Part shown: positions 1 through 64,000 of the stretch, one piece after another
How positions within the stretch are numbered: position 1 is the first letter of the stretch
Layout: every line of letters begins with the position of its first letter
Virus record (IMG/VR): IMGVR_UViG_3300011115_000879
Location: 1-64,000 of that record
DNA from: a virus
DNA length: 64,000 nt
Reading direction: 5' to 3' (one strand)
Notes under the pieces: generated by a model
Databases searched by the model: none
The model's input: only the letters and a program-made list of their open reading frames with translations
Told to the model about the DNA's origin: nothing
Made by a program: the position numbers and the translations under genes

Positions 1-32
1 TCGCAATTTTAGAAGACTAAAACCAATAACAA

Positions 33-1670
33 ATGAGTAAAGTAATCAGTTTCGACCGTGAAGCAAAACAAAAACTTCAAGCAGGTATCGATAAAGTAAA
101 CAAAGCAGTATCCGTTACAATGGGTCCATTCGGACGTAACGTATTAATTGAAAAAGAACACGGCCAAGTAGCATCCACAAAGGATGGCGTTACAGTAGCA
201 AAAACCATTACATTGGAAGATCCAATTGAAAATATGGCCGCTACAGTAATTAAACAAGCCGCAGAAAAAACAGTAAACGCCGCAGGTGATGGAACAACAA
301 CATCAACCGTATTAGCGCATTCAATCGCCTCACAAGCGCTAGATGCTACATCTTATCCATCAACAAACGCAACACAAGTAAAGCGTGGTATTGAACAAGC
401 AGTTAAGGTAGTAGTAGAGGAATTAAAAAGAATGTCTCGTCCTATCGAGAGTGAAGATCAAATCAAACAAATCGCTACATTGTCAGCTAATGGTGATACT
501 GAAATCGGTGAATTGGTAGCAACAGCACTTGATAAAGTAGGAAGGGATGGAGTAGTAACAGTAGAAGAGTCGCGTACTGGGGAAACTAGTTTAGAAGTAG
601 TAGAAGGTATGCAATTCGATAGAGGCTACAAATCACACTACATGGTAACAGATAACAATACAATGTCTGCTAACCTAACAGATGCATTAGTATTGCTAGT
701 AGATGGTAGGATTTCAGCAGTAAAAGACCTTTTACCGCTATTAGAATCAGTATCATCAGATAATAAATCATTATTGATTATCGCTGAAGATATTGATGGT
801 GAAGCATTAGCAACGTTGATTGTAAATAAGATGAGAGGTATTTTGAAGGTAGCTGCTGTTAAAGCACCTGACTTTGGAGAACGTCGCTTATTGATCTTGG
901 AAGATATTGCAACCATTACAGGTGGAACAGTAGTATCACCTCAGAAAGGTATGAAACTAGATAAATTCAATAAAACATGGTTCGGATCTGCACGTACAAT
1001 TACTGTAGGTAAAGATACAACTACAATTATTGATGGTAAAGGAGATACAACAGCAATCGAAACGCGTGTATTAGAATTAAAAGCACAAATCGACAAATCA
1101 AGTTCACCATATGAAATTGAGAAATTGCAAGAACGCCTAGCCAAAATGATTGGTGGAGTAGCTATCATTAATGTAGGTGGTGGAACGGAAATCGAAATGA
1201 AGGAAAAGAAAGATCGTTTGGACGATGCATTACAAGCAACTAAAGCAGCATTGGAAGAAGGTATCTTACCAGGAGCTGGAGTAGCATTACTACATGCTAG
1301 AGAAGCAATTAGCTATATTAAAGCCGATGGTGATGATATTAATAAAGGTAAGCGTATTGTCTCTATAGCATGTAAAACACCATTTACACAAATCTTGACT
1401 AATGCTGGCGAAAATCACCATGAGTGGTTAATGACACTAAGTAAAGAATTAGATAATCTAAATTTAGTACCTGGATTAACAGAGGAAAGATTAGTAGATG
1501 CATATGCATCAGGTATTATTGATCCAACCAAGGTAGTACGTTCAGCATTAGAAAATGCAGCACACGCCGCTGTAACATTATTAATGACCGAATGTGTAAT
1601 TCATGATAAACCAGATACCAAGAAGAAAGATGATGGTATGGCTGATATGATGAGTGGAATGGGAATGTAA
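33..1670 (+). CDS. groEL: Phage GroEL-type chaperonin (Hsp60)
   Basis: This 545-residue protein is a full-length group I chaperonin, the ATP-driven folding chamber that works with a GroES lid. The nucleotide-binding motif GDGTTT lies at residues 85-90, DGVTVAK at 51-57, and the catalytic Asp falls at residue 398 in [13 protein letters not shown], the E. coli position. The C-terminus is the usual Gly-Met-rich tail. The length matches bacterial GroEL (about 548). No GroES gene is visible, but the window starts only 32 nt upstream, so one could lie just outside. Its likely role is folding capsid or tail proteins, as in other phages that carry GroEL or GroES analogues; that part is inference. A tRNA-like gene follows 7 nt after the stop codon. 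Confidence 0.96.
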
Positions 1671-1677
1671 AAAGGTT

Positions 1678-1781
1678 AGTTAGGTGGCGGAATTGGTAGA
1701 CGCAACGACAAGTGTCAAAATGGGGCAATATTAATAGGGGTCCAAGTATATGACATACAGGTTCGAATCCTGTCCTAACTA
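1678..1781 (+). tRNA. Atypical leucine-type tRNA, anticodon unresolved
   Basis: The acceptor strands AGTTAGG (1678-1684) and CCTAACT (1774-1780) pair perfectly. The T arm is ACAGG-TTCGAAT-CCTGT. The D arm GCG-GAATTGGTAGA-CGC (1687-1703) is typical of leucine tRNAs. The 53 nt between the D and T arms are about 20 nt too long and contain no regular 5-bp anticodon stem. A GTGTCA/TGACAT pairing could be an enlarged variable arm. GTCAAAA would fit a CAA (Leu) anticodon loop but has no good stem. It may be an interrupted, degenerate or non-canonically folded tRNA. Confidence 0.6.
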
Positions 1782-1812
1782 CTAATATAGTTCGGTATTT
1801 TTCTAGCTTTTC

Positions 1813-1823
1813 ATATATTTATT
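1813..1823 (+). promoter_or_regulatory. ATATTTAT promoter-like motif
   Basis: ATATATTTATT lies 15-25 nt upstream of the HNH gene. The same ATATTTAT core precedes the virion genes, so this is a candidate late-type promoter. Confidence 0.4.
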
Positions 1824-1837
1824 GGAAATATAATAAT

Positions 1838-2404
1838 ATGGAAACTAAAAAATGTATTAAATGTAAATTAGAATTATCTATCGAACGATCATCAAATTAT
1901 TGCACTAGTTGTAAAAGTAAAATGGATCTAGAATCATATCATAGAAATAAAGAAAAACGTCGCCAATACGTTAAGAACTATGAAAAGCAACATCCTGATA
2001 AACTTAAAAAGGGTCGTTTACAAACTAAACAATGGTTAAAAGATCGCCCTGAGTATATGAATGAGTGGTATAAAGAAAAATTATCCACTAATATAGAATA
2101 TAGAATAGCACATAATTTAAGAGAACGCTTGAGAGCAGCTCTTCATACTAATTCTAAAGGTGCTAAAACCATGAATATGTTAGGATGTAATATGGATGAA
2201 TTTAAACAACATATTGCTTCTAAATTTACTGAAAAAATGAATTGGGATAATTATGGCAGAAAAGGATGGCATATAGATCATATAATGCCTTGTAGTTCAT
2301 TTGATCTATCTGATCATGAACAGCAAAAACAATGCTTTCATTATACCAATTTACAACCACTATGGTGGAAAGATAATTTAGAAAAATCAGCTAAAATATT
2401 ATAA
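1838..2404 (+). CDS. HNH endonuclease with N-terminal zinc finger
   Basis: The last 45 residues carry a typical phage HNH nuclease core, with WHIDHIMP, then FDLSD, then YTNLQPLW and a final DNLEKS. The N-terminus has two CxxC pairs (C6/C9 and C22/C25) that look like a zinc-binding DNA-recognition finger, followed by a long basic helical stretch. Free-standing HNH genes of this shape are usually homing endonucleases. Its position beside a tRNA-like gene, between two conserved core genes, fits a mobile insertion. It has its own ATATTTAT motif upstream. The target site cannot be read from the sequence. Confidence 0.85.
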   Translation: METKKCIKCKLELSIERSSNYCTSCKSKMDLESYHRNKEKRRQYVKNYEKQHPDKLKKGRLQTKQWLKDRPEYMNEWYKEKLSTNIEYRIAHNLRERLRAALHTNSKGAKTMNMLGCNMDEFKQHIASKFTEKMNWDNYGRKGWHIDHIMPCSSFDLSDHEQQKQCFHYTNLQPLWWKDNLEKSAKIL

Positions 2405-2406
2405 TA

Positions 2407-2430
2407 GGCAAAATAGATTTTGTATATTTA
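2407..2430 (+). promoter_or_regulatory. GGCA/TATATTTA promoter cassette
   Basis: GGCA is followed by TTGTATATTTA and lies directly before the clamp-loader gene. It is one of about 38 copies of the same spaced element in the window and probably drives the replication operon. Confidence 0.6.
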
Positions 2431-2434
2431 AGTT

Positions 2435-3358
2435 ATGAAAAAACAACACACATTATGGATCGAGCGCTACAGATCCCAAACATTAGAACAATATATCGGA
2501 AACGATACTATTAAAGAACGCATTGCTGATTGTATTACCAACAACGATATTCCACATTTTATATTTAGTGGAACGGCGGGTACTGGTAAAACAACATTAG
2601 CAAAATTAATAGTAAATAATATCAAATGTGATTATCTATACTTAAATGCTAGTGACGAAAATGGTATTGATATCATTAGAGATAAAGTTAAAGGCTTTGC
2701 ATCATCAGCATCGTTTAATCCTCTTAAAGTGATTATATTAGATGAAGCAGATTTCCTTACACAACCAGCTCAAGCTGCACTTCGTAATATCATTGAAGAA
2801 TATTCAATTAATACACGTTTTATCTTAACATGTAATTATATTGAGCGTTTAATTGAACCATTACAATCTCGTTGCGAAATTAATATTCTAAAACCACCAA
2901 CTAAAGGTGGCGTAGCTAAACATATCTGTACTAACATATTAGATATTGAAGGTATTACTTATGATATTAAAGACGTAGCAGCTATCATTAATGAACTATA
3001 TCCTGATATTAGATCTGTAATTAAAGTATTGCAACAAAATATTAAAGATGGCAAATTAAAGATTGTAACTTTAAACGATAACTGGTGTAAGCAACTCATT
3101 CAAATACTAAATAAACGCGATAAGGATGCTTGGTTTCAAATTCGCCAATTAGTAGCAGATTCGCAAGTAGATGATTTCCAAATCGCTTATAGATATATGT
3201 TTGAGCATCTACCTGAATTTAGTTATGGTAATGATGCTAATCTATCAGTTATATTAGATGATTTTATTTGGAGATCGAGTGTAGTACCTGATAAAGAAAT
3301 TAACTTTGCAGCCGCAATAGCAAAAATATTAGAAACAACTAAAAAACAACTATTATAA
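2435..3358 (+). CDS. gp44: Sliding-clamp loader large subunit (T4 gp44-like AAA+ ATPase)
   Basis: This 307-residue AAA+ ATPase is of the replication-factor-C small-subunit type. Walker A is GTAGTGKT (46-53), Walker B is VIILDEAD (99-106), sensor 1 lies in LTCNY (131-135), and the arginine-finger motif SRC is at 145-147. In the T4 family this protein forms a ring with gp62 that loads the DNA polymerase clamp using ATP. A gp62-like gene lies 0.5 kb downstream in the same operon. The length matches T4 gp44 (319 residues). Its stop overlaps the next start by one base (TAATG). Confidence 0.93.
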   Translation: MKKQHTLWIERYRSQTLEQYIGNDTIKERIADCITNNDIPHFIFSGTAGTGKTTLAKLIVNNIKCDYLYLNASDENGIDIIRDKVKGFASSASFNPLKVIILDEADFLTQPAQAALRNIIEEYSINTRFILTCNYIERLIEPLQSRCEINILKPPTKGGVAKHICTNILDIEGITYDIKDVAAIINELYPDIRSVIKVLQQNIKDGKLKIVTLNDNWCKQLIQILNKRDKDAWFQIRQLVADSQVDDFQIAYRYMFEHLPEFSYGNDANLSVILDDFIWRSSVVPDKEINFAAAIAKILETTKKQLL

Positions 3359-3609
3359 TGGAACAACAACAACTAAATATTAGTTTAGATAAAACAACAG
3401 GCGTATCTTGTGATAAGTGCCAAAATGAAGTATTTCAAGAAGTACTACTATTACGTAAAGTATCTAGATTTTTAACAGGTCAAGCACAAGATGGAGTAAT
3501 TCCAGTATCGGTATTCGCTTGTACTAAGTGTAGTCATGTAAATAATGAATTCCTACCAGCACCATTACGAACAGATGCTGTAGAAATTATAGAAGAAATT
3601 ACTGAGTAA
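3358..3609 (+). CDS. Small zinc-ribbon protein
   Basis: This 83-residue protein has two CxxC knuckles, CDKC (19-22) and CTKC (55-58), arranged like a zinc ribbon. It is translationally coupled to the clamp-loader gene and sits between the two loader subunits, so a replication or transcription role is plausible. No specific family is recognised. Confidence 0.75.
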   Translation: MEQQQLNISLDKTTGVSCDKCQNEVFQEVLLLRKVSRFLTGQAQDGVIPVSVFACTKCSHVNNEFLPAPLRTDAVEIIEEITE

Positions 3610-3619
3610 ATAATTAACA

Positions 3620-3874
3620 ATGTTTAATATATTCAAACAAATAAAACAACTAAAAATGACAAAGCAAGAATTAGAACAAGAAAATGGACAATTGATGGAA
3701 GCTCTATCCCGAGCAAATTCAGCTAATAGAGAACAATCAACTTTAATAAGTCAACTACGTGATGATTTAAATGGAGCTATAAGTAGAGTAAGAATTCTAG
3801 ATGAGCAACTCAGTATGAGAGAAGCACGCCAAAAAGCAACAGAAAAATTTAACGACAACGATAGAAACTACTAA
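3620..3874 (+). CDS. Small coiled-coil protein
   Basis: This 84-residue protein is almost entirely charged helix with heptad-like spacing (LEQENGQLMEALSRANSA), so a coiled coil is predicted. It overlaps the next start by one base. The function is unknown. Its position inside the clamp-loader operon suggests a replication accessory protein, which is inference. Confidence 0.65.
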   Translation: MFNIFKQIKQLKMTKQELEQENGQLMEALSRANSANREQSTLISQLRDDLNGAISRVRILDEQLSMREARQKATEKFNDNDRNY

Positions 3875-4251
3875 TGGCTACATTATTCGATCATATTAAA
3901 AACATTACTACTACTAAAGGAGCATACTTAGGAGACGAAGGATGGAATAATTGGATGATAAATCGTTTCTTAAGTATGGATCCTAGTTACTGCGAAGTAG
4001 TAAATATAGTACAAAAAAATACCTGGCAAATGAAGGGTGAGAACTTATATAATCTGTATAAGGATCTCATCCCTAAACAGTATAAATACCTTAAGTATAT
4101 TAAAGCATCTAAAAAGGTAGATTATAAACCAGAAGAAATAGAAGCAGTACAATCGTATTTTGAAATTAGTAAGAAAGAAGCTAAAGAATATATTAATATG
4201 ATTGATAAATCTGAATTAGAAACAATTAAATCTCAAATAAATGGCATTTGA
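3874..4251 (+). CDS. gp62: Clamp-loader small subunit (T4 gp62-like)
   Basis: This 125-residue helical protein resembles the short gp62 proteins of T4-like phages. It has an early WNNWMINRFLSM motif (24-35), an aromatic/basic centre (LIPKQYKYLKYIK), and a C-terminal helix of the EVQSYFEISKKEA type (here EAVQSYF) typical of that family. It lacks ATPase motifs, as expected for gp62, and lies in the operon of the gp44-like ATPase. T4 gp62 itself is longer (187 residues); marine T4-like phages have versions of this size. The call rests on remembered family features plus context. Confidence 0.75.
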   Translation: MATLFDHIKNITTTKGAYLGDEGWNNWMINRFLSMDPSYCEVVNIVQKNTWQMKGENLYNLYKDLIPKQYKYLKYIKASKKVDYKPEEIEAVQSYFEISKKEAKEYINMIDKSELETIKSQINGI

Positions 4252-4504
4252 ACTTAAATTTATATTAGTAACAGTAGCAATGTTCTTAACAGATGTATGT
4301 TGGACAATGTATTTTGTTGAAGTAGAAAAACGCAATTCACTCCCTGCCGGAATTTGGGGATCAGCTATCTTATTATTCGGTTCGATAGTAACAATTAATT
4401 ATGTTGATGATCATAGATTATTAGCTGCCGCTATTATAGGTTCATTCTTAGGAGTAGTAGCTACAATTGAATATAAAAAACGTAAAGAAAATAAAACGAA
4501 ATAA
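4241..4504 (+). CDS. Small membrane protein, three predicted helices
   Basis: This 87-residue protein has hydrophobic stretches at about residues 5-25, 36-53 and 58-76, separated by short charged loops, and a very basic C-terminus (YKKRKENKTK). It overlaps the gp62-like gene by 11 nt. No function is recognised. Confidence 0.7.
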   Translation: MAFELKFILVTVAMFLTDVCWTMYFVEVEKRNSLPAGIWGSAILLFGSIVTINYVDDHRLLAAAIIGSFLGVVATIEYKKRKENKTK

Positions 4505-4505
4505 T

Positions 4506-4820
4506 ATGAGTATAATAGGAGAATTTTGGGAAGAAAAAGTTGATAAAGAATATATTTTAAAACCAAAAGACGAAATTACTACACTAGTAATGAAAGATTT
4601 AAAACTACGTTCTGATCGTGGTTATATAAAATATAATACTACATTAGATAAAAATGACCATCAAAATATGCTTCAACATGCATACGAAGAAGCATTAGAT
4701 ATGGCTCAGTATCTTAAAAAAGAAATTACTACACTGAACACGATTCAAGATTTAGTTAAAGAATATCCTAACGATGCAGAATTAGGAATGAAATTAAGAC
4801 AAATGTATGGTAAAGCCTAA
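4506..4820 (+). CDS. Small helical protein, possibly MazG-like
   Basis: The start at 4506 (MSIIGEFWEE) is preferred over an in-frame ATG at 4467, because the latter would overlap the membrane-protein gene by 38 nt. The 104-residue protein has a helix HAYEEALDMAQYLKKEI in which Glu/Asp are spaced as in MazG-type nucleotide pyrophosphohydrolases (ExxD...). The rest of a MazG fold is not evident. The enzymatic role is uncertain. Confidence 0.6.
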   Translation: MSIIGEFWEEKVDKEYILKPKDEITTLVMKDLKLRSDRGYIKYNTTLDKNDHQNMLQHAYEEALDMAQYLKKEITTLNTIQDLVKEYPNDAELGMKLRQMYGKA

Positions 4821-5748
4821 ATTAACAGAAATTGAATTAAGTATAAAGAAACATATTCCTCCTGAAATAAATCCTGCATTTCAACGCTCCGTATCCTACT
4901 CTCAATATTCAATGTGGGCTAATTGCCCTCATAGATGGGCAATGAAATATCTTGAAAATAAAGAACCTTATCAAGCAAGCATCCACACCGTATTCGGAAC
5001 GGCATTTCATGAAACATTACAAGAGTATCTCAAGATAATGTATAGTGAAAGTGGAGCTGCCTCTGATAGGATGAATTTAGAAGAATTATTTCAAGAACGC
5101 TTCAGAGAAGTATACTCTAAAGAATATAAATCAGCAGGTAACCACTTCAGCAATGCCTCAGAAATGAGAGATTTCTTCGATGATGCAACATCAATGCTTA
5201 CATGGATTCAAAAGAGGAGAAATAAAATATTCACTACTCGTAACATGAGATTACTAGGAATTGAATTACCTTTAATACTTAAATTATCAAATAATCTATA
5301 TTATAAAGCATTCGTTGATTTTGCATTATATGATATGGATTTAAATAAAGTTTACATATATGATATCAAAACATCAACGCGTGGATGGAGTGACTCTGAG
5401 AAAAGAGACGATAAAAAAATTGCTCAAGTCCTACTATACAAAGAGTATTTTGCAAGACAATACGGATTTGACGTCGACCAAATCGAAGTCGAATTCTTCA
5501 TCGTTAAGCGAAAAATCTATGAAAAAGCTGAATACCCTATTCCCCGGGTTCAGTCCTTCAAACCCGCTAGTGGAAAAACCAAACGAAAACAAGCCGTAGA
5601 TAGTTTTCAAGAATTTATTAAAGATTGCTTCGATGAGGGGGGAAAACCACAAATAAAATCTTACCTTAAAAATGTAGGTGAAAGTAGTTGTAAATATTGC
5701 CCATATAAAGACAGTTTAGAATTTTGCGATAAGACCAATGGTCTTTAA
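4807..5748 (+). CDS. RecB/Cas4-like PD-(D/E)XK nuclease with four-cysteine cluster
   Basis: The 313-residue protein begins with the YSQYSMWANCPHRW motif (about 31-44) and GTAFHETLQ (about 64-72), carries the nuclease core D...YIYDIKTSTRGW in the middle, and ends with C295, C298 and C307 in CKYCPY...FCD. Together with C40 these four cysteines match the iron-sulphur cluster of Cas4/AddB-type exonucleases. Such phage enzymes process recombination or replication ends. The start overlaps the previous gene by 14 nt, which is usual in this operon. Confidence 0.85.
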   Translation: MVKPKLTEIELSIKKHIPPEINPAFQRSVSYSQYSMWANCPHRWAMKYLENKEPYQASIHTVFGTAFHETLQEYLKIMYSESGAASDRMNLEELFQERFREVYSKEYKSAGNHFSNASEMRDFFDDATSMLTWIQKRRNKIFTTRNMRLLGIELPLILKLSNNLYYKAFVDFALYDMDLNKVYIYDIKTSTRGWSDSEKRDDKKIAQVLLYKEYFARQYGFDVDQIEVEFFIVKRKIYEKAEYPIPRVQSFKPASGKTKRKQAVDSFQEFIKDCFDEGGKPQIKSYLKNVGESSCKYCPYKDSLEFCDKTNGL

Positions 5749-5754
5749 TAGTCG

Positions 5755-5766
5755 TATATATTTATA
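5755..5766 (+). promoter_or_regulatory. TATATTTATA promoter-like motif
   Basis: TATATATTTATA lies 17-28 nt upstream of the small RHH-like gene. It matches the ATATTTATA late-type class. Confidence 0.4.
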
Positions 5767-5782
5767 TTCAAATATATTAATT

Positions 5783-5974
5783 ATGGCAAAGATGCAATTA
5801 ACATCGGTTAAAATACCGGAAGACTTATTCGAACAATTTAAAATAGCATGTGTTAGATATAAATTTAGCGTTCAAAAATTAACAGAACGCGGTATGTTTC
5901 TATATCTTACAGATGAAGAATGGAGAAAAAATATCCATAACGTATTAGACACACAATTTACAGGAAGTATTTAA
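5783..5974 (+). CDS. Small DNA-binding-like protein (possible ribbon-helix-helix)
   Basis: The start at 5783 (MAKMQLTSVKIPEDLFEQF) is chosen because it follows the promoter motif; a longer frame from 5738 would run through that motif. The 63-residue product begins with a beta-strand-like LTSVKIP followed by two helices, the layout of ribbon-helix-helix regulators. It lies just upstream of the glycan gene block. The role is inferred only from fold and position. Confidence 0.55.
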   Translation: MAKMQLTSVKIPEDLFEQFKIACVRYKFSVQKLTERGMFLYLTDEEWRKNIHNVLDTQFTGSI

Positions 5975-5992
5975 AATCAAACAATTAGTTAT

Positions 5993-7453
5993 ATGAAAGA
6001 AGGTTATATTGAGCAATCAAAACGTAAGAAAATCTTACTACTTTGCGACGATATCAGAATGACATCAGGTATTTCTACAATGGCTAGAGAAATCATATTA
6101 GGAACAGCCCATAGATTTAATTGGGTGAATGTTGGTGGAGCTATTAACCATCCAGATCAAGGTAAACGATTTGATCTAAATGCTGATACAAATACAAATG
6201 CTGGTATAAATGATGCTAGTGTAGTTTTATATCCTATTAATGGATATGGTGATCCTATGTTTCTAAAACAAATGATCGAAATGGAAAAACCAGATGCATT
6301 AATGATGTTTACTGATCCGAGATATTGGATTTGGTTATTTCAAATGGAACATGAAATTAGAAAAACAATGCCTATTATTTATCTTAACATTTGGGATGAT
6401 TTACCTTATCCAATGTATAATAAGCCATACTATGAATCATGTGATGCATTACTAGCAATTAGTAAGCAAACAGAAAATATCAACCATTCAGTATTAGGAC
6501 CAGAATTATCAGCTGAAAAAGTGATTAAATATGTTCCTCATGGTATTAATGAGAAAATATTCTTCCCTATCACAACAGAACACCCAGAATATTTAGCATT
6601 ACAAGACTTTAAAAAACAATTATATGGAAATAAATCGTACGATTTTACTCTATTATATAATGCGCGTAACATACGCCGTAAATCTGTTCCTGATTTAATG
6701 CTAGCGTGGAAGATATTCATTGATGAACTTCCAGAGGCACAAGCTAAAAAAACAGCATTAGTATTACATACACAGATTGTAGATGAAAATGGTACTGACT
6801 TACAAGCAGTAAAAGATATGTTATTTGGATATAATGAAAAATATAACATTATATTTGATCAAGGTCGCTACCCAGCAAACGTAATGAATTTACTCTATAA
6901 CGCTACGGATGGATGTGCTTTAATTAGCTCAAACGAAGGATGGGGATTATCATTAACTGAAGCAATGATGTGTGGTAAACCAATTATCGCTACAGTTACT
7001 GGAGGAATGCAAGATCAAATGCGTTTTGAAGATGAAAATGGTAATATGATTAAGTTCACTGAAGAATTTGGATCAAACCATAGAGGTAAATATAAAAAAC
7101 ATGGCAACTGGGCTTATCCAGTATTCCCAAGTAACTTATCATTAGTAGGATCAGTTCCAACACCATATATCTTTGATGATAGAGCAGAACCATTCGATAT
7201 AGCTACTCAAATAACAAATCTATATACGACGAAAACAACATTACCTGAAGAATATACAGAAGAATGTAACGCTGCTAGAGTATGGGTTACATCAGATGAA
7301 TCAATGCAATCAGCAAGATTGATGGCTAAAAATGTTATTGATGGAATCGAAGAAACATTCGCTAAATTTCAACCACGTCATCGATTTGAATTAATTCAAG
7401 TAGAAACTCCAAAACAACCAAAACATTACGTAAAAACAGTTATAGCAAAATAA
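5993..7453 (+). CDS. Glycosyltransferase, family 4-like (GT-B)
   Basis: The 486-residue protein has a GT-B layout. The N-terminal half contains SGISTMAREI, typical of the acceptor domain. The C-terminal half has the donor-sugar site, with ALISSNEGWGLSLTEAMMCG and KPIIATVTGG; the SNEGWGLSLTEAM stretch is the family's EX7E motif. It would transfer a sugar from a nucleotide donor. It opens the 14-kb glycan gene block and is followed after 1 nt by a second GT4. Confidence 0.88.
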   Translation: MKEGYIEQSKRKKILLLCDDIRMTSGISTMAREIILGTAHRFNWVNVGGAINHPDQGKRFDLNADTNTNAGINDASVVLYPINGYGDPMFLKQMIEMEKPDALMMFTDPRYWIWLFQMEHEIRKTMPIIYLNIWDDLPYPMYNKPYYESCDALLAISKQTENINHSVLGPELSAEKVIKYVPHGINEKIFFPITTEHPEYLALQDFKKQLYGNKSYDFTLLYNARNIRRKSVPDLMLAWKIFIDELPEAQAKKTALVLHTQIVDENGTDLQAVKDMLFGYNEKYNIIFDQGRYPANVMNLLYNATDGCALISSNEGWGLSLTEAMMCGKPIIATVTGGMQDQMRFEDENGNMIKFTEEFGSNHRGKYKKHGNWAYPVFPSNLSLVGSVPTPYIFDDRAEPFDIATQITNLYTTKTTLPEEYTEECNAARVWVTSDESMQSARLMAKNVIDGIEETFAKFQPRHRFELIQVETPKQPKHYVKTVIAK

Positions 7454-7454
7454 T

Positions 7455-8765
7455 ATGAAACAACTAATATTCATAAGTTGCCCTATAGACACTTATAGTG
7501 GCTACGGTGCTCGCAGTAGAGATATCGTAAAAGCGCTTTTAAAATCAGATAAATACGAAGTAAGAATTCTACCACAAAGATGGGGTAATACACCTTTTGG
7601 ATTTTTAAAAGCAGATAATGCTGAAGATAAACAAATTTTAGATTGTATTTGGAGTCAACCACAACTACCAAAACAACCAGATTTATGGATTCAAATTACA
7701 GTACCTAATGAATTCCAACCAGTAGGTAAATTTAATCTAGGAATCACAGCAGGTATTGAAACAACAGTATGTGATGCTAGTTGGATCGAAGGTGTTAATA
7801 GAATGAACTTAACATTAGTATCATCGGAGCATGCTAAAAAAGTATTTGAAGGATCAGCATTTGAACAAAGAGATAATAATACACAACAGGTAATCAAACA
7901 AATTAAATTAGAAAAACCAGTTGAAGTATTATTTGAAGGAGTTAATACTGATATCTATCAAAAAATAGATGCTGTAAATGATAGTGAAGTTTGGGATATC
8001 GTAGAAGATATTAAAGAAGATTTTAACTTCTTATATGTTGGTCATTGGTTGCAAGGTGAATTAGGACAAGACAGAAAAGATACAGGTATGTTAATTAAAA
8101 CATTCCTTGAAACATTTAAAGGTAAAGGAATAAAACCAGGATTGATTCTTAAAACATCATCAGCTACTTATTCTATAATGGATAGAGATGAAATGTTAGA
8201 TAAAATTCAAAGGATTAGAGTAATGGTTGGAGGTGAAGATTTACCAAATGTTTATCTATTACATGGTGAATTAACAGATGAAGAAATAAACGAACTATAT
8301 AATCACACCAAAGTAAAAGCACACGTAACATTTACTAAAGGTGAAGGATTTGGTCGCCCATTGCTAGAAGCATCAATCAGCCAAAAACCAGTAATTGCTC
8401 CTAATTGGAGTGGACATATTGATTTTCTTGATGCAGAAATGTCAGTACTACTCCCAGGACAAGTAACTCAATTACACCCATCAGCAGTAGTACCTAATAT
8501 GCTATTACCAGAAAGTGGATGGTTCACAGTTGATTATAAAAAAGCAGCTGATGTATTAGTTGATGTTTATAAAAATCCTAAAAAATATCTTGATGGGGCA
8601 AAGAAACAAGCTTACCGTTCACGTACTGAATTTAGTTTAGATAAAATGAGTGAAAAACTATTAAATATACTAGATATTAAAGTACCTAAACAAGTAGCAC
8701 TTAAATTACCTCAACTTAAGAAAATTGAATTACCTAAACTTAAAAAGGTAGAAGATGCAAAGTAA
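7455..8765 (+). CDS. Glycosyltransferase, family 4-like (GT-B)
   Basis: This 436-residue protein starts with ISCPIDTYSGYGARSRDIV, a GT4 N-terminal glycine-rich loop. It carries FTKGEGFGRPLLEASISQ with KPVIAPNWSGH in the donor-binding domain (the EX7E motif in GEGFGRPLLEA). The C-terminus adds a Lys/Leu-rich tail of short repeats (LKLPQLKKIELPKLKKVE). The acceptor is unknown. It is in the same operon as the preceding GT4. Confidence 0.88.
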   Translation: MKQLIFISCPIDTYSGYGARSRDIVKALLKSDKYEVRILPQRWGNTPFGFLKADNAEDKQILDCIWSQPQLPKQPDLWIQITVPNEFQPVGKFNLGITAGIETTVCDASWIEGVNRMNLTLVSSEHAKKVFEGSAFEQRDNNTQQVIKQIKLEKPVEVLFEGVNTDIYQKIDAVNDSEVWDIVEDIKEDFNFLYVGHWLQGELGQDRKDTGMLIKTFLETFKGKGIKPGLILKTSSATYSIMDRDEMLDKIQRIRVMVGGEDLPNVYLLHGELTDEEINELYNHTKVKAHVTFTKGEGFGRPLLEASISQKPVIAPNWSGHIDFLDAEMSVLLPGQVTQLHPSAVVPNMLLPESGWFTVDYKKAADVLVDVYKNPKKYLDGAKKQAYRSRTEFSLDKMSEKLLNILDIKVPKQVALKLPQLKKIELPKLKKVEDAK

Positions 8766-8809
8766 TACAGGAGCTATAGTTTATACTTATCAAAATAATA
8801 CATTAAATA

Positions 8810-9202
8810 ATGAAAGAATTACTTATAACATGTCCTAGATGCGAATCAAACGCATGTAGTGAAGTATCAAATGATAAATTAACTGTATGGAATTGTTTTG
8901 GATGTGGTTTCACATCCAATTCAACCCTTACAGAGAAAAATATCGAAACTACAGAAGAAACATTACCCGAACTATATAAAGCACTTAGATTTAAGAATGC
9001 TGAAGGTTTACATTGGTATCCAACATCTGTAATATTAGATAATAAAGCAATGGTATTTGCTGAAGGTAAAACAATTGAAGATTGGCAGTGGTCAGCCGTA
9101 CAATCTAAAGACAACAAACCAGACATGTCTACTAAAAAAGAATTCGCAGAACGTGAATTTATGGATGCTTTAGATTATATCGGTTACTTTAATCAAAAAT
9201 AA
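8810..9202 (+). CDS. Zinc-ribbon protein
   Basis: The first 35 residues form a zinc ribbon with CPRC (8-11) and CFGC (29-32). The remainder is acidic and contains a WYPTSV...GKTIEDWQW segment. It separates two glycosyltransferases but has no glycosyltransferase features. Similar two-domain zinc-ribbon proteins of unknown role occur in T4-like marine phages. Confidence 0.7.
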   Translation: MKELLITCPRCESNACSEVSNDKLTVWNCFGCGFTSNSTLTEKNIETTEETLPELYKALRFKNAEGLHWYPTSVILDNKAMVFAEGKTIEDWQWSAVQSKDNKPDMSTKKEFAEREFMDALDYIGYFNQK

Positions 9203-9206
9203 TGTT

Positions 9207-9833
9207 ATGCCCTCAATTAGTTATGCAATTACAGCGTGTAATGAACATGTTGAATTAGAACGTCTATTAGATCAATTAAATAAAACTATTCGTCCTGAAG
9301 ACGAAATAGTAGTCCAACTAGATACTACAGCTACTGCCGAAGTTAAGGCGGTAGCTGAGAAGTATAATGTTGGATATAAATGCGATTATCATAGAATATA
9401 TCATTCTTTAAATAATGATTTCGCATCCTTTAAAAATAATCTTAGTGAACATTGCACACGGGATTATATCTTTCAATTAGATGCTGATGAATATCCACAC
9501 CCAGAATTAATTGAAAATTTACCTGCTCTTCTTGCACACAACCCAGAAATTGATGTATTTCTAGTTCCTAGAATCAATACAGTAGAAGGATTAACTGAAA
9601 CTCATATTAAACAATGGGGATGGAATGTAGAGAAAGGTAGAGTTAATTTTCCAGATTACCAATGGAGAATATGGATTAATAAGAAAAATATCAAATGGAT
9701 AAATAAAGTACATGAACGTTTAGACGGTTTTGGATTATATTGTAATCTACCCCCATTAGATGAATTATGTATATTTCATCCTAAAGAAATTAAACGACAA
9801 GAAAAACAAAATCAATTATATGCTAGAATCTAA
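9207..9833 (+). CDS. Glycosyltransferase, family 2-like (GT-A)
   Basis: The protein starts with the GT2 signature SISYAITACNE and carries DEIVVQLD and then FQLDADEYPHP, where LDADE is the DxD metal/nucleotide-sugar site. At 208 residues it is at the short end for the family, with the catalytic GT-A core only. The C-terminal EIKRQEKQNQLY segment overlaps the next gene. Confidence 0.85.
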   Translation: MPSISYAITACNEHVELERLLDQLNKTIRPEDEIVVQLDTTATAEVKAVAEKYNVGYKCDYHRIYHSLNNDFASFKNNLSEHCTRDYIFQLDADEYPHPELIENLPALLAHNPEIDVFLVPRINTVEGLTETHIKQWGWNVEKGRVNFPDYQWRIWINKKNIKWINKVHERLDGFGLYCNLPPLDELCIFHPKEIKRQEKQNQLYARI

Positions 9834-10671
9834 CATAATAACATATTGTATATCAACATATAATAATTTACCTTATTTAAAGTTAGCAGTAAAATCTGTA
9901 AGAGAAAATTCATATTATAAAGAATCACCTTTTATCATTCATGCTGAGAATTGTACTGATGGTACTAATAAATGGTTAGAAGAGGTTAAAGATTTATATA
10001 ATTTAGAAATATATATTGAAAAAAATGAAGTACCTGTTGGGATTGGAGGAGGAATGAATTTTTGCGCTAATAAAGTAAAAACAGAATATATCATGTTTTT
10101 GCATTCTGATTTTTATGTAACTAAAAATTGGGATATTGAATGTTTAAAAATTATACAAAAATATCCAAATAAAAAATTATGGATATCCTCTTATAGAATT
10201 GAACCCAATATGTTTAATAATTCTTCTTCACGTCCGGGGACTGTTATTGTTCCTCCTGATATGTTTGGAGCCTACCATGATAATTTTAAAATTAAATTAT
10301 TTGAAGAATGGGCTACTGATTTTAAAAAAATGAATCCTGATATCGAAATTCCAAAAGGAGAAGGTGTATCAGGATTAATTAAAAAAATCGATTGGGGTGA
10401 AATAGGAGGAAATGACCCTATATTTGCACCCGCTTCATATGATGATATGGATTTATTTTTAAGGATGTTATATAAAGGGTATGAATTTATATTAACTAGT
10501 AATTCACTAGTATGGCATTTTGGAGCAAGAGGTAGCCACCGATTAGAAGAAAATAATGGACACACATCATCTAGACAAAGAGAAGCAGAACAAAAAAATA
10601 TAAATAAATGGTTGGAAAAGTGGGGTAAAATGCCTATCTTTAATGAATATGGAATGATAAAACAATTTTAA
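9820..10671 (+). CDS. Glycosyltransferase, family 2-like (GT-A)
   Basis: The start at 9820 (MLESNIITYCIST) gives a normal GT2 beginning and a 14-nt overlap with the gene before; the frame from 9760 would overlap it by 74 nt. The 283-residue protein contains IITYCISTYNNLPYL, a donor-site region ending in IMFLHSDFYV (DxD-like), and a C-terminal YDDMDLFLRMLYKGYEF segment typical of GT2 enzymes. The acceptor is unknown. Confidence 0.85.
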   Translation: MLESNIITYCISTYNNLPYLKLAVKSVRENSYYKESPFIIHAENCTDGTNKWLEEVKDLYNLEIYIEKNEVPVGIGGGMNFCANKVKTEYIMFLHSDFYVTKNWDIECLKIIQKYPNKKLWISSYRIEPNMFNNSSSRPGTVIVPPDMFGAYHDNFKIKLFEEWATDFKKMNPDIEIPKGEGVSGLIKKIDWGEIGGNDPIFAPASYDDMDLFLRMLYKGYEFILTSNSLVWHFGARGSHRLEENNGHTSSRQREAEQKNINKWLEKWGKMPIFNEYGMIKQF

Positions 10672-10682
10672 AATATATAAAC

Positions 10683-11273
10683 ATGAATAGATTAGATCAA
10701 AAATTAAATGTATTGTATAGCACGTCAAGTGATATTAATGAACATCTATACACAATACAAAAATACTCTTCAGAATGTAATACTGTAGTAGAAATGGGAG
10801 TTCGAATCCCAGTCTCAACATTTGCTCTGTTAGCAGGAAGACCAAAAAAATTAACATCGGTTGATTTAATTCATCCTAACCAATTTGGTGGTGGTGACGA
10901 GCTTTTATTAGTTCAGGAACTAGCAGCAGAAGAAAATATTGATTTTGAATTTATACAAAGTGATTCACTTACTTATAAAATAGAAGAATGTGATTTATTA
11001 TTAATAGATACATGGCATACTTACAGACAACTTATAAGTGAATTAATAACACATCAAGATAATGTAAAAAAATATATTATATTACATGATACTACAAGTT
11101 ATGAAATAGAAGACGAAGCAAATTGGGTTCAATCACCAGAACCAAATTTTGTAGGTGAAATAAAACAAGGATTATGGGCAGCTGTTGAAGATTTTCTTTC
11201 AAATTTCCCAGAATGGATTATAGAAAAAAGATATATTAATAATAATGGATTAACAATCCTTAAAAGAAGGTAA
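10683..11273 (+). CDS. Methyltransferase-like protein (CmcI/class I SAM fold)
   Basis: This 196-residue protein has a Rossmann-like order: VVEMGVRIPVSTF (SAM-binding loop E-x-G), a LTSVDL strand, DLLLIDTWHTYRQL, and IILHDTTSYE. This is the layout of CmcI-like methyltransferases/hydroxylases found in sugar-modification clusters. The substrate is not evident; a sugar hydroxyl is a reasonable guess from context. Confidence 0.65.
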   Translation: MNRLDQKLNVLYSTSSDINEHLYTIQKYSSECNTVVEMGVRIPVSTFALLAGRPKKLTSVDLIHPNQFGGGDELLLVQELAAEENIDFEFIQSDSLTYKIEECDLLLIDTWHTYRQLISELITHQDNVKKYIILHDTTSYEIEDEANWVQSPEPNFVGEIKQGLWAAVEDFLSNFPEWIIEKRYINNNGLTILKRR

Positions 11274-11275
11274 AT

Positions 11276-12208
11276 ATGAAAAATAAAAAAATCTTCATTA
11301 CAGGAGGAGCTGGTTTTTTAGGGAGGAATTTGGTTAAGCGTTATTACAATGATAATGAAATAACTATTTATTCTAGAGATGAAGCCAAACATTATTATTT
11401 AAAAAAAGAATTTCCAAAAATCAACTGTATAGTTGGGGACGTAAGAAATTATGATTTATTAAAACGAGCCTCTGTTAATCATAATATAGGAATATTTGCC
11501 GCTAGTCTAAAGCAGATTGAAGCTATAGATCAAAATGTTGAAGAAGGAGTTAAAGTTATTATTGAGGGGGCTATTAATTCAAGACGAGTAGCAGAAGAAA
11601 ATAACTTTGAAGCAGCATGTTTTATCTCTTCAGATAAAAGTAGAGCTGCTACTACATTATACGGTGCTATGAAGTTTGTAGCAGGAGAATCATTTATAGT
11701 TAATGCAGAAAAATCTAATGTAAGATTAAGTACTGCAGTTTATGGTAATGTATTAAACAGTACAGGAAGTATTATTCCGTTAATATGGGATGCCATTAAA
11801 AAAGGATATAAATTAAAACTGTATTCTCCTCAAATGACTCGTTTCATGATAGATATAGAACAGGCAATTGATCTAATAGAATATGGATTACAAGTTACAG
11901 GTTATAACATTATCCCAAATTTAAAAAGTTTTAAAGTACAAGATTTATTTGAAATTTATAAAGAAGAATTTGGATTAGAATATGAATTAGGAGAACCTCG
12001 CATCTCAGAAAAACTTCATGAAATGATGATATCTAAAGAAGAAGTACCTCGTACAATATATAATCCAGAACATGATATATATTATATGCATTATAAGAAT
12101 ATTAATTCAAATAAATTCGATTGGGGAGAGTTTGCATCAGATATTACAGTAGTTAATAAACAAGAATTAAAAACAATTTTGCAACACTATGGATATTTTA
12201 AACAGTAA
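11276..12208 (+). CDS. UDP-N-acetylglucosamine 4,6-dehydratase-like enzyme (PseB/CapD type SDR)
   Basis: The N-terminus has the NAD-binding glycine loop TGGAGFLG. The middle has FISSDKSRAATTLYGAMK, with the SSDK and YxxxK elements arranged as in PseB/CapD dehydratases, and MTRFMI further on matches the substrate-binding MTRF motif of that group. The 310 residues fit a short-form enzyme. It would make a 4-keto-6-deoxy sugar nucleotide that the aminotransferase and acyltransferase downstream could modify. Confidence 0.85.
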   Translation: MKNKKIFITGGAGFLGRNLVKRYYNDNEITIYSRDEAKHYYLKKEFPKINCIVGDVRNYDLLKRASVNHNIGIFAASLKQIEAIDQNVEEGVKVIIEGAINSRRVAEENNFEAACFISSDKSRAATTLYGAMKFVAGESFIVNAEKSNVRLSTAVYGNVLNSTGSIIPLIWDAIKKGYKLKLYSPQMTRFMIDIEQAIDLIEYGLQVTGYNIIPNLKSFKVQDLFEIYKEEFGLEYELGEPRISEKLHEMMISKEEVPRTIYNPEHDIYYMHYKNINSNKFDWGEFASDITVVNKQELKTILQHYGYFKQ

Positions 12209-12926
12209 TTTACAAGTAGAAAAAATTACAGATCCTTATAATATTTGGGTTATAGATAATTTTTTAAAAGAAGAAGTACTACAGACCATTATTAAAGAAT
12301 GGCCATCTAGTGAAGATGAAATATGGTATAAAGGTCATACTATGGTAGACGGTAGGACTAATATTTTAGAGCAAGGTATGAGAGGAATTAGTAAAATAGA
12401 AAAAATGCCAAAATATATATCGAAAATAATAGATTATCTTCATTCAATTGAATTTACTAATAAACTTGGAAAAATATTAAATATTGATAATTTAGTACCT
12501 GATAAAGCAATGAGATGGTCAGGAATGAGAACTATGTTACCTGGTTCATTTCAATTAATACATAGCGATGCTAGAAAATCCCCAGAAACTGGGTTAAGAA
12601 AAGAAATTACATGTTTAGTATACTTTAATGAAGATTATAATAAAGATAGAGATGAAGGGTGTTTAGAAATATGGAATGATAATATGACTATTCGTACTCA
12701 TGAAATTTCTCCATCATTAAATAGATTAGTAGTATTTTTAAATAGTGATACATCTTTTCATGGAGTACCAAATGTAAAATCAGAAAGAAGAGCAATTACC
12801 TTTTCCATATTAAGAGAAGGAGAAACAACAAAACGCTCAAAAGCCCTATTTGTAGCTAGACCAGAAGATTCAGAAGAAATAAAAAATGAAGGAATTAAAA
12901 GATCTCAAATAAATGATATAAAATGA
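12189..12926 (+). CDS. 2-oxoglutarate/Fe(II)-dependent oxygenase
   Basis: The double-stranded beta-helix metal triad is visible: H125-x-D127 in LIHSDAR and the distal H191 in SFHGV, followed by ERRAIT with the Arg that binds 2-oxoglutarate. This is the prolyl-4-hydroxylase-like group common in phage glycan islands. It hydroxylates an unknown substrate, perhaps a sugar or protein side chain. It overlaps both neighbours by a few codons, so it is part of the glycan operon. Confidence 0.82.
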   Translation: MDILNSNLQVEKITDPYNIWVIDNFLKEEVLQTIIKEWPSSEDEIWYKGHTMVDGRTNILEQGMRGISKIEKMPKYISKIIDYLHSIEFTNKLGKILNIDNLVPDKAMRWSGMRTMLPGSFQLIHSDARKSPETGLRKEITCLVYFNEDYNKDRDEGCLEIWNDNMTIRTHEISPSLNRLVVFLNSDTSFHGVPNVKSERRAITFSILREGETTKRSKALFVARPEDSEEIKNEGIKRSQINDIK

Positions 12927-13648
12927 ATATTTTGATTCTAGGACATAAAGGTATGTTAGGTCATATGTTGATAAAATATTTAACAGACCAAAATCATACT
13001 ATCCATACAATAGATTATAGATTTCCTTCTATAGAATTTAAAGATAAAATTTTAAAATTTAATGGTGATTATATTATAAATGCTATTGGTGCTATACCAC
13101 AAAAAACAAATTTATTTAATATTAATTATGAATTACCAATTTGGTTATCTCAATATACTGATAATAAAATAATTCATGCTGGAACAGATTGCGAAATAGA
13201 TAATGATGAATATGGTATTTCAAAACGAATAGCGTCTGATTATATAAAAAAATTTAGTACTAATACTAAGATAATTAAATCCTCTATAATAGGACCTGAA
13301 TTAGATTCTAAATCTAGTTTATTAGAATGGTTTTTAGATAGTAAAATTGATGTTAAAGGGTATACTAAAGTAATGTGGAGTGGAATAACTACTTTAGAAT
13401 GGGCTAAACAATGTTTGAATCTAATTAATAATTGGGATAAATTAGAAAAAGAAAATATTATTGAAAGTACTTGTTTATCTAAATATGATTTATTATCTTT
13501 AATAAAAGAAATATTTAATAAAAATATTAATATTATTCCTGAAGATAAAATTATTATTGATAAATGTTTAAAAGGAAATATAAGAACACTAGATATAAAA
13601 ATTCAATTACACGAGTTAAAAAATTACTATTATAATGATTCAATATAA
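12923..13648 (+). CDS. dTDP-4-dehydrorhamnose reductase-like SDR
   Basis: This 241-residue extended SDR begins with the NAD(P) loop ILGHKGMLGHML, contains YIINAIGAIPQ and the catalytic YGISK (YxxxK), and resembles RmlD-type sugar reductases, which are usually near 290 residues. It would reduce a 4-keto sugar. The start overlaps the previous gene (ATGA). Confidence 0.8.
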   Translation: MNILILGHKGMLGHMLIKYLTDQNHTIHTIDYRFPSIEFKDKILKFNGDYIINAIGAIPQKTNLFNINYELPIWLSQYTDNKIIHAGTDCEIDNDEYGISKRIASDYIKKFSTNTKIIKSSIIGPELDSKSSLLEWFLDSKIDVKGYTKVMWSGITTLEWAKQCLNLINNWDKLEKENIIESTCLSKYDLLSLIKEIFNKNINIIPEDKIIIDKCLKGNIRTLDIKIQLHELKNYYYNDSI

Positions 13649-14561
13649 CGAATATTTTCAAGGTGTAGCTGAAGTTCAAAAACTAGGTTTTCCTGATATA
13701 TCAGATACTAGAATACCTTTAGAATATCTAGAAAATAAACAATTTATTTTATTTAGAACATGCCATTCCTATGGTGATTGGGCACTCCTATCAGCAATAC
13801 CACGACTTTTAAAACAAAAATACCCCGGTTGTATTGTAATAATACCATCTCCAGAATGTATAGGAAAATATTTTGCTCCAGATTCATGGAATTATAAACA
13901 TAGTAATCCATTTAATAATGTTATAGAAGTATTTAAAAATAATCCTTATGTTGATGGAATGATAGATGAAATTCCTCAAGGTATGCCTATATACCATGAT
14001 CATTTTAGGATATATGATCCAAATAATGCTGATATTCCTTTAATTCAACAAATGTTAAAATTTTGGAGATTTGAAGATAATGAAATAAAAGATTGTCAAC
14101 CTGAATTATATTGGGATGATGAAGAAAAAGAAATTGGAAATAATATTATAGAAGAAATATTTAAAAATGAATCTTTTGGATTCCTTTATGTAGATGATAT
14201 ATACTCAGTAGGAGATGGAGTAAATCATAATTGGTACTCAGAAGAAGAAAAACCAGAAAAATTAAAATATAAAAGATCACTAATACAAAAAGAAATAAAT
14301 AAACATAATTTACCCTGGTTATACTATTCAGGACAAGATTCTTTTATATATAAAACTGATAGTAAAATATTTGATGTAAAAGAACTTAATATTAGTTTAC
14401 GCATACAACAATATATTAAATCAAAATCGGAATTAATAATAGGCCATCAGGGTGGATATGGAACAGATTGTATGCCTAGGTATACAAAGTGTTATGTTAT
14501 TCCTTTAACTCCTGGATTTTTAGCAGAACATATATTACTTGGAACAACATATCTATACTAA
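13635..14561 (+). CDS. Putative GT-B glycosyltransferase (family 9/heptosyltransferase-like)
   Basis: The 308-residue protein has a GT9-like N-terminal motif, SYGDWALLSAIPRLLKQKYPG, and a C-terminal ELIIGHQGGYGTDCMPRYTKC, resembling the donor-site GG..H/ SGP loop of that family. The match is loose. It lies between a sugar reductase and a GT2 in the same operon, so a glycosyltransferase role is the best reading. Confidence 0.6.
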   Translation: MIQYNEYFQGVAEVQKLGFPDISDTRIPLEYLENKQFILFRTCHSYGDWALLSAIPRLLKQKYPGCIVIIPSPECIGKYFAPDSWNYKHSNPFNNVIEVFKNNPYVDGMIDEIPQGMPIYHDHFRIYDPNNADIPLIQQMLKFWRFEDNEIKDCQPELYWDDEEKEIGNNIIEEIFKNESFGFLYVDDIYSVGDGVNHNWYSEEEKPEKLKYKRSLIQKEINKHNLPWLYYSGQDSFIYKTDSKIFDVKELNISLRIQQYIKSKSELIIGHQGGYGTDCMPRYTKCYVIPLTPGFLAEHILLGTTYLY

Positions 14562-14566
14562 TTTTT

Positions 14567-15289
14567 ATGATAATAGCAACACTAAATCACAATCTACCAG
14601 ATTTAACTGATAATTTGGTTAAACAACTACAAAGAGATCCTTTATTTGACCAATGTGAATTAATGGTAATTGATAATGGTTCAAAAGAACAATTAGCAAA
14701 ATCAACAACTCATCAACTAGAAGAAAATATATTTTTTGGAGGTGGACTCAATGTAGCCATAGATTATTTTCTTTCAACAGACCATGATTATTTATATTTT
14801 TTAAATAATGATTTAATATTTCATGGTCCTCGATTTTTATCACAATCATTACAAGAAGCAAAAGATTCAAATGCTGCTGTATATTCTCCTTCCGTTATTA
14901 ATGCTTCAATTGATCAATGTCATTGGAAACAAATGTGGAACTGGGGGAATGGTTTAAGAGAAGTAAAATGGGTAGATTTTCAATGTCCTCTATTACGACG
15001 AGATATTTTAGAATTAATTAAACAATATCCCGATGACTTAATTTATGGTTGGGGTAATGATCTTTATACAGGTTGTATCACTGAAAAATATAATCTAAAA
15101 ACAATAGTATCAGATAATAATACAATCTGTCATTTAAATTCTCAAACATTTGCTCAAAATAAAATTGATATAGGTGTTAGTGAATTCTGTAAGAGAGCAG
15201 AAGAAAATATGTTTAATTACTTTAGGAATTCTGAAATGAATTCATTATATTGGGAATTAAGAAAACACGGTGAAAATTATAAAATATAA
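14567..15289 (+). CDS. Glycosyltransferase, family 2-like (GT-A)
   Basis: The start at 14567 (MIIATLNHNLPDLTDNL) gives a standard GT2 N-terminus. A frame from 14489 would add 26 unrelated residues overlapping the previous gene. The core contains LMVIDNGSKEQ and YLYFLNNDLIF (the NND in place of DxD, as in rhamnosyltransferase-type GT2), then IYGWGNDLYTG. Length is 241 residues. Confidence 0.85.
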   Translation: MIIATLNHNLPDLTDNLVKQLQRDPLFDQCELMVIDNGSKEQLAKSTTHQLEENIFFGGGLNVAIDYFLSTDHDYLYFLNNDLIFHGPRFLSQSLQEAKDSNAAVYSPSVINASIDQCHWKQMWNWGNGLREVKWVDFQCPLLRRDILELIKQYPDDLIYGWGNDLYTGCITEKYNLKTIVSDNNTICHLNSQTFAQNKIDIGVSEFCKRAEENMFNYFRNSEMNSLYWELRKHGENYKI

Positions 15290-15292
15290 AAT

Positions 15293-15811
15293 ATGAAATT
15301 ACATTTAGGTTGCGGAACAAAACACCTTAAAGACTATACAAATATTGATATCCGATACCTTCCAGGAGTAGACGAAGTAAATAATATTCGTTTTTTAAGA
15401 AACTATAAAGAAAATTCAGTTGATGAGATATATGCTTGTCATGTTCTAGAACATTTTGGTAGATGGGAATATAAAGATGTACTTAAGCGGTGGTTTGAAA
15501 TTCTTAAACCCGAAGGCCAATTACGTTTAGCAATACCTAATTTCTCTGCAATATGTTCATATTATATTAAAACAGGAGATCTAAAATCAATAACTGGGTT
15601 ACTTTATGGAGGTCAAGATTATGATGAAAATTACCACTACATTACTTTTGATTATCATAGTTTATCTAATGATTTAAAAGATATGGGCTATAAAACAATA
15701 TCAGAATGGAATACAGAAGATTATCCAGGAGATGATTTTAGTAAATCATATCTACCACATATGGATAAAAACGGAATATTAATGAGTTTAAATATACTAG
15801 CAATAAAATAA
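15293..15811 (+). CDS. SAM-dependent methyltransferase
   Basis: The protein starts with LHLGCGTKHLKDYTNIDI (SAM motif I plus acidic loop). It has YACHVLEHFGRWE, typical of sugar or lipid methyltransferases, and ILKPEGQLRLAIPNF (motif III). At 172 residues it is a compact class I enzyme. It probably methylates a sugar in the glycan made by this cluster. Confidence 0.85.
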   Translation: MKLHLGCGTKHLKDYTNIDIRYLPGVDEVNNIRFLRNYKENSVDEIYACHVLEHFGRWEYKDVLKRWFEILKPEGQLRLAIPNFSAICSYYIKTGDLKSITGLLYGGQDYDENYHYITFDYHSLSNDLKDMGYKTISEWNTEDYPGDDFSKSYLPHMDKNGILMSLNILAIK

Positions 15812-16623
15812 TGAAATTATTTATAAGTCATATTGATAATAAAATTTTAGAAAAAAAATTAGAATCTGTAAAACATATAGATTTTTCTTTATTTGTAGAA
15901 GATATTCCAAAACAGCAAAGTGATTTATCTTCAATAAACATATTACTCTTGTTTGAACCAAATGAATATTTTGGTTTACATGATTGGGCTATCCAAAATC
16001 AACATTTATTTCAAGTTATTTTAACATGGAGTGATAAAGTATTAAATAACTGTGAAAATGCTATTTACTTTCCATTTACTAGTACGTGGTTTACTCAAGA
16101 ACAATATGAAAAAAAACATGAAAAGCGATTTGAGATATCTCATTTATGTGGTAAATTATTAAAAACATATGGACAATCTCTAAGACATGAACTATTAGCT
16201 AGAAAAAATGAAATAAAAATACCTACTAATTTTTACGATGTGTATGGAGATAGATATAATGTTGAAGATGCTAAAAAAGGTAAAGAATTTGTATTTGGAA
16301 ATTCAATGTTTGGAGCTGTTATAGAAAATACTTCTCATAGAGGGTATTTTACCGAAAAAATACTAGATTGTTTTTTAATGAAAACTATACCCGTATATTG
16401 GGGGTGTCCAAATATTGGAGATTTCTTTAACAAAGAAGGTATAATTAGATTTGAAAATATAGATGATTTTATTTATATTTCAAATAATCTAACTTCAGAT
16501 CTTTATTCTCAATATTCTAAAGCAATTGAAGATAATTATCAAATAGCTATTCAAAGTACAGATTATTATTCAAAAATAGTAAGTAAAATAGAAGAAATAT
16601 TTAAACATAATAATTTAATATGA
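15811..16623 (+). CDS. GT10-like (alpha-1,3-fucosyltransferase-like) glycosyltransferase
   Basis: The region around residues 165-205 has GAVIENTSHRGYFTEKILDC followed by FLMKTIPVYWGCPNIGDFF. This matches the conserved nucleotide-sugar-binding motif of family 10 fucosyltransferases (YxFxLxFENS...YxTEK...PVxxG). The rest of the 270 residues is divergent. The actual sugar donor cannot be fixed from sequence. Confidence 0.75.
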   Translation: MKLFISHIDNKILEKKLESVKHIDFSLFVEDIPKQQSDLSSINILLLFEPNEYFGLHDWAIQNQHLFQVILTWSDKVLNNCENAIYFPFTSTWFTQEQYEKKHEKRFEISHLCGKLLKTYGQSLRHELLARKNEIKIPTNFYDVYGDRYNVEDAKKGKEFVFGNSMFGAVIENTSHRGYFTEKILDCFLMKTIPVYWGCPNIGDFFNKEGIIRFENIDDFIYISNNLTSDLYSQYSKAIEDNYQIAIQSTDYYSKIVSKIEEIFKHNNLI

Positions 16624-17516
16624 GCAAAACAAAAGTACTAATTCAAATATTTCCTATGCTTAAGGAAATAGATTATTTAGAAAGAACATTATTATTTTTA
16701 AAACAAAATTCTCTATTCATAGATAAAGAAAAATACCACATCATATTAGATGTTACCCTCCCTACCTCAGATTATTTAACAGATTGGGAAAAGTCTATTT
16801 TAAAAAAAGATTATTTTATAAATAGGCTTAAAAACATAGAAAAATATTATGGAAACTGGTGTGAATGTCATTTTAATGCAGATGAAAATGTTAAGGGATT
16901 ATTAGATTGTTTTTTAAATAATTTAAAAAAATACCCTGATATAGATGATATTATTTTACTAGAACCAGATATGATATTTAATCCATATACTCTAAATTTA
17001 TACCTAGAATCTAGCATTCAAGCTAAAACTCAATCTCCAAATTACATAATTACTGCAGAATATGTTAAGATGTGGGATACTAGTTGGGATATTGTTGTTA
17101 ATTCTAAATTTTTAAATGAACCTTTTAATTATAGAAATACTCTTGATCCTATAGTTGATACTTATTTTATTACAAATAACGAAACATATTTAAAACCTCT
17201 AATATTTAATAATAATAAATATTTTAAATTTGGGGGTGGGTGGTTTACTATGTATTCTAAATCATTTATAGATGAAATAGATTTTCCTAATACCTTGGAA
17301 GGGTACGGAGCTTTAGATAACTTTATAATGTATTTTTGTCAAAATAAACCAAATTCAGTAACTCAGTATAAAATTGAAAATTTAATAATCACGGATTATC
17401 ATAACCATGTAGATTCTTATGATAATTATGTTTATTCTCTTAATAAAAAACAAGATTTATATCAGAAAAATAATGATATAATGATGAATCATTTCAAAAA
17501 TAAATTTAACTTATAA
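16620..17516 (+). CDS. Putative GT-A glycosyltransferase
   Basis: This 298-residue protein has DIILLEPDMIFNP in the place of a DxD-type motif, preceded by a KVLIQIFPMLKEIDYLERTL start similar to GT-A enzymes. A GGGWFTMYSK segment lies in the second half. It does not match a family clearly. The gene overlaps its neighbour by 4 nt within the glycan operon. Confidence 0.55.
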   Translation: MSKTKVLIQIFPMLKEIDYLERTLLFLKQNSLFIDKEKYHIILDVTLPTSDYLTDWEKSILKKDYFINRLKNIEKYYGNWCECHFNADENVKGLLDCFLNNLKKYPDIDDIILLEPDMIFNPYTLNLYLESSIQAKTQSPNYIITAEYVKMWDTSWDIVVNSKFLNEPFNYRNTLDPIVDTYFITNNETYLKPLIFNNNKYFKFGGGWFTMYSKSFIDEIDFPNTLEGYGALDNFIMYFCQNKPNSVTQYKIENLIITDYHNHVDSYDNYVYSLNKKQDLYQKNNDIMMNHFKNKFNL

Positions 17517-17526
17517 TAGAATAGTT

Positions 17527-18162
17527 ATGAAAAATGTATATGATATAACAAATGAATTTGAAAAACGCCTATCAGATTATACTGGAGCTCCATATGTAGT
17601 TACTGTTGATAATCAGAGTAATGCTTTATTCTTATCTCTAATGTATGAGAATGTTAAAGATAAAGATATTACAATTCCTAGTCGCACATATCCTTCAGTA
17701 CCATGTGAAATAGCACATGCCGGAGCTAAAATTAACTTTAAAAAAACTAAAGGTAAAACTATAAAGGGTGCATATCAATTAGAACCTACTAATATTTGGG
17801 ACTCTGCACTCTGTTTTACTGCAGATATGTACAAACCAGGAACTCACATGTGTGTTTCATTTACAGGACCATATAAGCATTTTAAGTTATCTAAAGGAGG
17901 AGCTATATTAACTGATAGTTTAGAAGCATATTTGTGGTTTAAGAGAGCTAGATATAGCGGAAGAAGAGAATGTTCATATCATGATGATCACTTTGATATG
18001 TTAGGATGGAATTTCTATATGATGCCTGAACTAGCAGCTAGAGGAATGTTACTAATGAATCAGTTCTATAATATGGATGGTACCAAAAAACACCAAGACG
18101 ATTTAGAACTACCATACCCAGATTTATCTAAATTTGAAATTTATACTAAAGCTAACAGATAA
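17527..18162 (+). CDS. Short DegT/DnrJ/EryC1-type aminotransferase
   Basis: The N-terminal half resembles PLP-dependent sugar aminotransferases: LSDYTGAPYVVTVDNQSNAL (cofactor phosphate loop), DITIPSRTYPSVP, then SFTGPYKHFKLSKGG, where the PLP lysine is expected. At 211 residues it is little more than half the usual 370-400, and the C-terminal small domain is absent. It would transfer an amino group to a 4-keto sugar, such as the product of the upstream dehydratase. The reading frame is intact with a normal stop, so this is a short form rather than an obvious frameshift. Confidence 0.75.
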   Translation: MKNVYDITNEFEKRLSDYTGAPYVVTVDNQSNALFLSLMYENVKDKDITIPSRTYPSVPCEIAHAGAKINFKKTKGKTIKGAYQLEPTNIWDSALCFTADMYKPGTHMCVSFTGPYKHFKLSKGGAILTDSLEAYLWFKRARYSGRRECSYHDDHFDMLGWNFYMMPELAARGMLLMNQFYNMDGTKKHQDDLELPYPDLSKFEIYTKANR

Positions 18163-18752
18163 TGGAAAAGGTATTAATAGGAGCAGGAGGACATGCTCGT
18201 GAAGTTAAAGCACATATGGGTGATTCTACTATAAAATGTTTTGTAGATAATACATATTGGAAAGAAAATAATGATTATATATTCCCTTTATCTGAATTTG
18301 ATCCGTTTAAATATGAAGTAATAGTAGCTATAAGTGATCCTAAAGTTAGATTAAGTATAATTCAAGATTTACCTAAAGAGACTAAATACTTTACCTATAT
18401 TCACCCTTCGGCACAAATATTATCATACATTGATATAGGTGAAGGTTCATTTATAGGAGCTAATTGTGTTTTAACATGTAATATTAAAATAGGTAAACAT
18501 GCTTTATTAAATAGATCAGTTCATATAGGACATGATACAACTATAGGAGATTATTTTAGTGCAATGCCTGGAGTTATAGTATCAGGTAATGTAATTATAC
18601 ATGATTGTGTTTATTTAGGTACAAATTCTTCAGTTAGAGAAAAAATATCAATTCATAGCTCAACAGTAATAGGATTAAATTCAGGAGTAGTAAAACATAT
18701 TGAAAAATCAGGAACCTATGTTGGTACACCAGCTAAAAAAATAAATTTATGA
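18162..18752 (+). CDS. Sugar O/N-acyltransferase, NeuD/PglD type
   Basis: The N-terminus has the PglD/NeuD nucleotide-sugar loop VLIGAGGHAREV. The C-terminal two thirds is a left-handed beta-helix of hexapeptide repeats (IGEGSFIGANC, IKIGKHALLN) with the catalytic His in VHIGHDTTIGD and the closing GTPAKKI. Enzymes of this family acetylate amino sugars. It is placed directly after the aminotransferase, as in bacillosamine- or pseudaminate-type pathways. Confidence 0.88.
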   Translation: MEKVLIGAGGHAREVKAHMGDSTIKCFVDNTYWKENNDYIFPLSEFDPFKYEVIVAISDPKVRLSIIQDLPKETKYFTYIHPSAQILSYIDIGEGSFIGANCVLTCNIKIGKHALLNRSVHIGHDTTIGDYFSAMPGVIVSGNVIIHDCVYLGTNSSVREKISIHSSTVIGLNSGVVKHIEKSGTYVGTPAKKINL

Positions 18753-19912
18753 TATCATTTATAATACCAAGTTACAATAACCTTAAGCATCTTAAGAATA
18801 TTTATACGTCTATAAAGAAACATGAACCCGAAGCAGAAGTTATTTTACTGGATGATGGATCAACTGATGGTACATGGGAATGGATTCAAAAGCAAGATGT
18901 AATTAAATATAGAAGTGAAGATAGAGTAGGTCATACTATTCTGTATGATAAGGGTATTGAGTTAGCAACCAATGAAGTAGTTGGGATACTACATGCTGAT
19001 ATGATTGTAGGACCTAACTATTCAAAGAACTTACTTAAGCATCTTAAACCAGCCACAATAGTATGTGCAACTAGGATAGAACCACCACTACATCCAGAAG
19101 GAAAGGAAAAGATTATTCAAGACTTTGGATTAGATTTCGACACTTTAAACATTTCATCATTTGAAGAATATTGTGACTATGCTCAACAAGAGAATAAAAA
19201 CAAAACAACGAAGGGAATGTTTGCTCCTTGGATACTATATAAAAAAGATTTTCAAGCTATAGGAGGTCATGACCCTTTATTCGCTCCCTTTCCATATGAG
19301 GATTCAGATATCTTTCAAAGATGGATATTAGCTGGATATGAGTTAGTACAAAGCAGAGATGCGTTTGTATATCACTTAACATGTAGAGGACATAGATGGA
19401 ATGATCAAGTAGGTAAGGATGATGATTACTATAAAGTAGTATCAGCTAAAGCAGCTAGAAACTATTTACGTAAGTGGGGTAGTTGGATTAAGAATGATGA
19501 ATATCAATATCCTATAATATTACCTAAATATAACATTGTATTTGCAATTAAGCAATGTAATTCGCAGTTACTAGAAGTATTAGAACCATGGTGTGACAGA
19601 ATATATATTGAAAATAATATGCAACTATTAATGTTGCAATATATAGATAAAGAACAACCTAATACTAAATTTGATCTTAAAAAACGAGTACTAATATTAG
19701 AAAATAATGATCCTATAGGTGAAAATGATATTGTAATTGAATTTAATGCTACTAAACTAACAAATGATAATTTTCAATTAATTCAACAACTACCTGAAAT
19801 CATACAGAGCTCAGGAGAAATAGGAACATTTGAATTAGATATATTTAAAATAACAATTAACAGTTTAGAAACGTACGAGCAAAATTTAATATATTTATGT
19901 GAGAAACACTAA
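18749..19912 (+). CDS. Two-domain family 2 glycosyltransferase
   Basis: Residues 1-245 form a GT2 domain with SFIIPSYNNLKHLKNIY, VILLDDGSTDGTWEW, the LHADM metal site, and YEDSDIFQRWILAGYEL. The remaining 140 residues form an extra domain of unknown function rich in beta-strand-like segments. It is the last gene of the glycan block; its C-terminus ends 4 nt before the ClpP start. Confidence 0.88.
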   Translation: MISFIIPSYNNLKHLKNIYTSIKKHEPEAEVILLDDGSTDGTWEWIQKQDVIKYRSEDRVGHTILYDKGIELATNEVVGILHADMIVGPNYSKNLLKHLKPATIVCATRIEPPLHPEGKEKIIQDFGLDFDTLNISSFEEYCDYAQQENKNKTTKGMFAPWILYKKDFQAIGGHDPLFAPFPYEDSDIFQRWILAGYELVQSRDAFVYHLTCRGHRWNDQVGKDDDYYKVVSAKAARNYLRKWGSWIKNDEYQYPIILPKYNIVFAIKQCNSQLLEVLEPWCDRIYIENNMQLLMLQYIDKEQPNTKFDLKKRVLILENNDPIGENDIVIEFNATKLTNDNFQLIQQLPEIIQSSGEIGTFELDIFKITINSLETYEQNLIYLCEKH

Positions 19913-19916
19913 ATAT

Positions 19917-20465
19917 ATGGCTTCTTCTAGACAACGCACCGTCACCGCTCAAAAGTTAGGTAGAATTATAACATTAGGAGAAATTGAGTCTGAATATGTT
20001 AATAGTGTTATACAGTTAATATATGAGATTAATGAAGAGGACGGTAGAAAAACGCAAGTAGAACCGATAAAACTAATAATTAACTCATCTGGTGGAGATG
20101 TGTATCATAGTTTTGCTTTAGTTGATGTAATTTCTAACTCACTTACTCCAATATATACAATATGCCACGGAATGGCTATGTCAGCTGCGTTAATAGTATA
20201 CGCAGCTGGACATAAGCGATTTGCAAGTCAACGAGTAACATTCATGTATCATGAAATAGCATGGGCAGTACAACAAGAAAAATTACAATACCATTCACAA
20301 GAGGTGAAAGAAGGTGAAAGGCTGTGGAAGATATATGATGATTATCTACTTTCTAAAACCCAATTTACCGAAAAACAACTATCAGACGTTATAAATACGC
20401 GTAGTGAATGGTATTTTGATGTGGAAACAGCACATAAGTACGGATTAGTAGACGAAATAATTTAA
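19917..20465 (+). CDS. clpP: ClpP-type serine protease (S14)
   Basis: The start at 19917 (MASSRQRTVTAQ) is preferred to an in-frame ATG at 19899 inside the previous gene. The 182-residue protein keeps the ClpP catalytic triad: S89 in HGMAMSAA, H112 in FMYHEI, and D168 in YFDVETAHKYGLVDE, plus the oxyanion-loop INSSGGDV at 55-62. In phages a ClpP-like protein can serve as prohead protease or as a free protease. It precedes two genes with virion-like features, so a head-maturation role is possible but unproven. Confidence 0.9.
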   Translation: MASSRQRTVTAQKLGRIITLGEIESEYVNSVIQLIYEINEEDGRKTQVEPIKLIINSSGGDVYHSFALVDVISNSLTPIYTICHGMAMSAALIVYAAGHKRFASQRVTFMYHEIAWAVQQEKLQYHSQEVKEGERLWKIYDDYLLSKTQFTEKQLSDVINTRSEWYFDVETAHKYGLVDEII

Positions 20466-20474
20466 TATTTATAC
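20464..20474 (+). promoter_or_regulatory. AATATTTATAC late-type promoter motif
   Basis: ATATTTATA overlaps the clpP stop codon region and lies about 30 nt upstream of the next gene. It is the same motif as before the baseplate genes. Confidence 0.45.
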
Positions 20475-20504
20475 ATAAATAACAATAAATAAAAAATAGC
20501 ACAA

Positions 20505-21368
20505 TTGATTAACGAAGCAAAAAGATTTCAAAAATTAGCTAATATTCTTACTGAAGCAGTAGAAGTACCAACATGGTTAGCAGGTAAATTAGAAGATGTC
20601 CATACTAAACCAGGTCAGGGTTCTATATTTGCTAAATCTGTTAGTGATGTATTAAAATTAGCACAAGAAGCCTTAGATAAAGAACCAAATATTGATAAAA
20701 TTGCTAATAGTACAGGTACATTAACAATTAAATCCTCAGGTATTGGATATAATTTAGTATTACCTATTGATAAAGCTAAAGCATTACCTGGAGCAAAAGA
20801 GAGTGAAGTAGAAAAAGTTGAAGGTCCTAATAAAATAAAAGTACCTGCAGTTACAACTACGGCTTCACTTACACAATTTAAAACAGATGAATTAACAGTC
20901 ATTGTTCGCCCTAAAAAAGACGAAAGTGGAGCTGTAATTCCAAATGAGTATATTGTATTATCAGTATTCCCTGGTGATCCTAGTATTCCTAGAGCATCAG
21001 AATGGGGAGGTAAATATGCCGTAGTTATTCCGGGTGATAAAGAAGAAAATATTGAAAAAGCAGTAACTGAAGCTTTAAAAAAATATCGTATATCGTTAAA
21101 AGAAAATGAAAATATTGATATTTCTGAGAATAAATTTGATCAAATATTAGATGATGCTTGGACAATTGCTTTAGATGCACATATTCCTGAGGAAGATCCT
21201 CAAGGTTTCTTAGATAATGTTAATTTTATTGCAGACAGAGAAATAAAAGCAATTAATCCAAATTATTCTGTTAATCATGTACATTATCATGGTGGAAAAA
21301 TTGAATTTAATATACATGATAATAATACTGAAAAAACAATTATAACAAATACCAATTATTCTTTATAA
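20505..21368 (+). CDS. Possible virion protein with EAKRFQKLANI N-terminus
   Basis: The only start giving this 287-residue frame is TTG at 20505; there is no upstream in-frame ATG. The N-terminus INEAKRFQKLANILTEA is a short motif I recognise from structural proteins of marine T4-like phages, where it may be a scaffold or head-targeting tag. The rest is a beta-rich acidic protein without a known domain. It has an ATATTTATA motif upstream, supporting late expression. Confidence 0.6.
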   Translation: MINEAKRFQKLANILTEAVEVPTWLAGKLEDVHTKPGQGSIFAKSVSDVLKLAQEALDKEPNIDKIANSTGTLTIKSSGIGYNLVLPIDKAKALPGAKESEVEKVEGPNKIKVPAVTTTASLTQFKTDELTVIVRPKKDESGAVIPNEYIVLSVFPGDPSIPRASEWGGKYAVVIPGDKEENIEKAVTEALKKYRISLKENENIDISENKFDQILDDAWTIALDAHIPEEDPQGFLDNVNFIADREIKAINPNYSVNHVHYHGGKIEFNIHDNNTEKTIITNTNYSL

Positions 21369-21389
21369 AAATAACTTTAAATAAAATCA

Positions 21390-21689
21390 ATGGCAGACAT
21401 TAAACCAAAACTGAAAATATCAGTTAATAAGAACCCTACAAAAGAAGGTGTTAAAGTTCAATTCGTATTACCAGAAGCATTAGAAGGTGATGCTAAAGCA
21501 GAAATGACTCAAAAATTACAATCTAGATTGAATGGTGGTTTATCTCAATATAACCTTACAGTATCTCAAGATACTGATGTTCCATATAGTAACGTTATAG
21601 GATTCTTAATTCCAATAGCTGACATTAAGTTATTAATTAAGAAAGCTATTACAGGTGGTGGAGCTGAGACTAGTCCCGAAGCGATTTAA
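21390..21689 (+). CDS. Hypothetical protein, possibly virion-associated
   Basis: This 99-residue soluble protein starts with ADIKPKLKISVNKNPTKEG, has a central amphipathic helix, and ends in a small Gly/Ala-rich tail. No family is recognised. It follows the probable virion gene at short spacing and is likely co-expressed with it. Confidence 0.65.
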   Translation: MADIKPKLKISVNKNPTKEGVKVQFVLPEALEGDAKAEMTQKLQSRLNGGLSQYNLTVSQDTDVPYSNVIGFLIPIADIKLLIKKAITGGGAETSPEAI

Positions 21690-21706
21690 CTTTAAAAACA
21701 ATCGTT

Positions 21707-22024
21707 ATGACTAAAACTCGAAAAATGAGAAGAAAGATTCCTGTATTTAAGATAAATATGAAACCGGGTGCTAGTTATTCTCAAATAGCAGAAATACCTG
21801 AATTAAAGCAGGTAATAATGGAAGAAACCATATTTGCTATTGCTGACGGTATGAATAAAAATAAAAAAATCATATCTTTATTTGAAGTGGCAGAATCAAA
21901 TTACTATATTCAATTAGATAAAAATAATTGGAAACCAGCATTATCTACAGCTCTTGAGTATTATATAGAAAAAGAAGATTGGAAGAAATGTATTGAATGT
22001 CGAGATTTAATAAAAAAATTATAA
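21707..22024 (+). CDS. Hypothetical protein
   Basis: This 105-residue protein has a basic N-terminus (TKTRKMRRKIP) and a C-terminal ALEYYIEKEDWKKCIECRDLI helix pair. No domain is recognised. It is in a tight group with the next two genes. Confidence 0.65.
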   Translation: MTKTRKMRRKIPVFKINMKPGASYSQIAEIPELKQVIMEETIFAIADGMNKNKKIISLFEVAESNYYIQLDKNNWKPALSTALEYYIEKEDWKKCIECRDLIKKL

Positions 22025-22027
22025 GTT

Positions 22028-22450
22028 ATGGAAGATAATGAAGGTCATGTAAAAGGAATAAAAAAATCAGTAGAAGATATTATAGGATCTGCAACATCAA
22101 TAAAACTCAAACGCAAGTCAGGAGTTGATTCTCAAAAAGAAAAATTTGAAAAAATAATTTTATCTTTAGAAGAATTAGATGTTAGATCATTAATATTGGG
22201 AGGTGATTTAGGATTAGATTTCACAGCATATGATGAGAAATTCTACGCCGTTATAGATGCTATATTTCAACTTCACTTTAGTAAAGAAATAAATGAATTA
22301 ATATTCTTCTACTTATATGAACGTATTAATGAAGATGGTTCATTTAATAAAGTAGTGGATATTGATGGAGTTGAAATAGAATTAAGTAGTCCTTCAGATT
22401 TATGGGCTATTATTCAAGCAATGGAAGAAAATTCTAAAAAGAAAAAGTAA
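22028..22450 (+). CDS. Hypothetical acidic protein
   Basis: This 140-residue protein has a basic N-terminal third (KGIKKSVEDIIG, SIKLKRKSG) and an acidic helical remainder (FHFSKEINELIFFYLYER-like; here LHFSKEINEL). It overlaps the following start by one base. The function is unknown. Confidence 0.65.
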   Translation: MEDNEGHVKGIKKSVEDIIGSATSIKLKRKSGVDSQKEKFEKIILSLEELDVRSLILGGDLGLDFTAYDEKFYAVIDAIFQLHFSKEINELIFFYLYERINEDGSFNKVVDIDGVEIELSSPSDLWAIIQAMEENSKKKK

Positions 22451-23052
22451 TGCCCGCCGCTAAAACATTCACTAAATCTCAAATTGAGACGGCTATGCGC
22501 TACACTAAGAGTGTAAGAGCAGCAGCTAAGTATTTAGGATGTTCATATCAACACCTTAAACCGTTTATGAAAACGCTTAGAGTTGATGATAGTGATCCTA
22601 ATTCACCCACTTTATTTGAGACTCATAAAAACCAAAACGGTAAAGGTATTCCTAAATTCCTACCTAATAGACGTAAGGAACCAAACGTTAAGAATATTAT
22701 ACTAACTGGTACTGGATGGGAATCATTCACTCCTGAGAAGATTAAGGTAAGATTAGTGGCTGAAGGTTACTTAAAAGATGAATGCTATACCTGTGGATTT
22801 AATGAGCGTAGGGTAACTGATTATAGAATACCACTATTATTAAATTTTAAAGATAATAATAGATGTAATTATCTACTTGATAATTTAGAACAATTATGTT
22901 ATAATTGCTATTATCTATACATTGGAGAAGTATTATCACCAAATCAAATACGCCACATCGAAGATAATCAAACAGTATTAGCTAAACCACATGAGTGGAA
23001 TTTAGATGCTGATCAATTAGATAATATGAGAGCTTTAGGATTAATAGATTAA
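22450..23052 (+). CDS. HNH-like protein with helix-turn-helix N-terminus
   Basis: Residues 5-45 look like a helix-turn-helix (SQIETAMRYTKSVRAAAKYL). The C-terminal part has two zinc knuckles, CYTC and CYNC, around NFKDNNRCNYLLDNLEQLC, the layout of an HNH fold. However, the usual HH(I)D motif is replaced by PLLLNFKD. Loss of those histidines suggests a non-cleaving DNA-binding derivative or a degenerate homing enzyme. Confidence 0.7.
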   Translation: MPAAKTFTKSQIETAMRYTKSVRAAAKYLGCSYQHLKPFMKTLRVDDSDPNSPTLFETHKNQNGKGIPKFLPNRRKEPNVKNIILTGTGWESFTPEKIKVRLVAEGYLKDECYTCGFNERRVTDYRIPLLLNFKDNNRCNYLLDNLEQLCYNCYYLYIGEVLSPNQIRHIEDNQTVLAKPHEWNLDADQLDNMRALGLID

Positions 23053-23061
23053 TTTAGAAAT

Positions 23062-23085
23062 GGCAAAATAAAAATCGTATATTCA
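23062..23085 (+). promoter_or_regulatory. GGCA/TATATTCA promoter cassette
   Basis: GGCA is followed by CGTATATTCA, 23 nt before the DUF4494 start. It is a standard copy of the recurrent cassette. Confidence 0.65.
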
Positions 23086-23107
23086 ATTATAAATAAAAAC
23101 AAAAACA

Positions 23108-23338
23108 ATGGCACAATTTTTTCAAGTTAAAGTTCAATTTAGAACAGAAGACGACAAAGGTAAAATTAAAAAAGAAAACGTATCGTATTTAGTAGATGCA
23201 ATGTCAGTAACAGAAGCAGAAGCTAGAACAGTTCAATATTTAAATGCACGTGGTGAAGAAGCATTTGAAGTTAAGGCAGCATCTGAATCTAAGATTGCTC
23301 AAGTAGTAATGATAGACGTGATAGAAGAGGTAAAATAA
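23108..23338 (+). CDS. DUF4494 family protein
   Basis: This 76-residue protein has the pattern FQVKVQFRTEDDKG...VSYLVDAMSVTEAEARTV, which matches DUF4494, a small family of Bacteroidota and their phages. The biochemical role is unknown. It has its own promoter cassette. Its presence is one reason to suspect a Bacteroidota host. Confidence 0.78.
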   Translation: MAQFFQVKVQFRTEDDKGKIKKENVSYLVDAMSVTEAEARTVQYLNARGEEAFEVKAASESKIAQVVMIDVIEEVK

Positions 23339-23352
23339 AAATCGTATATTTA
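23329..23352 (+). promoter_or_regulatory. GGTA/TATATTTA promoter cassette
   Basis: GGTAAAA with CGTATATTTA overlaps the end of the DUF4494 gene and precedes the lipoprotein gene. Confidence 0.55.
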
Positions 23353-23373
23353 ATTAAACAAAAAACAATAAAA

Positions 23374-23520
23374 ATGAAAAAAGCAATTTTAGCAGTACTA
23401 GTAGCGAGTGTATTTACAGCGTGTAATGACACCACAACTACAACAACAACTACAGACTCAACCAAAGTCGATTCAACAGTAGTAGACAGTACAAAGGTAA
23501 TTACTGATTCAGTTAAGTAA
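23374..23520 (+). CDS. Tiny Thr-rich lipoprotein
   Basis: This 48-residue product has a signal peptide MKKAILAVLVASVF followed by the lipobox TAC, giving a lipid-anchored Cys at residue 17. The mature part is mostly Thr, Ser, Asp and Val (a run of eight Thr follows). It would sit on the periplasmic or outer face of the membrane. Small phage lipoproteins such as T5 Llp block receptors or exclude superinfection; that function is only a suggestion here. Its promoter cassette is 22 nt upstream. Confidence 0.75.
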   Translation: MKKAILAVLVASVFTACNDTTTTTTTTDSTKVDSTVVDSTKVITDSVK

Positions 23521-23587
23521 TTGGAGCCGTTAAGCGTCAGGGGGTCTAGCCTGCGAAGACTACGTAACGAAAGGTCTTTTATTATAT

Positions 23588-23747
23588 TGTAGGATGGTGA
23601 AATGCTTTAGAGCTCGGCATACACACCCCTTCGTCTCAGGGGCGCAGATAACGAGATAGATAAATAGTATGGGTTGACCACACGCTTGCAAGCATTGAGT
23701 GCTATTTATCGAATTGCTGCTTGAAGGTTCAACTCCTTCTCCTACAG
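23588..23747 (+). ncRNA. tRNA-like RNA with very long insertion
   Basis: The acceptor strands TGTAGGA (23588-23594) and TCCTACA (23740-23746) pair perfectly. The T arm GAAGG-TTCAACT-CCTTC (23723-23739) abuts the acceptor exactly as in tRNA. A D-arm-like GTG...CAC follows the 5' strand, with a GCT-TTAG-AGC hairpin in its loop, and CCCCT/AGGGG forms an anticodon-like stem with a TCGTCTC loop. About 75 nt between this and the T arm fold into further stems, including GATAAATAG/CTATTTATC and GCTTGCAAGC. At 160 nt it is twice the size of a tRNA. It could be a tRNA with a giant variable arm or a distinct tRNA-mimic. Confidence 0.6.
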
Positions 23748-23752
23748 CATAA

Positions 23753-23825
23753 GCCGAAGTAGCTCAGTTGGTAGAGCAACTGATTTGTAATCAGTAGGTC
23801 GCTAGTTCGACTCTAGTCTTCGGCT
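23753..23825 (+). tRNA. tRNA-Thr (TGT)
   Basis: This is a complete cloverleaf: acceptor GCCGAAG/CTTCGGC, D arm GCTC...GAGC, anticodon stem ACTGA/TCAGT with loop TTTGTAA, and T loop TTCGACT. CCA is not encoded. Confidence 0.95.
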
Positions 23826-23833
23826 CAACAATT

Positions 23834-23919
23834 GCCTGAGTGTTGAAATAGGTAGACAAGACAGACTTAAAATCTGTTGAGTAGTAATGCTCGTGCCGGT
23901 TCAAGTCCGGCCTCAGGTA
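23834..23919 (+). tRNA. tRNA-Leu (TAA)
   Basis: The acceptor GCCTGAG pairs with CTCAGGT, the anticodon stem ACAGA/TCTGT carries loop CTTAAAA, and there is a long variable arm (GAGTAGTAATGCTC). The T loop is TTCAAGT. TAA reads UUA, the commonest leucine codon in this genome. Confidence 0.94.
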
Positions 23920-23936
23920 CAGTTCATTGATAATAT

Positions 23937-24417
23937 GGGGGATGTATGGCATTTGATCCGTATGAGATTGGTTAGTATACACGCAGAGACATGGTATTCG
24001 CTCTCTTTAATCTCGATACAAAAACCTTAAACGACAACAAAAATTCTCGTCAAGAAATCGGTGCAACTATTATCAACATGGCATTTGCGAATGCTAATGT
24101 AGCTATGGCTGCCTAGTATCTACGGATACTTTCTTTCCCTGGCAACTTGGGTGAAACGGTAAGTTGCAACATTACGTTTTCTTGGTTATCGTAAAACTAA
24201 GTGGTGGACTGTTACCAATCGGTAGCCCAGACTACTAATCAGAATGATCGTACCAGTCTATTGAGGTTCATTACTATCATAGAACGAACAATTCAGATTG
24301 ACCTACGGTGCAGATACTAACGAGGGTTCATCCTCTTGATTAGATCAGTACTAAGCGTGTGAGAAGCTGTACTAATTGGTACTTACGGAGACCAGGGTTC
24401 GACTCCCTGATCCTCCA
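23937..24417 (+). ncRNA. ssrA: tmRNA (ssrA)
   Basis: The tRNA-like ends are GGGGGAT (23937-23943) and ATCCTCC (24410-24416) plus discriminator A, with T arm CAGGG-TTCGACT-CCCTG. Upstream of it the conserved TACTAAGC-GTGT element of tmRNA is present. The mRNA-like part contains an open frame ending in TAG at 24114-24116, with the encoded end ANANVAMAA, a good match to the hydrophobic ends of proteolysis tags. The downstream 260 nt contain the expected pseudoknot-rich region. tmRNA with SmpB rescues stalled ribosomes and tags their products. The exact resume codon is not certain, because the open frame extends well upstream of the last nine codons. Confidence 0.9.
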
Positions 24418-24423
24418 CAACAT

Positions 24424-24497
24424 TGACTTTTAGCTCAGATGGTTAGAGCGTCTGACTCATAATCAGAGGGTCGTTGGTTCAAGTCCGACAAAGTCAA
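24424..24497 (+). tRNA. tRNA with CAT anticodon (Met or Ile)
   Basis: The acceptor TGACTTT/AAAGTCA, D arm GCTC...GAGC, anticodon stem TCTGA/TCAGA with loop CTCATAA, and T arm GTTGG-TTCAAGT-CCGAC form a full cloverleaf. CAT may be elongator Met or a lysidine-modified Ile(AUA) tRNA; AUA codons are frequent in this genome. Confidence 0.92.
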
Positions 24498-24503
24498 CAA
24501 TAC

Positions 24504-24593
24504 AAGGTAGTATAAGAGCGGACGAATTCCGAAAGGATAAGGTTACAAAGCCCTGCCACACCGCAATGAGAGAGTCATTGGTACTACTTTTTT
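24504..24593 (+). ncRNA. Candidate small structured RNA with U-tail
   Basis: A closing 9-bp stem (AAGGTAGTA at 24504-24512 with TACTACTTT at 24582-24590) encloses two hairpins: CGGA-CGAAT-TCCG and CAATGA-GAGAG-TCATTG (24564-24580). It ends in a run of T, like a terminator. It is flanked by tRNAs and has no open frame. No known family is recognised. Confidence 0.5.
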
Positions 24594-24728
24594 AAATTAC
24601 TAGTCCTCTATCTGGTACCGGATATGAATCGAAGATAGCATCCGCTTCCCATAAGAACAGCGCGCTTAGATAGCTCCGAATCGTCAGTCGGCACTGTTGG
24701 CAACTCAGGGGGTACAAAAGTTGCAAAT
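24594..24728 (+). other. Gene-free spacer with possible stems
   Basis: No open frame or cloverleaf is evident. Possible pairings are CTATCT/AGATAG, GGAT/ATCC and GCAACT/AGTTGC. It may belong to one of the neighbouring RNAs or be an unrecognised RNA. Confidence 0.3.
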
Positions 24729-24805
24729 AGTCAGGTGGGTGTAATGAGGGATGGTGCCCGACTCCATTAATGGTTGCTTATCCGGTTCGAGTCCGGCCCT
24801 GACTG
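24729..24805 (+). tRNA. tRNA-like gene, anticodon unclear
   Basis: The acceptor AGTCAGG/CCTGACT is perfect and the T loop is TTCGAGT. The D arm is GGGT...GCCC with a long loop. The best anticodon stem, CGACT/GGTTG, contains GU pairs and closes an 8-nt loop, CCATTAAT, so no standard anticodon can be assigned. The 77-nt length is normal. Confidence 0.6.
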
Positions 24806-24817
24806 CTAAGAAAAAGT

Positions 24818-24934
24818 ATGAAAGAAGATACAGTAATTACAATCTATAGTAAAAGATCGAATAGGTATTGGGAGTGCTCTTATGGTGCATTTCTAAAAAA
24901 CTGGTCTAAGTACGGTTGGATTATTGTAGATTAA
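24818..24934 (+). CDS. Hypothetical 38-residue protein between tRNAs
   Basis: The frame starts with MKEDTVITIYSKRSNRYWE and is rich in aromatic and basic residues. It lies between two tRNA-like genes that share the same acceptor stem. No clear promoter cassette precedes it, so expression is uncertain. Confidence 0.45.
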   Translation: MKEDTVITIYSKRSNRYWECSYGAFLKNWSKYGWIIVD

Positions 24935-24938
24935 ACAT

Positions 24939-25010
24939 AGTCAGGTGGCGTAAATGGAAACGCCCCACCATAGTAGGTGGGAGATGTAGGTTCGATTCCT
25001 ATCCTGACCG
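24939..25010 (+). tRNA. tRNA-like gene with irregular anticodon loop
   Basis: The acceptor AGTCAGG/CCTGACC pairs except for A-C at 1:72. The D arm is GCG/CGC and the T arm is GTAGG-TTCGATT-CCTAT. The anticodon stem CCACC/GGTGG closes a 6-nt loop, ATAGTA, or an 8-nt loop if the last pair opens. The anticodon is therefore ambiguous. The 1:72 mismatch recalls initiator tRNAs, which have C-A rather than A-C. Confidence 0.65.
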
Positions 25011-25104
25011 CGCAAAAAACTATTAGGTGAAGTTTCCTTACCACGACAAATTCGTCCACTGTGACTATATCGTATGGGTTTTTGATACCTACTTTAATTT
25101 AGAT

Positions 25105-25263
25105 ATGAAAAAAATTTGGAGAGTATGGGCGAAAGCCTTAGGAGAAAAAGCAGGAGCTACTGATAAAGAATCAGATACGATAGCTATTATCAGAACTCTG
25201 ATAGTACTAACCTATATAATAACAAACATATGTATTATAGCAGGTATAATTAGACATTGGTAA
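25105..25263 (+). CDS. Small membrane protein
   Basis: The ATG at 25105 (MKKIWRVWAKALGEKAG) is preferred to a GTG at 25027, because the extra 26 residues look like leader sequence. The 52-residue product has a C-terminal transmembrane helix (LIVLTYIITNICIIAGII) and lies between tRNA genes. Confidence 0.55.
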   Translation: MKKIWRVWAKALGEKAGATDKESDTIAIIRTLIVLTYIITNICIIAGIIRHW

Positions 25264-25266
25264 TAC

Positions 25267-25337
25267 TGTGATATGGTGTAACGGTAACACTACAGATTTT
25301 GATTCTGTCATCTCTAGTTCGAATCTAGGTATCACAT
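25267..25337 (+). tRNA. tRNA-Gln (TTG)
   Basis: The acceptor TGTGATA/TATCACA, D arm GGTG...CACT, anticodon stem ACAGA/TCTGT with loop TTTTGAT, and T loop TTCGAAT form a complete cloverleaf. Confidence 0.93.
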
Positions 25338-25350
25338 CCACTTAACAAAT

Positions 25351-25422
25351 ACGTGTGTAGTTCAATTGGTAGAACACTGCTCTCCAAAAGCAGTAATGAA
25401 GGTTCGAGTCCTTACATACGTG
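25351..25422 (+). tRNA. tRNA-Trp (CCA)
   Basis: The acceptor ACGTGTG/CATACGT (one GU), D arm GTTC...GAAC, anticodon stem CTGCT/AGCAG with loop CTCCAAA, and T loop TTCGAGT support a tryptophan tRNA. One T-stem pair is mismatched. Confidence 0.9.
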
Positions 25423-25425
25423 CCA

Positions 25426-25540
25426 CTAGTAATAATGACACGCACGGCACTCTGGAATGTATGCATGCTGAACAGACAATGCGAACGATGAAGATAGGAT
25501 ACCTCACAGTGCGTAGGTAAGTTTCAAAGCCTGTCACTAG
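25426..25540 (+). ncRNA. Candidate structured RNA after tRNA-Trp
   Basis: CTAG and TGACA near the 5' end (25426-25440) pair with TGTCACTAG (25532-25540). ACGCAC pairs with GTGCGT further in, and the interior has GCAT/ATGC stems. There is no open frame. The layout is cloverleaf-like but no T arm is convincing. It ends just before a strong terminator. Confidence 0.4.
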
Positions 25541-25545
25541 CTTTA

Positions 25546-25573
25546 AGAGCAACCAGCAATGGTTGCTCTCTTT
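25546..25573 (+). terminator. Rho-independent terminator of the RNA locus
   Basis: AGAGCAACC-AGCAAT-GGTTGCTCT forms a 9-bp stem followed by CTTTC. It closes the tRNA/tmRNA locus. Confidence 0.8.
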
Positions 25574-25577
25574 CATC

Positions 25578-25587
25578 ATATTTATAT
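25578..25587 (+). promoter_or_regulatory. ATATTTATAT late-type promoter motif
   Basis: It lies 22-31 nt upstream of the preferred start of the next gene and directly after the terminator. Confidence 0.5.
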
Positions 25588-25608
25588 GTGAACATTAAAA
25601 TTAAAACT

Positions 25609-25863
25609 ATGAGCTTCAAACAATGGATCATCGATCTGTTCAAAGATGAACGTGGATCAACTTCAATCAAACCATTAATAGCATTTATAGGATCATTATG
25701 TTTATGTGTAACTATGACGATTACTTCGGTAACCGTTAAGGACTTTAAACCTAGCGATGTACTGGTAAATGCAGTAATGATTATAACAGCGATTGGAATG
25801 GGTGCTGATAGCCTAGATAAATTTTCAGTTAAAAATAAAGAAACACCACCTGAAGATAAATAA
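25609..25863 (+). CDS. Two-helix membrane protein, possible holin
   Basis: The ATG at 25609 (MSFKQWIIDLFKDERGS) is chosen over a GTG at 25588, which lies only 1 nt after the promoter motif. The 84-residue protein has transmembrane helices at about 23-43 and 54-72 and a charged C-terminal tail (NKETPPEDK). This is a class II holin-like layout, and a late-type promoter precedes it. The endolysin is far away at 57.4 kb, so holin function is only a guess. Confidence 0.6.
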   Translation: MSFKQWIIDLFKDERGSTSIKPLIAFIGSLCLCVTMTITSVTVKDFKPSDVLVNAVMIITAIGMGADSLDKFSVKNKETPPEDK

Positions 25864-25872
25864 TTTGGTTAT

Positions 25873-25895
25873 GGCAAAATAACTTAGTATATTTA
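25873..25895 (+). promoter_or_regulatory. GGCA/TATATTTA promoter cassette
   Basis: GGCA followed by AGTATATTTA ends 4 nt before the next start codon. Confidence 0.6.
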
Positions 25896-25899
25896 GGTT

Positions 25900-26460
25900 A
25901 TGAAAAAGTTATTAAGATGGTGGAGATGGGAAGGAAAAGACCTACATAGAGAAATCTATACAGGTATTAAAAATATAATCCGTTGGTTTCCAGTTATTTG
26001 GAAAGACAGAGATTGGGATGATCATTATATCTGGGAAATATTAAAAACTAAGTTACGAAACCAAGCTGAGTGTATTGGTAAGAATGGTCATCATGTCAAT
26101 GCCGAAAGAGATGCTGAGCGAATGATGTTATGTGTTAGATTAATAGATAAAATCCAAAGCGAATACTATCAGTCAGAGTGTATGGATTATTGTATCGATG
26201 AACTCCATTGGGATAATATAGAAGACAAACCAGATTATGTACAACTACGTATAGAAAAAATATCAGATAACTTTCAAGATTACTTCGATAAGTATAGGTT
26301 AACCTATATAGACGTTATGACTAGACCTAAAGATAAACTAATCTTTAGCAACAATTCAAACATGCATATAGCAATGAATATAGCTAATATCAATGCCGAT
26401 AGAGCAAAAACACTATTATTTAAAATCTTAAATAAACATATAACATCATGGTGGGACTAA
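25900..26460 (+). CDS. Conserved phage hypothetical protein
   Basis: This 186-residue, Trp-rich protein begins with KKLLRWWRWEGKDL. It has the RDWDDHYIWEILKTKLRN...HHVNAERDAERM pattern that I recognise from small-protein regions of many Bacteroidota phages. The function is unknown. It leads a run of short overlapping genes up to about 30 kb. Confidence 0.75.
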   Translation: MKKLLRWWRWEGKDLHREIYTGIKNIIRWFPVIWKDRDWDDHYIWEILKTKLRNQAECIGKNGHHVNAERDAERMMLCVRLIDKIQSEYYQSECMDYCIDELHWDNIEDKPDYVQLRIEKISDNFQDYFDKYRLTYIDVMTRPKDKLIFSNNSNMHIAMNIANINADRAKTLLFKILNKHITSWWD

Positions 26461-26630
26461 CACATATAAAAGAACATTTAGCCGTTATAGGAATTATTAT
26501 TCTAATATTAGCTCCAATAGCTTGGGCTTGGACTTGCGGAATTGATAGTATGCACCGAGAACACCCAGACTATAAAGGAGAAGATTTCCTTGGCGAAGAA
26601 AAAGACGTAGATTCATCAAAATTAAAATAA
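26448..26630 (+). CDS. Small single-pass membrane protein
   Basis: This 60-residue protein has a transmembrane helix at about residues 9-30 (LAVIGIIILILAPIAWAW) and an acidic tail. It overlaps the previous gene by 13 nt and the next by one base. The function is unknown. Confidence 0.65.
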   Translation: MVGLTHIKEHLAVIGIIILILAPIAWAWTCGIDSMHREHPDYKGEDFLGEEKDVDSSKLK

Positions 26631-26884
26631 TGAAACAATACATTAATCCACTATTAAGAGTTGCTACGGTTGCTATGTTACTATATGTAATATATAATCA
26701 ATCAGAGAACATCAAAACGCTAAAAACTAGTAACGCATCAATTCAGTATCAGTGCGATTCATTAAAGAGTGAAATCTTCGTAAAGGATATTGACATACAA
26801 AGATATGGTATTATAATTGATAGAGCTAATGAAGATCCTAGATGTAATAAAGTATTAGATAAACTATTTAACGAAACAGAATAA
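26630..26884 (+). CDS. Membrane-anchored coiled-coil protein (spanin-like shape)
   Basis: This 84-residue protein has an N-terminal membrane anchor (residues 9-23) followed by a helical region with two Cys (SIQYQCDSL and DPRCNKV). This resembles an inner-membrane spanin (Rz-like), but no Rz1-like lipoprotein is nested nearby, so the role is open. Confidence 0.6.
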   Translation: MKQYINPLLRVATVAMLLYVIYNQSENIKTLKTSNASIQYQCDSLKSEIFVKDIDIQRYGIIIDRANEDPRCNKVLDKLFNETE

Positions 26885-26886
26885 CA

Positions 26887-27132
26887 ATGGCAACAGCAAC
26901 ACTAACATTCGACCTTACTGATCCAGATGATCTAATAGAACACAAACGCTGCATTAAAGCAATAGATGTATGTCTAGCTATATGGGATATGGATCAATAT
27001 CTCAGAACAAGAATTAAGTATGAATCCGATACGATGACAAATGAAGAATGTGGTGCTTATGAGACTATGAGGGATAAGCTAAGAGAGATCTTGGAAGAGA
27101 GAAGTATATCGTTTGACGAATTAATAAACTAA
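26887..27132 (+). CDS. Conserved phage hypothetical protein
   Basis: This 81-residue acidic helical protein contains CIKAIDVCLAIWDMDQYLR, a pattern common in small proteins of Bacteroidota phages. The function is unknown. Confidence 0.7.
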   Translation: MATATLTFDLTDPDDLIEHKRCIKAIDVCLAIWDMDQYLRTRIKYESDTMTNEECGAYETMRDKLREILEERSISFDELIN

Positions 27133-27135
27133 GTT

Positions 27136-27339
27136 ATGACAGCAGTAGAATGGCTACTTCAAGAAATGGGAAAGCTTAGCAATGGTCAACCCACAGAAGC
27201 AATGATACTGTATGCTAAGAAGTTAGAAAGGCAGCAAAGAGAAGATGCTTTTAAAGAAGGTGGTGAAGCAGTATCAGATTATTTAAATAGAGAAGCTTGC
27301 CGCCAGTTAGGTATTCTCCCATATACAAAAATTAAATAA
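27136..27339 (+). CDS. Conserved phage hypothetical protein
   Basis: This 67-residue protein starts with MTAVEWLLQEMGKL and has an AKKLERQQREDAF helix. This short family recurs in Bacteroidota phage accessory regions. The function is unknown. Confidence 0.7.
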   Translation: MTAVEWLLQEMGKLSNGQPTEAMILYAKKLERQQREDAFKEGGEAVSDYLNREACRQLGILPYTKIK

Positions 27340-27340
27340 T

Positions 27341-27973
27341 ATGAAAACAGGAACATCAAGTTTAATGGACAGTCATTTAGTAGATTTTACTAATCCAAAT
27401 GCAAATAATATAAAGAGTAGTTCAACTACATCTAAAAAAGTTATTAGAATAGATGACATCAACGAAGAAGTAGATGAACTAATAAGACAGAATGAACTTA
27501 CATCTTCCCAAACAGAAACACAAGGTTATATCTGTCCTGTGACAAAAGTACAATGTGATGACGAATGCTGCACAAGTCCAGAAAATTGTAACATAGACAA
27601 CGAAGAATTTATACATCCAATATCAGCAGATTGTGAAGAAGTAAAAAATTGGGATAATTTCGTAGAGGAAAAAAATAAGGAATTATATTACCTAAAGCAA
27701 GTTATGAATCCATACCCAACAGGTTCTCCATCTTACTATACATACGAGAAAGGATTTATAGAAGGGTACAAAAAAGCACAATATACCCAAACAGAAATAT
27801 CAGATGAAGAAATAGAGAAAGCGGCTAATAAATCTGCATTAGGTGGTTACGCATGGCAAAAGGAAAAAAGAAAATCATTTAAAGAAGGTAGTAAATGGTA
27901 TCGTGATTCTATGGTTAATCAAGTCGGCTCTAAAGAGATAATTCAAGCATATAAAGAACACTTAAAAAGATAA
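27341..27973 (+). CDS. Hypothetical protein with SDEEIE...KWYR module
   Basis: This 210-residue protein has a polar N-terminus, a Cys-rich segment (CPVTKVQCDDECC) that may bind metal, and a C-terminal module SDEEIEKAANKSA...SFKEGSKWYRD. The same module ends the protein at 28808-29428, so the two genes share a C-terminal domain. The function is unknown. Confidence 0.7.
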   Translation: MKTGTSSLMDSHLVDFTNPNANNIKSSSTTSKKVIRIDDINEEVDELIRQNELTSSQTETQGYICPVTKVQCDDECCTSPENCNIDNEEFIHPISADCEEVKNWDNFVEEKNKELYYLKQVMNPYPTGSPSYYTYEKGFIEGYKKAQYTQTEISDEEIEKAANKSALGGYAWQKEKRKSFKEGSKWYRDSMVNQVGSKEIIQAYKEHLKR

Positions 27974-27976
27974 ATA

Positions 27977-28189
27977 ATGGATTTAACATCAAAACAGAAA
28001 GCGGTTCAGTTAGTAATTCAATACGATGAGTTACTAACCTATTTAGAAAGCAAAGCAAAAGCAAAAGAATGCGCAATCATGGTAGCTAATGCCATAAAAG
28101 AAGAAACGGTGGATAACTACGATACCATACACTCAATGGATAGGTTATCTTACTGGACGGAAGTAATAGCAGAAATAGGACAATTATGA
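27977..28189 (+). CDS. Small helical protein, KA-EC-VDEI paralogue family
   Basis: This 70-residue protein has the family pattern: KQKAVQLVIQYDELL, then AKAKECAIMVANAI, then LSYWTEVIAEI. Related genes lie at 28186, 29678, 47399 and 48473. The role is unknown. It overlaps the next start (ATGA). Confidence 0.7.
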   Translation: MDLTSKQKAVQLVIQYDELLTYLESKAKAKECAIMVANAIKEETVDNYDTIHSMDRLSYWTEVIAEIGQL

Positions 28190-28446
28190 TAACAGTAAAA
28201 GAAAAAGCAGCAGAGTTAATAGAAACTTTTTATTATCCTACTTTAAGATGGGCATTCATTCATGCTAAAGAATGTGCTGTAAAAGCAGTGGATGAAATTA
28301 TTAAGAGTAGAAAGGAAGATAAAGGATTCAATGATATATTATCTTTTAGAAGTAATGAATATTATAATCCTAATCCAATGTATTTAACCTACTGGGAGCA
28401 GGTAAAAGAAGAAATTAAAAATTTTACACCAAAATATCCAGATTAA
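28186..28446 (+). CDS. Small helical protein, KA-EC-VDEI paralogue family
   Basis: This 86-residue paralogue of its upstream neighbour has VKEKAAELIETFYYP, HAKECAVKAVDEII and LTYWEQVKEEI. Adjacency suggests a tandem duplication followed by divergence. Confidence 0.72.
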   Translation: MITVKEKAAELIETFYYPTLRWAFIHAKECAVKAVDEIIKSRKEDKGFNDILSFRSNEYYNPNPMYLTYWEQVKEEIKNFTPKYPD

Positions 28447-28449
28447 AAA

Positions 28450-28620
28450 ATGACACTACAAGAGGCTATAACCGTATTAACAATACACCAGCAATGGAAA
28501 AAGGGTGCTAATTTGCCAATGTTAGAACCTAAAAGAATAACCGAAGCCATTGATATTATCCTTGAAAATCATTTACATCAACAATTTAAAGAAGCTAAAA
28601 ATGAAAGGGGTATTAAATAA
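28450..28620 (+). CDS. Conserved 56-residue phage protein
   Basis: The sequence MTLQEAITVLTIHQQWKKGA...PKRITEAIDIILEN follows a pattern seen in many small Bacteroidota phage genes (EAI-VLT-H--W-G---P--L-EAID). It overlaps the next gene by 20 nt. The function is unknown. Confidence 0.72.
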   Translation: MTLQEAITVLTIHQQWKKGANLPMLEPKRITEAIDIILENHLHQQFKEAKNERGIK

Positions 28621-28801
28621 AACAGAACGTGGGTGGGTTGTAAGTTATAGAACAGATGATATGAATATTGATTCCTACGATAATTTGCCATTATTCGCTA
28701 ATAATCAAATTAGTCTTGTAGATATGGAGCAAGTTGAATTTGAGATAATTGAGTTACCTAAATGGCGTGACAGTGCTAAATATGCTAAAATAATTAAATA
28801 A
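28601..28801 (+). CDS. Small beta-rich protein, MKGxL-GW family
   Basis: The start at 28601 (MKGVLNKTERGWVVSY) is supported by its paralogue at 28808, which starts MKGTLKETKAGWFVWY. Both then have a DSLPL-like element, VEFEI and KYAKxI. The product has 66 residues. The function is unknown. Confidence 0.75.
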   Translation: MKGVLNKTERGWVVSYRTDDMNIDSYDNLPLFANNQISLVDMEQVEFEIIELPKWRDSAKYAKIIK

Positions 28802-28807
28802 AATACT

Positions 28808-29428
28808 ATGAAAGGGACATTAAAAGAAACAAAAGCAGGGTGGTTTGTATGGTACGACGTACTAAAAGACGAAGTAACAACTGGCTACGATTCTCTCCCA
28901 GTACTCCAATTAGAATTTAGTGTAAGTGAAAAACAACCAATCATTCCATTAGAGAACGATAAGCAAGTAGAGTTTGAAATAGTGAGATATTGTCCTTATC
29001 ATAAATGTAGTCCATCTGAACCAAAAGGATGTACAATCGATTGTGCATACACTGAAGTTAAGTATGCTAAGCTGATAGAGAAGAAGATTGTACCAGATCA
29101 AACATTCCTCATGAAAGATAAGAACGGTATCTTCTATGAAATGTCTGCTAAAGAAAAAATGGCATCTTCTATGAAAGTAAAAACCAACGAAGAAAGATTT
29201 GATGAATTTATAGACTCAGTAAATCAACCTCCTTATCCTGAATTAGAAGGAACGTTGGAAGTCTGTAAAGATATCATTAACTTTAGAACATCAGAGATAT
29301 CAGATGAGGAGATTGAGCAAGCATGTTGGGAACATTTTACTGATGAATATGCTGATATGTGGTCAGAAAGACTTGCCTTTAAATTAGCCTGTAAATGGTA
29401 TAGAGAACAATTAAATTTAAGAAAATGA
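28808..29428 (+). CDS. Two-module hypothetical protein, MKGxL-GW plus KWYR module
   Basis: Residues 1-90 are a paralogue of the preceding gene (MKGTLKETKAGWFVWYD, QVEFEIVRYC, VKYAKLIEKK) with an inserted Cys-rich stretch (CPYHKC...CTIDC). The C-terminus has SDEEIEQACWEHF...ACKWYREQL, shared with the gene at 27341. It therefore looks like a fusion of two accessory modules. Confidence 0.72.
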   Translation: MKGTLKETKAGWFVWYDVLKDEVTTGYDSLPVLQLEFSVSEKQPIIPLENDKQVEFEIVRYCPYHKCSPSEPKGCTIDCAYTEVKYAKLIEKKIVPDQTFLMKDKNGIFYEMSAKEKMASSMKVKTNEERFDEFIDSVNQPPYPELEGTLEVCKDIINFRTSEISDEEIEQACWEHFTDEYADMWSERLAFKLACKWYREQLNLRK

Positions 29429-29676
29429 AACAATGGTCATCGCCTAATGCAAGGTACTTTACAACACATTTCATTGCAGGAGCAATTGGAGCACTAATAT
29501 GTGTATTTTTACCTGATTCTAAAAGTAAACCTGATAAAAAATATCCTGTAGAAATAACTTTAATTATGGGGTCAGGTTATATGTGCATGGATGCTGATTC
29601 AGTAGTTGGTAATATGGCATATAGAGATGGTATTAAAATCAAATTAGATAACGTAGCTTGTATAAAATTTAAGTAA
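29425..29676 (+). CDS. Small single-pass membrane protein
   Basis: This 83-residue protein has a transmembrane helix at about 13-30 (HFIAGAIGALICVFL) and a beta-rich C-terminal part. The start overlaps the previous stop (ATGA). The function is unknown. Confidence 0.65.
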   Translation: MKQWSSPNARYFTTHFIAGAIGALICVFLPDSKSKPDKKYPVEITLIMGSGYMCMDADSVVGNMAYRDGIKIKLDNVACIKFK

Positions 29677-29677
29677 T

Positions 29678-29950
29678 ATGCCACCAATACCACCCCCACC
29701 TCGACAACCTAAAACAAAGAGTACTATGACACCATTAGAAAAAGCTCAACGACTATACCGAGACGCATACATGAGATGGTGCTATGAACCATCACATAAT
29801 AAAAATGTATTAATAGCTAAAAACATCTGCGAATACATCTGCAACGAAGTATTAGGAGATATGGGTGCTGATAGAGGATACGCATTCTGGACTGAGGTAA
29901 AACATATCCTAAACACTCACACACATGAAGAATTAAATAAACAATTATGA
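29678..29950 (+). CDS. Small helical protein, TPLEKA paralogue family
   Basis: This 90-residue member of the TPLEKA family has MTPLEKAQRLYRDAY, IAKNICEYICNEVL and YAFWTEVKHIL, preceded by a Pro-rich N-terminus (PPIPPPPRQPK). An internal ATG at 29726 would remove the Pro-rich part. Confidence 0.7.
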   Translation: MPPIPPPPRQPKTKSTMTPLEKAQRLYRDAYMRWCYEPSHNKNVLIAKNICEYICNEVLGDMGADRGYAFWTEVKHILNTHTHEELNKQL

Positions 29951-30282
29951 AAATAGCTATAGCAATTATACTCTGCATATTAGCCAGTATATTATCATTT
30001 ATACAGCTACAGGGACAAATGGCTTGGAAATTTCCAAAAGATAATCCATACATAATGATGTTACTCGGATTACCAATATCGTTAGTATTCATTAATACAA
30101 CAAAATTATTCAATGAACACTTTGGAACTAATTGGCCTGGACGTTTAATTGGGTTTGGAGTTGGAATTATAATGTTTACAATAATGAGTTGGATAGTATT
30201 TAAAGAACATCCAACACCTAAAACACTAACATGTCTATTATTAGCGTTTGGAATAGTAGTAATACAAATATTTGGAAAATAA
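29947..30282 (+). CDS. Four-helix membrane protein (DMT/EmrE-like shape)
   Basis: This 111-residue protein has four predicted helices (about 2-20, 33-50, 66-85, 92-109), like small multidrug-resistance transporters. It also has the FPKDNPYIMMLLGLPISLVF segment known from phage membrane proteins of unknown role. Transport is not established. Confidence 0.65.
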   Translation: MKIAIAIILCILASILSFIQLQGQMAWKFPKDNPYIMMLLGLPISLVFINTTKLFNEHFGTNWPGRLIGFGVGIIMFTIMSWIVFKEHPTPKTLTCLLLAFGIVVIQIFGK

Positions 30283-30292
30283 AATAAAAAAT

Positions 30293-30505
30293 ATGAGTAA
30301 AGAAATGAATAAAGACGCAGTAGGAAAGTATTTCATTATCTCCAATCTAGGATTTGGAGACTTCATGAAAGATATAGATGGTAACATAAAGCTATACGAT
30401 ACTCTTGATGATGCTCATGGCTCAGCAGGGATCAATGAGCTACATGATACCTTGATCTGTAAAGTAGAATGGAATCATTTAGAATCGGAAGAGTTTCAAG
30501 ACTAA
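30293..30505 (+). CDS. Hypothetical acidic protein
   Basis: The ATG at 30293 (MSKEMNKDAVGKYFIIS) avoids overlap with the membrane-protein gene. This 70-residue acidic protein ends LESEEFQD. It directly precedes thymidylate synthase. The function is unknown. Confidence 0.6.
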   Translation: MSKEMNKDAVGKYFIISNLGFGDFMKDIDGNIKLYDTLDDAHGSAGINELHDTLICKVEWNHLESEEFQD

Positions 30506-30515
30506 AACAAAACAC

Positions 30516-31604
30516 ATGAACGCATTAGATAAGCAATACCAAGCACTACTTCAAGACATTATCGATAACGGAATACATAAGCTAGATCGTACTGGAACTG
30601 GAACTAGATCACTATTCGGTAGACAGATTCGTCATTCAATGAAGGATGGCTTCCCACTTCTTACTACCAAGAAGATGGCATGGAAGTCAATCATGGTAGA
30701 GCTACTATGGTTCCTACGTGGCGATACGAACATTAAGTTCCTAGTTGATAACAACTGCCACGTTTGGGATGGGGATGCTTATAAGGCCTTTCAGGCTCGT
30801 AACGGTAAATGCTATTGCGGTCATACAACGACTTGCGATTGTGGAGATATCTTGCAGAGTGAATTTATTGAACGAATTAAAACCGATGATAAGTTTGCAA
30901 AGAAGTGGGGGTCACTCGGCAAGATATACGGGCATCAATGGCGCAAATGGGGAGAAAGAGAGCACGATTCAATATCTAATGAATATGTTATTGGAGTAGA
31001 TCAGATTCAGAATTTAATTAAAGAAATTAAAACAAATCCTGATAGTCGTAGGTTAATGGTTAATGCGTGGAATGTAGGTGAGTTAAACCAAATGATTCTT
31101 CCACCATGTCATTACGGCTTTCAAGTTTATACAAGAGAGCTGAGTATGAGTGAGAAGGAACTTTGGTATAAAAATAATAATAATAACTCAAAATTTCCTA
31201 AAGGAGCAATTTCATTAATGTGGAATCAAAGATCAGTGGATACCTTCCTTGGCTTACCTTTCAACATAGCAAGCTATGGCTTACTACTGGAGCTTATAGC
31301 TAAAGCAGTTGACATGGTTCCTGATGAGTTAATTGGTAACTTAGGTGATGTACACTTATATTTAAACCACTACCAACAAGCAAAGGAGCAAATTAGTAGA
31401 GAGCCATTTGAGCTACCTAAATTAAATATCAATACGGAGTTCTGGATGACTGAAGGTGGTTCATGTGGCGAAGGTCCATTAAACGCAAGCGCTATATTCG
31501 ATTCATTTACAGATGATAATTTCTGTAGATGCTTACTGGAGAATGATATTCAACTATACGATTATCAGTCACATTCAAGTATTAAAGCACCACTATCAAA
31601 TTAA
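30516..31604 (+). CDS. thyA: Thymidylate synthase with Cys-rich insertion
   Basis: ThyA methylates dUMP to dTMP with methylene-tetrahydrofolate. RTGTGTRSLFG (phosphate-binding Arg), the catalytic Cys at 198 in LPPCHYGFQ, QRSVDTFLGLPFN and GDVHLYLNH are all present. At 362 residues it is about 100 longer than the E. coli enzyme. Between the WD motif and GKIYGHQWR is an insertion with C99, C101, C107 and C109 in a CxC...CxC layout that could bind zinc. It supplies nucleotides for DNA replication. Confidence 0.95.
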   Translation: MNALDKQYQALLQDIIDNGIHKLDRTGTGTRSLFGRQIRHSMKDGFPLLTTKKMAWKSIMVELLWFLRGDTNIKFLVDNNCHVWDGDAYKAFQARNGKCYCGHTTTCDCGDILQSEFIERIKTDDKFAKKWGSLGKIYGHQWRKWGEREHDSISNEYVIGVDQIQNLIKEIKTNPDSRRLMVNAWNVGELNQMILPPCHYGFQVYTRELSMSEKELWYKNNNNNSKFPKGAISLMWNQRSVDTFLGLPFNIASYGLLLELIAKAVDMVPDELIGNLGDVHLYLNHYQQAKEQISREPFELPKLNINTEFWMTEGGSCGEGPLNASAIFDSFTDDNFCRCLLENDIQLYDYQSHSSIKAPLSN

Positions 31605-31608
31605 AAAT

Positions 31609-31788
31609 ATGAAATACGAAGTTTGGTATAAAAGAATAGCAGATAATACAGTAGAGAAATGTATAGCTACTGTTAATGATGAAAATGATGCTTACTGGGT
31701 ATGTGATGCATTATATTCACATGATAGTGAAATAGGAGAAGAAGATACATCGGAATACTATGTAAAAGAAGTTGGAAAGTCAAAGTAA
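31609..31788 (+). CDS. Hypothetical acidic protein
   Basis: The ATG at 31609 (MKYEVWYKRIADNTVEK) is chosen because an earlier in-frame ATG lies inside thyA. This 59-residue beta-alpha protein is unknown in function. Confidence 0.6.
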   Translation: MKYEVWYKRIADNTVEKCIATVNDENDAYWVCDALYSHDSEIGEEDTSEYYVKEVGKSK

Positions 31789-31802
31789 TTATCGTATCTT
31801 TA
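31779..31802 (+). promoter_or_regulatory. GTCA/TATCTTTA promoter cassette
   Basis: GTCA with CGTATCTTTA overlaps the previous gene's end and lies 18 nt before the next start. It is a slightly divergent copy. Confidence 0.5.
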
Positions 31803-31819
31803 GTTAAATAAATTAAGTT

Positions 31820-32137
31820 ATGAGTAGTATTATCAAAGGAAATGTAAATTGGGCAAATCAGGAAGGTATAGTAAAACCTGATAAATTACCTAGTAAAGGT
31901 GAAAGTATACCTGATGATGAAAAGTTTAATGCTATTAACGATCTGTATAAGGAAAGTAAGTTACTCAGACAAAAAAGTGGAAACTTATATGAAGTATGCC
32001 CTTCATCAGAATTATCAAGTTTCATAGCATTATTAGATTCAGCAAACCATATTGTTAATAATATGAGTAGAGAACTTGCCTATAGACTTCAAGAAGAAGG
32101 TGGAGCAATACTTATGACTAAGAAAAAGAAAAAATAA
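31820..32137 (+). CDS. Hypothetical protein
   Basis: This 105-residue protein has VNWANQEGIVKPDKLPSKGE at the N-terminus, a long helical second half, and a Lys-rich end (TKKKKK). Its stop overlaps the metallophosphatase start by one base. Confidence 0.65.
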   Translation: MSSIIKGNVNWANQEGIVKPDKLPSKGESIPDDEKFNAINDLYKESKLLRQKSGNLYEVCPSSELSSFIALLDSANHIVNNMSRELAYRLQEEGGAILMTKKKKK

Positions 32138-32913
32138 TGAAAATAGTTGCAATCAGTGATACACACAATAGACATAAACATCTAACATCAGTTGGAATGG
32201 GAAATATACTCCCTGATGGTGATTTACTAATTCACGGAGGTGACTTTAGTGGTATGGGACATAAAGGTGAAGTAGAATCATTCTTAAAATGGTTAGTTCA
32301 ACAAGCACCTCGTTACACACATGGTATTGTATTCATAGCAGGTAATCACGATATATCATTTGATCCTAAATATGGTGAGTATGATATACAAGATGAATTA
32401 GGAATAGGACCTAAACAGAAACCGCTTTGGCTTAGAGGACTGTTAGCAACATTACCAAGTAATGTTCGTTACTTAGAAAATAGTGATGTAACGATTGATG
32501 GAGTTAAAATATGGGGTTCACCTATTACACCTTGGTTCAATGGTGATAAATGGGGATTCAATAGACATAGAGGTGATGATTTAGTAGAGGTATGGAAACA
32601 AATACCAATGGACGCTGATGTAGTTGTAACACATAGTCCAGCAGCATATAAGCTAGATTATGTACCTCGCAATGCTGAGTATACAGGATGTGAAGGATTA
32701 AGATATCGACTTGGAGAAGTAAAACCACTAATTCATATCTGTGGTCACATTCATGAAGCGTACGGATACGACTATGATTATACTGAGTCTGAAACGAGTA
32801 TAAATTATTTCAATGCTAGTATCTGTAATCACCAGTACGAACCTGTGAATAAACCATGGGAGATTGAGGCTGACTTTAATCTAAGAAAAATAAGCGGTAA
32901 TTTTATTTTATAA
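32137..32913 (+). CDS. Calcineurin-like metallophosphoesterase
   Basis: All five metal-site motifs of the superfamily are visible: D8-x-H10 in ISDTHNR, LLIHGGDFSG, IAGNHD, VVVTHSP and ICGHIHEAYG. At 258 residues it is a single catalytic domain. The substrate may be a nucleic acid, a nucleotide or a protein; none can be chosen from the sequence. Confidence 0.9.
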   Translation: MKIVAISDTHNRHKHLTSVGMGNILPDGDLLIHGGDFSGMGHKGEVESFLKWLVQQAPRYTHGIVFIAGNHDISFDPKYGEYDIQDELGIGPKQKPLWLRGLLATLPSNVRYLENSDVTIDGVKIWGSPITPWFNGDKWGFNRHRGDDLVEVWKQIPMDADVVVTHSPAAYKLDYVPRNAEYTGCEGLRYRLGEVKPLIHICGHIHEAYGYDYDYTESETSINYFNASICNHQYEPVNKPWEIEADFNLRKISGNFIL

Positions 32914-32914
32914 T

Positions 32915-33103
32915 ATGGTAAAGTTATATTCTAAATCAATAGATGTAACGTCTAAGCTACTAAATCTGTGTGTTAAATTACGATTGTGGAAGGCAGCTAG
33001 AATTATATTAGATTTAAGAAAAAAACACATAGTTATTAAGTTAAGAAAAAAATTAAGTTATGAAAAAACAAACACAACAAGAAATGATCGATGGTATTAT
33101 TGA
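32915..33103 (+). CDS. Small basic protein
   Basis: This 62-residue, strongly basic helical protein (LRLWKAARIILDLRKKHIV) overlaps the next gene by 44 nt, which weakens the case for its C-terminal part. The function is unknown. Confidence 0.45.
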   Translation: MVKLYSKSIDVTSKLLNLCVKLRLWKAARIILDLRKKHIVIKLRKKLSYEKTNTTRNDRWYY

Positions 33104-33392
33104 TCATTTTGATTTTAATAGAGTTATGACAGCAATGGATGCTCTGAATTGGAGATGGAGTGGAATGAAAGACACACCGACTAAACAAGAACTAATAGAT
33201 AGTGCCTCAGAAAGATTACATAGCGCTATTGAACAGGTTCTTAGTCCTGATAATAAAGAACATAGAGATATTGGTTGGATTAGCGCTAGTGGTGGTTTTC
33301 AAGCTCGAGCTTGGAAAACTAAAAAGAATAACTTAGCAAAGCTTAAATTAGAATTCATAGTATCAGAATGGGATGAAGAAAGAGATTATTAA
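33060..33392 (+). CDS. Conserved phage hypothetical protein
   Basis: This 110-residue protein has DFNRVMTAMDALNWRWSG and ISASGGFQARAW, a pattern shared by small proteins of many phages. The function is unknown. Confidence 0.72.
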   Translation: MKKQTQQEMIDGIIDHFDFNRVMTAMDALNWRWSGMKDTPTKQELIDSASERLHSAIEQVLSPDNKEHRDIGWISASGGFQARAWKTKKNNLAKLKLEFIVSEWDEERDY

Positions 33393-33409
33393 TACTTAAA
33401 ATAAAATAA

Positions 33410-33805
33410 ATGAAAAAATTACTATTAACAGTACTAACCTGTTTTACATTATCATTAGTAACAAACGCTCAATCATTTGTTGGACATTATATTAATGTTA
33501 TCAAAAGAAACAAAGTAACTAATAAATTAGGAGAATGGGAAGAAACTAATTTAAATGTTATATTTAGTGGCAATGCTAAAGGGGATATAATATTCTATTA
33601 TCCTTCAGGTGAAGTAGAACGCTATTATAAAATAACAGATATATTCCATGGTACTACAGTCAATAATCTCAAATATAGATACATTACTACCGTTAATGAA
33701 AAAAAAGATACAGTTATGATGCAACTATATAATAATGGAGTATTTAGAGTACACTATAGTAAATATATCTTAGAGTATCATAGTGACTATAGTGAAGATA
33801 ATTAA
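33410..33805 (+). CDS. Exported hypothetical protein
   Basis: The N-terminal signal peptide is MKKLLLTVLTCFTLSLVTNA with a likely cleavage after NAQ, a usual Bacteroidota pattern. The mature 110 residues are beta-strand-rich. It would be periplasmic or secreted. Its role is unknown. Confidence 0.7.
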   Translation: MKKLLLTVLTCFTLSLVTNAQSFVGHYINVIKRNKVTNKLGEWEETNLNVIFSGNAKGDIIFYYPSGEVERYYKITDIFHGTTVNNLKYRYITTVNEKKDTVMMQLYNNGVFRVHYSKYILEYHSDYSEDN

Positions 33806-33808
33806 AAT

Positions 33809-33832
33809 GGCAAAATAACTTTTGTATATTTA
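33809..33832 (+). promoter_or_regulatory. GGCA/TATATTTA promoter cassette
   Basis: GGCA with TTGTATATTTA ends 4 nt before the next start. Confidence 0.6.
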
Positions 33833-33836
33833 GTGT

Positions 33837-34022
33837 ATGTTAAAAGCAATAATTAAATGGAATAGTGGTCACTTGGCTCTATTATGTTCAAGTTGTAGAA
33901 AAATTATTAAGGTTGGATATGAATTCACTGAAGAAGAATCTTTATTCGCTGGAGGTAAAGGTCATCTAGATCCACAACATTGTGATGAATGTATTAATAA
34001 ACTAAAACAATTAGAGTTATGA
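33837..34022 (+). CDS. Small zinc-binding-like protein
   Basis: This 61-residue protein has CSSC (residues 17-20) and HCDEC near the C-terminus, consistent with one zinc site. It overlaps the next start (ATGA). Confidence 0.68.
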   Translation: MLKAIIKWNSGHLALLCSSCRKIIKVGYEFTEEESLFAGGKGHLDPQHCDECINKLKQLEL

Positions 34023-34348
34023 GTGGAGGACATTTTGATTATAACCAACATAGAATTGGTTACATAGCAGATGAAATTAAAGAACAGATTGAAAGGAACG
34101 GTAGACCAAAGACGAGAGAGGAAATGAAAGATGAAGGATGGCGTGATGAAAATTGGTATGTAAAGTATCCTGAAGATCTAAACTGGCCAAAATTTTCTCC
34201 TGAGGTATTAGATAAGTTTAAAGAAGCTCTCTATTATCTAGAACGAGCACAAATATATGCTCAAAGAGTAGATTATTATCTATCAGGAGATGATGGTGAA
34301 GAATCATTCCTAAGTAGATTAGAAGAAGATTTAAGTAAACTAAAATAA
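34019..34348 (+). CDS. Conserved phage hypothetical protein (MSGGHFDY family)
   Basis: The N-terminus SGGHFDYNQHRIGYIADEI and the later ALYYLERAQIYAQRVDYYLSG-type helix (here DKFKEALYYLERA) belong to a family widespread in phages and bacteria without known function. Confidence 0.8.
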   Translation: MSGGHFDYNQHRIGYIADEIKEQIERNGRPKTREEMKDEGWRDENWYVKYPEDLNWPKFSPEVLDKFKEALYYLERAQIYAQRVDYYLSGDDGEESFLSRLEEDLSKLK

Positions 34349-34353
34349 TATTT

Positions 34354-34581
34354 ATGACTGTACAAGAACTAATAGAAAAGCTACAAACAGTAGATCAAAC
34401 AGCTAGTGTATTTGTTGGTGGATATGAAGGTGGTCTTCATGACATTAAACCAACATTCTTTGTTGAGGATGTTAGGTTAAATATAAATGATGAAAGTCAA
34501 TGGTATTATGGTCCACATGAATTAGATAGAACATATGATGAATCCACTAATGAATTAGTAAAAGGTATTATAATAAGTTAA
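34354..34581 (+). CDS. Hypothetical protein
   Basis: This 75-residue protein starts with MTVQELIEKLQTVDQTA, a start seen in many phage small proteins, and has a VFVGGYEGG turn. The function is unknown. An ATATTTAT motif lies just upstream (34349-34356). Confidence 0.7.
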   Translation: MTVQELIEKLQTVDQTASVFVGGYEGGLHDIKPTFFVEDVRLNINDESQWYYGPHELDRTYDESTNELVKGIIIS

Positions 34582-34591
34582 AATATAAATT

Positions 34592-35026
34592 ATGTCATAT
34601 TCAAGATGGTCGAGTTCAAGATGGTATACGTTCTGGAGAACAGATGGATCTTCCGATTACGGCTTTCCAACAGAGAAGCGTAAACGAGCTCAAGTATTTG
34701 AGATATGTGACTTCCCTAGTTACCAAATAACTTATGGTGAATTAGTAGATAAAGGTGCATATACTGTATTAAGAGAGGTTAAAGCATTCTACTCCAAACC
34801 ACATACTGAAGAAATTAATTCATATAACCAAGATGAATATGAAACTGAATACTCAGATACACTATTTATAGCTAAAAATCCAACTGGACCAGAATTAGTA
34901 GAATTATCAGGTTATATAGCTCAATTTCAAAAAGATGTAGATGAAGCGTTTACTTTAAAAAGTTACTTAAACGACATATGGCACTTAAAAATTAAAAGAA
35001 GTATCATTAATTTATTTAAAAATTAA
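34592..35026 (+). CDS. Hypothetical protein
   Basis: This 144-residue protein is Trp/Ser-rich at the N-terminus (SRWSSSRWYTFWRTDG) with a central beta region and an acidic helix (LSGYIAQFQKDVDEAF). No domain is recognised. Confidence 0.7.
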   Translation: MSYSRWSSSRWYTFWRTDGSSDYGFPTEKRKRAQVFEICDFPSYQITYGELVDKGAYTVLREVKAFYSKPHTEEINSYNQDEYETEYSDTLFIAKNPTGPELVELSGYIAQFQKDVDEAFTLKSYLNDIWHLKIKRSIINLFKN

Positions 35027-35034
35027 GTTATAAT

Positions 35035-35223
35035 ATGAAAACAAATTTAAAAGCAGCTGGTATCACATTATTGATTTTATTAATAATTGTAGGATTTATA
35101 TATGGTTTACTATTCTATACAAGCATAATGGTTCCAATTGGGATGTGTATATCGGGAGCGGTTATTGTGGTATGTATCTTTAATATGGTAAAACTTACTT
35201 TACTTAATGATCGGCAAGATTAA
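35035..35223 (+). CDS. Small two-helix membrane protein
   Basis: This 62-residue protein has two transmembrane helices (about 8-30 and 33-53). Its end overlaps the next promoter cassette. Confidence 0.65.
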   Translation: MKTNLKAAGITLLILLIIVGFIYGLLFYTSIMVPIGMCISGAVIVVCIFNMVKLTLLNDRQD

Positions 35224-35236
35224 TTTTGTATATTCA
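35213..35236 (+). promoter_or_regulatory. GGCA/TATATTCA promoter cassette
   Basis: GGCA with TTGTATATTCA ends 3 nt before the next start codon. Confidence 0.6.
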
Positions 35237-35239
35237 ATT

Positions 35240-35449
35240 ATGAAAAAAAGTAAAAAAGAACCACTTGAACGTAAATGGTTTATTGTTATGAATTCACAAT
35301 TAGAATATTTTGCTGGGTTATTATATGGTGGGCAAATAGTATGGTCTAGAGACTATGATGATGCTAAACCATTAGATTTAGAATCAAAATTCATTACTTT
35401 AAAGAGTATGAGTTATGGCGAAGAACTTATCTTAGATTACATAAAATAA
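35240..35449 (+). CDS. Hypothetical protein
   Basis: The start at 35240 (MKKSKKEPLERKW) follows the promoter; the longer frame from 35207 would include it. This 69-residue protein has a basic N-terminus. The function is unknown. Confidence 0.6.
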   Translation: MKKSKKEPLERKWFIVMNSQLEYFAGLLYGGQIVWSRDYDDAKPLDLESKFITLKSMSYGEELILDYIK

Positions 35450-35454
35450 AAGTT

Positions 35455-35667
35455 ATGACACCAGTTTATCCAAAAGAACATCCTGAACGTAGACAAGAAG
35501 TACTAAATAAGTTCTATAAGCAAGTTAGAGAAACAAGATGGGATACACCTGAAGAGAAACCTATCTCCCTTCGTGGTCGTAAGCCTAAAAAGATAGAATT
35601 ACCTGTAATCAATCAATTACCTCAAACTAAAAGTACTAAAATCAAAGATAGATATAATTGGTTATAA
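35455..35667 (+). CDS. Hypothetical basic protein
   Basis: This 70-residue, basic protein contains SLRGRKPKKIELP, an AT-hook-like element (RGRKP). It may bind AT-rich DNA. The function is otherwise unknown. Confidence 0.6.
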   Translation: MTPVYPKEHPERRQEVLNKFYKQVRETRWDTPEEKPISLRGRKPKKIELPVINQLPQTKSTKIKDRYNWL

Positions 35668-35669
35668 AA

Positions 35670-35693
35670 GGCAAGACTAATTTTGTATATTCA
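35670..35693 (+). promoter_or_regulatory. GGCA/TATATTCA promoter cassette
   Basis: GGCA with TTGTATATTCA lies 21 nt upstream of the next start. Confidence 0.62.
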
Positions 35694-35713
35694 ATTAAAT
35701 AAAAAATAAAGCT

Positions 35714-35950
35714 ATGAATATTAACGTTGATATTGATATAGAGGATATGTTATATGAAATGTCTAAAAGGGAAAAACAGCAACTAGCAGATGATCTCTAT
35801 AACGATGGATATATACCTAAGCCATTTCAAAATGAAGCACATAGATACACAGACGATTTTAGTGATGCTTGTAGAAAACTAATAGGTCAAGCTTGGCGAT
35901 TAACTAGAGAAGAAGAAGAATATATTATTAACATATCAAAACGATTTTAA
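35714..35950 (+). CDS. Hypothetical acidic protein
   Basis: This 78-residue protein starts with NINVDIDIEDMLYEMSKREKQQ and is mostly helical and charged. The function is unknown. Confidence 0.68.
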   Translation: MNINVDIDIEDMLYEMSKREKQQLADDLYNDGYIPKPFQNEAHRYTDDFSDACRKLIGQAWRLTREEEEYIINISKRF

Positions 35951-35951
35951 T

Positions 35952-36068
35952 ATGGGACAAGGTAAACGAAAGGATCAAATAGATTCAAGTGAACGAATAG
36001 CTGATATTTGTATTATAGTTTGTGGTGTATCACTACTTATAGCTATACTAATTAACTTATTAAAATAG
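35952..36068 (+). CDS. Tiny single-pass membrane protein
   Basis: This 38-residue product has a polar basic start (GQGKRKDQIDSSERI) and a C-terminal transmembrane helix. It starts 1 nt after the previous stop; its TAG stop overlaps the GGCA of the next promoter. Confidence 0.6.
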   Translation: MGQGKRKDQIDSSERIADICIIVCGVSLLIAILINLLK

Positions 36069-36091
36069 GCAAAGTAAAAATTGTATATTTA
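36068..36091 (+). promoter_or_regulatory. GGCA/TATATTTA promoter cassette
   Basis: GGCA with TTGTATATTTA lies 17 nt before the next start. Confidence 0.62.
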
Positions 36092-36108
36092 TTTCAAATA
36101 AAAAAATT

Positions 36109-36315
36109 ATGACTACTAATAATAATAATAACTTACAATTGAAATGGGATTGTTTGATGATTGAAAGAATGGTTAATGATTTAGTGTTAAAAGGTATACA
36201 TAAGAATGAAGATTTAGTTGCTGCTGTAGATGAATTCTATCCACCAACTACTGAATTTGAAATGGAACACTACTCAGAAGCTATTATTTATGCTAAATTA
36301 TCATTATTAAATTAG
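36109..36315 (+). CDS. Hypothetical protein
   Basis: This 68-residue acidic helical protein has an Asn run at the N-terminus (TTNNNNNLQLKWD). It has its own promoter cassette. The function is unknown. Confidence 0.65.
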   Translation: MTTNNNNNLQLKWDCLMIERMVNDLVLKGIHKNEDLVAAVDEFYPPTTEFEMEHYSEAIIYAKLSLLN

Positions 36316-36339
36316 GCAAAATAAAAATCGTACATTCAC
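36315..36339 (+). promoter_or_regulatory. GGCA/TACATTCAC promoter cassette
   Basis: GGCA with CGTACATTCAC is followed by the leader TCGAACCAAAAAT. From here on the cassette mostly uses the TACATTCAC form. Confidence 0.68.
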
Positions 36340-36363
36340 CTCGAACCAAAAATAAAATAAAAT

Positions 36364-36546
36364 ATGGCTATTCAAACGAAAGATCAAGCGCAAGGTAAAG
36401 TAGATAAGAAATTAGACAGAGTATTGAATAAGCCTAAAAAGATTGTTCCATTGATGGAACGTAATTTTAACGATTTAGCTACATTGGAAGAACAATTTGA
36501 GTGGTTAAAACGTAAGCAACGCCAAAAAGATAGGGAGGCAAAATAA
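36364..36546 (+). CDS. Hypothetical basic protein
   Basis: This 60-residue, Lys/Arg-rich protein has a C-terminal helix LKRKQRQKDREAK. Its last codons overlap the next promoter cassette. Confidence 0.65.
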   Translation: MAIQTKDQAQGKVDKKLDRVLNKPKKIVPLMERNFNDLATLEEQFEWLKRKQRQKDREAK

Positions 36547-36561
36547 AAATCGTACATTCAC
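36537..36561 (+). promoter_or_regulatory. GGCA/TACATTCAC promoter cassette
   Basis: GGCA with CGTACATTCAC is nearly identical over 40 nt to the copy at 36315, including the CTCGAACC leader. Confidence 0.7.
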
Positions 36562-36584
36562 CTCGAACCAAAAAATAATAAGTT

Positions 36585-37376
36585 ATGTCAAACGAATTAA
36601 ATTCAACCGCAGTAATGTCTAACAACAGTTATTCATTAGATCAAATCAAGTCAATAGCTCCATCAGTGTTTACTGTTGATAAAGCTGCTCATTTAACGGA
36701 TAAGTATATCCAAACTCCAACATCCCGTGTTGTAGAGGATTTAATGGCTTTAGGATGGCAAGTAACTAAAGCACAAGAAGTTAAAGCACGTAAAGGTAAA
36801 GGATTCCAAAAACATATGGTTGTGTTTCGCAACCCAGATATTATGATTAAGGGTAAAGGTGGTGATGATTCATTCCCACAAATTATATTAACTAATAGTC
36901 ATGATGGTAAAGCAGCATTTAATTTTAGGGTAGGTATTTTCAGATTAATCTGCAGTAACGGTTTAGTTATTAGTGATGCTGATTTTAATAATGTATCTAT
37001 TCGTCATATTAATTATACATTTGAGACATTACAAACTAAAATTGGTGAAGTAATTACTAAATTACCTGGTTTAGTTGCTAAAATTAATTTATTCAAATCA
37101 ACTCAATTAAGTGAGACAGCAATGGCTGAATTTGCTATTAAAGCCGCTTCATTACGTACTAAACAAAGTACAAATGTAGTAGAATTATTAAGAGCAGAAC
37201 GTGACTTAGATAGAGGTAATGATCTATGGACTGTATTTAATCGTGTTCAAGAGAAAATAATTAGCGGTGGGTTTGGTTATGGTAGGAAAAATCGTAAGGC
37301 AAGGTCAATTAAAAACTTTCAACAAGATATTAAGTTGAATGAAGAATTATTTGAATTAGCCGAGACTTATCTATAG
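36585..37376 (+). CDS. DUF932 family protein
   Basis: This 263-residue protein has the DUF932 (phage/plasmid-related) pattern. VVEDLMALGWQ is followed by the central NSHDGKAAFNFRVGIFRLIC with SNGLVI, and then by a helical C-terminal part ending in a basic segment GYGRKNRKARS. DUF932 proteins are common on phages and plasmids; their activity is unknown. A strong terminator follows 6 nt after the stop. Confidence 0.85.
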   Translation: MSNELNSTAVMSNNSYSLDQIKSIAPSVFTVDKAAHLTDKYIQTPTSRVVEDLMALGWQVTKAQEVKARKGKGFQKHMVVFRNPDIMIKGKGGDDSFPQIILTNSHDGKAAFNFRVGIFRLICSNGLVISDADFNNVSIRHINYTFETLQTKIGEVITKLPGLVAKINLFKSTQLSETAMAEFAIKAASLRTKQSTNVVELLRAERDLDRGNDLWTVFNRVQEKIISGGFGYGRKNRKARSIKNFQQDIKLNEELFELAETYL

Positions 37377-37382
37377 TAAAAT

Positions 37383-37408
37383 AAGGGGGATGGCAACGTC
37401 CCCCTTTT
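37383..37408 (+). terminator. Rho-independent terminator
   Basis: AAGGGGGA-TGGCAACG-TCCCCCTT forms an 8-bp stem followed by TT. It ends the DUF932 transcript. Confidence 0.8.
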
Positions 37409-37433
37409 ACATTTAATCAAACAAAAATAAGTT

Positions 37434-37976
37434 ATGAAAAAAGTATTAGTAATTCATCCAAACGACAGTAGTACCGATTTTTTAAAACCGATATACGCTA
37501 ATATACCTAACGCTACTGTTATTAGAGGTGGGATGACTAGAGCTGATGTGGATCAAGAAATTATCAAGCATGATCGTATTATAATGTTAGGACATGGTTC
37601 ACCAGGTGGTTTATTTTCTATAGGTGAATTTGAAGGTAGTTATGGATTTATTATCAGTCATGGTACAGCAGATTTACTAAGAGATAAAGAATGTATATTC
37701 ATTTGGTGTAATGCAGATAAATTTGTTAAGGAACATAACCTAAAAGGTTTATATAGCGGGATGTTTATTAGCGAAGTTGGTGAAGCGTTTTATTGTGAAA
37801 CACCAGCATCACAAGAAGTAGTAACTGAATCGAATGATTATTTTGCTAATGAATTAGGTAAAGTAAGTAATTTAGATTTAAACGAAATACATAATTACAT
37901 CAAAACCAATTACGGTATATTAGCTGAGAGTAATGATGTAGCAAATTACAATAACAATAGAATATATTTAGTATGA
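37434..37976 (+). CDS. Possible clan CD (caspase-like fold) protein
   Basis: The 180-residue protein has two parallel-strand motifs characteristic of clan CD cysteine peptidases. A hydrophobic strand ends in His-Gly (RIIMLGHGSPGG, H54-G55), and 38 residues later a hydrophobic strand ends in Cys (CIFIWCNAD, C92). The N-terminal KKVLVIHPND strand and Rossmann-like order fit a small caspase/gingipain-type or CHAT-type domain. I do not recognise a named family, so activity is inference. It is followed by an overlapping membrane-protein gene, possibly a partner. Confidence 0.6.
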   Translation: MKKVLVIHPNDSSTDFLKPIYANIPNATVIRGGMTRADVDQEIIKHDRIIMLGHGSPGGLFSIGEFEGSYGFIISHGTADLLRDKECIFIWCNADKFVKEHNLKGLYSGMFISEVGEAFYCETPASQEVVTESNDYFANELGKVSNLDLNEIHNYIKTNYGILAESNDVANYNNNRIYLV

Positions 37977-38233
37977 TAATAACATTAATAGTTGTTTTAT
38001 TTGTAATAATTCTAGGAATGGGACGTCATATTAAGAAGATAACAGATCAATTAGAATTATTAGATAGAGAACAACATGATCAAAATAAAGAAATAGCAAT
38101 ATTAATGAAAAATCATTTAAGACATCAAGGAATGTTATTACAACATAGTGAAGTATTAATGTATTTAGCTGAACGAGATGAAACATTAAAGAAATATACT
38201 ATAAAATATTCAGGTATAGTAGGAGAAGCATAA
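37973..38233 (+). CDS. Membrane-anchored helical protein
   Basis: This 86-residue protein has an N-terminal transmembrane helix (residues 1-16, IITLIVVLFVIILGMG) and a long charged helix, likely a coiled coil. It overlaps the preceding gene (ATGA), so the two are co-translated. Confidence 0.65.
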   Translation: MIITLIVVLFVIILGMGRHIKKITDQLELLDREQHDQNKEIAILMKNHLRHQGMLLQHSEVLMYLAERDETLKKYTIKYSGIVGEA

Positions 38234-38240
38234 TTTATCC

Positions 38241-38249
38241 ATATTTATA
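38241..38249 (+). promoter_or_regulatory. ATATTTATA late-type motif
   Basis: ATATTTATA lies 16-24 nt upstream of the next small gene. Confidence 0.4.
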
Positions 38250-38264
38250 AAAAACAAAAATCAT

Positions 38265-38435
38265 ATGGCATCAGCACAAACAGAAATGAAAGTAATTAGC
38301 GTATTATTAGAGGAAGCAATGGATAATGGATTAGAAGTAGAAGTTGTATATGCCGCCTTAAAGGCAATGAGAGAAGATGATGCTATTACACCAGCACAAG
38401 CGTTTCAGGTTGGTATGGATGAATGGGTTAAGTAA
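38265..38435 (+). CDS. Small conserved phage protein
   Basis: This 56-residue acidic helical protein contains VLLEEAMDNGLEVEVVYAAL and ends QVGMDEWVK. The pattern (two helices, acidic, ending EW.K) is common in T4-like phage small proteins. It is followed by a strong hairpin. Confidence 0.65.
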   Translation: MASAQTEMKVISVLLEEAMDNGLEVEVVYAALKAMREDDAITPAQAFQVGMDEWVK

Positions 38436-38450
38436 TCACATAAGCACTCA

Positions 38451-38498
38451 ACATAAAAGATAAAGTGGCTAGGCAAAATTGCCTAGCTATCTTTATGT
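38451..38498 (+). terminator. Long hairpin terminator
   Basis: ACATAAA...TTTATGT outer arms enclose a perfect GCTAGGCAA/TTGCCTAGC stem (loop AA). The right arm contains CTTTAT in place of a U-run. It probably terminates the upstream transcript and may also work on the opposite strand. Confidence 0.7.
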
Positions 38499-38518
38499 TA
38501 ACCAAAAAATAAAAAATT

Positions 38519-38710
38519 ATGAGTGTAAGATTAGTGCAAAAAGAAACAACGTACGAAGTAAATTTTAATGGTGATGAATATCAAGTCACAGTAATGGAAG
38601 ATAATATTAGTGTTGGATATACAGTTTATGATGTATTTGATGAGAATGGTGAGTTAGTAGAAGGTGATTTAGAAAGTGCAGTGATTAGTTATTTAGAAGA
38701 AAATAGTTAG
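38519..38710 (+). CDS. Hypothetical acidic protein
   Basis: This 63-residue beta-rich acidic protein (MSVRLVQKETTYEVNFNGDE) is preceded by the GTTAACCAAAAAAT leader typical of cassette-driven genes. The function is unknown. Confidence 0.65.
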   Translation: MSVRLVQKETTYEVNFNGDEYQVTVMEDNISVGYTVYDVFDENGELVEGDLESAVISYLEENS

Positions 38711-38713
38711 GAC

Positions 38714-38738
38714 GGCAAAATAAGAATCGTACATTCAC
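38714..38738 (+). promoter_or_regulatory. GGCA/TACATTCAC promoter cassette
   Basis: GGCA with CGTACATTCAC and leader GTTAACC drives the ATPase gene. Confidence 0.7.
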
Positions 38739-38760
38739 GTTAACCAAAAAATAATAAGTT

Positions 38761-39591
38761 ATGAACCAAGAAAGTAAAAAAAGAGGTCGTCCGTCAAAAG
38801 TACAGAACGTTACCTATGTCCCGTCATTAATTGACTTTTCAAACATTACAAAGTTAAATGAACTTAACATTGATAAAAAGATGTTAGAAGTAATGAAAAG
38901 TGGTTTACCTATAGATGAGTTGTTATCTGAAGAAGGTGGTATACCATGTGCTTCAAATTACATGATGATCGGTGATCCAGGAGTAGGTAAAACTACAGTA
39001 TTATTAGATTTATTATCAGCAGTCCAAAACAAAGGTCGTAAATGTTTATTCATAAGCGGCGAAATGGGACGTAAACAAATGTTCAAATATACAGAACGAT
39101 TCAAGCAGTTCGGTATTATACAAACATTATTCATGGCTGATTATATGTCATATAACACTAAAGACACAATTGAACAAGTATTAAATATGGGATGGGATTG
39201 TGTGTTGATTGATAGTGCAGCTGAAATAATCGATGGTGTACGTGATGATAATGGATGGGATAGAAAAACAGCTGAGGCATGGTTCGTTGATATATGCATC
39301 AAGCATAATAAGGGTGAAAATGAAGGTACTAAATTTACATCATTCCTTGCCATCCAACAAGTAACTAAAGCAGGTGAATTTGTAGGTAGTAATAAATTAA
39401 AACATCTATTCGATGCTATGGGTGAAATGAGACGTCAATCCGAGAAAGAAGGCGGAGATACTTATATTACATTTAGTAAGAATAGAAACGGAAATGCAGG
39501 TATTAAATTCAATTATCAATTAAACAACGATTCAATATATTATGGTAAAGTGGTTAAAGAAGAAAATGAAGATGATAGTGAGGCAGAATAA
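38761..39591 (+). CDS. RadA/DnaB-like RecA-fold ATPase with N-terminal AT-hook
   Basis: The 276-residue protein has Walker A GDPGVGKTT (71-79), SGEMGRKQM (99-107, matching the SGEES element of RadA/DnaB), and Walker B DCVLIDSA (146-153). A QQVTKAGEFVGSNKLKHLFD segment resembles the RadA/KNRFG-like region, followed by SKNRNGN, the KNR[F/N]G motif itself. An N-terminal KKRGRPSK is an AT-hook. It probably acts on DNA in recombination or replication as a branch-migration or helicase-loader-type ATPase. Confidence 0.82.
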   Translation: MNQESKKRGRPSKVQNVTYVPSLIDFSNITKLNELNIDKKMLEVMKSGLPIDELLSEEGGIPCASNYMMIGDPGVGKTTVLLDLLSAVQNKGRKCLFISGEMGRKQMFKYTERFKQFGIIQTLFMADYMSYNTKDTIEQVLNMGWDCVLIDSAAEIIDGVRDDNGWDRKTAEAWFVDICIKHNKGENEGTKFTSFLAIQQVTKAGEFVGSNKLKHLFDAMGEMRRQSEKEGGDTYITFSKNRNGNAGIKFNYQLNNDSIYYGKVVKEENEDDSEAE

Positions 39592-39606
39592 TAATCGTAC
39601 ATTCAC
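39582..39606 (+). promoter_or_regulatory. GGCA/TACATTCAC promoter cassette
   Basis: GGCA with CGTACATTCAC overlaps the end of the ATPase gene and is followed by GTTAACCAAAAAAT before the next start. Confidence 0.7.
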
Positions 39607-39628
39607 GTTAACCAAAAAATATAAAAAC

Positions 39629-40450
39629 ATGAAAAAAGAATTCAAAGTAGGCGACAAAGTAGTAATTAGTAAAAAATCTAGATTCTATGGAGATCATTAT
39701 TCAAATCCAACAGATGTGGACGGCACAATCACTAAGATTAGAGATGATTATGAAGGTCCTTTTAATGTTTTAGATATTAAAGTAGAATGGGATAATGGAA
39801 TGAAAAATTCATACAGTGAAATTGATTTAGAATTGGCAAAACAACAGTCATACATTCACGATAACCAAAACGATAAAAATATGAATAAAGCATTTAAAGT
39901 AGGTGATAAAGTAATGATTGATAGTAGTTCCGAATACTATAGTGATAACGATACTTCAAATCCAAGAGATGTGGAAGGCACAATTACTGAAATTGAAGGT
40001 GAGGATTGGCTTGGTGGATTGGGTATTATTGTTAAATGGGATAACGGAAAAATAAATGGCTACAATAAAGTAGATTTAAAATTGGCAAAGAAAGAATCGT
40101 ATATTCATGATGAAGAAAAAATTAACCAACCATTAAAACCTAAAGTTATGATTAAAGCAATTACAATTACAGATTTAGATCAAATTAAAGCGTTATGCGA
40201 AGCTATTCCTGGTATTAAATCTCAAGTACAGGATATGTACCCTGAGTTATTTGAAGTACATAAAGCAGGTAATAGATATGTTGATGTGTATGGTACTGAA
40301 TTTATATTAGCAACTGAACAAGGTGCAGTAGCATTAGTTGATTTAGAAACAGGTAAAATAGGTAAAACAGTATATGTTGATGACATTAATGATGTTACAG
40401 AAGATGAAATGGAGTTAGTATATAATGACAAAGAGTATACTTTAGCTTAG
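39629..40450 (+). CDS. Fused tandem SH3/KOW-like protein with translated promoter linkers
   Basis: The start at 39629 (MKKEFKVGDKVVISK) follows a promoter cassette; an upstream in-frame ATG at 39542 lies inside the ATPase gene. The 273-residue product has two paralogous domains of about 80 residues (FKVGDKVVI...GTITKI...VEWDNG and FKVGDKVMI...GTITEI...VKWDNG), then a third, unrelated domain from about residue 174. The two linkers, ELAKQQSYIHDNQND and KLAKKESYIHDEEKI, are translations of GGCA...ATTCA promoter cassettes at 39835 and 40084. Each is followed by an in-frame ATG (39881 and 40148), so the region looks like three genes whose stops were lost. Separate products from internal starts are possible. 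Confidence 0.8.
   Translation: MKKEFKVGDKVVISKKSRFYGDHYSNPTDVDGTITKIRDDYEGPFNVLDIKVEWDNGMKNSYSEIDLELAKQQSYIHDNQNDKNMNKAFKVGDKVMIDSSSEYYSDNDTSNPRDVEGTITEIEGEDWLGGLGIIVKWDNGKINGYNKVDLKLAKKESYIHDEEKINQPLKPKVMIKAITITDLDQIKALCEAIPGIKSQVQDMYPELFEVHKAGNRYVDVYGTEFILATEQGAVALVDLETGKIGKTVYVDDINDVTEDEMELVYNDKEYTLA
39835..39859 (+). promoter_or_regulatory. Promoter cassette inside a coding region
   Basis: GGCA with CATACATTCAC and leader ATAACCAAAA precedes an in-frame ATG at 39881, yet is translated without a stop. Confidence 0.6.
40084..40108 (+). promoter_or_regulatory. Promoter cassette inside a coding region
   Basis: GGCA with CGTATATTCA lies 40 nt before an in-frame ATG at 40148. It is translated as part of the fused gene. 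Confidence 0.55.
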
Positions 40451-40463
40451 ATATATTATTGGT

Positions 40464-40491
40464 TAGGTGGGTGCAGAAATGCGTTCGCCTA
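40464..40491 (+). terminator. GAAA-loop hairpin terminator
   Basis: TAGGTG...CGCCTA with an inner GU-rich stem and GAAA loop is followed by TCTTTAT. It separates two cassette-driven units. Confidence 0.6.
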
Positions 40492-40502
40492 TCTTTATGC
40501 TT

Positions 40503-40527
40503 GGCACAACTAAAATCGTATATTCAC
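40503..40527 (+). promoter_or_regulatory. GGCA/TATATTCAC promoter cassette
   Basis: TTGGCA with CGTATATTCAC ends 3 nt before the start codon, leaving almost no leader. Confidence 0.65.
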
Positions 40528-40530
40528 GTT

Positions 40531-40980
40531 ATGGAATTAGAAAAACGAATAGAGCAATACACACCTGTAAAATATAATCCTTATTATTGGTGGCGTCGTT
40601 TCAAACAACGAGAAACAAAACATCCTTATACAATTCTACAAACCAGAATTGAACATGGTGATTTCGAAGTAAGTGATTACCATTGGTGGATGATGTGGGA
40701 AGATAAATTAGAGCAAGACGCTATATCTAAAGAACGTAACGTAGATAAACAACATGAGTTGAGAGGATTATATGGTGAACGTAAACGACGATTAGCAACT
40801 GACTTTGAAAAAGACGAAGCAAAGATTAAATCAGAAATGTATAAAGCATTTAGAATAGAGTTTAGATTAAACGAAACAGAACTAGAAGATAAAATGATTA
40901 AATTCGACGGAACATTAAGTGAATTTTATTATGAATTAAAAAGTAAGCAACAAAATAAGATAGTATCACTCACGCGCTAG
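40531..40980 (+). CDS. Hypothetical basic/aromatic protein
   Basis: The start at 40531 (MELEKRIEQYTPVKY) follows the promoter. The 149-residue protein has a Trp-rich part (YYWWRRF, YHWWMMWEDKLEQ) and a charged helical second half. No family is recognised. Confidence 0.65.
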   Translation: MELEKRIEQYTPVKYNPYYWWRRFKQRETKHPYTILQTRIEHGDFEVSDYHWWMMWEDKLEQDAISKERNVDKQHELRGLYGERKRRLATDFEKDEAKIKSEMYKAFRIEFRLNETELEDKMIKFDGTLSEFYYELKSKQQNKIVSLTR

Positions 40981-41005
40981 GCAAGACTACGTATATACAT
41001 TCATT
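40980..41005 (+). promoter_or_regulatory. GGCA/TACATTCA promoter cassette
   Basis: GGCA begins at the last base of the previous stop codon, followed by TATACATTCA. Confidence 0.6.
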
Positions 41006-41017
41006 CAAAATTAAGTT

Positions 41018-41098
41018 ATGATAATAGCATTAGTAGTATTATTGATCGTTGTAATTGTCAAGTATATTATATTTGAAATTAAAAATCCGGGAATTTAG
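41018..41098 (+). CDS. 26-residue membrane peptide
   Basis: The product is almost entirely one hydrophobic helix (MIIALVVLLIVVIVKYIIFE). It has its own promoter and the TTAAGTT leader, and its stop overlaps the next cassette, which argues that it is a real gene. Confidence 0.5.
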   Translation: MIIALVVLLIVVIVKYIIFEIKNPGI

Positions 41099-41122
41099 GC
41101 AAAGTAAATTCATTACATTTAA
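41098..41122 (+). promoter_or_regulatory. GGCA/TACATTTAA promoter cassette
   Basis: GGCA with ATTACATTTAA is followed by the TCAACCAAAACG leader. Confidence 0.62.
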
Positions 41123-41142
41123 TCAACCAAAACGATAAAAGT

Positions 41143-41352
41143 ATGTATTTAATCAAATTAACACAAGTATCTAAGGCGTTTGTTATTAAAGATACTAATA
41201 CTCGAAGAGAGTATACAGTAACATGGCGTAACTATACACCTAATCCATGGTTTATTGAAGATGAATATGAAGTAGAAATAGATCAGGAAACGGCATTAGG
41301 TGAAGATTTAATAGTGTTAGTACAAGACCAATTTGATGATTGGGCAAAGTAA
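41143..41352 (+). CDS. Hypothetical protein
   Basis: This 69-residue beta-rich protein ends in an acidic helix (LIVLVQDQFDDWAK). Its end overlaps the next promoter cassette. The function is unknown. Confidence 0.65.
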   Translation: MYLIKLTQVSKAFVIKDTNTRREYTVTWRNYTPNPWFIEDEYEVEIDQETALGEDLIVLVQDQFDDWAK

Positions 41353-41367
41353 TAGTCATATATTCAC
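41343..41367 (+). promoter_or_regulatory. GGCA/TATATTCAC promoter cassette
   Basis: GGCA with CATATATTCAC overlaps the stop of the previous gene. Confidence 0.62.
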
Positions 41368-41389
41368 ATTAACGAAATAAAATAATAGT

Positions 41390-41635
41390 ATGGGTAAGAA
41401 GAAGATGAATAATATAATAACTCAGGACGAAACGAATGATTTACTTCAGCGGGTGAGTGACCTGGAATATATGACAACAACATTGATTAGGGATAATATT
41501 GAGTTGGCTCAATTAAGTAGTGCGATGAAATGCTTGGTTGGCATGTATGAATGTGATATTATTGAGCTGCAAGATGCGCGTTTTTTTGCGCGTTTAAAGC
41601 GCTTTTTTGCGCCGCTTTTTGGTGGTATTAAGTAG
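41390..41635 (+). CDS. Hypothetical helical protein
   Basis: This 81-residue protein has a coiled-coil-like middle and a C-terminus FARLKRFFAPLFGGIK encoded by a G/C/T-rich segment containing GCGC repeats (41577-41618) unlike the surrounding codon use. The function is unknown. Confidence 0.6.
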   Translation: MGKKKMNNIITQDETNDLLQRVSDLEYMTTTLIRDNIELAQLSSAMKCLVGMYECDIIELQDARFFARLKRFFAPLFGGIK

Positions 41636-42010
41636 TGTTTTTGTATCGCAAGGGTGACGAACAATTGTTATGTGTGTATAATTGGATTTTGTGTTAAGGT
41701 ATGTTGTACGTTGTGTATGTGGAATGTTCGTTATGTGGGTGATGTGGCGTGTTGTGGCAGGTACATTTTTAGCCTTGCCTCTCCAAACACTTTTTTAAAG
41801 CAAAAGATATATACGATTTTTTTAGCACAATTTTGTACGTACATTCACTGAGGTAATAAGTTCTTATATTTATCGACGTACAACAGCATTATTTTGTTAT
41901 AAGGAACCGGCCTCGCCACAAGTTGAACGTAACGCTAATAATACTCAGTACACCACATATTTTTTTTGCAAAACTGTTACATAGGTAACGGCTTTCCTAC
42001 TGCTTGAATT
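41636..42010 (+). other. 375-nt gap without a convincing gene
   Basis: The first part is G/T-rich with one short Cys-rich frame that I do not accept. A promoter-like cassette lies at 41824-41848 and an ATATTTAT motif at 41866-41873. The remainder up to the next promoter has no start-codon-linked frame. It could hold a small RNA transcribed from the 41824 promoter. Confidence 0.5.
41824..41848 (+). promoter_or_regulatory. GCACA/TACATTCAC promoter cassette without adjacent gene
   Basis: GCACA with CGTACATTCAC has good spacing but is followed by no open frame for about 200 nt. Confidence 0.5.
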
Positions 42011-42035
42011 GGCAAGATTTTGTTACTACATTCAC
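42011..42035 (+). promoter_or_regulatory. GGCA/TACATTCAC promoter cassette
   Basis: TTGGCA with CTACATTCAC is followed by the CGAACCAAAAATTAA leader before the AT-hook gene. Confidence 0.68.
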
Positions 42036-42057
42036 CACGAACCAAAAATTAAGTGTT

Positions 42058-42702
42058 ATGAGAATTATTGATAAAGATTTTATTGTGGGTGGACATAAAG
42101 TAGGTGTTTACCAAGCGTACGTAGATATCGACCCTAATTTTGTACCAATGGAGCCGGGTGTACGTGTTTTACCAGCAGCTTTTTTTTCACAGAAGGATTT
42201 TTTTACACTCAAACGCCGCTACTTACCCGGTGATAAACCAACGTTCCCACAAGGTGGCTATGAGGTGTTCGGATCGGGAGGTGAGGTTCGCAGCTACGAT
42301 CTAGACGCCGTCATTTTGTATCCAGAAACACGCGCTCAGAAGAAGATCATCGACGCAATGGCTCCAGCTGACCCGGATGCTCCAACTCGTGGGCGTAAGG
42401 CTTCAAGCACACCGAAAGAGATAAAGATAACAAGCGGAAGACGTGGGCGCCCATCACTCAGTCAAGAAGATAAAGCCGCAAAGGAAGAAGCCGCTGCGGT
42501 TAAGGCTTCAAAGTCGGGAGGTAAGCGAGGAAGGCCGGCGCGTGAAGGTGGTCCGAAACCAATGAAGGAAGCAACAGGCGGTAAACGTGGACGCCCTAGA
42601 ATGACCGAGGCAGTTATCGCCCTTAAAGTGGCGGATAAGGCGCTTCGAGCGAGCAAGTCCGGCGGTAAGCGAGGTAGACCAGCAAGTACAAAACGTAAGT
42701 AA
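42058..42702 (+). CDS. AT-hook DNA-binding protein
   Basis: The start at 42058 (MRIIDKDFIVGG) follows the promoter and leader. Residues 1-115 are a compact domain of unknown type (VLPAAFFSQKDFFTLKRRY). The last 95 residues are a low-complexity Lys/Ala/Gly tail with four AT-hooks: GRRGRPS, GKRGRPA, GKRGRPR and GKRGRPA. AT-hooks bind the minor groove of AT-rich DNA, so this 214-residue protein may compact or regulate the AT-rich phage or host DNA. A perfect terminator follows. Confidence 0.82.
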   Translation: MRIIDKDFIVGGHKVGVYQAYVDIDPNFVPMEPGVRVLPAAFFSQKDFFTLKRRYLPGDKPTFPQGGYEVFGSGGEVRSYDLDAVILYPETRAQKKIIDAMAPADPDAPTRGRKASSTPKEIKITSGRRGRPSLSQEDKAAKEEAAAVKASKSGGKRGRPAREGGPKPMKEATGGKRGRPRMTEAVIALKVADKALRASKSGGKRGRPASTKRK

Positions 42703-42707
42703 CAATT

Positions 42708-42731
42708 AGCGCTCGTAAGAGCGCTTTTTTT
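42708..42731 (+). terminator. Rho-independent terminator
   Basis: AGCGCTC-GTAA-GAGCGCT forms a 7-bp stem with a following run of seven T. Confidence 0.9.
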
Positions 42732-42743
42732 ATGCTCGTGTTT

Positions 42744-42768
42744 GTCACAACTACTGTTGTACATTCAT
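42744..42768 (+). promoter_or_regulatory. GTCA/TACATTCA promoter cassette
   Basis: GTCA with TTGTACATTCA is followed by the TTAACCAAAAATTAA leader. Confidence 0.68.
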
Positions 42769-42788
42769 GTTAACCAAAAATTAAGGTT

Positions 42789-42980
42789 ATGATTTACAAA
42801 TTATGCATTTCGAAAAACAGAGTACAGTACCTAAAACAACAACTAGGTGATAATATTTTTGTCACTGATGAGGTTAGAGAAGATAACCTAGCTAGTGTGG
42901 AAGTAACCATCAACGATGACATGGACGCACTGAGTTTGTTCCATGCTGGAGTAATGGTTGGAATGAACGGCTCAGTATAA
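42789..42980 (+). CDS. Hypothetical acidic protein
   Basis: This 63-residue protein (YKLCISKNRVQYLKQQLG) has a C-terminal VTINDDMDALSLFHAGVM segment. The function is unknown. It is a single-gene cassette unit. Confidence 0.65.
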   Translation: MIYKLCISKNRVQYLKQQLGDNIFVTDEVREDNLASVEVTINDDMDALSLFHAGVMVGMNGSV

Positions 42981-42994
42981 ATAAATTAGGGCGG

Positions 42995-43019
42995 GGCAAA
43001 ATAAATGTTGTACATTCAC
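42995..43019 (+). promoter_or_regulatory. GGCA/TACATTCAC promoter cassette
   Basis: GGCA with TTGTACATTCAC precedes the second AT-hook gene. Confidence 0.68.
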
Positions 43020-43047
43020 ATCACACAAATAATTAAAAATTAAGGTT

Positions 43048-43371
43048 ATGAGCAAGAAAAAAACAGTAGTAGCACCAGTAGAAACAATCGTAGTTAACAG
43101 TGTAAAAAGAGGCCGCCCAACGCTAGAAGGATCAGCGCGCCAAGCTAAATTAGCAGCACGTGCGGAGCGAGTTGCAGCGGGTGGATCAGTTGAGCGTGGG
43201 CGCCCGAGTAATCCAACGAGTGCTCGTCAAACTCGTCTAGCGGCTAGAGCAGCTAGGCTCGCGAGCGGAGTTGAGGTCAGAGCCGGCCGTCCAAAAGGTA
43301 CAGGTAAAACGGTGGAGGTAGAGGTGAGTGTGGAGCCGGTAGTTGAGGTGGGTGTTGGGGTTGAAGCCTAA
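43048..43371 (+). CDS. Repeat protein with AT-hook-like motifs
   Basis: This 107-residue protein has tandem repeats of about 32 residues, each with an AT-hook (KRGRPTLEGSARQAKLAAR, ERGRPSNPTSARQTRLAAR, RAGRPKGTGK) followed by an Ala/Arg helix. The C-terminus is Val/Glu-rich (VEVEVSVEPVVEVGVGV). It is probably a minor-groove DNA-binding protein. Codons are G-rich compared with other genes in the window. Confidence 0.8.
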   Translation: MSKKKTVVAPVETIVVNSVKRGRPTLEGSARQAKLAARAERVAAGGSVERGRPSNPTSARQTRLAARAARLASGVEVRAGRPKGTGKTVEVEVSVEPVVEVGVGVEA

Positions 43372-43377
43372 CACCCG

Positions 43378-43402
43378 GGCACAGCCCGCTTCGTACATTC
43401 AC
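43378..43402 (+). promoter_or_regulatory. GGCA/TACATTCAC promoter cassette
   Basis: GGGCA with CGTACATTCAC and leader ATCGAACC follows directly after the stop. Confidence 0.66.
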
Positions 43403-43424
43403 ATCGAACCAAAAATTAAAAATT

Positions 43425-43580
43425 ATGTACAGTTTAGATTGTTCTTTTTACACAGCGGAATTTACATGTATCGGTGATTTAGTAACTCACGTTATGCTTT
43501 TAGGTATGGATCCGAATTATGAGATCACTAGAAACGGAAAAGGTATTGGTGAGCAAGCAGCTGATTATCTTCAGTTTTAG
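43425..43580 (+). CDS. Hypothetical 51-residue protein
   Basis: The product MYSLDCSFYTAEFTCIGDL...ITRNGKGIGEQAADYL is preceded by a full cassette and AAAAATT leader. The function is unknown. Confidence 0.6.
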   Translation: MYSLDCSFYTAEFTCIGDLVTHVMLLGMDPNYEITRNGKGIGEQAADYLQF

Positions 43581-43604
43581 GCACAGTTTTTTTTGTACAT
43601 TCAC
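43580..43604 (+). promoter_or_regulatory. GGCA/TACATTCAC promoter cassette
   Basis: GGCA, sharing its first base with the previous TAG, is followed by TTGTACATTCAC and a GTTAACC leader. Confidence 0.68.
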
Positions 43605-43627
43605 GTTAACCAAAAAATATAAAGTAT

Positions 43628-43966
43628 ATGAAAGTATCAATTGAGCAAGCAGTAGTAAAAGTAAATGAGTGTATGTCTTCTGTTTTTACCAAGAATGATG
43701 TACTGAATTTGTTACAGAGTATTGAAATGAAAAAGGAAAATCTTGTGACTAAGGAGATGTTAGTGACTTTTGTTACTGACTATGTTGAAACACAAGTTGA
43801 GCGGTTAGATGCTGGGGATATTTTAGATCTTAGTACAGCTGAGTTTGATTTGAATGGTTGTGAGTTAAGTTTAGAAAGTGTTGATATTGACACAAGAGAT
43901 TTCACTAGAAACATTTTAGGAGAGATTGACGAAGCAGTTGATACTTTCTTGAATTACGATCTATAG
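43628..43966 (+). CDS. Hypothetical acidic helical protein
   Basis: This 112-residue protein has VNECMSSVFTKNDVLNLLQ and a strongly acidic second half. It resembles small phage proteins with a helix pair but has no named domain. Confidence 0.66.
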   Translation: MKVSIEQAVVKVNECMSSVFTKNDVLNLLQSIEMKKENLVTKEMLVTFVTDYVETQVERLDAGDILDLSTAEFDLNGCELSLESVDIDTRDFTRNILGEIDEAVDTFLNYDL

Positions 43967-43976
43967 ATAACTTAGA

Positions 43977-43999
43977 GCGGGGCTCGTCAGAGTCCCGTT
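43977..43999 (+). terminator. Hairpin terminator overlapping a promoter
   Basis: GCGGGGCTC-GTCA-GAGTCCCGT forms a 9-bp stem followed by TCTTATATTT. The GTCA loop is at promoter-box distance from TATATTTA, so terminator and next promoter overlap. Confidence 0.65.
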
Positions 44000-44011
44000 C
44001 TTATATTTAAT
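43986..44011 (+). promoter_or_regulatory. GTCA/TATATTTAA promoter cassette
   Basis: GTCA in the hairpin loop with TTATATTTAA downstream is followed by TCAAACCAAAAACAATTAG. Confidence 0.55.
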
Positions 44012-44031
44012 CAAACCAAAAACAATTAGTT

Positions 44032-44223
44032 ATGAATGAGTACGCTTACAACCAGTTATTATCTTTGTTACAACAAGCAGCTGCGATAGCAGAGGAGAAC
44101 AAGGACAATGTTACCAATTTTGATCTCGAGGATCTGGGGCTGTCGCTAGAAGGGATCATCCAGGAGATCGAGGACCTAGGAACATTTGTGGGTGAGGGTG
44201 ATGATGAGGAGTACGATAACTAG
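44032..44223 (+). CDS. Hypothetical acidic protein
   Basis: This 63-residue helical protein has a very acidic C-terminus (EDLGTFVGEGDDEEYDN). Its codons are unusually GC-rich (CTC, CTG, GAG) for this genome. The function is unknown. Confidence 0.65.
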   Translation: MNEYAYNQLLSLLQQAAAIAEENKDNVTNFDLEDLGLSLEGIIQEIEDLGTFVGEGDDEEYDN

Positions 44224-44232
44224 GGGGATAAA

Positions 44233-44304
44233 GCCGCGTTGGTCAAGAGGTTAAGACGCCTCCCTTTCACGGAGGAATCACGGGTTCGAGTCCCGTACGT
44301 GGTA
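44233..44304 (+). tRNA. tRNA-Glu (TTC)
   Basis: The acceptor GCCGCGT/ACGTGGT (two GU pairs), anticodon stem CCTCC/GGAGG with loop CTTTCAC, and T arm ACGGG-TTCGAGT-CCCGT form a full cloverleaf. It lies apart from the main tRNA locus, alone among small genes. Confidence 0.94.
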
Positions 44305-44316
44305 CAAGTTTTGTTT

Positions 44317-44341
44317 GGCACAATCAATTTTATACATTCAC
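44317..44341 (+). promoter_or_regulatory. GGCA/TACATTCAC promoter cassette
   Basis: TTGGCA with TATACATTCAC is followed by ATTAACCAAAAATTAAG. Confidence 0.68.
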
Positions 44342-44361
44342 ATTAACCAAAAATTAAGACA

Positions 44362-44574
44362 ATGGAAAAATTATCAAATGCAATCGAAATGTTTTTGTTC
44401 GACATGATCCCATCATTTTTGTATGGTGAGACAATTAGTGGAGTACCGATGAGTCAGGTGTCCAGGGGCTTCAACACCACTCACCCGCCAGTCCAGCTAA
44501 GTGAATTTGAATGGATACAGGAGTTTAGAGTGGGTTCGCTCCACAGAGTTGAGCAACGGGTTTTTTTGGGATAA
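44362..44574 (+). CDS. Hypothetical protein
   Basis: This 70-residue protein (MEKLSNAIEMFLFDMIPSF) follows a full cassette and leader and ends just before the next one. The function is unknown. Confidence 0.6.
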   Translation: MEKLSNAIEMFLFDMIPSFLYGETISGVPMSQVSRGFNTTHPPVQLSEFEWIQEFRVGSLHRVEQRVFLG

Positions 44575-44599
44575 GGCAACGCTTTTTTTGTACATTTAT
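44575..44599 (+). promoter_or_regulatory. GGCA/TACATTTA promoter cassette
   Basis: GGCA with TTGTACATTTA is followed by TTACGAACCAAAAAC. Confidence 0.66.
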
Positions 44600-44621
44600 T
44601 ACGAACCAAAAACATTAAATT

Positions 44622-45050
44622 ATGTCTACAAGATCATTAATCGGAAAACAAAACGCAGACAAAACAGTAACGTTTATTTATTGCCACCATGATGGCTACC
44701 CTAGTGGGGTGGGTGATACGCTCATCGAGTCTTACTCCACACCAGAGCAGGTGGATGGTTTACTCGCACTGGGGGATCTGAGTGTACTAGGGAGTGAGCT
44801 GGGTGAGCAACAGGATTTTAATAAACACACCCGTGATTGGTGTTTAGCGTACGGAAGGGATAGGGGTGAGACGGGTACTGAGGCTCAAACAATCGATCAA
44901 GAGATGTACGTGCGTGAGAATTTGAGGGGTGAGGAGTATAAGTATATTTATTCACTAAGCAAGAACTGGGTTTGTTATGGAAATGATGATGATGAGGACG
45001 ATGAGGAGTTCACCATCAAGTATCCAACAACAGAATCCAGTACAACATAA
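44622..45050 (+). CDS. Conserved phage hypothetical protein (STRSLIG family)
   Basis: The protein begins STRSLIGKQNADKTVTFIYCHHDGYPSGVG, a pattern I recognise from many phage proteins of unknown role, and ends in an Asp/Glu-rich tail. It is 142 residues long. A good terminator follows. Confidence 0.8.
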   Translation: MSTRSLIGKQNADKTVTFIYCHHDGYPSGVGDTLIESYSTPEQVDGLLALGDLSVLGSELGEQQDFNKHTRDWCLAYGRDRGETGTEAQTIDQEMYVRENLRGEEYKYIYSLSKNWVCYGNDDDEDDEEFTIKYPTTESSTT

Positions 45051-45078
45051 GTTCATACTTTAATTTTAATGGTTAACC

Positions 45079-45103
45079 GGGCCGGAGTTTCTACTCCAGG
45101 CCC
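45079..45103 (+). terminator. Rho-independent terminator
   Basis: GGGCCGGAGT-TTCT-ACTCCAGGCCC forms a 10-bp stem with one mismatch, followed by TCTCTTT. Confidence 0.8.
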
Positions 45104-45120
45104 TCTCTTTATGTTTGTAA

Positions 45121-45145
45121 GGCAGAATTAATTATGTACATTCAC
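45121..45145 (+). promoter_or_regulatory. GGCA/TACATTCAC promoter cassette
   Basis: GGCA with ATGTACATTCAC is followed by GTTAACCAAAAATTAA. Confidence 0.68.
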
Positions 45146-45165
45146 GTTAACCAAAAATTAAAAAT

Positions 45166-45390
45166 ATGATTGTTAAAATTTATCATTACGATTGTTCTTC
45201 AAATGAATTATTAAATGTAGATGTTATTGAGTGTAAAACACAAGAAGAATGTGAGTTAGAGATTATAAAACATCACTACCAAATTGATTATGACAATTGT
45301 AATACGGATTTAAGTGAAGAAGAGTATATTGAGAAATATAAAGTTAGTGACTTACAGTTTTATGAGAACTATGATTATGAAATTTGTTAG
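45166..45390 (+). CDS. Hypothetical acidic protein
   Basis: This 74-residue protein is rich in Tyr, Asp and Glu (YHYDCSSNELLNVDV). The function is unknown. Its stop overlaps the next cassette. Confidence 0.65.
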   Translation: MIVKIYHYDCSSNELLNVDVIECKTQEECELEIIKHHYQIDYDNCNTDLSEEEYIEKYKVSDLQFYENYDYEIC

Positions 45391-45414
45391 TCAGAATTAG
45401 TTATGTATATTCAC
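45390..45414 (+). promoter_or_regulatory. GTCA/TATATTCAC promoter cassette
   Basis: GTCA with ATGTATATTCAC is followed by GTTAACCAAAAATTATTAG. Confidence 0.66.
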
Positions 45415-45435
45415 GTTAACCAAAAATTATTAGTT

Positions 45436-45630
45436 ATGAAAAAGTATTTAGTTGTTTCGTCTGAAAATGGTAATGATTTTTACATTGTAAATGATTTAAA
45501 AGAATTGATTGAAGAAATGTATGAGTTTGAATTAGTACAAAACGGAGAAACGTTTGAAAGTGTGAGTGAAAAATTATATAGATTCTATCAAGTGTTTGAA
45601 ATTGATGGTGAAATTAAAGTATTAAATTAA
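45436..45630 (+). CDS. Hypothetical acidic protein
   Basis: The start at 45436 (MKKYLVVSSENGND) follows the leader; a longer frame would include the promoter. It has 64 residues and an unknown function. Confidence 0.64.
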   Translation: MKKYLVVSSENGNDFYIVNDLKELIEEMYEFELVQNGETFESVSEKLYRFYQVFEIDGEIKVLN

Positions 45631-45635
45631 ACGTG

Positions 45636-45655
45636 GGTAGTCAGAAATGACTACC
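45636..45655 (+). terminator. GAAA-loop hairpin overlapping the next promoter
   Basis: GGTAGTCA-GAAA-TGACTACC is a perfect 8-bp stem. Its GTCA is at the correct distance from the downstream TATATTTATT to serve as the next promoter's box. Confidence 0.7.
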
Positions 45656-45665
45656 TATATTTATT
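45640..45665 (+). promoter_or_regulatory. GTCA/TATATTTATT promoter cassette inside hairpin
   Basis: GTCA of the hairpin left arm with CTATATTTATT is followed by CAAACCAAAAATTAAACC. Confidence 0.55.
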
Positions 45666-45683
45666 CAAACCAAAAATTAAACC

Positions 45684-45845
45684 ATGAAGCAAGAAAAAGA
45701 TTACGCGTTCCAAGTAGTAGTATTCCTAGTATTATTAGTGATAGCAACAACCAGCTGTAGCCGCTATAGAGCAGTAGGATCAGATGGTAGGTGTATGTTT
45801 AAAAAACAAACCAATTATCAAATGACTAGGATAATTCGATTATAA
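45684..45845 (+). CDS. Tiny lipoprotein
   Basis: This 53-residue product has a signal helix (FQVVVFLVLLVIATTSC) ending in a lipobox with Cys at residue 27, then a basic tail (SRYRAVGSDGRC). It would be lipid-anchored. With the lipoprotein at 23374 it makes two small exported lipoproteins in the window. The function is unknown. Confidence 0.62.
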   Translation: MKQEKDYAFQVVVFLVLLVIATTSCSRYRAVGSDGRCMFKKQTNYQMTRIIRL

Positions 45846-45857
45846 AGCCAGTTGGAC

Positions 45858-45882
45858 GTCAAAACTAGCAGCGTACATTCAC
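45858..45882 (+). promoter_or_regulatory. GTCA/TACATTCAC promoter cassette
   Basis: GTCA with GCGTACATTCAC is followed by ATCGAACCAAAAATTAA. Confidence 0.66.
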
Positions 45883-45903
45883 ATCGAACCAAAAATTAAT
45901 GAT

Positions 45904-46074
45904 ATGGCAAACATGAGCTACTGCAGATTCGAAAACACATACAACGACTTAAAGGACTGCCTTGAACACATTAATGATGAATGTGAAAATGAACGTGATG
46001 AGCGTTACAGACTCAGAATGATTGAGCTATTAGCACACGTACAAGATTCAATCGATTCAGATTATATCGATTAA
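45904..46074 (+). CDS. Conserved phage protein (MANMSYCRFENT family)
   Basis: This 56-residue protein starts MANMSYCRFENTYNDLKDC, a recognisable small family of phage proteins with unknown role. The second half is a charged helix. Confidence 0.75.
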   Translation: MANMSYCRFENTYNDLKDCLEHINDECENERDERYRLRMIELLAHVQDSIDSDYID

Positions 46075-46087
46075 ATAATCAGGGCTA

Positions 46088-46112
46088 GGCAAAACCAGCA
46101 GCGTACATTCAC
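46088..46112 (+). promoter_or_regulatory. GGCA/TACATTCAC promoter cassette
   Basis: GGCA with GCGTACATTCAC is followed by GTTAACCAAATAATTAG. Confidence 0.66.
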
Positions 46113-46132
46113 GTTAACCAAATAATTAGAAC

Positions 46133-46219
46133 ATGAACGAATTAAAGATTAAAATTACAGGCGTTACAATGATGTTAGCCTCAACAGCGTATTTAATAGT
46201 TTATATGCTCAATAATTAA
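46133..46219 (+). CDS. 28-residue membrane peptide
   Basis: The sequence MNELKIKITGVTMMLASTAY continues as one hydrophobic helix. A full cassette and leader support expression. Confidence 0.48.
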   Translation: MNELKIKITGVTMMLASTAYLIVYMLNN

Positions 46220-46227
46220 CAGGGCGG

Positions 46228-46252
46228 GGCAGAACAATAATCGTACATTTAC
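46228..46252 (+). promoter_or_regulatory. GGCA/TACATTTAC promoter cassette
   Basis: GGCA with TCGTACATTTAC is followed by ATCAACCAAAAAAATATAAAG. Confidence 0.66.
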
Positions 46253-46276
46253 ATCAACCAAAAAAATATAAAGTAT

Positions 46277-46432
46277 ATGAAACAGTTAATCGCTTACAAA
46301 CGCTTCACAATTAAAGTAGTATCTGGATTTATGTTAGGCTGTATAGTCCTGGATGAAGTAATTGGAATAATGATTGGACCAATCCTCATTGAAATTGACT
46401 TCCCCAAACGCGAATCAAGTAATACAATGTAA
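46277..46432 (+). CDS. Small membrane protein
   Basis: This 51-residue protein has a basic start (MKQLIAYKRFTIK), a hydrophobic centre with two short helices, and a polar tail. The function is unknown. Confidence 0.55.
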   Translation: MKQLIAYKRFTIKVVSGFMLGCIVLDEVIGIMIGPILIEIDFPKRESSNTM

Positions 46433-46441
46433 TCGGGGCTA

Positions 46442-46466
46442 GTCAGAATAATAAACATACATTTAC
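46442..46466 (+). promoter_or_regulatory. GTCA/TACATTTAC promoter cassette
   Basis: GTCA with CATACATTTAC is followed by ATCGAACCAAAAATTGAG. Confidence 0.66.
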
Positions 46467-46488
46467 ATCGAACCAAAAATTGAGTATT

Positions 46489-46701
46489 ATGAAATTATTA
46501 AGTGGAATTATCAGTGTAATATTAGGATTCATGTCGTTATTCATCATGTTCGTTAAGGCGAAAACGGATGTAGAAATGGGAGTGGGATTTGGAGTGTTAC
46601 TAGCAGCAATCATCTTTATGTGCTTTATGATCATGGAAGAACAGAAGCAAGAAGTAGAGCGCCTGCGTGGAGTAATACTGAAGAGTAAGGGTATAATCTA
46701 A
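46489..46701 (+). CDS. Two-helix membrane protein
   Basis: The ATG at 46489 (MKLLSGIISVILGFM) is preferred to TTG at 46480. This 70-residue protein has two transmembrane helices and a charged helical tail (MEEQKQEVERLRG). The function is unknown. Confidence 0.62.
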   Translation: MKLLSGIISVILGFMSLFIMFVKAKTDVEMGVGFGVLLAAIIFMCFMIMEEQKQEVERLRGVILKSKGII

Positions 46702-46721
46702 TCCACAGTCGATAGGCGGAT

Positions 46722-46758
46722 AAGTAAGGTGAGCGAGAAATCGCTCGCCATCTTACTT
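46722..46758 (+). terminator. Strong GAAA-loop terminator
   Basis: AAGTAAGGTGAGCGA-GAAA-TCGCTCGCC-ATCTTACTT is a long stem (about 15 bp with one bulge). It ends the cassette-driven gene run. Confidence 0.8.
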
Positions 46759-47142
46759 GGATACTGGGCTCCGGGGCCGTATATTTACTCCACGATCACC
46801 AACGTTAGTCCTCCATCCACACTGTATTCTTAACGCCCGCTTGGACACTACGTTTGGTGATCTTCCTTATCCTTCATATATTTATGAATGTTAAGAATAT
46901 AGTGCGGAAATAAAGACTCCACTCACATTCCCCAACATCAAACCAAGTACACAACCAGCTGAAAGTGCTGGGAGTTCCCCTAGCGGTGGCGGTAGCTAGG
47001 ATCAGAGCTGAATTCACATTGATGAATTAGCCGGGTTAAAATAAGCACGTGACAACGTTCCACGGTTTATCAGGCCCCGGCGGAACGGCTTCCTGTTAGA
47101 GATACGAGCGGAAATATAAATACAATAACCCCAACCCACGTT
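46759..47142 (+). ncRNA. Gene-free structured region with long-range pseudoknot
   Basis: No convincing gene lies here. GATCACCAACGT (46794-46805) pairs with ACGTTTGGTGATC (46850-46862, one bulged T), and TATTCTTAAC (46825-46834) pairs perfectly with GTTAAGAATA (46890-46899). The order A-B-A'-B' makes an H-type pseudoknot. Further stems are CCTAGC/GCTAGG (46979-47000) and CGTTCC/GGAACG (47056-47087). A TATATTTACT motif at 46781 could drive it. The region is more GC-rich than its surroundings. It is a candidate non-coding RNA or replication/packaging site. Confidence 0.5.
46873..46888 (+). promoter_or_regulatory. Palindromic ATATATTTAT motif
   Basis: TTCATATATTTATGAA is nearly palindromic around an ATATTTAT core, the late-type motif, and sits between two pseudoknot arms. 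Confidence 0.35.
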
Positions 47143-47361
47143 ATGAATAATAAGCTCAAAAAATCACCATCACCGCTCCGTCTCCACAAATATACTCCAC
47201 CCGAACAAGCACTCATTAATTCCCTATACACCAACGGGCATCTTAAACCCGCAATGATGGAAGTATGGGACCAATTAAAAGCCGGTAATGAGGTTATCCG
47301 CCGCAATCAGCTCAACTTCCACTCACACATAGAACGAGTAATAAAGAACCAGGTAAAATAA
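47143..47361 (+). CDS. Hypothetical basic protein
   Basis: This 72-residue basic protein has LRLHKYTPPEQALINSLY and a C-terminal helix. The codon use is C-rich. The function is unknown. It is the first gene after the structured region. Confidence 0.65.
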   Translation: MNNKLKKSPSPLRLHKYTPPEQALINSLYTNGHLKPAMMEVWDQLKAGNEVIRRNQLNFHSHIERVIKNQVK

Positions 47362-47370
47362 AAATTAACC

Positions 47371-47395
47371 GTCAGAATAATAAGCGTATATTCAC
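47371..47395 (+). promoter_or_regulatory. GTCA/TATATTCAC promoter cassette
   Basis: GTCA with GCGTATATTCAC ends only 3 nt before the next start codon. Confidence 0.62.
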
Positions 47396-47398
47396 GGC

Positions 47399-47632
47399 AT
47401 GAAAAATAAGAACATGACACCAGCAGTAGAAAAAGCGAATGACTTAATCGATGATTACTATAACATGTTAATGGATAATATAGACGATGAGTTCATTAGA
47501 CGATTAGTAGCTATACGGTGTGCATTAAAGGCAGTAGATGAAATAATAAACACGCTCACCAATTCATGGTGCGTGATATCAGATAAGGAAAACTGGGACG
47601 AGGTAAAACAACAATTAGAAAACAGCTATTAA
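47399..47632 (+). CDS. Small helical protein, TPLEKA paralogue family
   Basis: This 77-residue member has MTPAVEKANDLIDDYY, IRCALKAVDEIIN and NWDEVKQQLE. It is most like the genes at 28186 and 48473. An internal ATG at 47414 would give the short form matching its relatives. Confidence 0.68.
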   Translation: MKNKNMTPAVEKANDLIDDYYNMLMDNIDDEFIRRLVAIRCALKAVDEIINTLTNSWCVISDKENWDEVKQQLENSY

Positions 47633-47642
47633 ACCAACCAAT

Positions 47643-47849
47643 ATGAACTGGATAGAAGTAACAAAGCACTCAGACATCCCAAGTATAATCTACACCGATA
47701 GAATAAAAATACTAATTGAAGACGTTAACGGGTTCATAGGAGTGGGATACTGGAACTCATATGACTGGGTATTAGACACCTATCACCATGATATTGATGG
47801 TGAAATACGCTTCTATAAGATTAAACGATACGCACTAATAGAATTATAA
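47643..47849 (+). CDS. Conserved phage hypothetical protein
   Basis: This 68-residue protein has MNWIEVTKHSDIPSI and GVGYWNSYDWVLDTYH, resembling small DUF551-like proteins (W-P---G--W). The function is unknown. Confidence 0.66.
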   Translation: MNWIEVTKHSDIPSIIYTDRIKILIEDVNGFIGVGYWNSYDWVLDTYHHDIDGEIRFYKIKRYALIEL

Positions 47850-47867
47850 ACCATTAAACCAACCAAC

Positions 47868-48116
47868 ATGGAAAGAATAAACACAGCACCCACACCCACG
47901 TTTAAAGTAAATGACCGAGTCCAATTCTACACCCAATACAGCGAGCGAGGAAGTGCTCCAACAACAAGTACCATCGAGTATGGAATCATAGAGAAGATAA
48001 ACACCATCACAGCGGAAGTAAGAACACGAGACGGTAAATGGAAACTACGGAGGGGTGAAATGACCCACTACACCGATCCATTTATCGGGTGGGTGGATGA
48101 GGAACCCAGTAAGTAA
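47868..48116 (+). CDS. SH3/KOW-like small protein
   Basis: This 82-residue protein has FKVNDRVQFYTQY, IEYGIIEKI and EVRTRDGKWKLRRGEM, the order of a small SH3-like/KOW barrel, similar to the domain at 39629. The role is unknown. Confidence 0.64.
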   Translation: MERINTAPTPTFKVNDRVQFYTQYSERGSAPTTSTIEYGIIEKINTITAEVRTRDGKWKLRRGEMTHYTDPFIGWVDEEPSK

Positions 48117-48429
48117 CTAGACGCCCAGCCTATAGATCCGAGGAGCGTGAGCCTTAGAGCTCGCGCTTCCTCTATTGAGATCGAGCCGATAGCGGTTGCG
48201 TGCGGCCCGATAGCGGGGTGGGTGCGGAACGGCCCCACGCTAATCGCGGTACATCGATGGGGCGTGTGCGGCGCGACAAAAGGTATGGGTATTCTCAACA
48301 CACACACGATCTTTAACTATCGACAGTATATACGCATATCCCCATAAACGAACCCCAAATTCCGAAATAACCCTTTCACCCCAAATTCACAAAATCCCAA
48401 CTCTAACTTTTAACAAAATTTTACGTGTC
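48117..48429 (+). other. Gene-free GC-rich island then C/A-rich tract
   Basis: The first 185 nt are far more GC-rich than the rest of the window. They contain the hairpin GAGGAGCG...CGCTTCCTC (48140-48172, inner stem GAGC/GCTC) and a 10-nt direct repeat, CCGATAGCGG (48186 and 48207). From about 48340 the + strand is C/A-rich with few G. I see no supported gene. It may be a regulatory, origin-like or RNA element. Confidence 0.5.
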
Positions 48430-48454
48430 GGCAAGATATATACCGTATATTTAT
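48430..48454 (+). promoter_or_regulatory. GGCA/TATATTTAT promoter cassette
   Basis: GGCA with CCGTATATTTAT combines the cassette box with the late-type core. Confidence 0.58.
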
Positions 48455-48472
48455 CACATAATACCAAATAAC

Positions 48473-48712
48473 ATGACGCCGCTAGAAAAAGCCAATAGAA
48501 TAATTCAGGAATCTAAATTAAATCTTAAGTGGCACTACTATGATAATTTATCTAAGTACGATAAAATAAAAGTAATCAATTGTTCTTTGCTAGTAGTTAA
48601 CGAATTAATTGACGAAAGTCGAGAACAAGGAAATGTAGAACGTTTTAAATATTTTAGAGAAGTAAAAAAAGAAATCGAAAACCATGATACCAACAGAGAT
48701 ACTATTGACTAA
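48473..48712 (+). CDS. Small helical protein, TPLEKA paralogue family
   Basis: The start at 48473 (MTPLEKANRIIQESK) is supported by relatives. The 79-residue protein has CSLLVVNELIDESR and FKYFREVKKEIEN. It overlaps the next small gene by 29 nt. Confidence 0.68.
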   Translation: MTPLEKANRIIQESKLNLKWHYYDNLSKYDKIKVINCSLLVVNELIDESREQGNVERFKYFREVKKEIENHDTNRDTID

Positions 48713-48854
48713 ATTAGCGTTTGAGGAATACGTTAAACGCATACATGATAGTAGCGCCGCAAAATATGGATTAACCGTTGAACAGTATCAACATGCCGTA
48801 GCTAGTGGTAGTATAGTTACTCCAAATACGAACCTTAATACCCAGCAAAAATAA
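48684..48854 (+). CDS. Hypothetical 56-residue protein
   Basis: The frame MIPTEILLTKLAFEEYVKRIH continues to a Thr/Asn-rich end. It lies between two accepted genes with short overlaps, in the same style as other genes here. The function is unknown. Confidence 0.58.
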   Translation: MIPTEILLTKLAFEEYVKRIHDSSAAKYGLTVEQYQHAVASGSIVTPNTNLNTQQK

Positions 48855-48859
48855 TAGTT

Positions 48860-49363
48860 ATGTTAAAAGAAATTACACTCGAAGAAGCAAAACAATATCG
48901 TAAATTAAATGATTATGATTTATATAGTATGCATTTGGTTACGGCTTTTAGTAAACATAAAGATCCTAATGACGACCCAAAGTGGGATACTATAACATAT
49001 TATAGCGATATTAGAGGTGGAATTACTGATGAGCAAGGAGATTTAATTCATCCTCACTATGTTTATATTCTTACCAATCCTTCTATACCGGGTATTGTTA
49101 AAATAGGTCATACTACTCGTACAGTATATGATCGTGTGAAGGAAATTAATGCTGCCCCTGGTGTTATTTTTCCTTGGGAAATGCGTTTTACATATAAGTG
49201 TCCTAATGGTCGTATGCTTGAGGAAGAAATTCATTCACATTTACAAGATTTAGGTCTTCGTCCAAATAAAAGACGTGAAGGTTTTACTATTGACGTAAAT
49301 GACGCTATTAAAGTTATTGAGGATTTAGGGAAAAAATACACAATCGCATTATCAAATATATAA
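48860..49363 (+). CDS. T5orf172/GIY-YIG-like nuclease domain protein
   Basis: The second half has HYVYILTNPSIPGIVKIGHTTR, where YVYIL and GIVKIG-T correspond to the GIY and YIG-type strands of the T5orf172 subfamily. It is followed by EEEIHSHLQDLGLRPNKRREGF with the expected His and Glu. It is 167 residues long with an extra N-terminal part. It is likely a nuclease related to homing or DNA processing. Confidence 0.78.
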   Translation: MLKEITLEEAKQYRKLNDYDLYSMHLVTAFSKHKDPNDDPKWDTITYYSDIRGGITDEQGDLIHPHYVYILTNPSIPGIVKIGHTTRTVYDRVKEINAAPGVIFPWEMRFTYKCPNGRMLEEEIHSHLQDLGLRPNKRREGFTIDVNDAIKVIEDLGKKYTIALSNI

Positions 49364-49388
49364 ATCAACGCTTTTAAAATCGCAAACA

Positions 49389-49574
49389 ATGACTAGAAGA
49401 CAAAAATTGATAAAATTATTGGGTACTATACTTATAATTGTACTTCATAATTATATAATGAGGGTAAAAGGTATAGATTCATTTCAATTTATATCTTTCT
49501 TTGCACTACATTTTTTATGGTGTGAAAGTTGGAGTGTATATACGGAGAGGAAAAGGGAAGAAGTAGTCGGCTAG
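49389..49574 (+). CDS. Small two-helix membrane protein
   Basis: This 61-residue protein has hydrophobic helices at about 8-22 and 30-46 and a charged tail (YTERKREEVVG). The function is unknown. Confidence 0.6.
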   Translation: MTRRQKLIKLLGTILIIVLHNYIMRVKGIDSFQFISFFALHFLWCESWSVYTERKREEVVG

Positions 49575-49595
49575 TTTTAGGTTTTTGTATTTGTA

Positions 49596-49604
49596 ATATA
49601 TTTA
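49596..49604 (+). promoter_or_regulatory. ATATATTTAT late-type promoter motif
   Basis: The motif lies 10-18 nt upstream of the next start. It is in a region where the ATATTTAT class takes over. Confidence 0.45.
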
Positions 49605-49613
49605 TCATCAGCA

Positions 49614-50174
49614 ATGAGTCATTACAAGATCAAATTAGAAGATAAAGCTGCATTTTTAAATCGTCTTGAAAAACAAGACATTCATATTGGTAGCTATGAT
49701 ATAACTGATAATAAGTATGAAGGTTACTTCGAAGTTGATATTGAAGATGAATATGCTAATAAAATTATAAAATCTATTTTAAACAAATCCCCTAAAATAA
49801 ACACAATTAAAGAAATGAGACAACAAATAACTAAAACTCAATTGAAACAAATTATTCGCGAAGAATTGGGTAAAATGAAAAAAATTAATGAGTACGATGA
49901 AACAAATAGTGGTACAGTTGGTCTAGGGTTTTGGGCTCTAGATAATTATCCATGGATTAAAGATGCTCTAGGTACTAGTGATGCAGAACAAATAGGTGAT
50001 GCTTTAATTATGATGGCTTCTTTTGTTCCAGTAGTAGGTGGTGGTATAGCAGGAGTAATTGCGACTATTAGAAATGCTAGAAAAGCTAAAAAACAAGCTG
50101 GCGGTGCAATAGCAGAAAATGAAGGGGATGGAGAATTAGCAGATATTGTTGCTAAAATTAAGTTTCCTAAATAA
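49614..50174 (+). CDS. Possible virion protein with ITKTQLKQIIREEL motif
   Basis: This 186-residue protein has a charged N-terminal half. It carries ITKTQLKQIIREELGKM at about residues 79-95, a short motif common in marine T4-like phage structural proteins, and a hydrophobic segment ALIMMASFVPVVGGGIAGV that could insert in a membrane. It may be a virion or ejected protein; this is inference. Confidence 0.58.
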   Translation: MSHYKIKLEDKAAFLNRLEKQDIHIGSYDITDNKYEGYFEVDIEDEYANKIIKSILNKSPKINTIKEMRQQITKTQLKQIIREELGKMKKINEYDETNSGTVGLGFWALDNYPWIKDALGTSDAEQIGDALIMMASFVPVVGGGIAGVIATIRNARKAKKQAGGAIAENEGDGELADIVAKIKFPK

Positions 50175-50199
50175 TTACTAATACGTTTAATATAATTTT

Positions 50200-50223
50200 A
50201 GGGCAGCTCGAAAGAGTTGCCCT
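50200..50223 (+). terminator. GAAA-loop rho-independent terminator
   Basis: AGGGCAGCTC-GAAA-GAGTTGCCCT forms a 10-bp stem with a GU, followed by ATTCTATTT. Confidence 0.8.
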
Positions 50224-50326
50224 ATTCTATTTGGATGTCAGAATTTTCTCCACTAACTTAATATTACAAGCGGTTTGAATAAAATGTTTGAGAGAAGAAA
50301 GGAAGAAGAGAGAAAATAAATAATGG

Positions 50327-50350
50327 AAACATAAAGAATCGTATATTTAT
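50327..50350 (+). promoter_or_regulatory. Promoter with TATATTTAT core
   Basis: GGAAACA with TCGTATATTTAT lies 16 nt upstream of the next start. The preceding 100 nt hold no accepted gene. Confidence 0.5.
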
Positions 50351-50365
50351 ATATAAACATATATT

Positions 50366-50566
50366 ATGAGATATAAAAACAACGTCTTAGATAAACTACA
50401 AGCGACGGATACTGCTGTTAATCGTATTAAGATACAAGTAAATAGAAATGTAAGTCAAGATGAAATTCTTGAATCTATTGAAACATTAAAAGAAACATTA
50501 GAACAAATTAGAGAAATAATTTCCGTTGAACCGGATGATTTTGATCAACAATTTAGACCTCAATAA
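50366..50566 (+). CDS. Small helical protein
   Basis: This 66-residue charged helical protein contains VSQDEILESIETLKETLEQI, a likely coiled coil. The function is unknown. Confidence 0.65.
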   Translation: MRYKNNVLDKLQATDTAVNRIKIQVNRNVSQDEILESIETLKETLEQIREIISVEPDDFDQQFRPQ

Positions 50567-50572
50567 GAAAAT

Positions 50573-50848
50573 ATGCAAATAATGTTATGGGTAGTATTAG
50601 TACATATTATTGAAATAATTGGTATTGCTGGTTATTTAATAATTAGAAAAAATACTAAATTAGAAAAAGCATTAGTAAATCAACAACAATATATAGATGC
50701 TATTAGTATTGTTATTAACGATTCTAATACTGTCATTCAGGAATTAGATAATAGAGGTGCTTTTGAATCAGACGATGAAGTAGGTACATTCTTTAGGAAT
50801 ATAAAAGAAATTCAAACTATCTTAAATCAATTTAATAATAAAAATTAA
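50573..50848 (+). CDS. Membrane-anchored helical protein
   Basis: This 91-residue protein has an N-terminal transmembrane helix (MLWVVLVHIIEIIGIAGYLII) and a long helical remainder. The shape recurs in small genes beside tail modules. The function is unknown. Confidence 0.65.
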   Translation: MQIMLWVVLVHIIEIIGIAGYLIIRKNTKLEKALVNQQQYIDAISIVINDSNTVIQELDNRGAFESDDEVGTFFRNIKEIQTILNQFNNKN

Positions 50849-50898
50849 TTTGGTTACGTTATTTCCTGTTATTATATTGTCAATAAACAATTAATAAT

Positions 50899-51678
50899 AT
50901 GTCATATTACGAAGAAGACGTAAACGTATTTCTAGATAATGAATTTGGAACAGTAGCATTAAATAAACGTGGACAACCTCGTCAACGTAGACCAAAAGAA
51001 CCTCGTATTTATTTTACTGAGGATACTGATAATGCAATTATTGAATATCTAGACTCCTCAGATCAATCATTTCGTAATCAGCTTTATAGGGAGCGTATTG
51101 AGTACGCTTTCTATAAATTAGCTGAAAATATAATCCATACATTCAAATTTTATTATACTGACTCAGATACTATTGAGGAATTAAAACATGAAGTAGTAAC
51201 GTTTCTACTTGAGAAACTTCACTTATACGATCAATCTAAAGGTAAAGCATTTTCTTACTTCGGCACTATTGCCAAACGCTACCTAATCGTTTATAATAAT
51301 AATAATTATAAAAAGCTTCAGGAACATGCTGAAGTAGAGGAAATAGATGACGATAAAGTTATTTTATACGATACTATCCGTACAGCAGAAGAACAAGAAG
51401 ATCCAAATACATTTATAGATCAGTACATACGATACGTAGATAAGTATTTATATAATATATTTCCTAAATCTCAAGATGCTAAAACAGCAGATGCTATTAT
51501 GGAATTATTTCGTAAACGTGAAACATTAGATATATTTAATAAAAAAGCATTATATATCTATATTCGTGAAATTACGGATACTACAACTCCTCAAATTACT
51601 AAAGTAACTAAAAAACTAGATAGTTTACGTACTAAATTATATAATGAATATTACCAACACGGATATATAAGAAATTAA
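50899..51678 (+). CDS. gp55: Late-promoter sigma factor (T4 gp55-like)
   Basis: The 259-residue protein has an N-terminal basic RGQPRQRRPKEPRIYFT and a sigma region-2-like core. In the core, LYRERIEYAFYKLAENIIH is followed by IEELKHEVVTFLLEKLHLYD and then DQSKGKAFSYFGTIAKRYLI (111-130), the part that binds RNA polymerase beta-prime and the promoter -10 in gp55. It sits at the head of the virion module. It would direct transcription from ATATTTAT-type promoters seen upstream of late genes (inference). Confidence 0.8.
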   Translation: MSYYEEDVNVFLDNEFGTVALNKRGQPRQRRPKEPRIYFTEDTDNAIIEYLDSSDQSFRNQLYRERIEYAFYKLAENIIHTFKFYYTDSDTIEELKHEVVTFLLEKLHLYDQSKGKAFSYFGTIAKRYLIVYNNNNYKKLQEHAEVEEIDDDKVILYDTIRTAEEQEDPNTFIDQYIRYVDKYLYNIFPKSQDAKTADAIMELFRKRETLDIFNKKALYIYIREITDTTTPQITKVTKKLDSLRTKLYNEYYQHGYIRN

Positions 51679-51682
51679 GTAC

Positions 51683-51693
51683 GTATATTTATT
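51683..51693 (+). promoter_or_regulatory. GTATATTTATT late-type promoter motif
   Basis: TATATTTATT lies 15-25 nt upstream of the next start, at the head of the baseplate genes. Confidence 0.5.
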
Positions 51694-51707
51694 AATAAAC
51701 GCAATTT

Positions 51708-52100
51708 ATGGCTAATTTTGATGACGTTACCCTATTCGGTAGCACGTCATTATCCGATTTATTTAAACAAATTCATAGAAATAATAAGGATACTGATAAA
51801 CAAATTAATGAATTGATTGATGCTCTTAAACCATTAGCATCATCTAATGCTGGTTCTGCAGTAATGTTAATGCCTACTGTTAAAGATTTAATTGATGTTA
51901 ATGTAAAAAATAATGATCAATTAATTAAGATGGCAGGTATAGCACAACGTGCATCAACAGCTAATAATAATAATGCAGATTCTTTCTTTAATCCTGATGA
52001 AATGCAATTATTATTAGAAGAACAACGCGCTATACAAATTGAAGGAAATAAATTACTAGAACAAACTGAAACTATACAACACCAAATTGAAAATAAATGA
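51708..52100 (+). CDS. Conserved T4-like phage protein of unknown role
   Basis: This 130-residue helical protein has SLSDLFKQIHRNNKDTDKQI, then VMLMPTVKDLIDVNVKNNDQLIKMA, a pattern I recall from T4-like phages near tail genes. It ends in a coiled coil. It overlaps the spike gene start by 4 nt. Confidence 0.65.
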   Translation: MANFDDVTLFGSTSLSDLFKQIHRNNKDTDKQINELIDALKPLASSNAGSAVMLMPTVKDLIDVNVKNNDQLIKMAGIAQRASTANNNNADSFFNPDEMQLLLEEQRAIQIEGNKLLEQTETIQHQIENK

Positions 52101-53260
52101 GAATAAGAGAAAATTTAGGTGGGTTATTAGTAGCAACTAGTAAAAAATCTCAAATTCCTGTTATTAAACCCCAAATGGGTAAAGTATTTGGAGTAATTAC
52201 TACCGAAAATACACCTACTAAAGAATTATTTGATAATAATGGTGGATGGAAATCTATAGGTACTATATTTTATCAAGATTATAGTCAATATAAAAATATA
52301 GATACTACTGATTTAACTAAATGTAAAATAGCTAAACCACTTCATGCTAGTAATCAAAATTATCCTTTAGTAGGAGAAATAGTTCAACTTATAGATTCAG
52401 TTGCTCCTACTAGTCAAGTAAGTAATACTGCAATTCAAAAATATTATACTAACGTTATTAATTTATGGAATAGTGGACAACAAAATGCACCATCCGGAGA
52501 TAGTTTAGGTAAAACATTTTCTGAAAATGCTGATGTTAGAAATTTAATTTCATTTGAAGGAGATAGAATATATCAAGGTAGAAAAGGAAATGGTATACGT
52601 TTTGGAAGTACAGTAAAATCCCATTCAGATATAAATGAATGGAGTGATTTAGGAAATGATGGAGATCCAATTACTATATTAGTAAATGGATATGTAACTA
52701 CAAATAAAAAATCATTAGTACCTAATGTTGAAGAAATAGATAAAGAAATGTCATCAATTTATATGACATCTACTCAACAAATTCATCTAACACCAGATAT
52801 AATTACTACTTTAAATCCATTAACACAACCTAAATTTCCAAATGTTTATAAAAATGGATCTCAAATAATATTAAATAGCGATAGAGTTACTTTAAATTCT
52901 AAAAAAGATGAAGTAATGATATTTGCTAAAACAAATATTGAACTTAATACTAATAATATTATAAATCACAATGCTGGAAGGAGAGTACATTTAAATTCTC
53001 CTATAATATGGTTAGGAACTAAATCTGATAATACACAACCAACAGAACCTTTATTATTAGGAAATAAAACAACAGAATTATTTAGACAACTTATAAGTGT
53101 ATTATCAACATTAGGTACAGACTTAATATCAGTTGTAACTCCTTTACCAGGTGCTCCTTTAGTAGGAGTAAATGTTGCTGGAACTAAATTAGCCTCTAGC
53201 TTATCTACACTACAAGATTTACTTAAAGATATTACTTCAAAAAATAATTTTACTATATAA
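52097..53260 (+). CDS. gp5: Baseplate central-spike-like protein (gp5/OB-fold type)
   Basis: The 387-residue protein has an OB-like N-terminal domain containing GKVFGVITT and YPLVGEIVQLID. A conserved ISFEGDRIYQGRKGNGIRFG segment (about 154-173) is found in gp5-type baseplate proteins of marine T4-like phages, followed by beta-helix-like strands (NGSQIILNSDRVTLNSKKD). No lysozyme domain is visible. It would form the membrane-piercing spike base. Confidence 0.75.
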   Translation: MRIRENLGGLLVATSKKSQIPVIKPQMGKVFGVITTENTPTKELFDNNGGWKSIGTIFYQDYSQYKNIDTTDLTKCKIAKPLHASNQNYPLVGEIVQLIDSVAPTSQVSNTAIQKYYTNVINLWNSGQQNAPSGDSLGKTFSENADVRNLISFEGDRIYQGRKGNGIRFGSTVKSHSDINEWSDLGNDGDPITILVNGYVTTNKKSLVPNVEEIDKEMSSIYMTSTQQIHLTPDIITTLNPLTQPKFPNVYKNGSQIILNSDRVTLNSKKDEVMIFAKTNIELNTNNIINHNAGRRVHLNSPIIWLGTKSDNTQPTEPLLLGNKTTELFRQLISVLSTLGTDLISVVTPLPGAPLVGVNVAGTKLASSLSTLQDLLKDITSKNNFTI

Positions 53261-54744
53261 TGATTACATACACATATGAAGTTTTTGAAGATAAAGATTA
53301 TAGATGGGTAAAAGTTTATGATAAAGATAATAAAATATGGTTTGATGGATATGATGACAAACAATTTAAAAATTCTATTGAAGGAGCATTTGATGTTAGT
53401 ATAGTACGATATACTAGGGATTTATTAATTAATTTTAGTAAAACAGATAAAACAAAGGAAGCTATTAGTAAAATGACTAATAGAAGAACAGATCAACCTG
53501 AATATAATAACCAAGCTGCTACTAAAGAACAAATAAAAAAACCAGAAGAACAAACAAAAAAACCAGAAGAACAAACAAATTCATCTTCTTCTACATACAC
53601 ATATGAAATTTTTGAAGATAAAGATTATAGATGGGTAAAAGTTTATAAAAAAAATGAATTATTTCGCGATGGATATACTGCTAAAGAATTTATACTTGGA
53701 AATTTTGAAGCATTACCAACTAGTATAGTAAGAAGAGCTAGAGATTGGATAATTGATTTTGATAATAAATTCACAAAAAAAGAAAAAGAAGCTATTAGTA
53801 AAATGACTAATAGAAGAACAGATCAACCCGAATTTAATAATAAAGCCCCTGTCAAAGAACCCCCAGAATCTAAAAAAGATATTCCTGCTAACGATTTAAA
53901 ACCAGCAAAAGAAGAAAAAAAGAAAATAACTTCTAAAATAAAAAAAGATAAAGATAAAACTAAATTAGATACTTCTAAAGCTAATACTCAACGAAATATA
54001 CAAGTAATTAAAGCACCCCAACCACCTGATAAAAAAATAGCAATAATATTATCTAGTATATTATTAGCAGCATTACTTAAAATATTAGCAGAGCAAAAAT
54101 CTAAACTACAAGATTTAGTAGTAAAAACAAATATTATAGTAGATAAAGCTAATACAACTGATCAAGTAATTCAAGCAATAACTTTAAAAAATGCCGCTTT
54201 ATCTGTAATAAGTAGTCAAGAAAATAAACTACAAGCTATAAATAAACAACTTGAAGTAATAAATACTATATTAGAATTATTAAGTATTATAATATCCATA
54301 TTAACACCATTAATAACTTTAAATCCTGGATTAAAGATAGTTATCGATAAAATTAAAGCTATAATAGATGCTATAAAATCAATGTTAGCTATATTAATTC
54401 CTATATTTCAACAAGCAATTGGTGATTTAGAAGATTTAAAAGCTCAACTACGTGATGCCATATTAAAAATAGATACAACTGCAGCTGCTACTATACCTAA
54501 TCTTAATAATAATATTACTTTTGGAACTAATTCTAATATTAATCCATATAAGAATTTTACATTTGCTTTAAAAGAAGAAGACAATCCTAAATTTAATGTA
54601 AGAGGTAATAAGCGCCATTATGCCGTAGCAATTAATCGTAATGGAACAGAAATAGTAAAAAGTGATTATTCATTCACACAAGATCCAAATGACTTAATAG
54701 AACAACTTAAACTTATTATAGATCAACAAAATTTACAAGGCTAA
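53260..54744 (+). CDS. Tail/baseplate-associated protein with recent tandem duplication
   Basis: The 494-residue protein begins with two copies of a domain of about 85-110 residues (YTYEVFEDKDYRWVKVYD ... EAISKMTNRRTDQPEYN and YTYEIFEDKDYRWVKVYK ... EAISKMTNRRTDQPEFN), separated by short KPEEQTK repeats. A Lys-rich linker, a long hydrophobic/coiled-coil region (about 265-405) and a small C-terminal domain follow. The two copies share 54-nt blocks with a single mismatch, so the duplication is recent. The gene lies between spike and baseplate wedge genes. Confidence 0.72.
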   Translation: MITYTYEVFEDKDYRWVKVYDKDNKIWFDGYDDKQFKNSIEGAFDVSIVRYTRDLLINFSKTDKTKEAISKMTNRRTDQPEYNNQAATKEQIKKPEEQTKKPEEQTNSSSSTYTYEIFEDKDYRWVKVYKKNELFRDGYTAKEFILGNFEALPTSIVRRARDWIIDFDNKFTKKEKEAISKMTNRRTDQPEFNNKAPVKEPPESKKDIPANDLKPAKEEKKKITSKIKKDKDKTKLDTSKANTQRNIQVIKAPQPPDKKIAIILSSILLAALLKILAEQKSKLQDLVVKTNIIVDKANTTDQVIQAITLKNAALSVISSQENKLQAINKQLEVINTILELLSIIISILTPLITLNPGLKIVIDKIKAIIDAIKSMLAILIPIFQQAIGDLEDLKAQLRDAILKIDTTAAATIPNLNNNITFGTNSNINPYKNFTFALKEEDNPKFNVRGNKRHYAVAINRNGTEIVKSDYSFTQDPNDLIEQLKLIIDQQNLQG

Positions 54745-54754
54745 ATATTTATAC
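54744..54754 (+). promoter_or_regulatory. AATATTTATAC late-type promoter motif
   Basis: The motif begins at the last base of the previous stop codon and lies 3 nt before the next start, so it may be fortuitous or act for genes further down. Confidence 0.35.
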
Positions 54755-54756
54755 AC

Positions 54757-55122
54757 ATGAACGTTAAATTATTTAAAAAACTAATTAAAGACGCAGTAAC
54801 TGAAGCTCTATATGAAGATCTACCAGATATTATTAGCGAAGTATTAGCTAAGCAAAATAAACAACAGCTTAGTGAAAATAGAACAATGAGTTTTACTAGC
54901 GCTAATGTAGCTCCATTATCTGGAGATGTACGTAATTCATTAATGACTAAAATGGGAGCTGAATTTGGTTTTCAACAACCACAACAATCTACTAAATTAG
55001 AAGTAATTGATGCTGTTGATGAAGCAACAGGAGAAAGAGTAAATCCATATTTAGCATTTCTAAATGACTCAGCAGCTAATATGTCTCATGCTGATAGATC
55101 AGGATTAAGAAATTTAGATTAA
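54757..55122 (+). CDS. Hypothetical virion-module protein
   Basis: This 121-residue protein has a helical N-terminus (KLFKKLIKDAVTEALYEDL) typical of small baseplate-region proteins, and a polar C-terminus. It is next to the gp25-like gene. The function is unknown. Confidence 0.65.
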   Translation: MNVKLFKKLIKDAVTEALYEDLPDIISEVLAKQNKQQLSENRTMSFTSANVAPLSGDVRNSLMTKMGAEFGFQQPQQSTKLEVIDAVDEATGERVNPYLAFLNDSAANMSHADRSGLRNLD

Positions 55123-55123
55123 T

Positions 55124-55537
55124 ATGCCTATACCTACTACCGTACGTGTTAATCCCTTAGATTTGCGAAAAAATATCGCAATTGGGGTATCTCTTCCCTT
55201 TAATGGCCCTTCAGGACCATTTAATAGTACATATAGTACTCAAGATCAAATTAAATCTAATTTAATTAATTTAATACTTACTAATAAAGGTGAAAGAGTA
55301 TTTAATCCTGAATTTGGTTTAGGACTTAGAGATATATTATTCGAAGGTATTACAGATGATATAGTACCTATTATACAGGATTTAATTGTAACAGGTACTA
55401 ATATGTTTATTCCCGAAATAATAATAGTAGAAACTATAGTAGATTTAAATAAAGATGATAATAGTATATCTATAACCGTTAATTATAGATTAAAAATTTC
55501 AGGAACAGCAGATCAAATTACAGTACAATTTATATAA
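55124..55537 (+). CDS. gp25: Baseplate wedge protein (gp25-like)
   Basis: This 137-residue protein has the GPW/gp25 core: SNLINLILTNKGERVFNPEF, then GLGLRDILFEGI and the EDR-like IVETIVDLNKDDNSI region. gp25 joins sheath to baseplate in contractile tails. It is followed by the gp6-like gene, the classic order. Confidence 0.88.
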   Translation: MPIPTTVRVNPLDLRKNIAIGVSLPFNGPSGPFNSTYSTQDQIKSNLINLILTNKGERVFNPEFGLGLRDILFEGITDDIVPIIQDLIVTGTNMFIPEIIIVETIVDLNKDDNSISITVNYRLKISGTADQITVQFI

Positions 55538-55539
55538 AA

Positions 55540-57378
55540 ATGGCAGATAATAAAATATCATATTTAAATAAGACATTTAGTGATTTTAAGACAAATCTTG
55601 TAAATTACACCAAAACATATTTCCCTAATTCATATAATGATTTTTCAGATGCTAATCCAGGAGCAATATTCATTGAATTAGCTTCATATATAGGTGATGT
55701 AACATCATTTTATACTGATACTCAAATACAAGAAAATTTCTTATTATATGCTAAAGAGCGAGAAAATTTATTTGCATTATCTTATGGTTTAGGTTATTCT
55801 CCTAAAGTATCATACGCCTCAAACGTAGTAGTAGATATATTTCAACTTATACCTTCTTCAGGAAGTATAATAAGTGTTCCTGATTTAAGATATGGTATGA
55901 TTATACCGGAAAATACAATAATAACATCCATAAGTACTGGTACTAAATTTTTAACCATTGATAAAGTAAATTTTACAGATTCTACTGATACTGAAGTAAC
56001 ATATATAGATACAAACTACTTTTTACTTAAAAAATCAATTACTGCTATTTCGGCTGAAATTAAATCTACTACATTACAATTTAGTACACCACAAAAATTT
56101 CAAATAGCAACTATTAGTGATACTAATATATTACAAATACTAGATGCAACTGATGCTAGTAATAATAAATGGTATGAAGTACCATACTTAGCCCAATCCT
56201 CAATATTAACATCTATAGCTAATCCAACATCCGGAAGTGATGGTGTCCCATATTTAGTTAATTATACTAAAGTACCTCGCCGCTATGTTTCAAGATTCTT
56301 ATCAGACGATACATTGCAATTAGAATTTGGAGCTGGAGTAGCTAATGCATCTGATGGTACATTATTACCTAATCCTGATAATATACAATTAGGATTAATA
56401 CCGGGTATATCTAATTTATTAACTGGGTATAATAAAGCTAATGTATTCTTTACACAAGAGTATGGTTTAGCTCCAAGTAGTAATATTACTGTTAGATATC
56501 TTGTAGGCGGTGGAGTAACAGCTAATATATCATCAAATGACTTAACTTCAATTAATACATCAGGGGTTTATTTTCCTAGTGGAATAACAGGAGCATTAGC
56601 AGATCAAATTAAAGCTAGTATAGCTTCAACTAATCCAGGAGCTGCTTCAGGTGGTAGAGGTGCTGATGAAGTTGAAGAAATACGCAATAATGCCTTATAT
56701 GCATATCAATCACAATTACGTGCTGTAACCAGAGAAGATTATATTGTTAGAGCATTATCATTACCTGCTAATTATGGTAATGTTGCTAAAGTATATGTTA
56801 CTCAAGATGTAGCTCAAGAAATGATACCTACATCAACTGTATCTACTACTGAAATGCGTAACCCACTATCATTAGATATGTATGTATTAGCTTATGACAA
56901 TAATAAAAAATTAACAACAGCTACTAATACATTAAAATCTAACTTAGCTACTTATATTAATCAATATAGAATGGTTACTGATGCGGTTAATATTAAAGAT
57001 GCATTTTATATTAATATAGGTGTAGACTTTGATATTACTGTACAGAGAGATTATAATAATAGTGATGTTGTAACTAATTGTATCCTATCTTTACAAAATT
57101 ATTTTGACATAGATAAATGGACAATTAATCAACCTATATCTATATCTGATATTATTTCTAATTTAGTAAAAGTAAAAGGAGTACAATCTGTAGTTAAAAT
57201 TGAGATAACTAATAAACAAGGAGGAAATTATTCTCCATATGCATATGATATATCAGGGGCAACTAGACAAAATAATATATATCCTTCAATCGATCCTAGT
57301 ATATTTGAAGTTAGATATCCTAACACTGATATACAGGGTAGAGTTTTAGGTTTAGGAAGTACTACTCTAGTATGTTAA
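55540..57378 (+). CDS. gp6: Baseplate wedge protein (gp6/BaseplateJ-like)
   Basis: The 612-residue protein starts with DFSDANPGAIFIELASYIGD and YAKERENLFALSYGLGYSPK, the gp6 N-terminal signature, and contains the J-like domain VREDYIVRA-type element (here TREDYIVRALSLP). gp6 forms the ring that holds the baseplate wedges together. Size and neighbours match T4-like systems. Confidence 0.88.
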   Translation: MADNKISYLNKTFSDFKTNLVNYTKTYFPNSYNDFSDANPGAIFIELASYIGDVTSFYTDTQIQENFLLYAKERENLFALSYGLGYSPKVSYASNVVVDIFQLIPSSGSIISVPDLRYGMIIPENTIITSISTGTKFLTIDKVNFTDSTDTEVTYIDTNYFLLKKSITAISAEIKSTTLQFSTPQKFQIATISDTNILQILDATDASNNKWYEVPYLAQSSILTSIANPTSGSDGVPYLVNYTKVPRRYVSRFLSDDTLQLEFGAGVANASDGTLLPNPDNIQLGLIPGISNLLTGYNKANVFFTQEYGLAPSSNITVRYLVGGGVTANISSNDLTSINTSGVYFPSGITGALADQIKASIASTNPGAASGGRGADEVEEIRNNALYAYQSQLRAVTREDYIVRALSLPANYGNVAKVYVTQDVAQEMIPTSTVSTTEMRNPLSLDMYVLAYDNNKKLTTATNTLKSNLATYINQYRMVTDAVNIKDAFYINIGVDFDITVQRDYNNSDVVTNCILSLQNYFDIDKWTINQPISISDIISNLVKVKGVQSVVKIEITNKQGGNYSPYAYDISGATRQNNIYPSIDPSIFEVRYPNTDIQGRVLGLGSTTLVC

Positions 57379-57407
57379 ATATTAATCTTAGATAAAAATA
57401 AAGTAAA

Positions 57408-58007
57408 ATGAACCTAGAAAAACTAAAAGGACACATTCCCGATAGCGTTATAGCAATGCTACCAGATACAATCGCAAAATTTGAATTAAATACTCCACTC
57501 CGCCTAGCACACTTCCTAGCTCAAGCAGGACATGAGTCAGGTGGCTTCAAAGCAGTAAACGAAAATTTAAACTATGGAGCTAAAGGTTTACGCGGTATCT
57601 TTGGTAAATACTTTCCAACAGATGCTAAAGCAGCTTTGTACGAACGCAAGCCAGAAAAGATAGCTAACCTAGTCTATGGTGGTAGAATGGGTAACGGAGT
57701 AGAAGCTACAGGAGAGGGTTGGAAATTTAGAGGAAGAGGTTATATTCAATTAACAGGTAAAGATAACTATACTGCTTTTGATAAGGTAGTAGAAGAGAAC
57801 ATACTTGAACAACCTGACTTGGTTGCTACTAAGTACCCAGTATTATCTGCAGCTTGGTTCTTTCATAAAAATGGCTTACATAAGATAGCGGACGGTGGTG
57901 CTACAGATGCTGTAGTTACTTCTGTGACGAAGAGAGTTAATGGCGGTACTATTGGTTTACCTGATCGTATTAAACATTTTAAAGAATATTACTCATTATT
58001 GGCTTAA
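57408..58007 (+). CDS. GH19 chitinase-like endolysin
   Basis: This 199-residue protein is a single GH19 domain. FLAQAGHESGGF carries the catalytic Glu43, followed by NENLNYG (E52) and the GWKFRGRGYIQLTGKDNY substrate-cleft motif. GH19 phage enzymes cleave peptidoglycan and act in lysis. No signal peptide is seen, so a holin would be needed. It is inserted in the baseplate gene run, so a virion-associated muralytic role is an alternative. Confidence 0.9.
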   Translation: MNLEKLKGHIPDSVIAMLPDTIAKFELNTPLRLAHFLAQAGHESGGFKAVNENLNYGAKGLRGIFGKYFPTDAKAALYERKPEKIANLVYGGRMGNGVEATGEGWKFRGRGYIQLTGKDNYTAFDKVVEENILEQPDLVATKYPVLSAAWFFHKNGLHKIADGGATDAVVTSVTKRVNGGTIGLPDRIKHFKEYYSLLA

Positions 58008-58023
58008 GAAATAATAATCTGTC

Positions 58024-58032
58024 ATATTTATA
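58024..58032 (+). promoter_or_regulatory. ATATTTATA late-type promoter motif
   Basis: The motif lies 20-28 nt upstream of the next structural gene. Confidence 0.5.
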
Positions 58033-58051
58033 TGTAGTAACTATATAAAAT

Positions 58052-59158
58052 ATGTCAGTATATAAAATATTTCCTGAGAAAAGTGCTACGCTCTATTCAT
58101 ATTATCCAACCCTAAATACAGGGATTGATGAAATACTAGAGCTTAGCACATTTCAGTCTATTACAAGCACAAACGAGGTATCGCGAATATTAATTAAATT
58201 TCCATCTGCCGATATTAATACTATATTTAGTAAAGTATCATCATCTGCTTTTGATTGTTATTTAAAATTATGGAATGCCGATTCATCCCAATTACCTTTT
58301 AATTATACTATACAAGTACATCCTTTAGCAGCTGATTGGAATATTGGTACAGGTAGATTAGCTAATTCACCTATTACTACAGATGGAGTTAGTTGGCAAT
58401 ATGTTGATCAATTAGGAGGAAATCCATGGTCTACTTATGCAATATCTGGAGTAACAAGTTCATACCAATCTGGTAGTAATATAGGTGGTGGATTATGGTA
58501 TACTGCTTCTAATTATGAAGCTACTCAATCTTTTACTCACACATCTACAACAGATAATGATATTGAATTAAGAGTAACTAATACAGTAGCTGCATGGTCT
58601 GGTAGTATAATACCTAATTATGGTTTTATATTAAAACATACTAGCTCAATTGAATTTACTACAGCGTCTAAATTCGAAACTAAATACTTTTCTTCTAATA
58701 CTCATACAATTTATCCCCCATGCTTAGAAATAAGATGGGATGATTCAATATATAATACAGGTTCACTATCAGTATTAGATTCAGATCTATATATTACTAG
58801 TATAGGTAATAATAAAGGAGAATACCAACAAGATTCAGTACAACGTTTTAGAATTAAAGCTAGATCTAAATTTCCACCAAGAACCTTTACTACTAGTTCA
58901 TTTTCATTTGCTTTAGTAAATTATGCTTTACCTTCTTCTTCATATTGGTCAATAAAAGATTTGGATACCGATGAAATAGTCGTAGATTACGACACATCAT
59001 ATACAAAAATTAGTTGTGATTCTAATAGTAGTTATTTTGATATCTATATGAATGGACTAGAACCAGAAAGATATTATAAATTATTATTTAAAACTATATT
59101 ACCTAATGGTGAAACAATAATATTTGATGAAAATTACTATTTTAAAGTTAAACGATAA
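58052..59158 (+). CDS. Tail structural protein, DNRLRE-like beta-sandwich
   Basis: The 368-residue protein begins with VYKIFPEKSATLYSYYPTLNTGIDEIL, resembling DNRLRE-domain proteins (D-T---P--N-G---L). It then has a conserved SRILIKFP segment and a C-terminal beta domain. It lies after the gp6-like gene and before the large LamG protein, so a baseplate or fibre-attachment role is likely. Confidence 0.68.
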   Translation: MSVYKIFPEKSATLYSYYPTLNTGIDEILELSTFQSITSTNEVSRILIKFPSADINTIFSKVSSSAFDCYLKLWNADSSQLPFNYTIQVHPLAADWNIGTGRLANSPITTDGVSWQYVDQLGGNPWSTYAISGVTSSYQSGSNIGGGLWYTASNYEATQSFTHTSTTDNDIELRVTNTVAAWSGSIIPNYGFILKHTSSIEFTTASKFETKYFSSNTHTIYPPCLEIRWDDSIYNTGSLSVLDSDLYITSIGNNKGEYQQDSVQRFRIKARSKFPPRTFTTSSFSFALVNYALPSSSYWSIKDLDTDEIVVDYDTSYTKISCDSNSSYFDIYMNGLEPERYYKLLFKTILPNGETIIFDENYYFKVKR

Positions 59159-59487
59159 TGTCTCAAATTCCTATAGAAAAACAAGTATTTGATAAAAATA
59201 CATTTGGTAGAGTAATTGATACTCAATTTAATCAACTATTAACAAAAGGAACTACTGAGGTTACTGTAGATGATTTCTTTATATTATATGATCAATTATT
59301 TTATCAAATTCCTGAAGAAGGAGACACAGATTCACATAGATTTATATTAGAAAGAGAAGCAGAATATCTAGGGGTTATAATTAATCAAGACGATATACAA
59401 GCGTTACTAGATGAAATAACATCGTTAAGACAACAGGTATTAGATACTCAAACTATACTTAGTGATCTAAGTAAAACAATTAAATAA
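59158..59487 (+). CDS. Small structural-module protein
   Basis: This 109-residue acidic protein ends in a coiled coil (LDEITSLRQQVLDTQTIL). It overlaps the preceding stop (TAATG) and the following start, so it is tightly coupled to the tail operon. The function is unknown. Confidence 0.65.
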   Translation: MSQIPIEKQVFDKNTFGRVIDTQFNQLLTKGTTEVTVDDFFILYDQLFYQIPEEGDTDSHRFILEREAEYLGVIINQDDIQALLDEITSLRQQVLDTQTILSDLSKTIK

Positions 59488-62400
59488 TGGCGGATAATAT
59501 TAAAATAGTAGGTAATATTCTTAATACTACAACAGTTTCACGTTATTCTAGTGAGGATACTAATTTAATCTCTTCTAGAATTTTACAAGAAAATTTTGGT
59601 GAAACTGGTGACTATATTGAAGTTTACTTATATGATGCTGGTGGTAATTTATTAAATATAAACTATGACTATCTTAGTTATAAACTACCATCTGATGCTA
59701 ATTTAAAACCAGGTACTACTACTCAACCTAATACTACAGGTAATATACAAACTACTAATATAGGAGTTATATCTACCCTATCTAACCCTACAAGTTCATT
59801 ATATCCTATAATAGAAATAGATCCTGTAATGGATATTCAAAACTATGGATATTCTTCAGGTGAATTTAACATCAGATATAATTTATTTAAAAATAAAATA
59901 TCAAATAACACTGATCAGGCCTTATTTATTAAAGAAATATCAGCAGATAGGACTGAAATAAGATTAGCCTCTACTACATTAACAAATGATGAAATTGAAT
60001 CAGTTGTAAATTCTATTATAGATGAAATAAATAACTCTGATTATTATGTAGATTATTTATTAAATTTTGGTAATAATGAACAATATATTGCTGTTAATGT
60101 AGCTTTAAATAAAGCTACTACTGGGTATGAAGTATTATTTAAATTATATCAACCATTACCATTAAGTGTACAAGAAAAAACATCATTATGGATTGTTGAA
60201 GAAAAAGTAAATCCATATATTTTTGATATAAATTTAGATAAATTAATTACACCCCCACCACCCCCAACATTGCGTGGTCCTAATTTTGATATTCCTATTG
60301 AAAATCAAGGTACTATAGCTACAGCATATGGTACATATTCTAATTTAATATCTAGTCTACAAAATAAATCATACTATCAGGTATTAAATCTGATGGCTAC
60401 TCAAAGTGCTAATGTAAATGTAGATTATACAGATTTTAATAATTTTGTATTCTTTGGATCAGCAAAACAACGTGTAATTAATTTTCATGTTAAAGCTAAG
60501 CAAATTGAAGATTATAATACTTTAATAAGTACTTATACTCCTCAAACAGCATCTATTCCTAGCTTAATTACAGAAATTAATCAATATTCATCTAATATAA
60601 AAGATATTACCACTCAATTTGATGGATATGAATATTATTTATATTTTGAATCTAGTTCATACACTTGGCCTAAGTCAGGATCTTTAAAACCATATAGTTT
60701 ATTATCTACTACTAATAGTACTGTAACAGCATGGTATAATAACTTAATATTAGTTGCTGAAAATTATGATCAAAATAATTATGATAATTTAGAATTTGCA
60801 ATACCACCATTTTTAACTGAAGATGATACTAATGCTCCTTTCTTATTATTTCTTAATATGATTGGAAATTATTTTGATGATATTTGGATATATATAAAAT
60901 CAATAACTGATCTTAATTTAGCTAATAATAATTTAGATTATGGTATATCTAAAGATTTAGTATATGAGCGATTAAAATCATTAGGTATTAAATTATACAA
61001 TAGTCAAGCTGGCGAAAGCGTAAGTCAATATCTAATAGGAGCCAATACCGGTAGTAGTATATTTGATAATAACTTTACTATTACAGGCAGCTATTTAAAT
61101 AATATACCTCGTAAAGATCTAACATCAGAACTATATAAACGCATTTACCATAACTTACCATTATTAGTTAAAACTAAAGGTACAGTTGCTGGTTTAGAGC
61201 ATCTTAATACAATATTTGGTATTACAAGTAGTATATTAAATGTTAAAGAATTTGGTGGTTCTACTAAAGCAGAATTAATAAATGGGTATAATAACGATAA
61301 AGTAAGAATAGTACAAAATACTATAACAGGTAGTGTATTATCTTCTATGTTAAGTTTACAAACATTCCCTACTGCATCATCTGCGTTTAGAGATAATGAT
61401 ACACATTATATAGATATATCATTTTCACCACAAACACAAATTGATACTTACATATCAGAATCAATATCTATAAGTAATCCAACGTGGAGTTTAGATGATT
61501 ATATAGGTGATCCTAGACAACAATATAATAATTCATATTCCGATTTAAATAATCAACGTATTTTATATTACCAAACAGGTAATACAGGTAGTTTATCCTT
61601 TAACTCAGGTAGTGCTCTATTTAATGGTACAAATAGTAGTATTCAAGTTACTCCTAGTACTGGTATTTCTTTTGGTACATCTGACTATACTATTGAAGCG
61701 TGGGTTTACTTTTTAGATCCAAATAATAGTGATCCTATTATAGGGACAAATAATGCGGGAAGTGATTTATCATTTTATAGAGAAAATAATAGTTTATTTA
61801 TAGATTCATTTAATGATAATACTAATGAATATAAATTTCCTTCTATAACAATAGGATCATGGCATCATGTTGCTGCTTCTAGAAGTGGCAGTGCAGAAAC
61901 AGTATGGTTAGATGGAGTTAGAAGTACTAGTGGAATATTATTAGGTAATTTTAATTTTTCTGGAATAACAAATTATGTAGGTAGTGCACCTGCCTTTCCT
62001 TGGAATTTTAATGGACTTTTAACTAATGTAAAAGCTATAAAAGGCTCTTATCTATATAATCCAGCATCTAGTAGTATTTCCATTCCTACATCTCTATTTA
62101 CTACTACTATCATTAATAGTACTACTTGGCAATTACCATTAATATCTTCTAGTTTAGCGCCCGGTGTTAATAGTATAAATAATGTTCTTTTTAGCCTTTA
62201 TAACCCATTCACACAAGCATACCCCGGATTTACGGGTTCATTAATGGATTATAATGGATTTATTAGATTAATAGATTATTTTGATAATTCATTATTCAAA
62301 ATGTTAGCTGATTTTACACCGGAACGTACTAGCTTATCAACAGGAGTAACAATCAACTCACCAGTATTAGAGCGTAACAAAACATCATTTGCTAACCCAA

Positions 62401-64000
62401 CTAATAGTACTACACAAAGCATATACACAGCACAATTTAATACAGCAAGTATAACACCACAATATAGTCCACTATATAATAATTTAACAGGTGATAAAAA
62501 ACCATACTTTACAGGTGAACTAAGTGGTAGTGTAGTAGATGTACATCAATATTTTACAGATAATTACAATCAATATTTAGGTGATTGGGATGTATATAAT
62601 TCACAACGTACTATATCTCAAAGCATTAATTTAAATAGCTTCAATCATTCTGATTGGAACGTATTATTGAATAATGTTTCTAAAAACGTTACTTCTAATA
62701 AACGTAAAGGCATACAATATATCTATGGTACAACAGGTAGTATTACTAGTAGTGTTGAATTACAAGACTCAAACCTATCATTAAGATCATATCAAATATC
62801 ACGCTATGAAGGTTCTAAAGTAACTAGTGCAACATATAATACTTACACTACTGGTGATAAATCATATGGTAAAACAGCAGCTATTGATCATCAATCACTC
62901 AAAGTGGCTTGGGTAAAAAATATACCAAGTCAAAGTTTAAATTTCTATGATAAAACCACTATCGATTTAAAATATCTAGTTGATAGTAGTACTTCATTAA
63001 TTGAATTATCATTATCAAACACTAATCTTTGTGAAGTACAAAATACATTTAAATCAGGAACACCGGTAGTATTATCAATATCTGATGTACAAAAACCAAC
63101 TAATCAAACTACTTTAAATGGTCTTAAAACTATATTTAGAGGTGGATATTCATATGATCCTATATTATATAGAGAAAATAATGAAACCTTAACATTCACT
63201 CACAATAATATAGTAAGCTCAGCATCGGCCCACTTAGGGGTAAAAGCATATAATTTGGATTCTTATTTATGGGCAGCGGGTGGAGATGGACGTACTATGA
63301 AGGTTGATCCAAATAAAATATCTAACCAAATTGGAGGAGGAACACAGTTTGGACAAGACGGAGCATCAATATATAAAATAAACTCAGTTAATGCTCCTGA
63401 AGGTAGTCAAATATCATACGCTAAAACATTAGCATCTTCTTGGGATATTAAACAATTACAATCAACTTATACTAATAAAGATGCCGTAACAAGTAAATAT
63501 CCGACGTATGGTTGGGATGTAAGAGGAGGAACTGATAACAAATATGTTTATTCTTTTAATGTATTAAATTTTAATAATACTAATTTAAATTTAAGCGCAT
63601 ACAATACAGAACCGGATCCTAATTCTTATGCTATAGATGGTGGTGGTAACTACACATATAAGGTACCACGAACTAGTAACTATAAATTAAGCGGAAGTAT
63701 TCCTTTCTATTTTAGTGGAGATGACACTAAAACCACAGATGGTAATAATAATAATATGTCGGGGTATATTAGATTTAAAGTAATGGGATTAGTACAAAGC
63801 AGCAGAACACCAGATATAGAAACATCATGGATAACAGTAGCCAATACTTTTCTTACTCCACTTGTACTAGGAAACCAGGTAAATTATAGCTCTAATCTTA
63901 ATGCTATTAAATACGATGGTAATTCTAATAGTAGTCTTTTTGATTGTAGTCTGAATAGTACAGCTAATTTAATAGAAGGTGATTATATTAGATTTCAATT
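59487..64000 (+). CDS. Large tail/baseplate protein with LamG-like domain, truncated by window edge
   Basis: The frame starts with ATG at 59487 (MADNIKIVGNILNT, overlapping the previous TAA) and is open to the right edge, giving more than 1,500 residues. RIYHNLPLLVKTKGTVAGLE around residues 550-570 is a segment typical of very large baseplate proteins of marine T4-like phages (gp7-like position). About residues 700-880 form a LamG/concanavalin-like domain (SGSALFNGTNSSIQV ... WHHVAASRSG ... TVWLDGVRS), a likely glycan-binding part. The C-terminus is not in the window. Confidence 0.78.
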   Translation, partial: MADNIKIVGNILNTTTVSRYSSEDTNLISSRILQENFGETGDYIEVYLYDAGGNLLNINYDYLSYKLPSDANLKPGTTTQPNTTGNIQTTNIGVISTLSNPTSSLYPIIEIDPVMDIQNYGYSSGEFNIRYNLFKNKISNNTDQALFIKEISADRTEIRLASTTLTNDEIESVVNSIIDEINNSDYYVDYLLNFGNNEQYIAVNVALNKATTGYEVLFKLYQPLPLSVQEKTSLWIVEEKVNPYIFDINLDKLITPPPPPTLRGPNFDIPIENQGTIATAYGTYSNLISSLQNKSYYQVLNLMATQSANVNVDYTDFNNFVFFGSAKQRVINFHVKAKQIEDYNTLISTYTPQTASIPSLITEINQYSSNIKDITTQFDGYEYYLYFESSSYTWPKSGSLKPYSLLSTTNSTVTAWYNNLILVAENYDQNNYDNLEFAIPPFLTEDDTNAPFLLFLNMIGNYFDDIWIYIKSITDLNLANNNLDYGISKDLVYERLKSLGIKLYNSQAGESVSQYLIGANTGSSIFDNNFTITGSYLNNIPRKDLTSELYKRIYHNLPLLVKTKGTVAGLEHLNTIFGITSSILNVKEFGGSTKAELINGYNNDKVRIVQNTITGSVLSSMLSLQTFPTASSAFRDNDTHYIDISFSPQTQIDTYISESISISNPTWSLDDYIGDPRQQYNNSYSDLNNQRILYYQTGNTGSLSFNSGSALFNGTNSSIQVTPSTGISFGTSDYTIEAWVYFLDPNNSDPIIGTNNAGSDLSFYRENNSLFIDSFNDNTNEYKFPSITIGSWHHVAASRSGSAETVWLDGVRSTSGILLGNFNFSGITNYVGSAPAFPWNFNGLLTNVKAIKGSYLYNPASSSISIPTSLFTTTIINSTTWQLPLISSSLAPGVNSINNVLFSLYNPFTQAYPGFTGSLMDYNGFIRLIDYFDNSLFKMLADFTPERTSLSTGVTINSPVLERNKTSFANPTNSTTQSIYTAQFNTASITPQYSPLYNNLTGDKKPYFTGELSGSVVDVHQYFTDNYNQYLGDWDVYNSQRTISQSINLNSFNHSDWNVLLNNVSKNVTSNKRKGIQYIYGTTGSITSSVELQDSNLSLRSYQISRYEGSKVTSATYNTYTTGDKSYGKTAAIDHQSLKVAWVKNIPSQSLNFYDKTTIDLKYLVDSSTSLIELSLSNTNLCEVQNTFKSGTPVVLSISDVQKPTNQTTLNGLKTIFRGGYSYDPILYRENNETLTFTHNNIVSSASAHLGVKAYNLDSYLWAAGGDGRTMKVDPNKISNQIGGGTQFGQDGASIYKINSVNAPEGSQISYAKTLASSWDIKQLQSTYTNKDAVTSKYPTYGWDVRGGTDNKYVYSFNVLNFNNTNLNLSAYNTEPDPNSYAIDGGGNYTYKVPRTSNYKLSGSIPFYFSGDDTKTTDGNNNNMSGYIRFKVMGLVQSSRTPDIETSWITVANTFLTPLVLGNQVNYSSNLNAIKYDGNSNSSLFDCSLNSTANLIEGDYIRFQ

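Follow-up and report, generated by a model that had tools for sequence, protein, structure and literature searches.

How did a single open reading frame come to hold, within its coding sequence, two copies of a promoter-like cassette that elsewhere in the same phage genome stands in front of genes? The window analysed, a 64-kb stretch of viral DNA, is the first part of a 159,567-bp IMG/VR virus record, and the frame in question (Table 1) had been described in an earlier note as 273 residues containing two paralogous domains and a third; frame and joint peptides alike were found exactly as quoted there. The explanation favoured here, with a probability of about 0.8, is a natural fusion of three former cassette-gene units by stop loss across promoter-like cassettes. 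Three neighbouring small genes would thus have become one because the stop codons carried by the cassettes mutated away.

Table 1. Coordinates of the features at the fusion locus (window positions)
Feature	Position	Strand	Evidence or remark
Upstream gene, RecA/KaiC-like ATPase with AT-hook-like N-terminus	38761..39591	+	Gene after the ATPase differs among relatives
Intergenic cassette before the fused gene, GGCA-N12-TACATTCA	39582..39605	+	49.0 bits; positions 8-10 are TAA (39589-39591), the stop of the upstream ATPase gene
A-rich leader ahead of the start codon, CGTTAACCAAAAAATATAAAAAC	39606..39628	+	Leader type as in relatives
ORF read as a fusion, 273 aa, D1-linker 1-D2-linker 2-D3	39629..40450	+	In-frame codon signal across all three domains and the two linkers
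D1, SH3-like (MIB/HERC2-like) barrel, residues 1-71, ends ...DLELAK	39629..39841	+	phrog_11307 E=4.8e-19; phrog_9469 E=1.6e-17
Internal cassette 1, GGCAAAACAACAGTCATACATTCA, translated; leader to 39880	39835..39858	+	39.1 bits, relatives-trained matrix
Lost stop(s) of D1, CAA CAG; TAA, often tandem (TAA TAG), in other cassettes	39842..39847	+	Sequence comparison
Linker 1, QQSYIHDNQNDKN	39842..39880	+	Leader AACCAAAACGATAAAAATATG
D2, paralogous SH3-like barrel, residues 85-154, ends ...DLKLAK	39881..40090	+	phrog_11307 E=2.4e-20, profile 1-71 from the D2 Met
Internal cassette 2, GGCAAAGAAAGAATCGTATATTCA, translated	40084..40107	+	24.8 bits
Lost stop of D2, AAA; TAA or TAG in other cassettes	40091..40093	+	Cassette comparison
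Linker 2, KESYIHDEEKINQPLKPKV; longer leader, ends AAAGTTATG	40091..40147	+	Leader rearranged
D3, orphan domain, 100 aa	40148..40447	+	Strong in-frame coding signal
Next intergenic cassette, before the gene at 40531	40503..40526	+	37.9 bits

The cassette consists of GGCA-N12-TAYATTCA followed by an A-rich leader, typically CGTTAACCAAAAAATAATAAGTT, and then ATG, and it is found in front of many genes. All 20 occurrences of the strict motif in the 159.6-kb genome are on the plus strand, at 21.9-46.1 kb, and uncultured relatives also carry the cassette, with a strong one-strand bias in each record. With a matrix built solely from 97 cassettes of relatives, 35 plus-strand sites above 12 bits were recovered and none on the minus strand, where no site was seen even above 8 bits; the mean chance expectation in Markov-1 simulations was 0.05. 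The two internal cassettes score inside the intergenic range (39.1 and 24.8 bits, against 9.7-50 among the sites listed), and each runs through a translated leader into an in-frame ATG, at 39881 and 40148, which bears out the earlier description of the joints as translated cassettes. Another in-ORF site, at 21889, was rejected as a third joint because the next ATG is 99 bases off and out of frame.

From its position before genes, its TAnnTT core and its A-rich leader, we infer that the cassette is promoter-like, albeit with a core, TAYATTCA, that is not the same as the known Bacteroidetes consensus. Promoters of the Bacteroidetes, including Flavobacterium, have TTTG at -33 and TAnnTTTG at -7 (TAHHTTTG in Flavobacterium), and the phylum lacks Shine-Dalgarno sites (PMC6847099). 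The TAnnTT core and the A-rich, Shine-Dalgarno-free leader downstream are common to both, whereas in the cassette TAYATTCA stands in place of TAnnTTTG, and 12 bases upstream of it there is a strict GGCA. In Flavobacterium phage immuto (L123, 22050-37300), genes start after a hairpin with a T-run followed by CGTATATTTA, an arrangement that looks like a combined terminator-promoter akin to the GGCA cassette. Hairpins were found in 13 of 118 cassettes under a loose criterion, strong in few of them and at neither joint, and because of this scarcity a mainly terminator-hairpin role for GGCA was discarded. In a minority of cassettes (L036:3585, L052:4497, L054:1896), GGCA does form loop and stem of a perfect G+C-rich hairpin, an arrangement suggestive of a terminator merged with a promoter.

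The cassette also terminates its neighbour. When ORFs of at least 35 codons that run into a cassette were counted (n=45), the upstream stop lay at cassette positions 8-10 in 34, all in one phase, making this arrangement usual, not universal. These 34 ORFs belong to 17 families that show no detectable similarity to one another, yet each ends in A-K, A-E or A-Q and then the stop; unrelated proteins share this C-terminus because the preceding gene takes its final codons and its stop from the GGCA box. The shared ending was noted at window positions 36364-46200 and in relatives L010-L060. This makes for a compact layout, in which a promoter-like cassette also completes the preceding gene with its final residues and stop. 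Tandem stops occupy the stop site in 11 of the 34 cassettes (e.g. TAA TAG; compare 41350-41355), and at four of the 34 the loss of one stop would be enough to fuse the neighbouring genes. Partial losses are visible in relatives: the canonical cassette stop is gone at L035:707, where the gene ends at a stop 3 nt later, and at G003:141850, where it ends 6 nt later, with L011:10072 as a third, weaker case. In-frame fusions of two recognisable units were confined to the two joints described here among 163 cassettes in 12 records. Other apparent cassette fusions in relatives were rejected for want of a real upstream gene. Recoding of stop codons was rejected as well: no suppressor tRNA was found, and TAA and TAG terminate genes throughout.

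Both joints lie in the phase of the 34 cassette-borne stops, with the stop triplet changed from T to C (CAA, 39842) and from T to A (AAA, 40091). Linker 1 has CAA CAG TCA TAC ATT CA, against TAA TAG TCA TAT ATT CA in the cassette at 41343, and the leader of linker 1 differs by one base from that of the gene at 41143. Since comparable cassettes carry tandem stops, two substitutions may have been required for linker 1, against one for linker 2. The order of events would then be as follows. Many early-region genes of this phage group are headed by a promoter-like cassette, the first ten bases of which double as the end of the preceding gene and give it its last two residues and stop (G GCA AAA TAA). 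Once the stop triplets at both joints had turned to sense, ribosomes would read on across promoter and leader and into the following gene without a change of frame, and the product would be D1-linker-D2-linker-D3 with short, flexible linkers. The earlier proposal that stop loss created a multidomain protein is thus upheld by the common phase of the 34 stops, the CAA and AAA triplets, domain profiles that begin at each methionine and the partial losses in relatives.

Codon choice at the joints bears the same mark. Given the residues L-A...I, the use of TTG, GCA and ATT at both joints has a probability of 1.2e-4 under genome codon usage; TTG is a rare codon, and among 170 Leu-Ala dipeptides counted in long ORFs just two have GGCA in their codons. 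The DNA motif is therefore derived from cassettes and has not decayed since, although codon choice does not separate recent fusion from ongoing promoter selection. The joints differ from one another at wobble positions (AAA/AAG, TCA/TCG, TAC/TAT, CAC/CAT), and such differences also fit selection on the protein sequence SYIHD, which counts against the favoured explanation; wobble sites vary between intergenic cassettes too, however, and so these changes decide for neither a coding nor a regulatory reading.

D1 and D2 share 53-54% of their residues and 70% of their DNA over the aligned domain. Each matches phrog_11307 and phrog_9469 as a whole domain, from its own methionine to about LAK, and on these profiles the D2 methionine is the native start of the family. 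A D2 model built from an eight-sequence alignment (pLDDT 80.5) has its last strand at residues 66-68 and a cassette-derived tail at pLDDT 43-51; the barrel is accordingly predicted to end at the joint and the linker to be disordered or flexible. A full-length model from the single sequence was uninformative (pLDDT 35). The earlier note's label of KOW gave way here, as no KOW family match was found in Pfam and both repeats are SH3-like barrels nearest to MIB/HERC2 domains. MIB/HERC2 (CPH) domains came first in a Foldseek search with the D2 model, at modest values (best E 3.4e-3, TM about 0.5), alongside small phage proteins, some named DUF4314, while the Pfam score for MIB/HERC2 (PF06701), 20.4 bits, is under the 33.5 cut-off and the likeness is one of fold only. 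D1 and D2 are duplicated barrels, probably with a peptide- or protein-binding role. D3 has no relative in any library searched, IMG/VR included.

The two joints could instead go back to one event, if a single stop loss gave domain-linker-D3 and a tandem duplication of domain plus linker followed. The paralogy of D1 and D2 is in keeping with this order, as is the presence of xxSYIHD in both linkers, with GAT where many cassettes have GTT. The linkers nevertheless diverge where the stop would be (CAA CAG in linker 1, AAA GAA in linker 2) and at variable cassette positions, and their leaders are of unequal length, all of which fits two separate cassettes; linker 1 is also nearer to the leader of gene 41143; a single event is doubtful on balance. 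Far less probable is the removal of stop codons by a sequencing or assembly artefact or by mixed strains. The sequence is a metagenome assembly whose overlapping ends reveal strain variation, but substitutions would be needed at both joints, where both downstream ATGs are in frame, and coding signal and frame continue through the linkers. It is extremely improbable that this is an ordinary multidomain protein whose linkers came to resemble cassettes by chance or residue convergence: a remote homologue does have the ending DLKLAK, yet motif frequency, strand bias, exact phase and codon choice all speak against coincidence.

A different division concerns what the internal cassettes do after fusion by stop loss. 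The odds are about even that they are vestigial, with full-length protein as the only product and the elements persisting through recent fusion or through conservation of SYIHD at the protein level. Coding alone would preserve much of the motif, given that GGCA falls on Leu-Ala codons and TAYATTCA translates as YIH, and the leader in linker 2 is rearranged. Both cassettes are nevertheless complete in motif, exact in spacing and within the intergenic range of scores; rare TTG stands at both joints; and the leader of linker 1 is almost identical to that of the separate gene at 41143. Tentatively, and at somewhat less than even odds, transcripts for D2-D3 and for D3 may still begin at the internal cassettes. 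The fuller version, in which the joints are dual-purpose, with putative active promoters in coding DNA that also encodes linkers and nested products D1-D2-D3, D2-D3 and D3, is possible rather than probable. If the internal promoters are active, the locus would lend itself, as a simple system, to the study of DNA in a double role, coding and regulatory.

Searches of IMG/VR with the whole protein and an alignment-based search returned no relatives, and domain profiles had no match in 28 related records; none of these searches found a close relative with D1, D2 and D3 as separate genes, and the direction of fusion is consequently drawn from the cassette family, not from orthologues. Separate genes were encountered only among remote homologues: D1/D2-type domains are encoded by tandem, unfused genes in Acinetobacter phage Ab15, Proteus phage Pm5461 and contig L122. 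A search of the genome collection gave one match, a remote tandem array on a contig that seemingly also has phage structural genes. On L122 (4995-6043), three separate FKVGDKV-type genes lie in tandem; the contig is binned as Candidatus Wolfebacteria, its neighbouring genes resemble phage structural genes, and it is probably a misbinned phage contig. A remote homologue in phage UAVern contains DLKLAKAKAP, and LAK could therefore be in part a feature of the protein, which counts against the favoured explanation.

Stop-loss gene fusions and modular promoter cassettes of phages are already known; unusual here is a clear case with visible intermediates. Stop-codon loss is reported to yield de novo C-termini and gene fusion (Andreatta 2015, PMC4494051), and there, as here, non-coding sequence was made coding by a lost stop, but in the present gene a regulatory cassette was recruited, twice, and in frame into the next gene. 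As described in PMC4503421, T4-type phages carry mobile regulatory cassettes, the promoter early stem-loops or PeSLs (Arbiol 2010, Comeau 2014). On that account, the two systems share repeated regulatory cassettes between small genes and a gene content that varies among relatives beside a conserved gene, whereas the GGCA cassette has another promoter-like sequence, mostly lacks a stem-loop and carries the stop of the upstream gene, with two copies translated here. Phage SH3-like proteins (phrog_11307, phrog_9469, DUF4314-named) match D1 and D2 from Met to LAK and have the MIB/HERC2-like fold in common with them, but elsewhere they are separate genes, often tandem, or attached to unrelated proteins, while here two copies and D3 are joined through cassette-derived linkers. 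Promoter cassettes that carry the neighbour's stop would place domain fusion one or two substitutions away in these phages, and the locus is a readable case of multidomain protein origin, in which few substitutions make regulatory DNA a linker and partial stages survive in relatives.

The ends of the record overlap by 908 bp at 98.5% identity (G000:C1 1-908 against the last 908 bases), which makes a complete or circularly permuted genome of ~158.7 kb probable, and the 1.5% of differences indicate strain variation in the sample. Its GroEL gene is closest to that of Flavobacterium phage immuto (58%), and a host in the Flavobacteriia is therefore likely, judging by nearest relatives. The genes 5' of the fused ORF (a DUF932 protein, several small proteins and the ATPase) are conserved among relatives, while the gene directly 3' of the ATPase often differs from one relative to another, which would place the fusion at a site of frequent gene exchange. 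Elsewhere in the window, a tRNA-like gene at 24939-25011 lies in a tRNA cluster and received an undetermined, two-base anticodon call from ARAGORN. AT-hook-like repeats (KRGRP) occur in proteins at 42058-42702 and 43048-43371, the ATPase starts with one (38761-38800), and the AT-hook-like protein stretch is locally G+C-rich, at 43% against roughly 30% for the genome.
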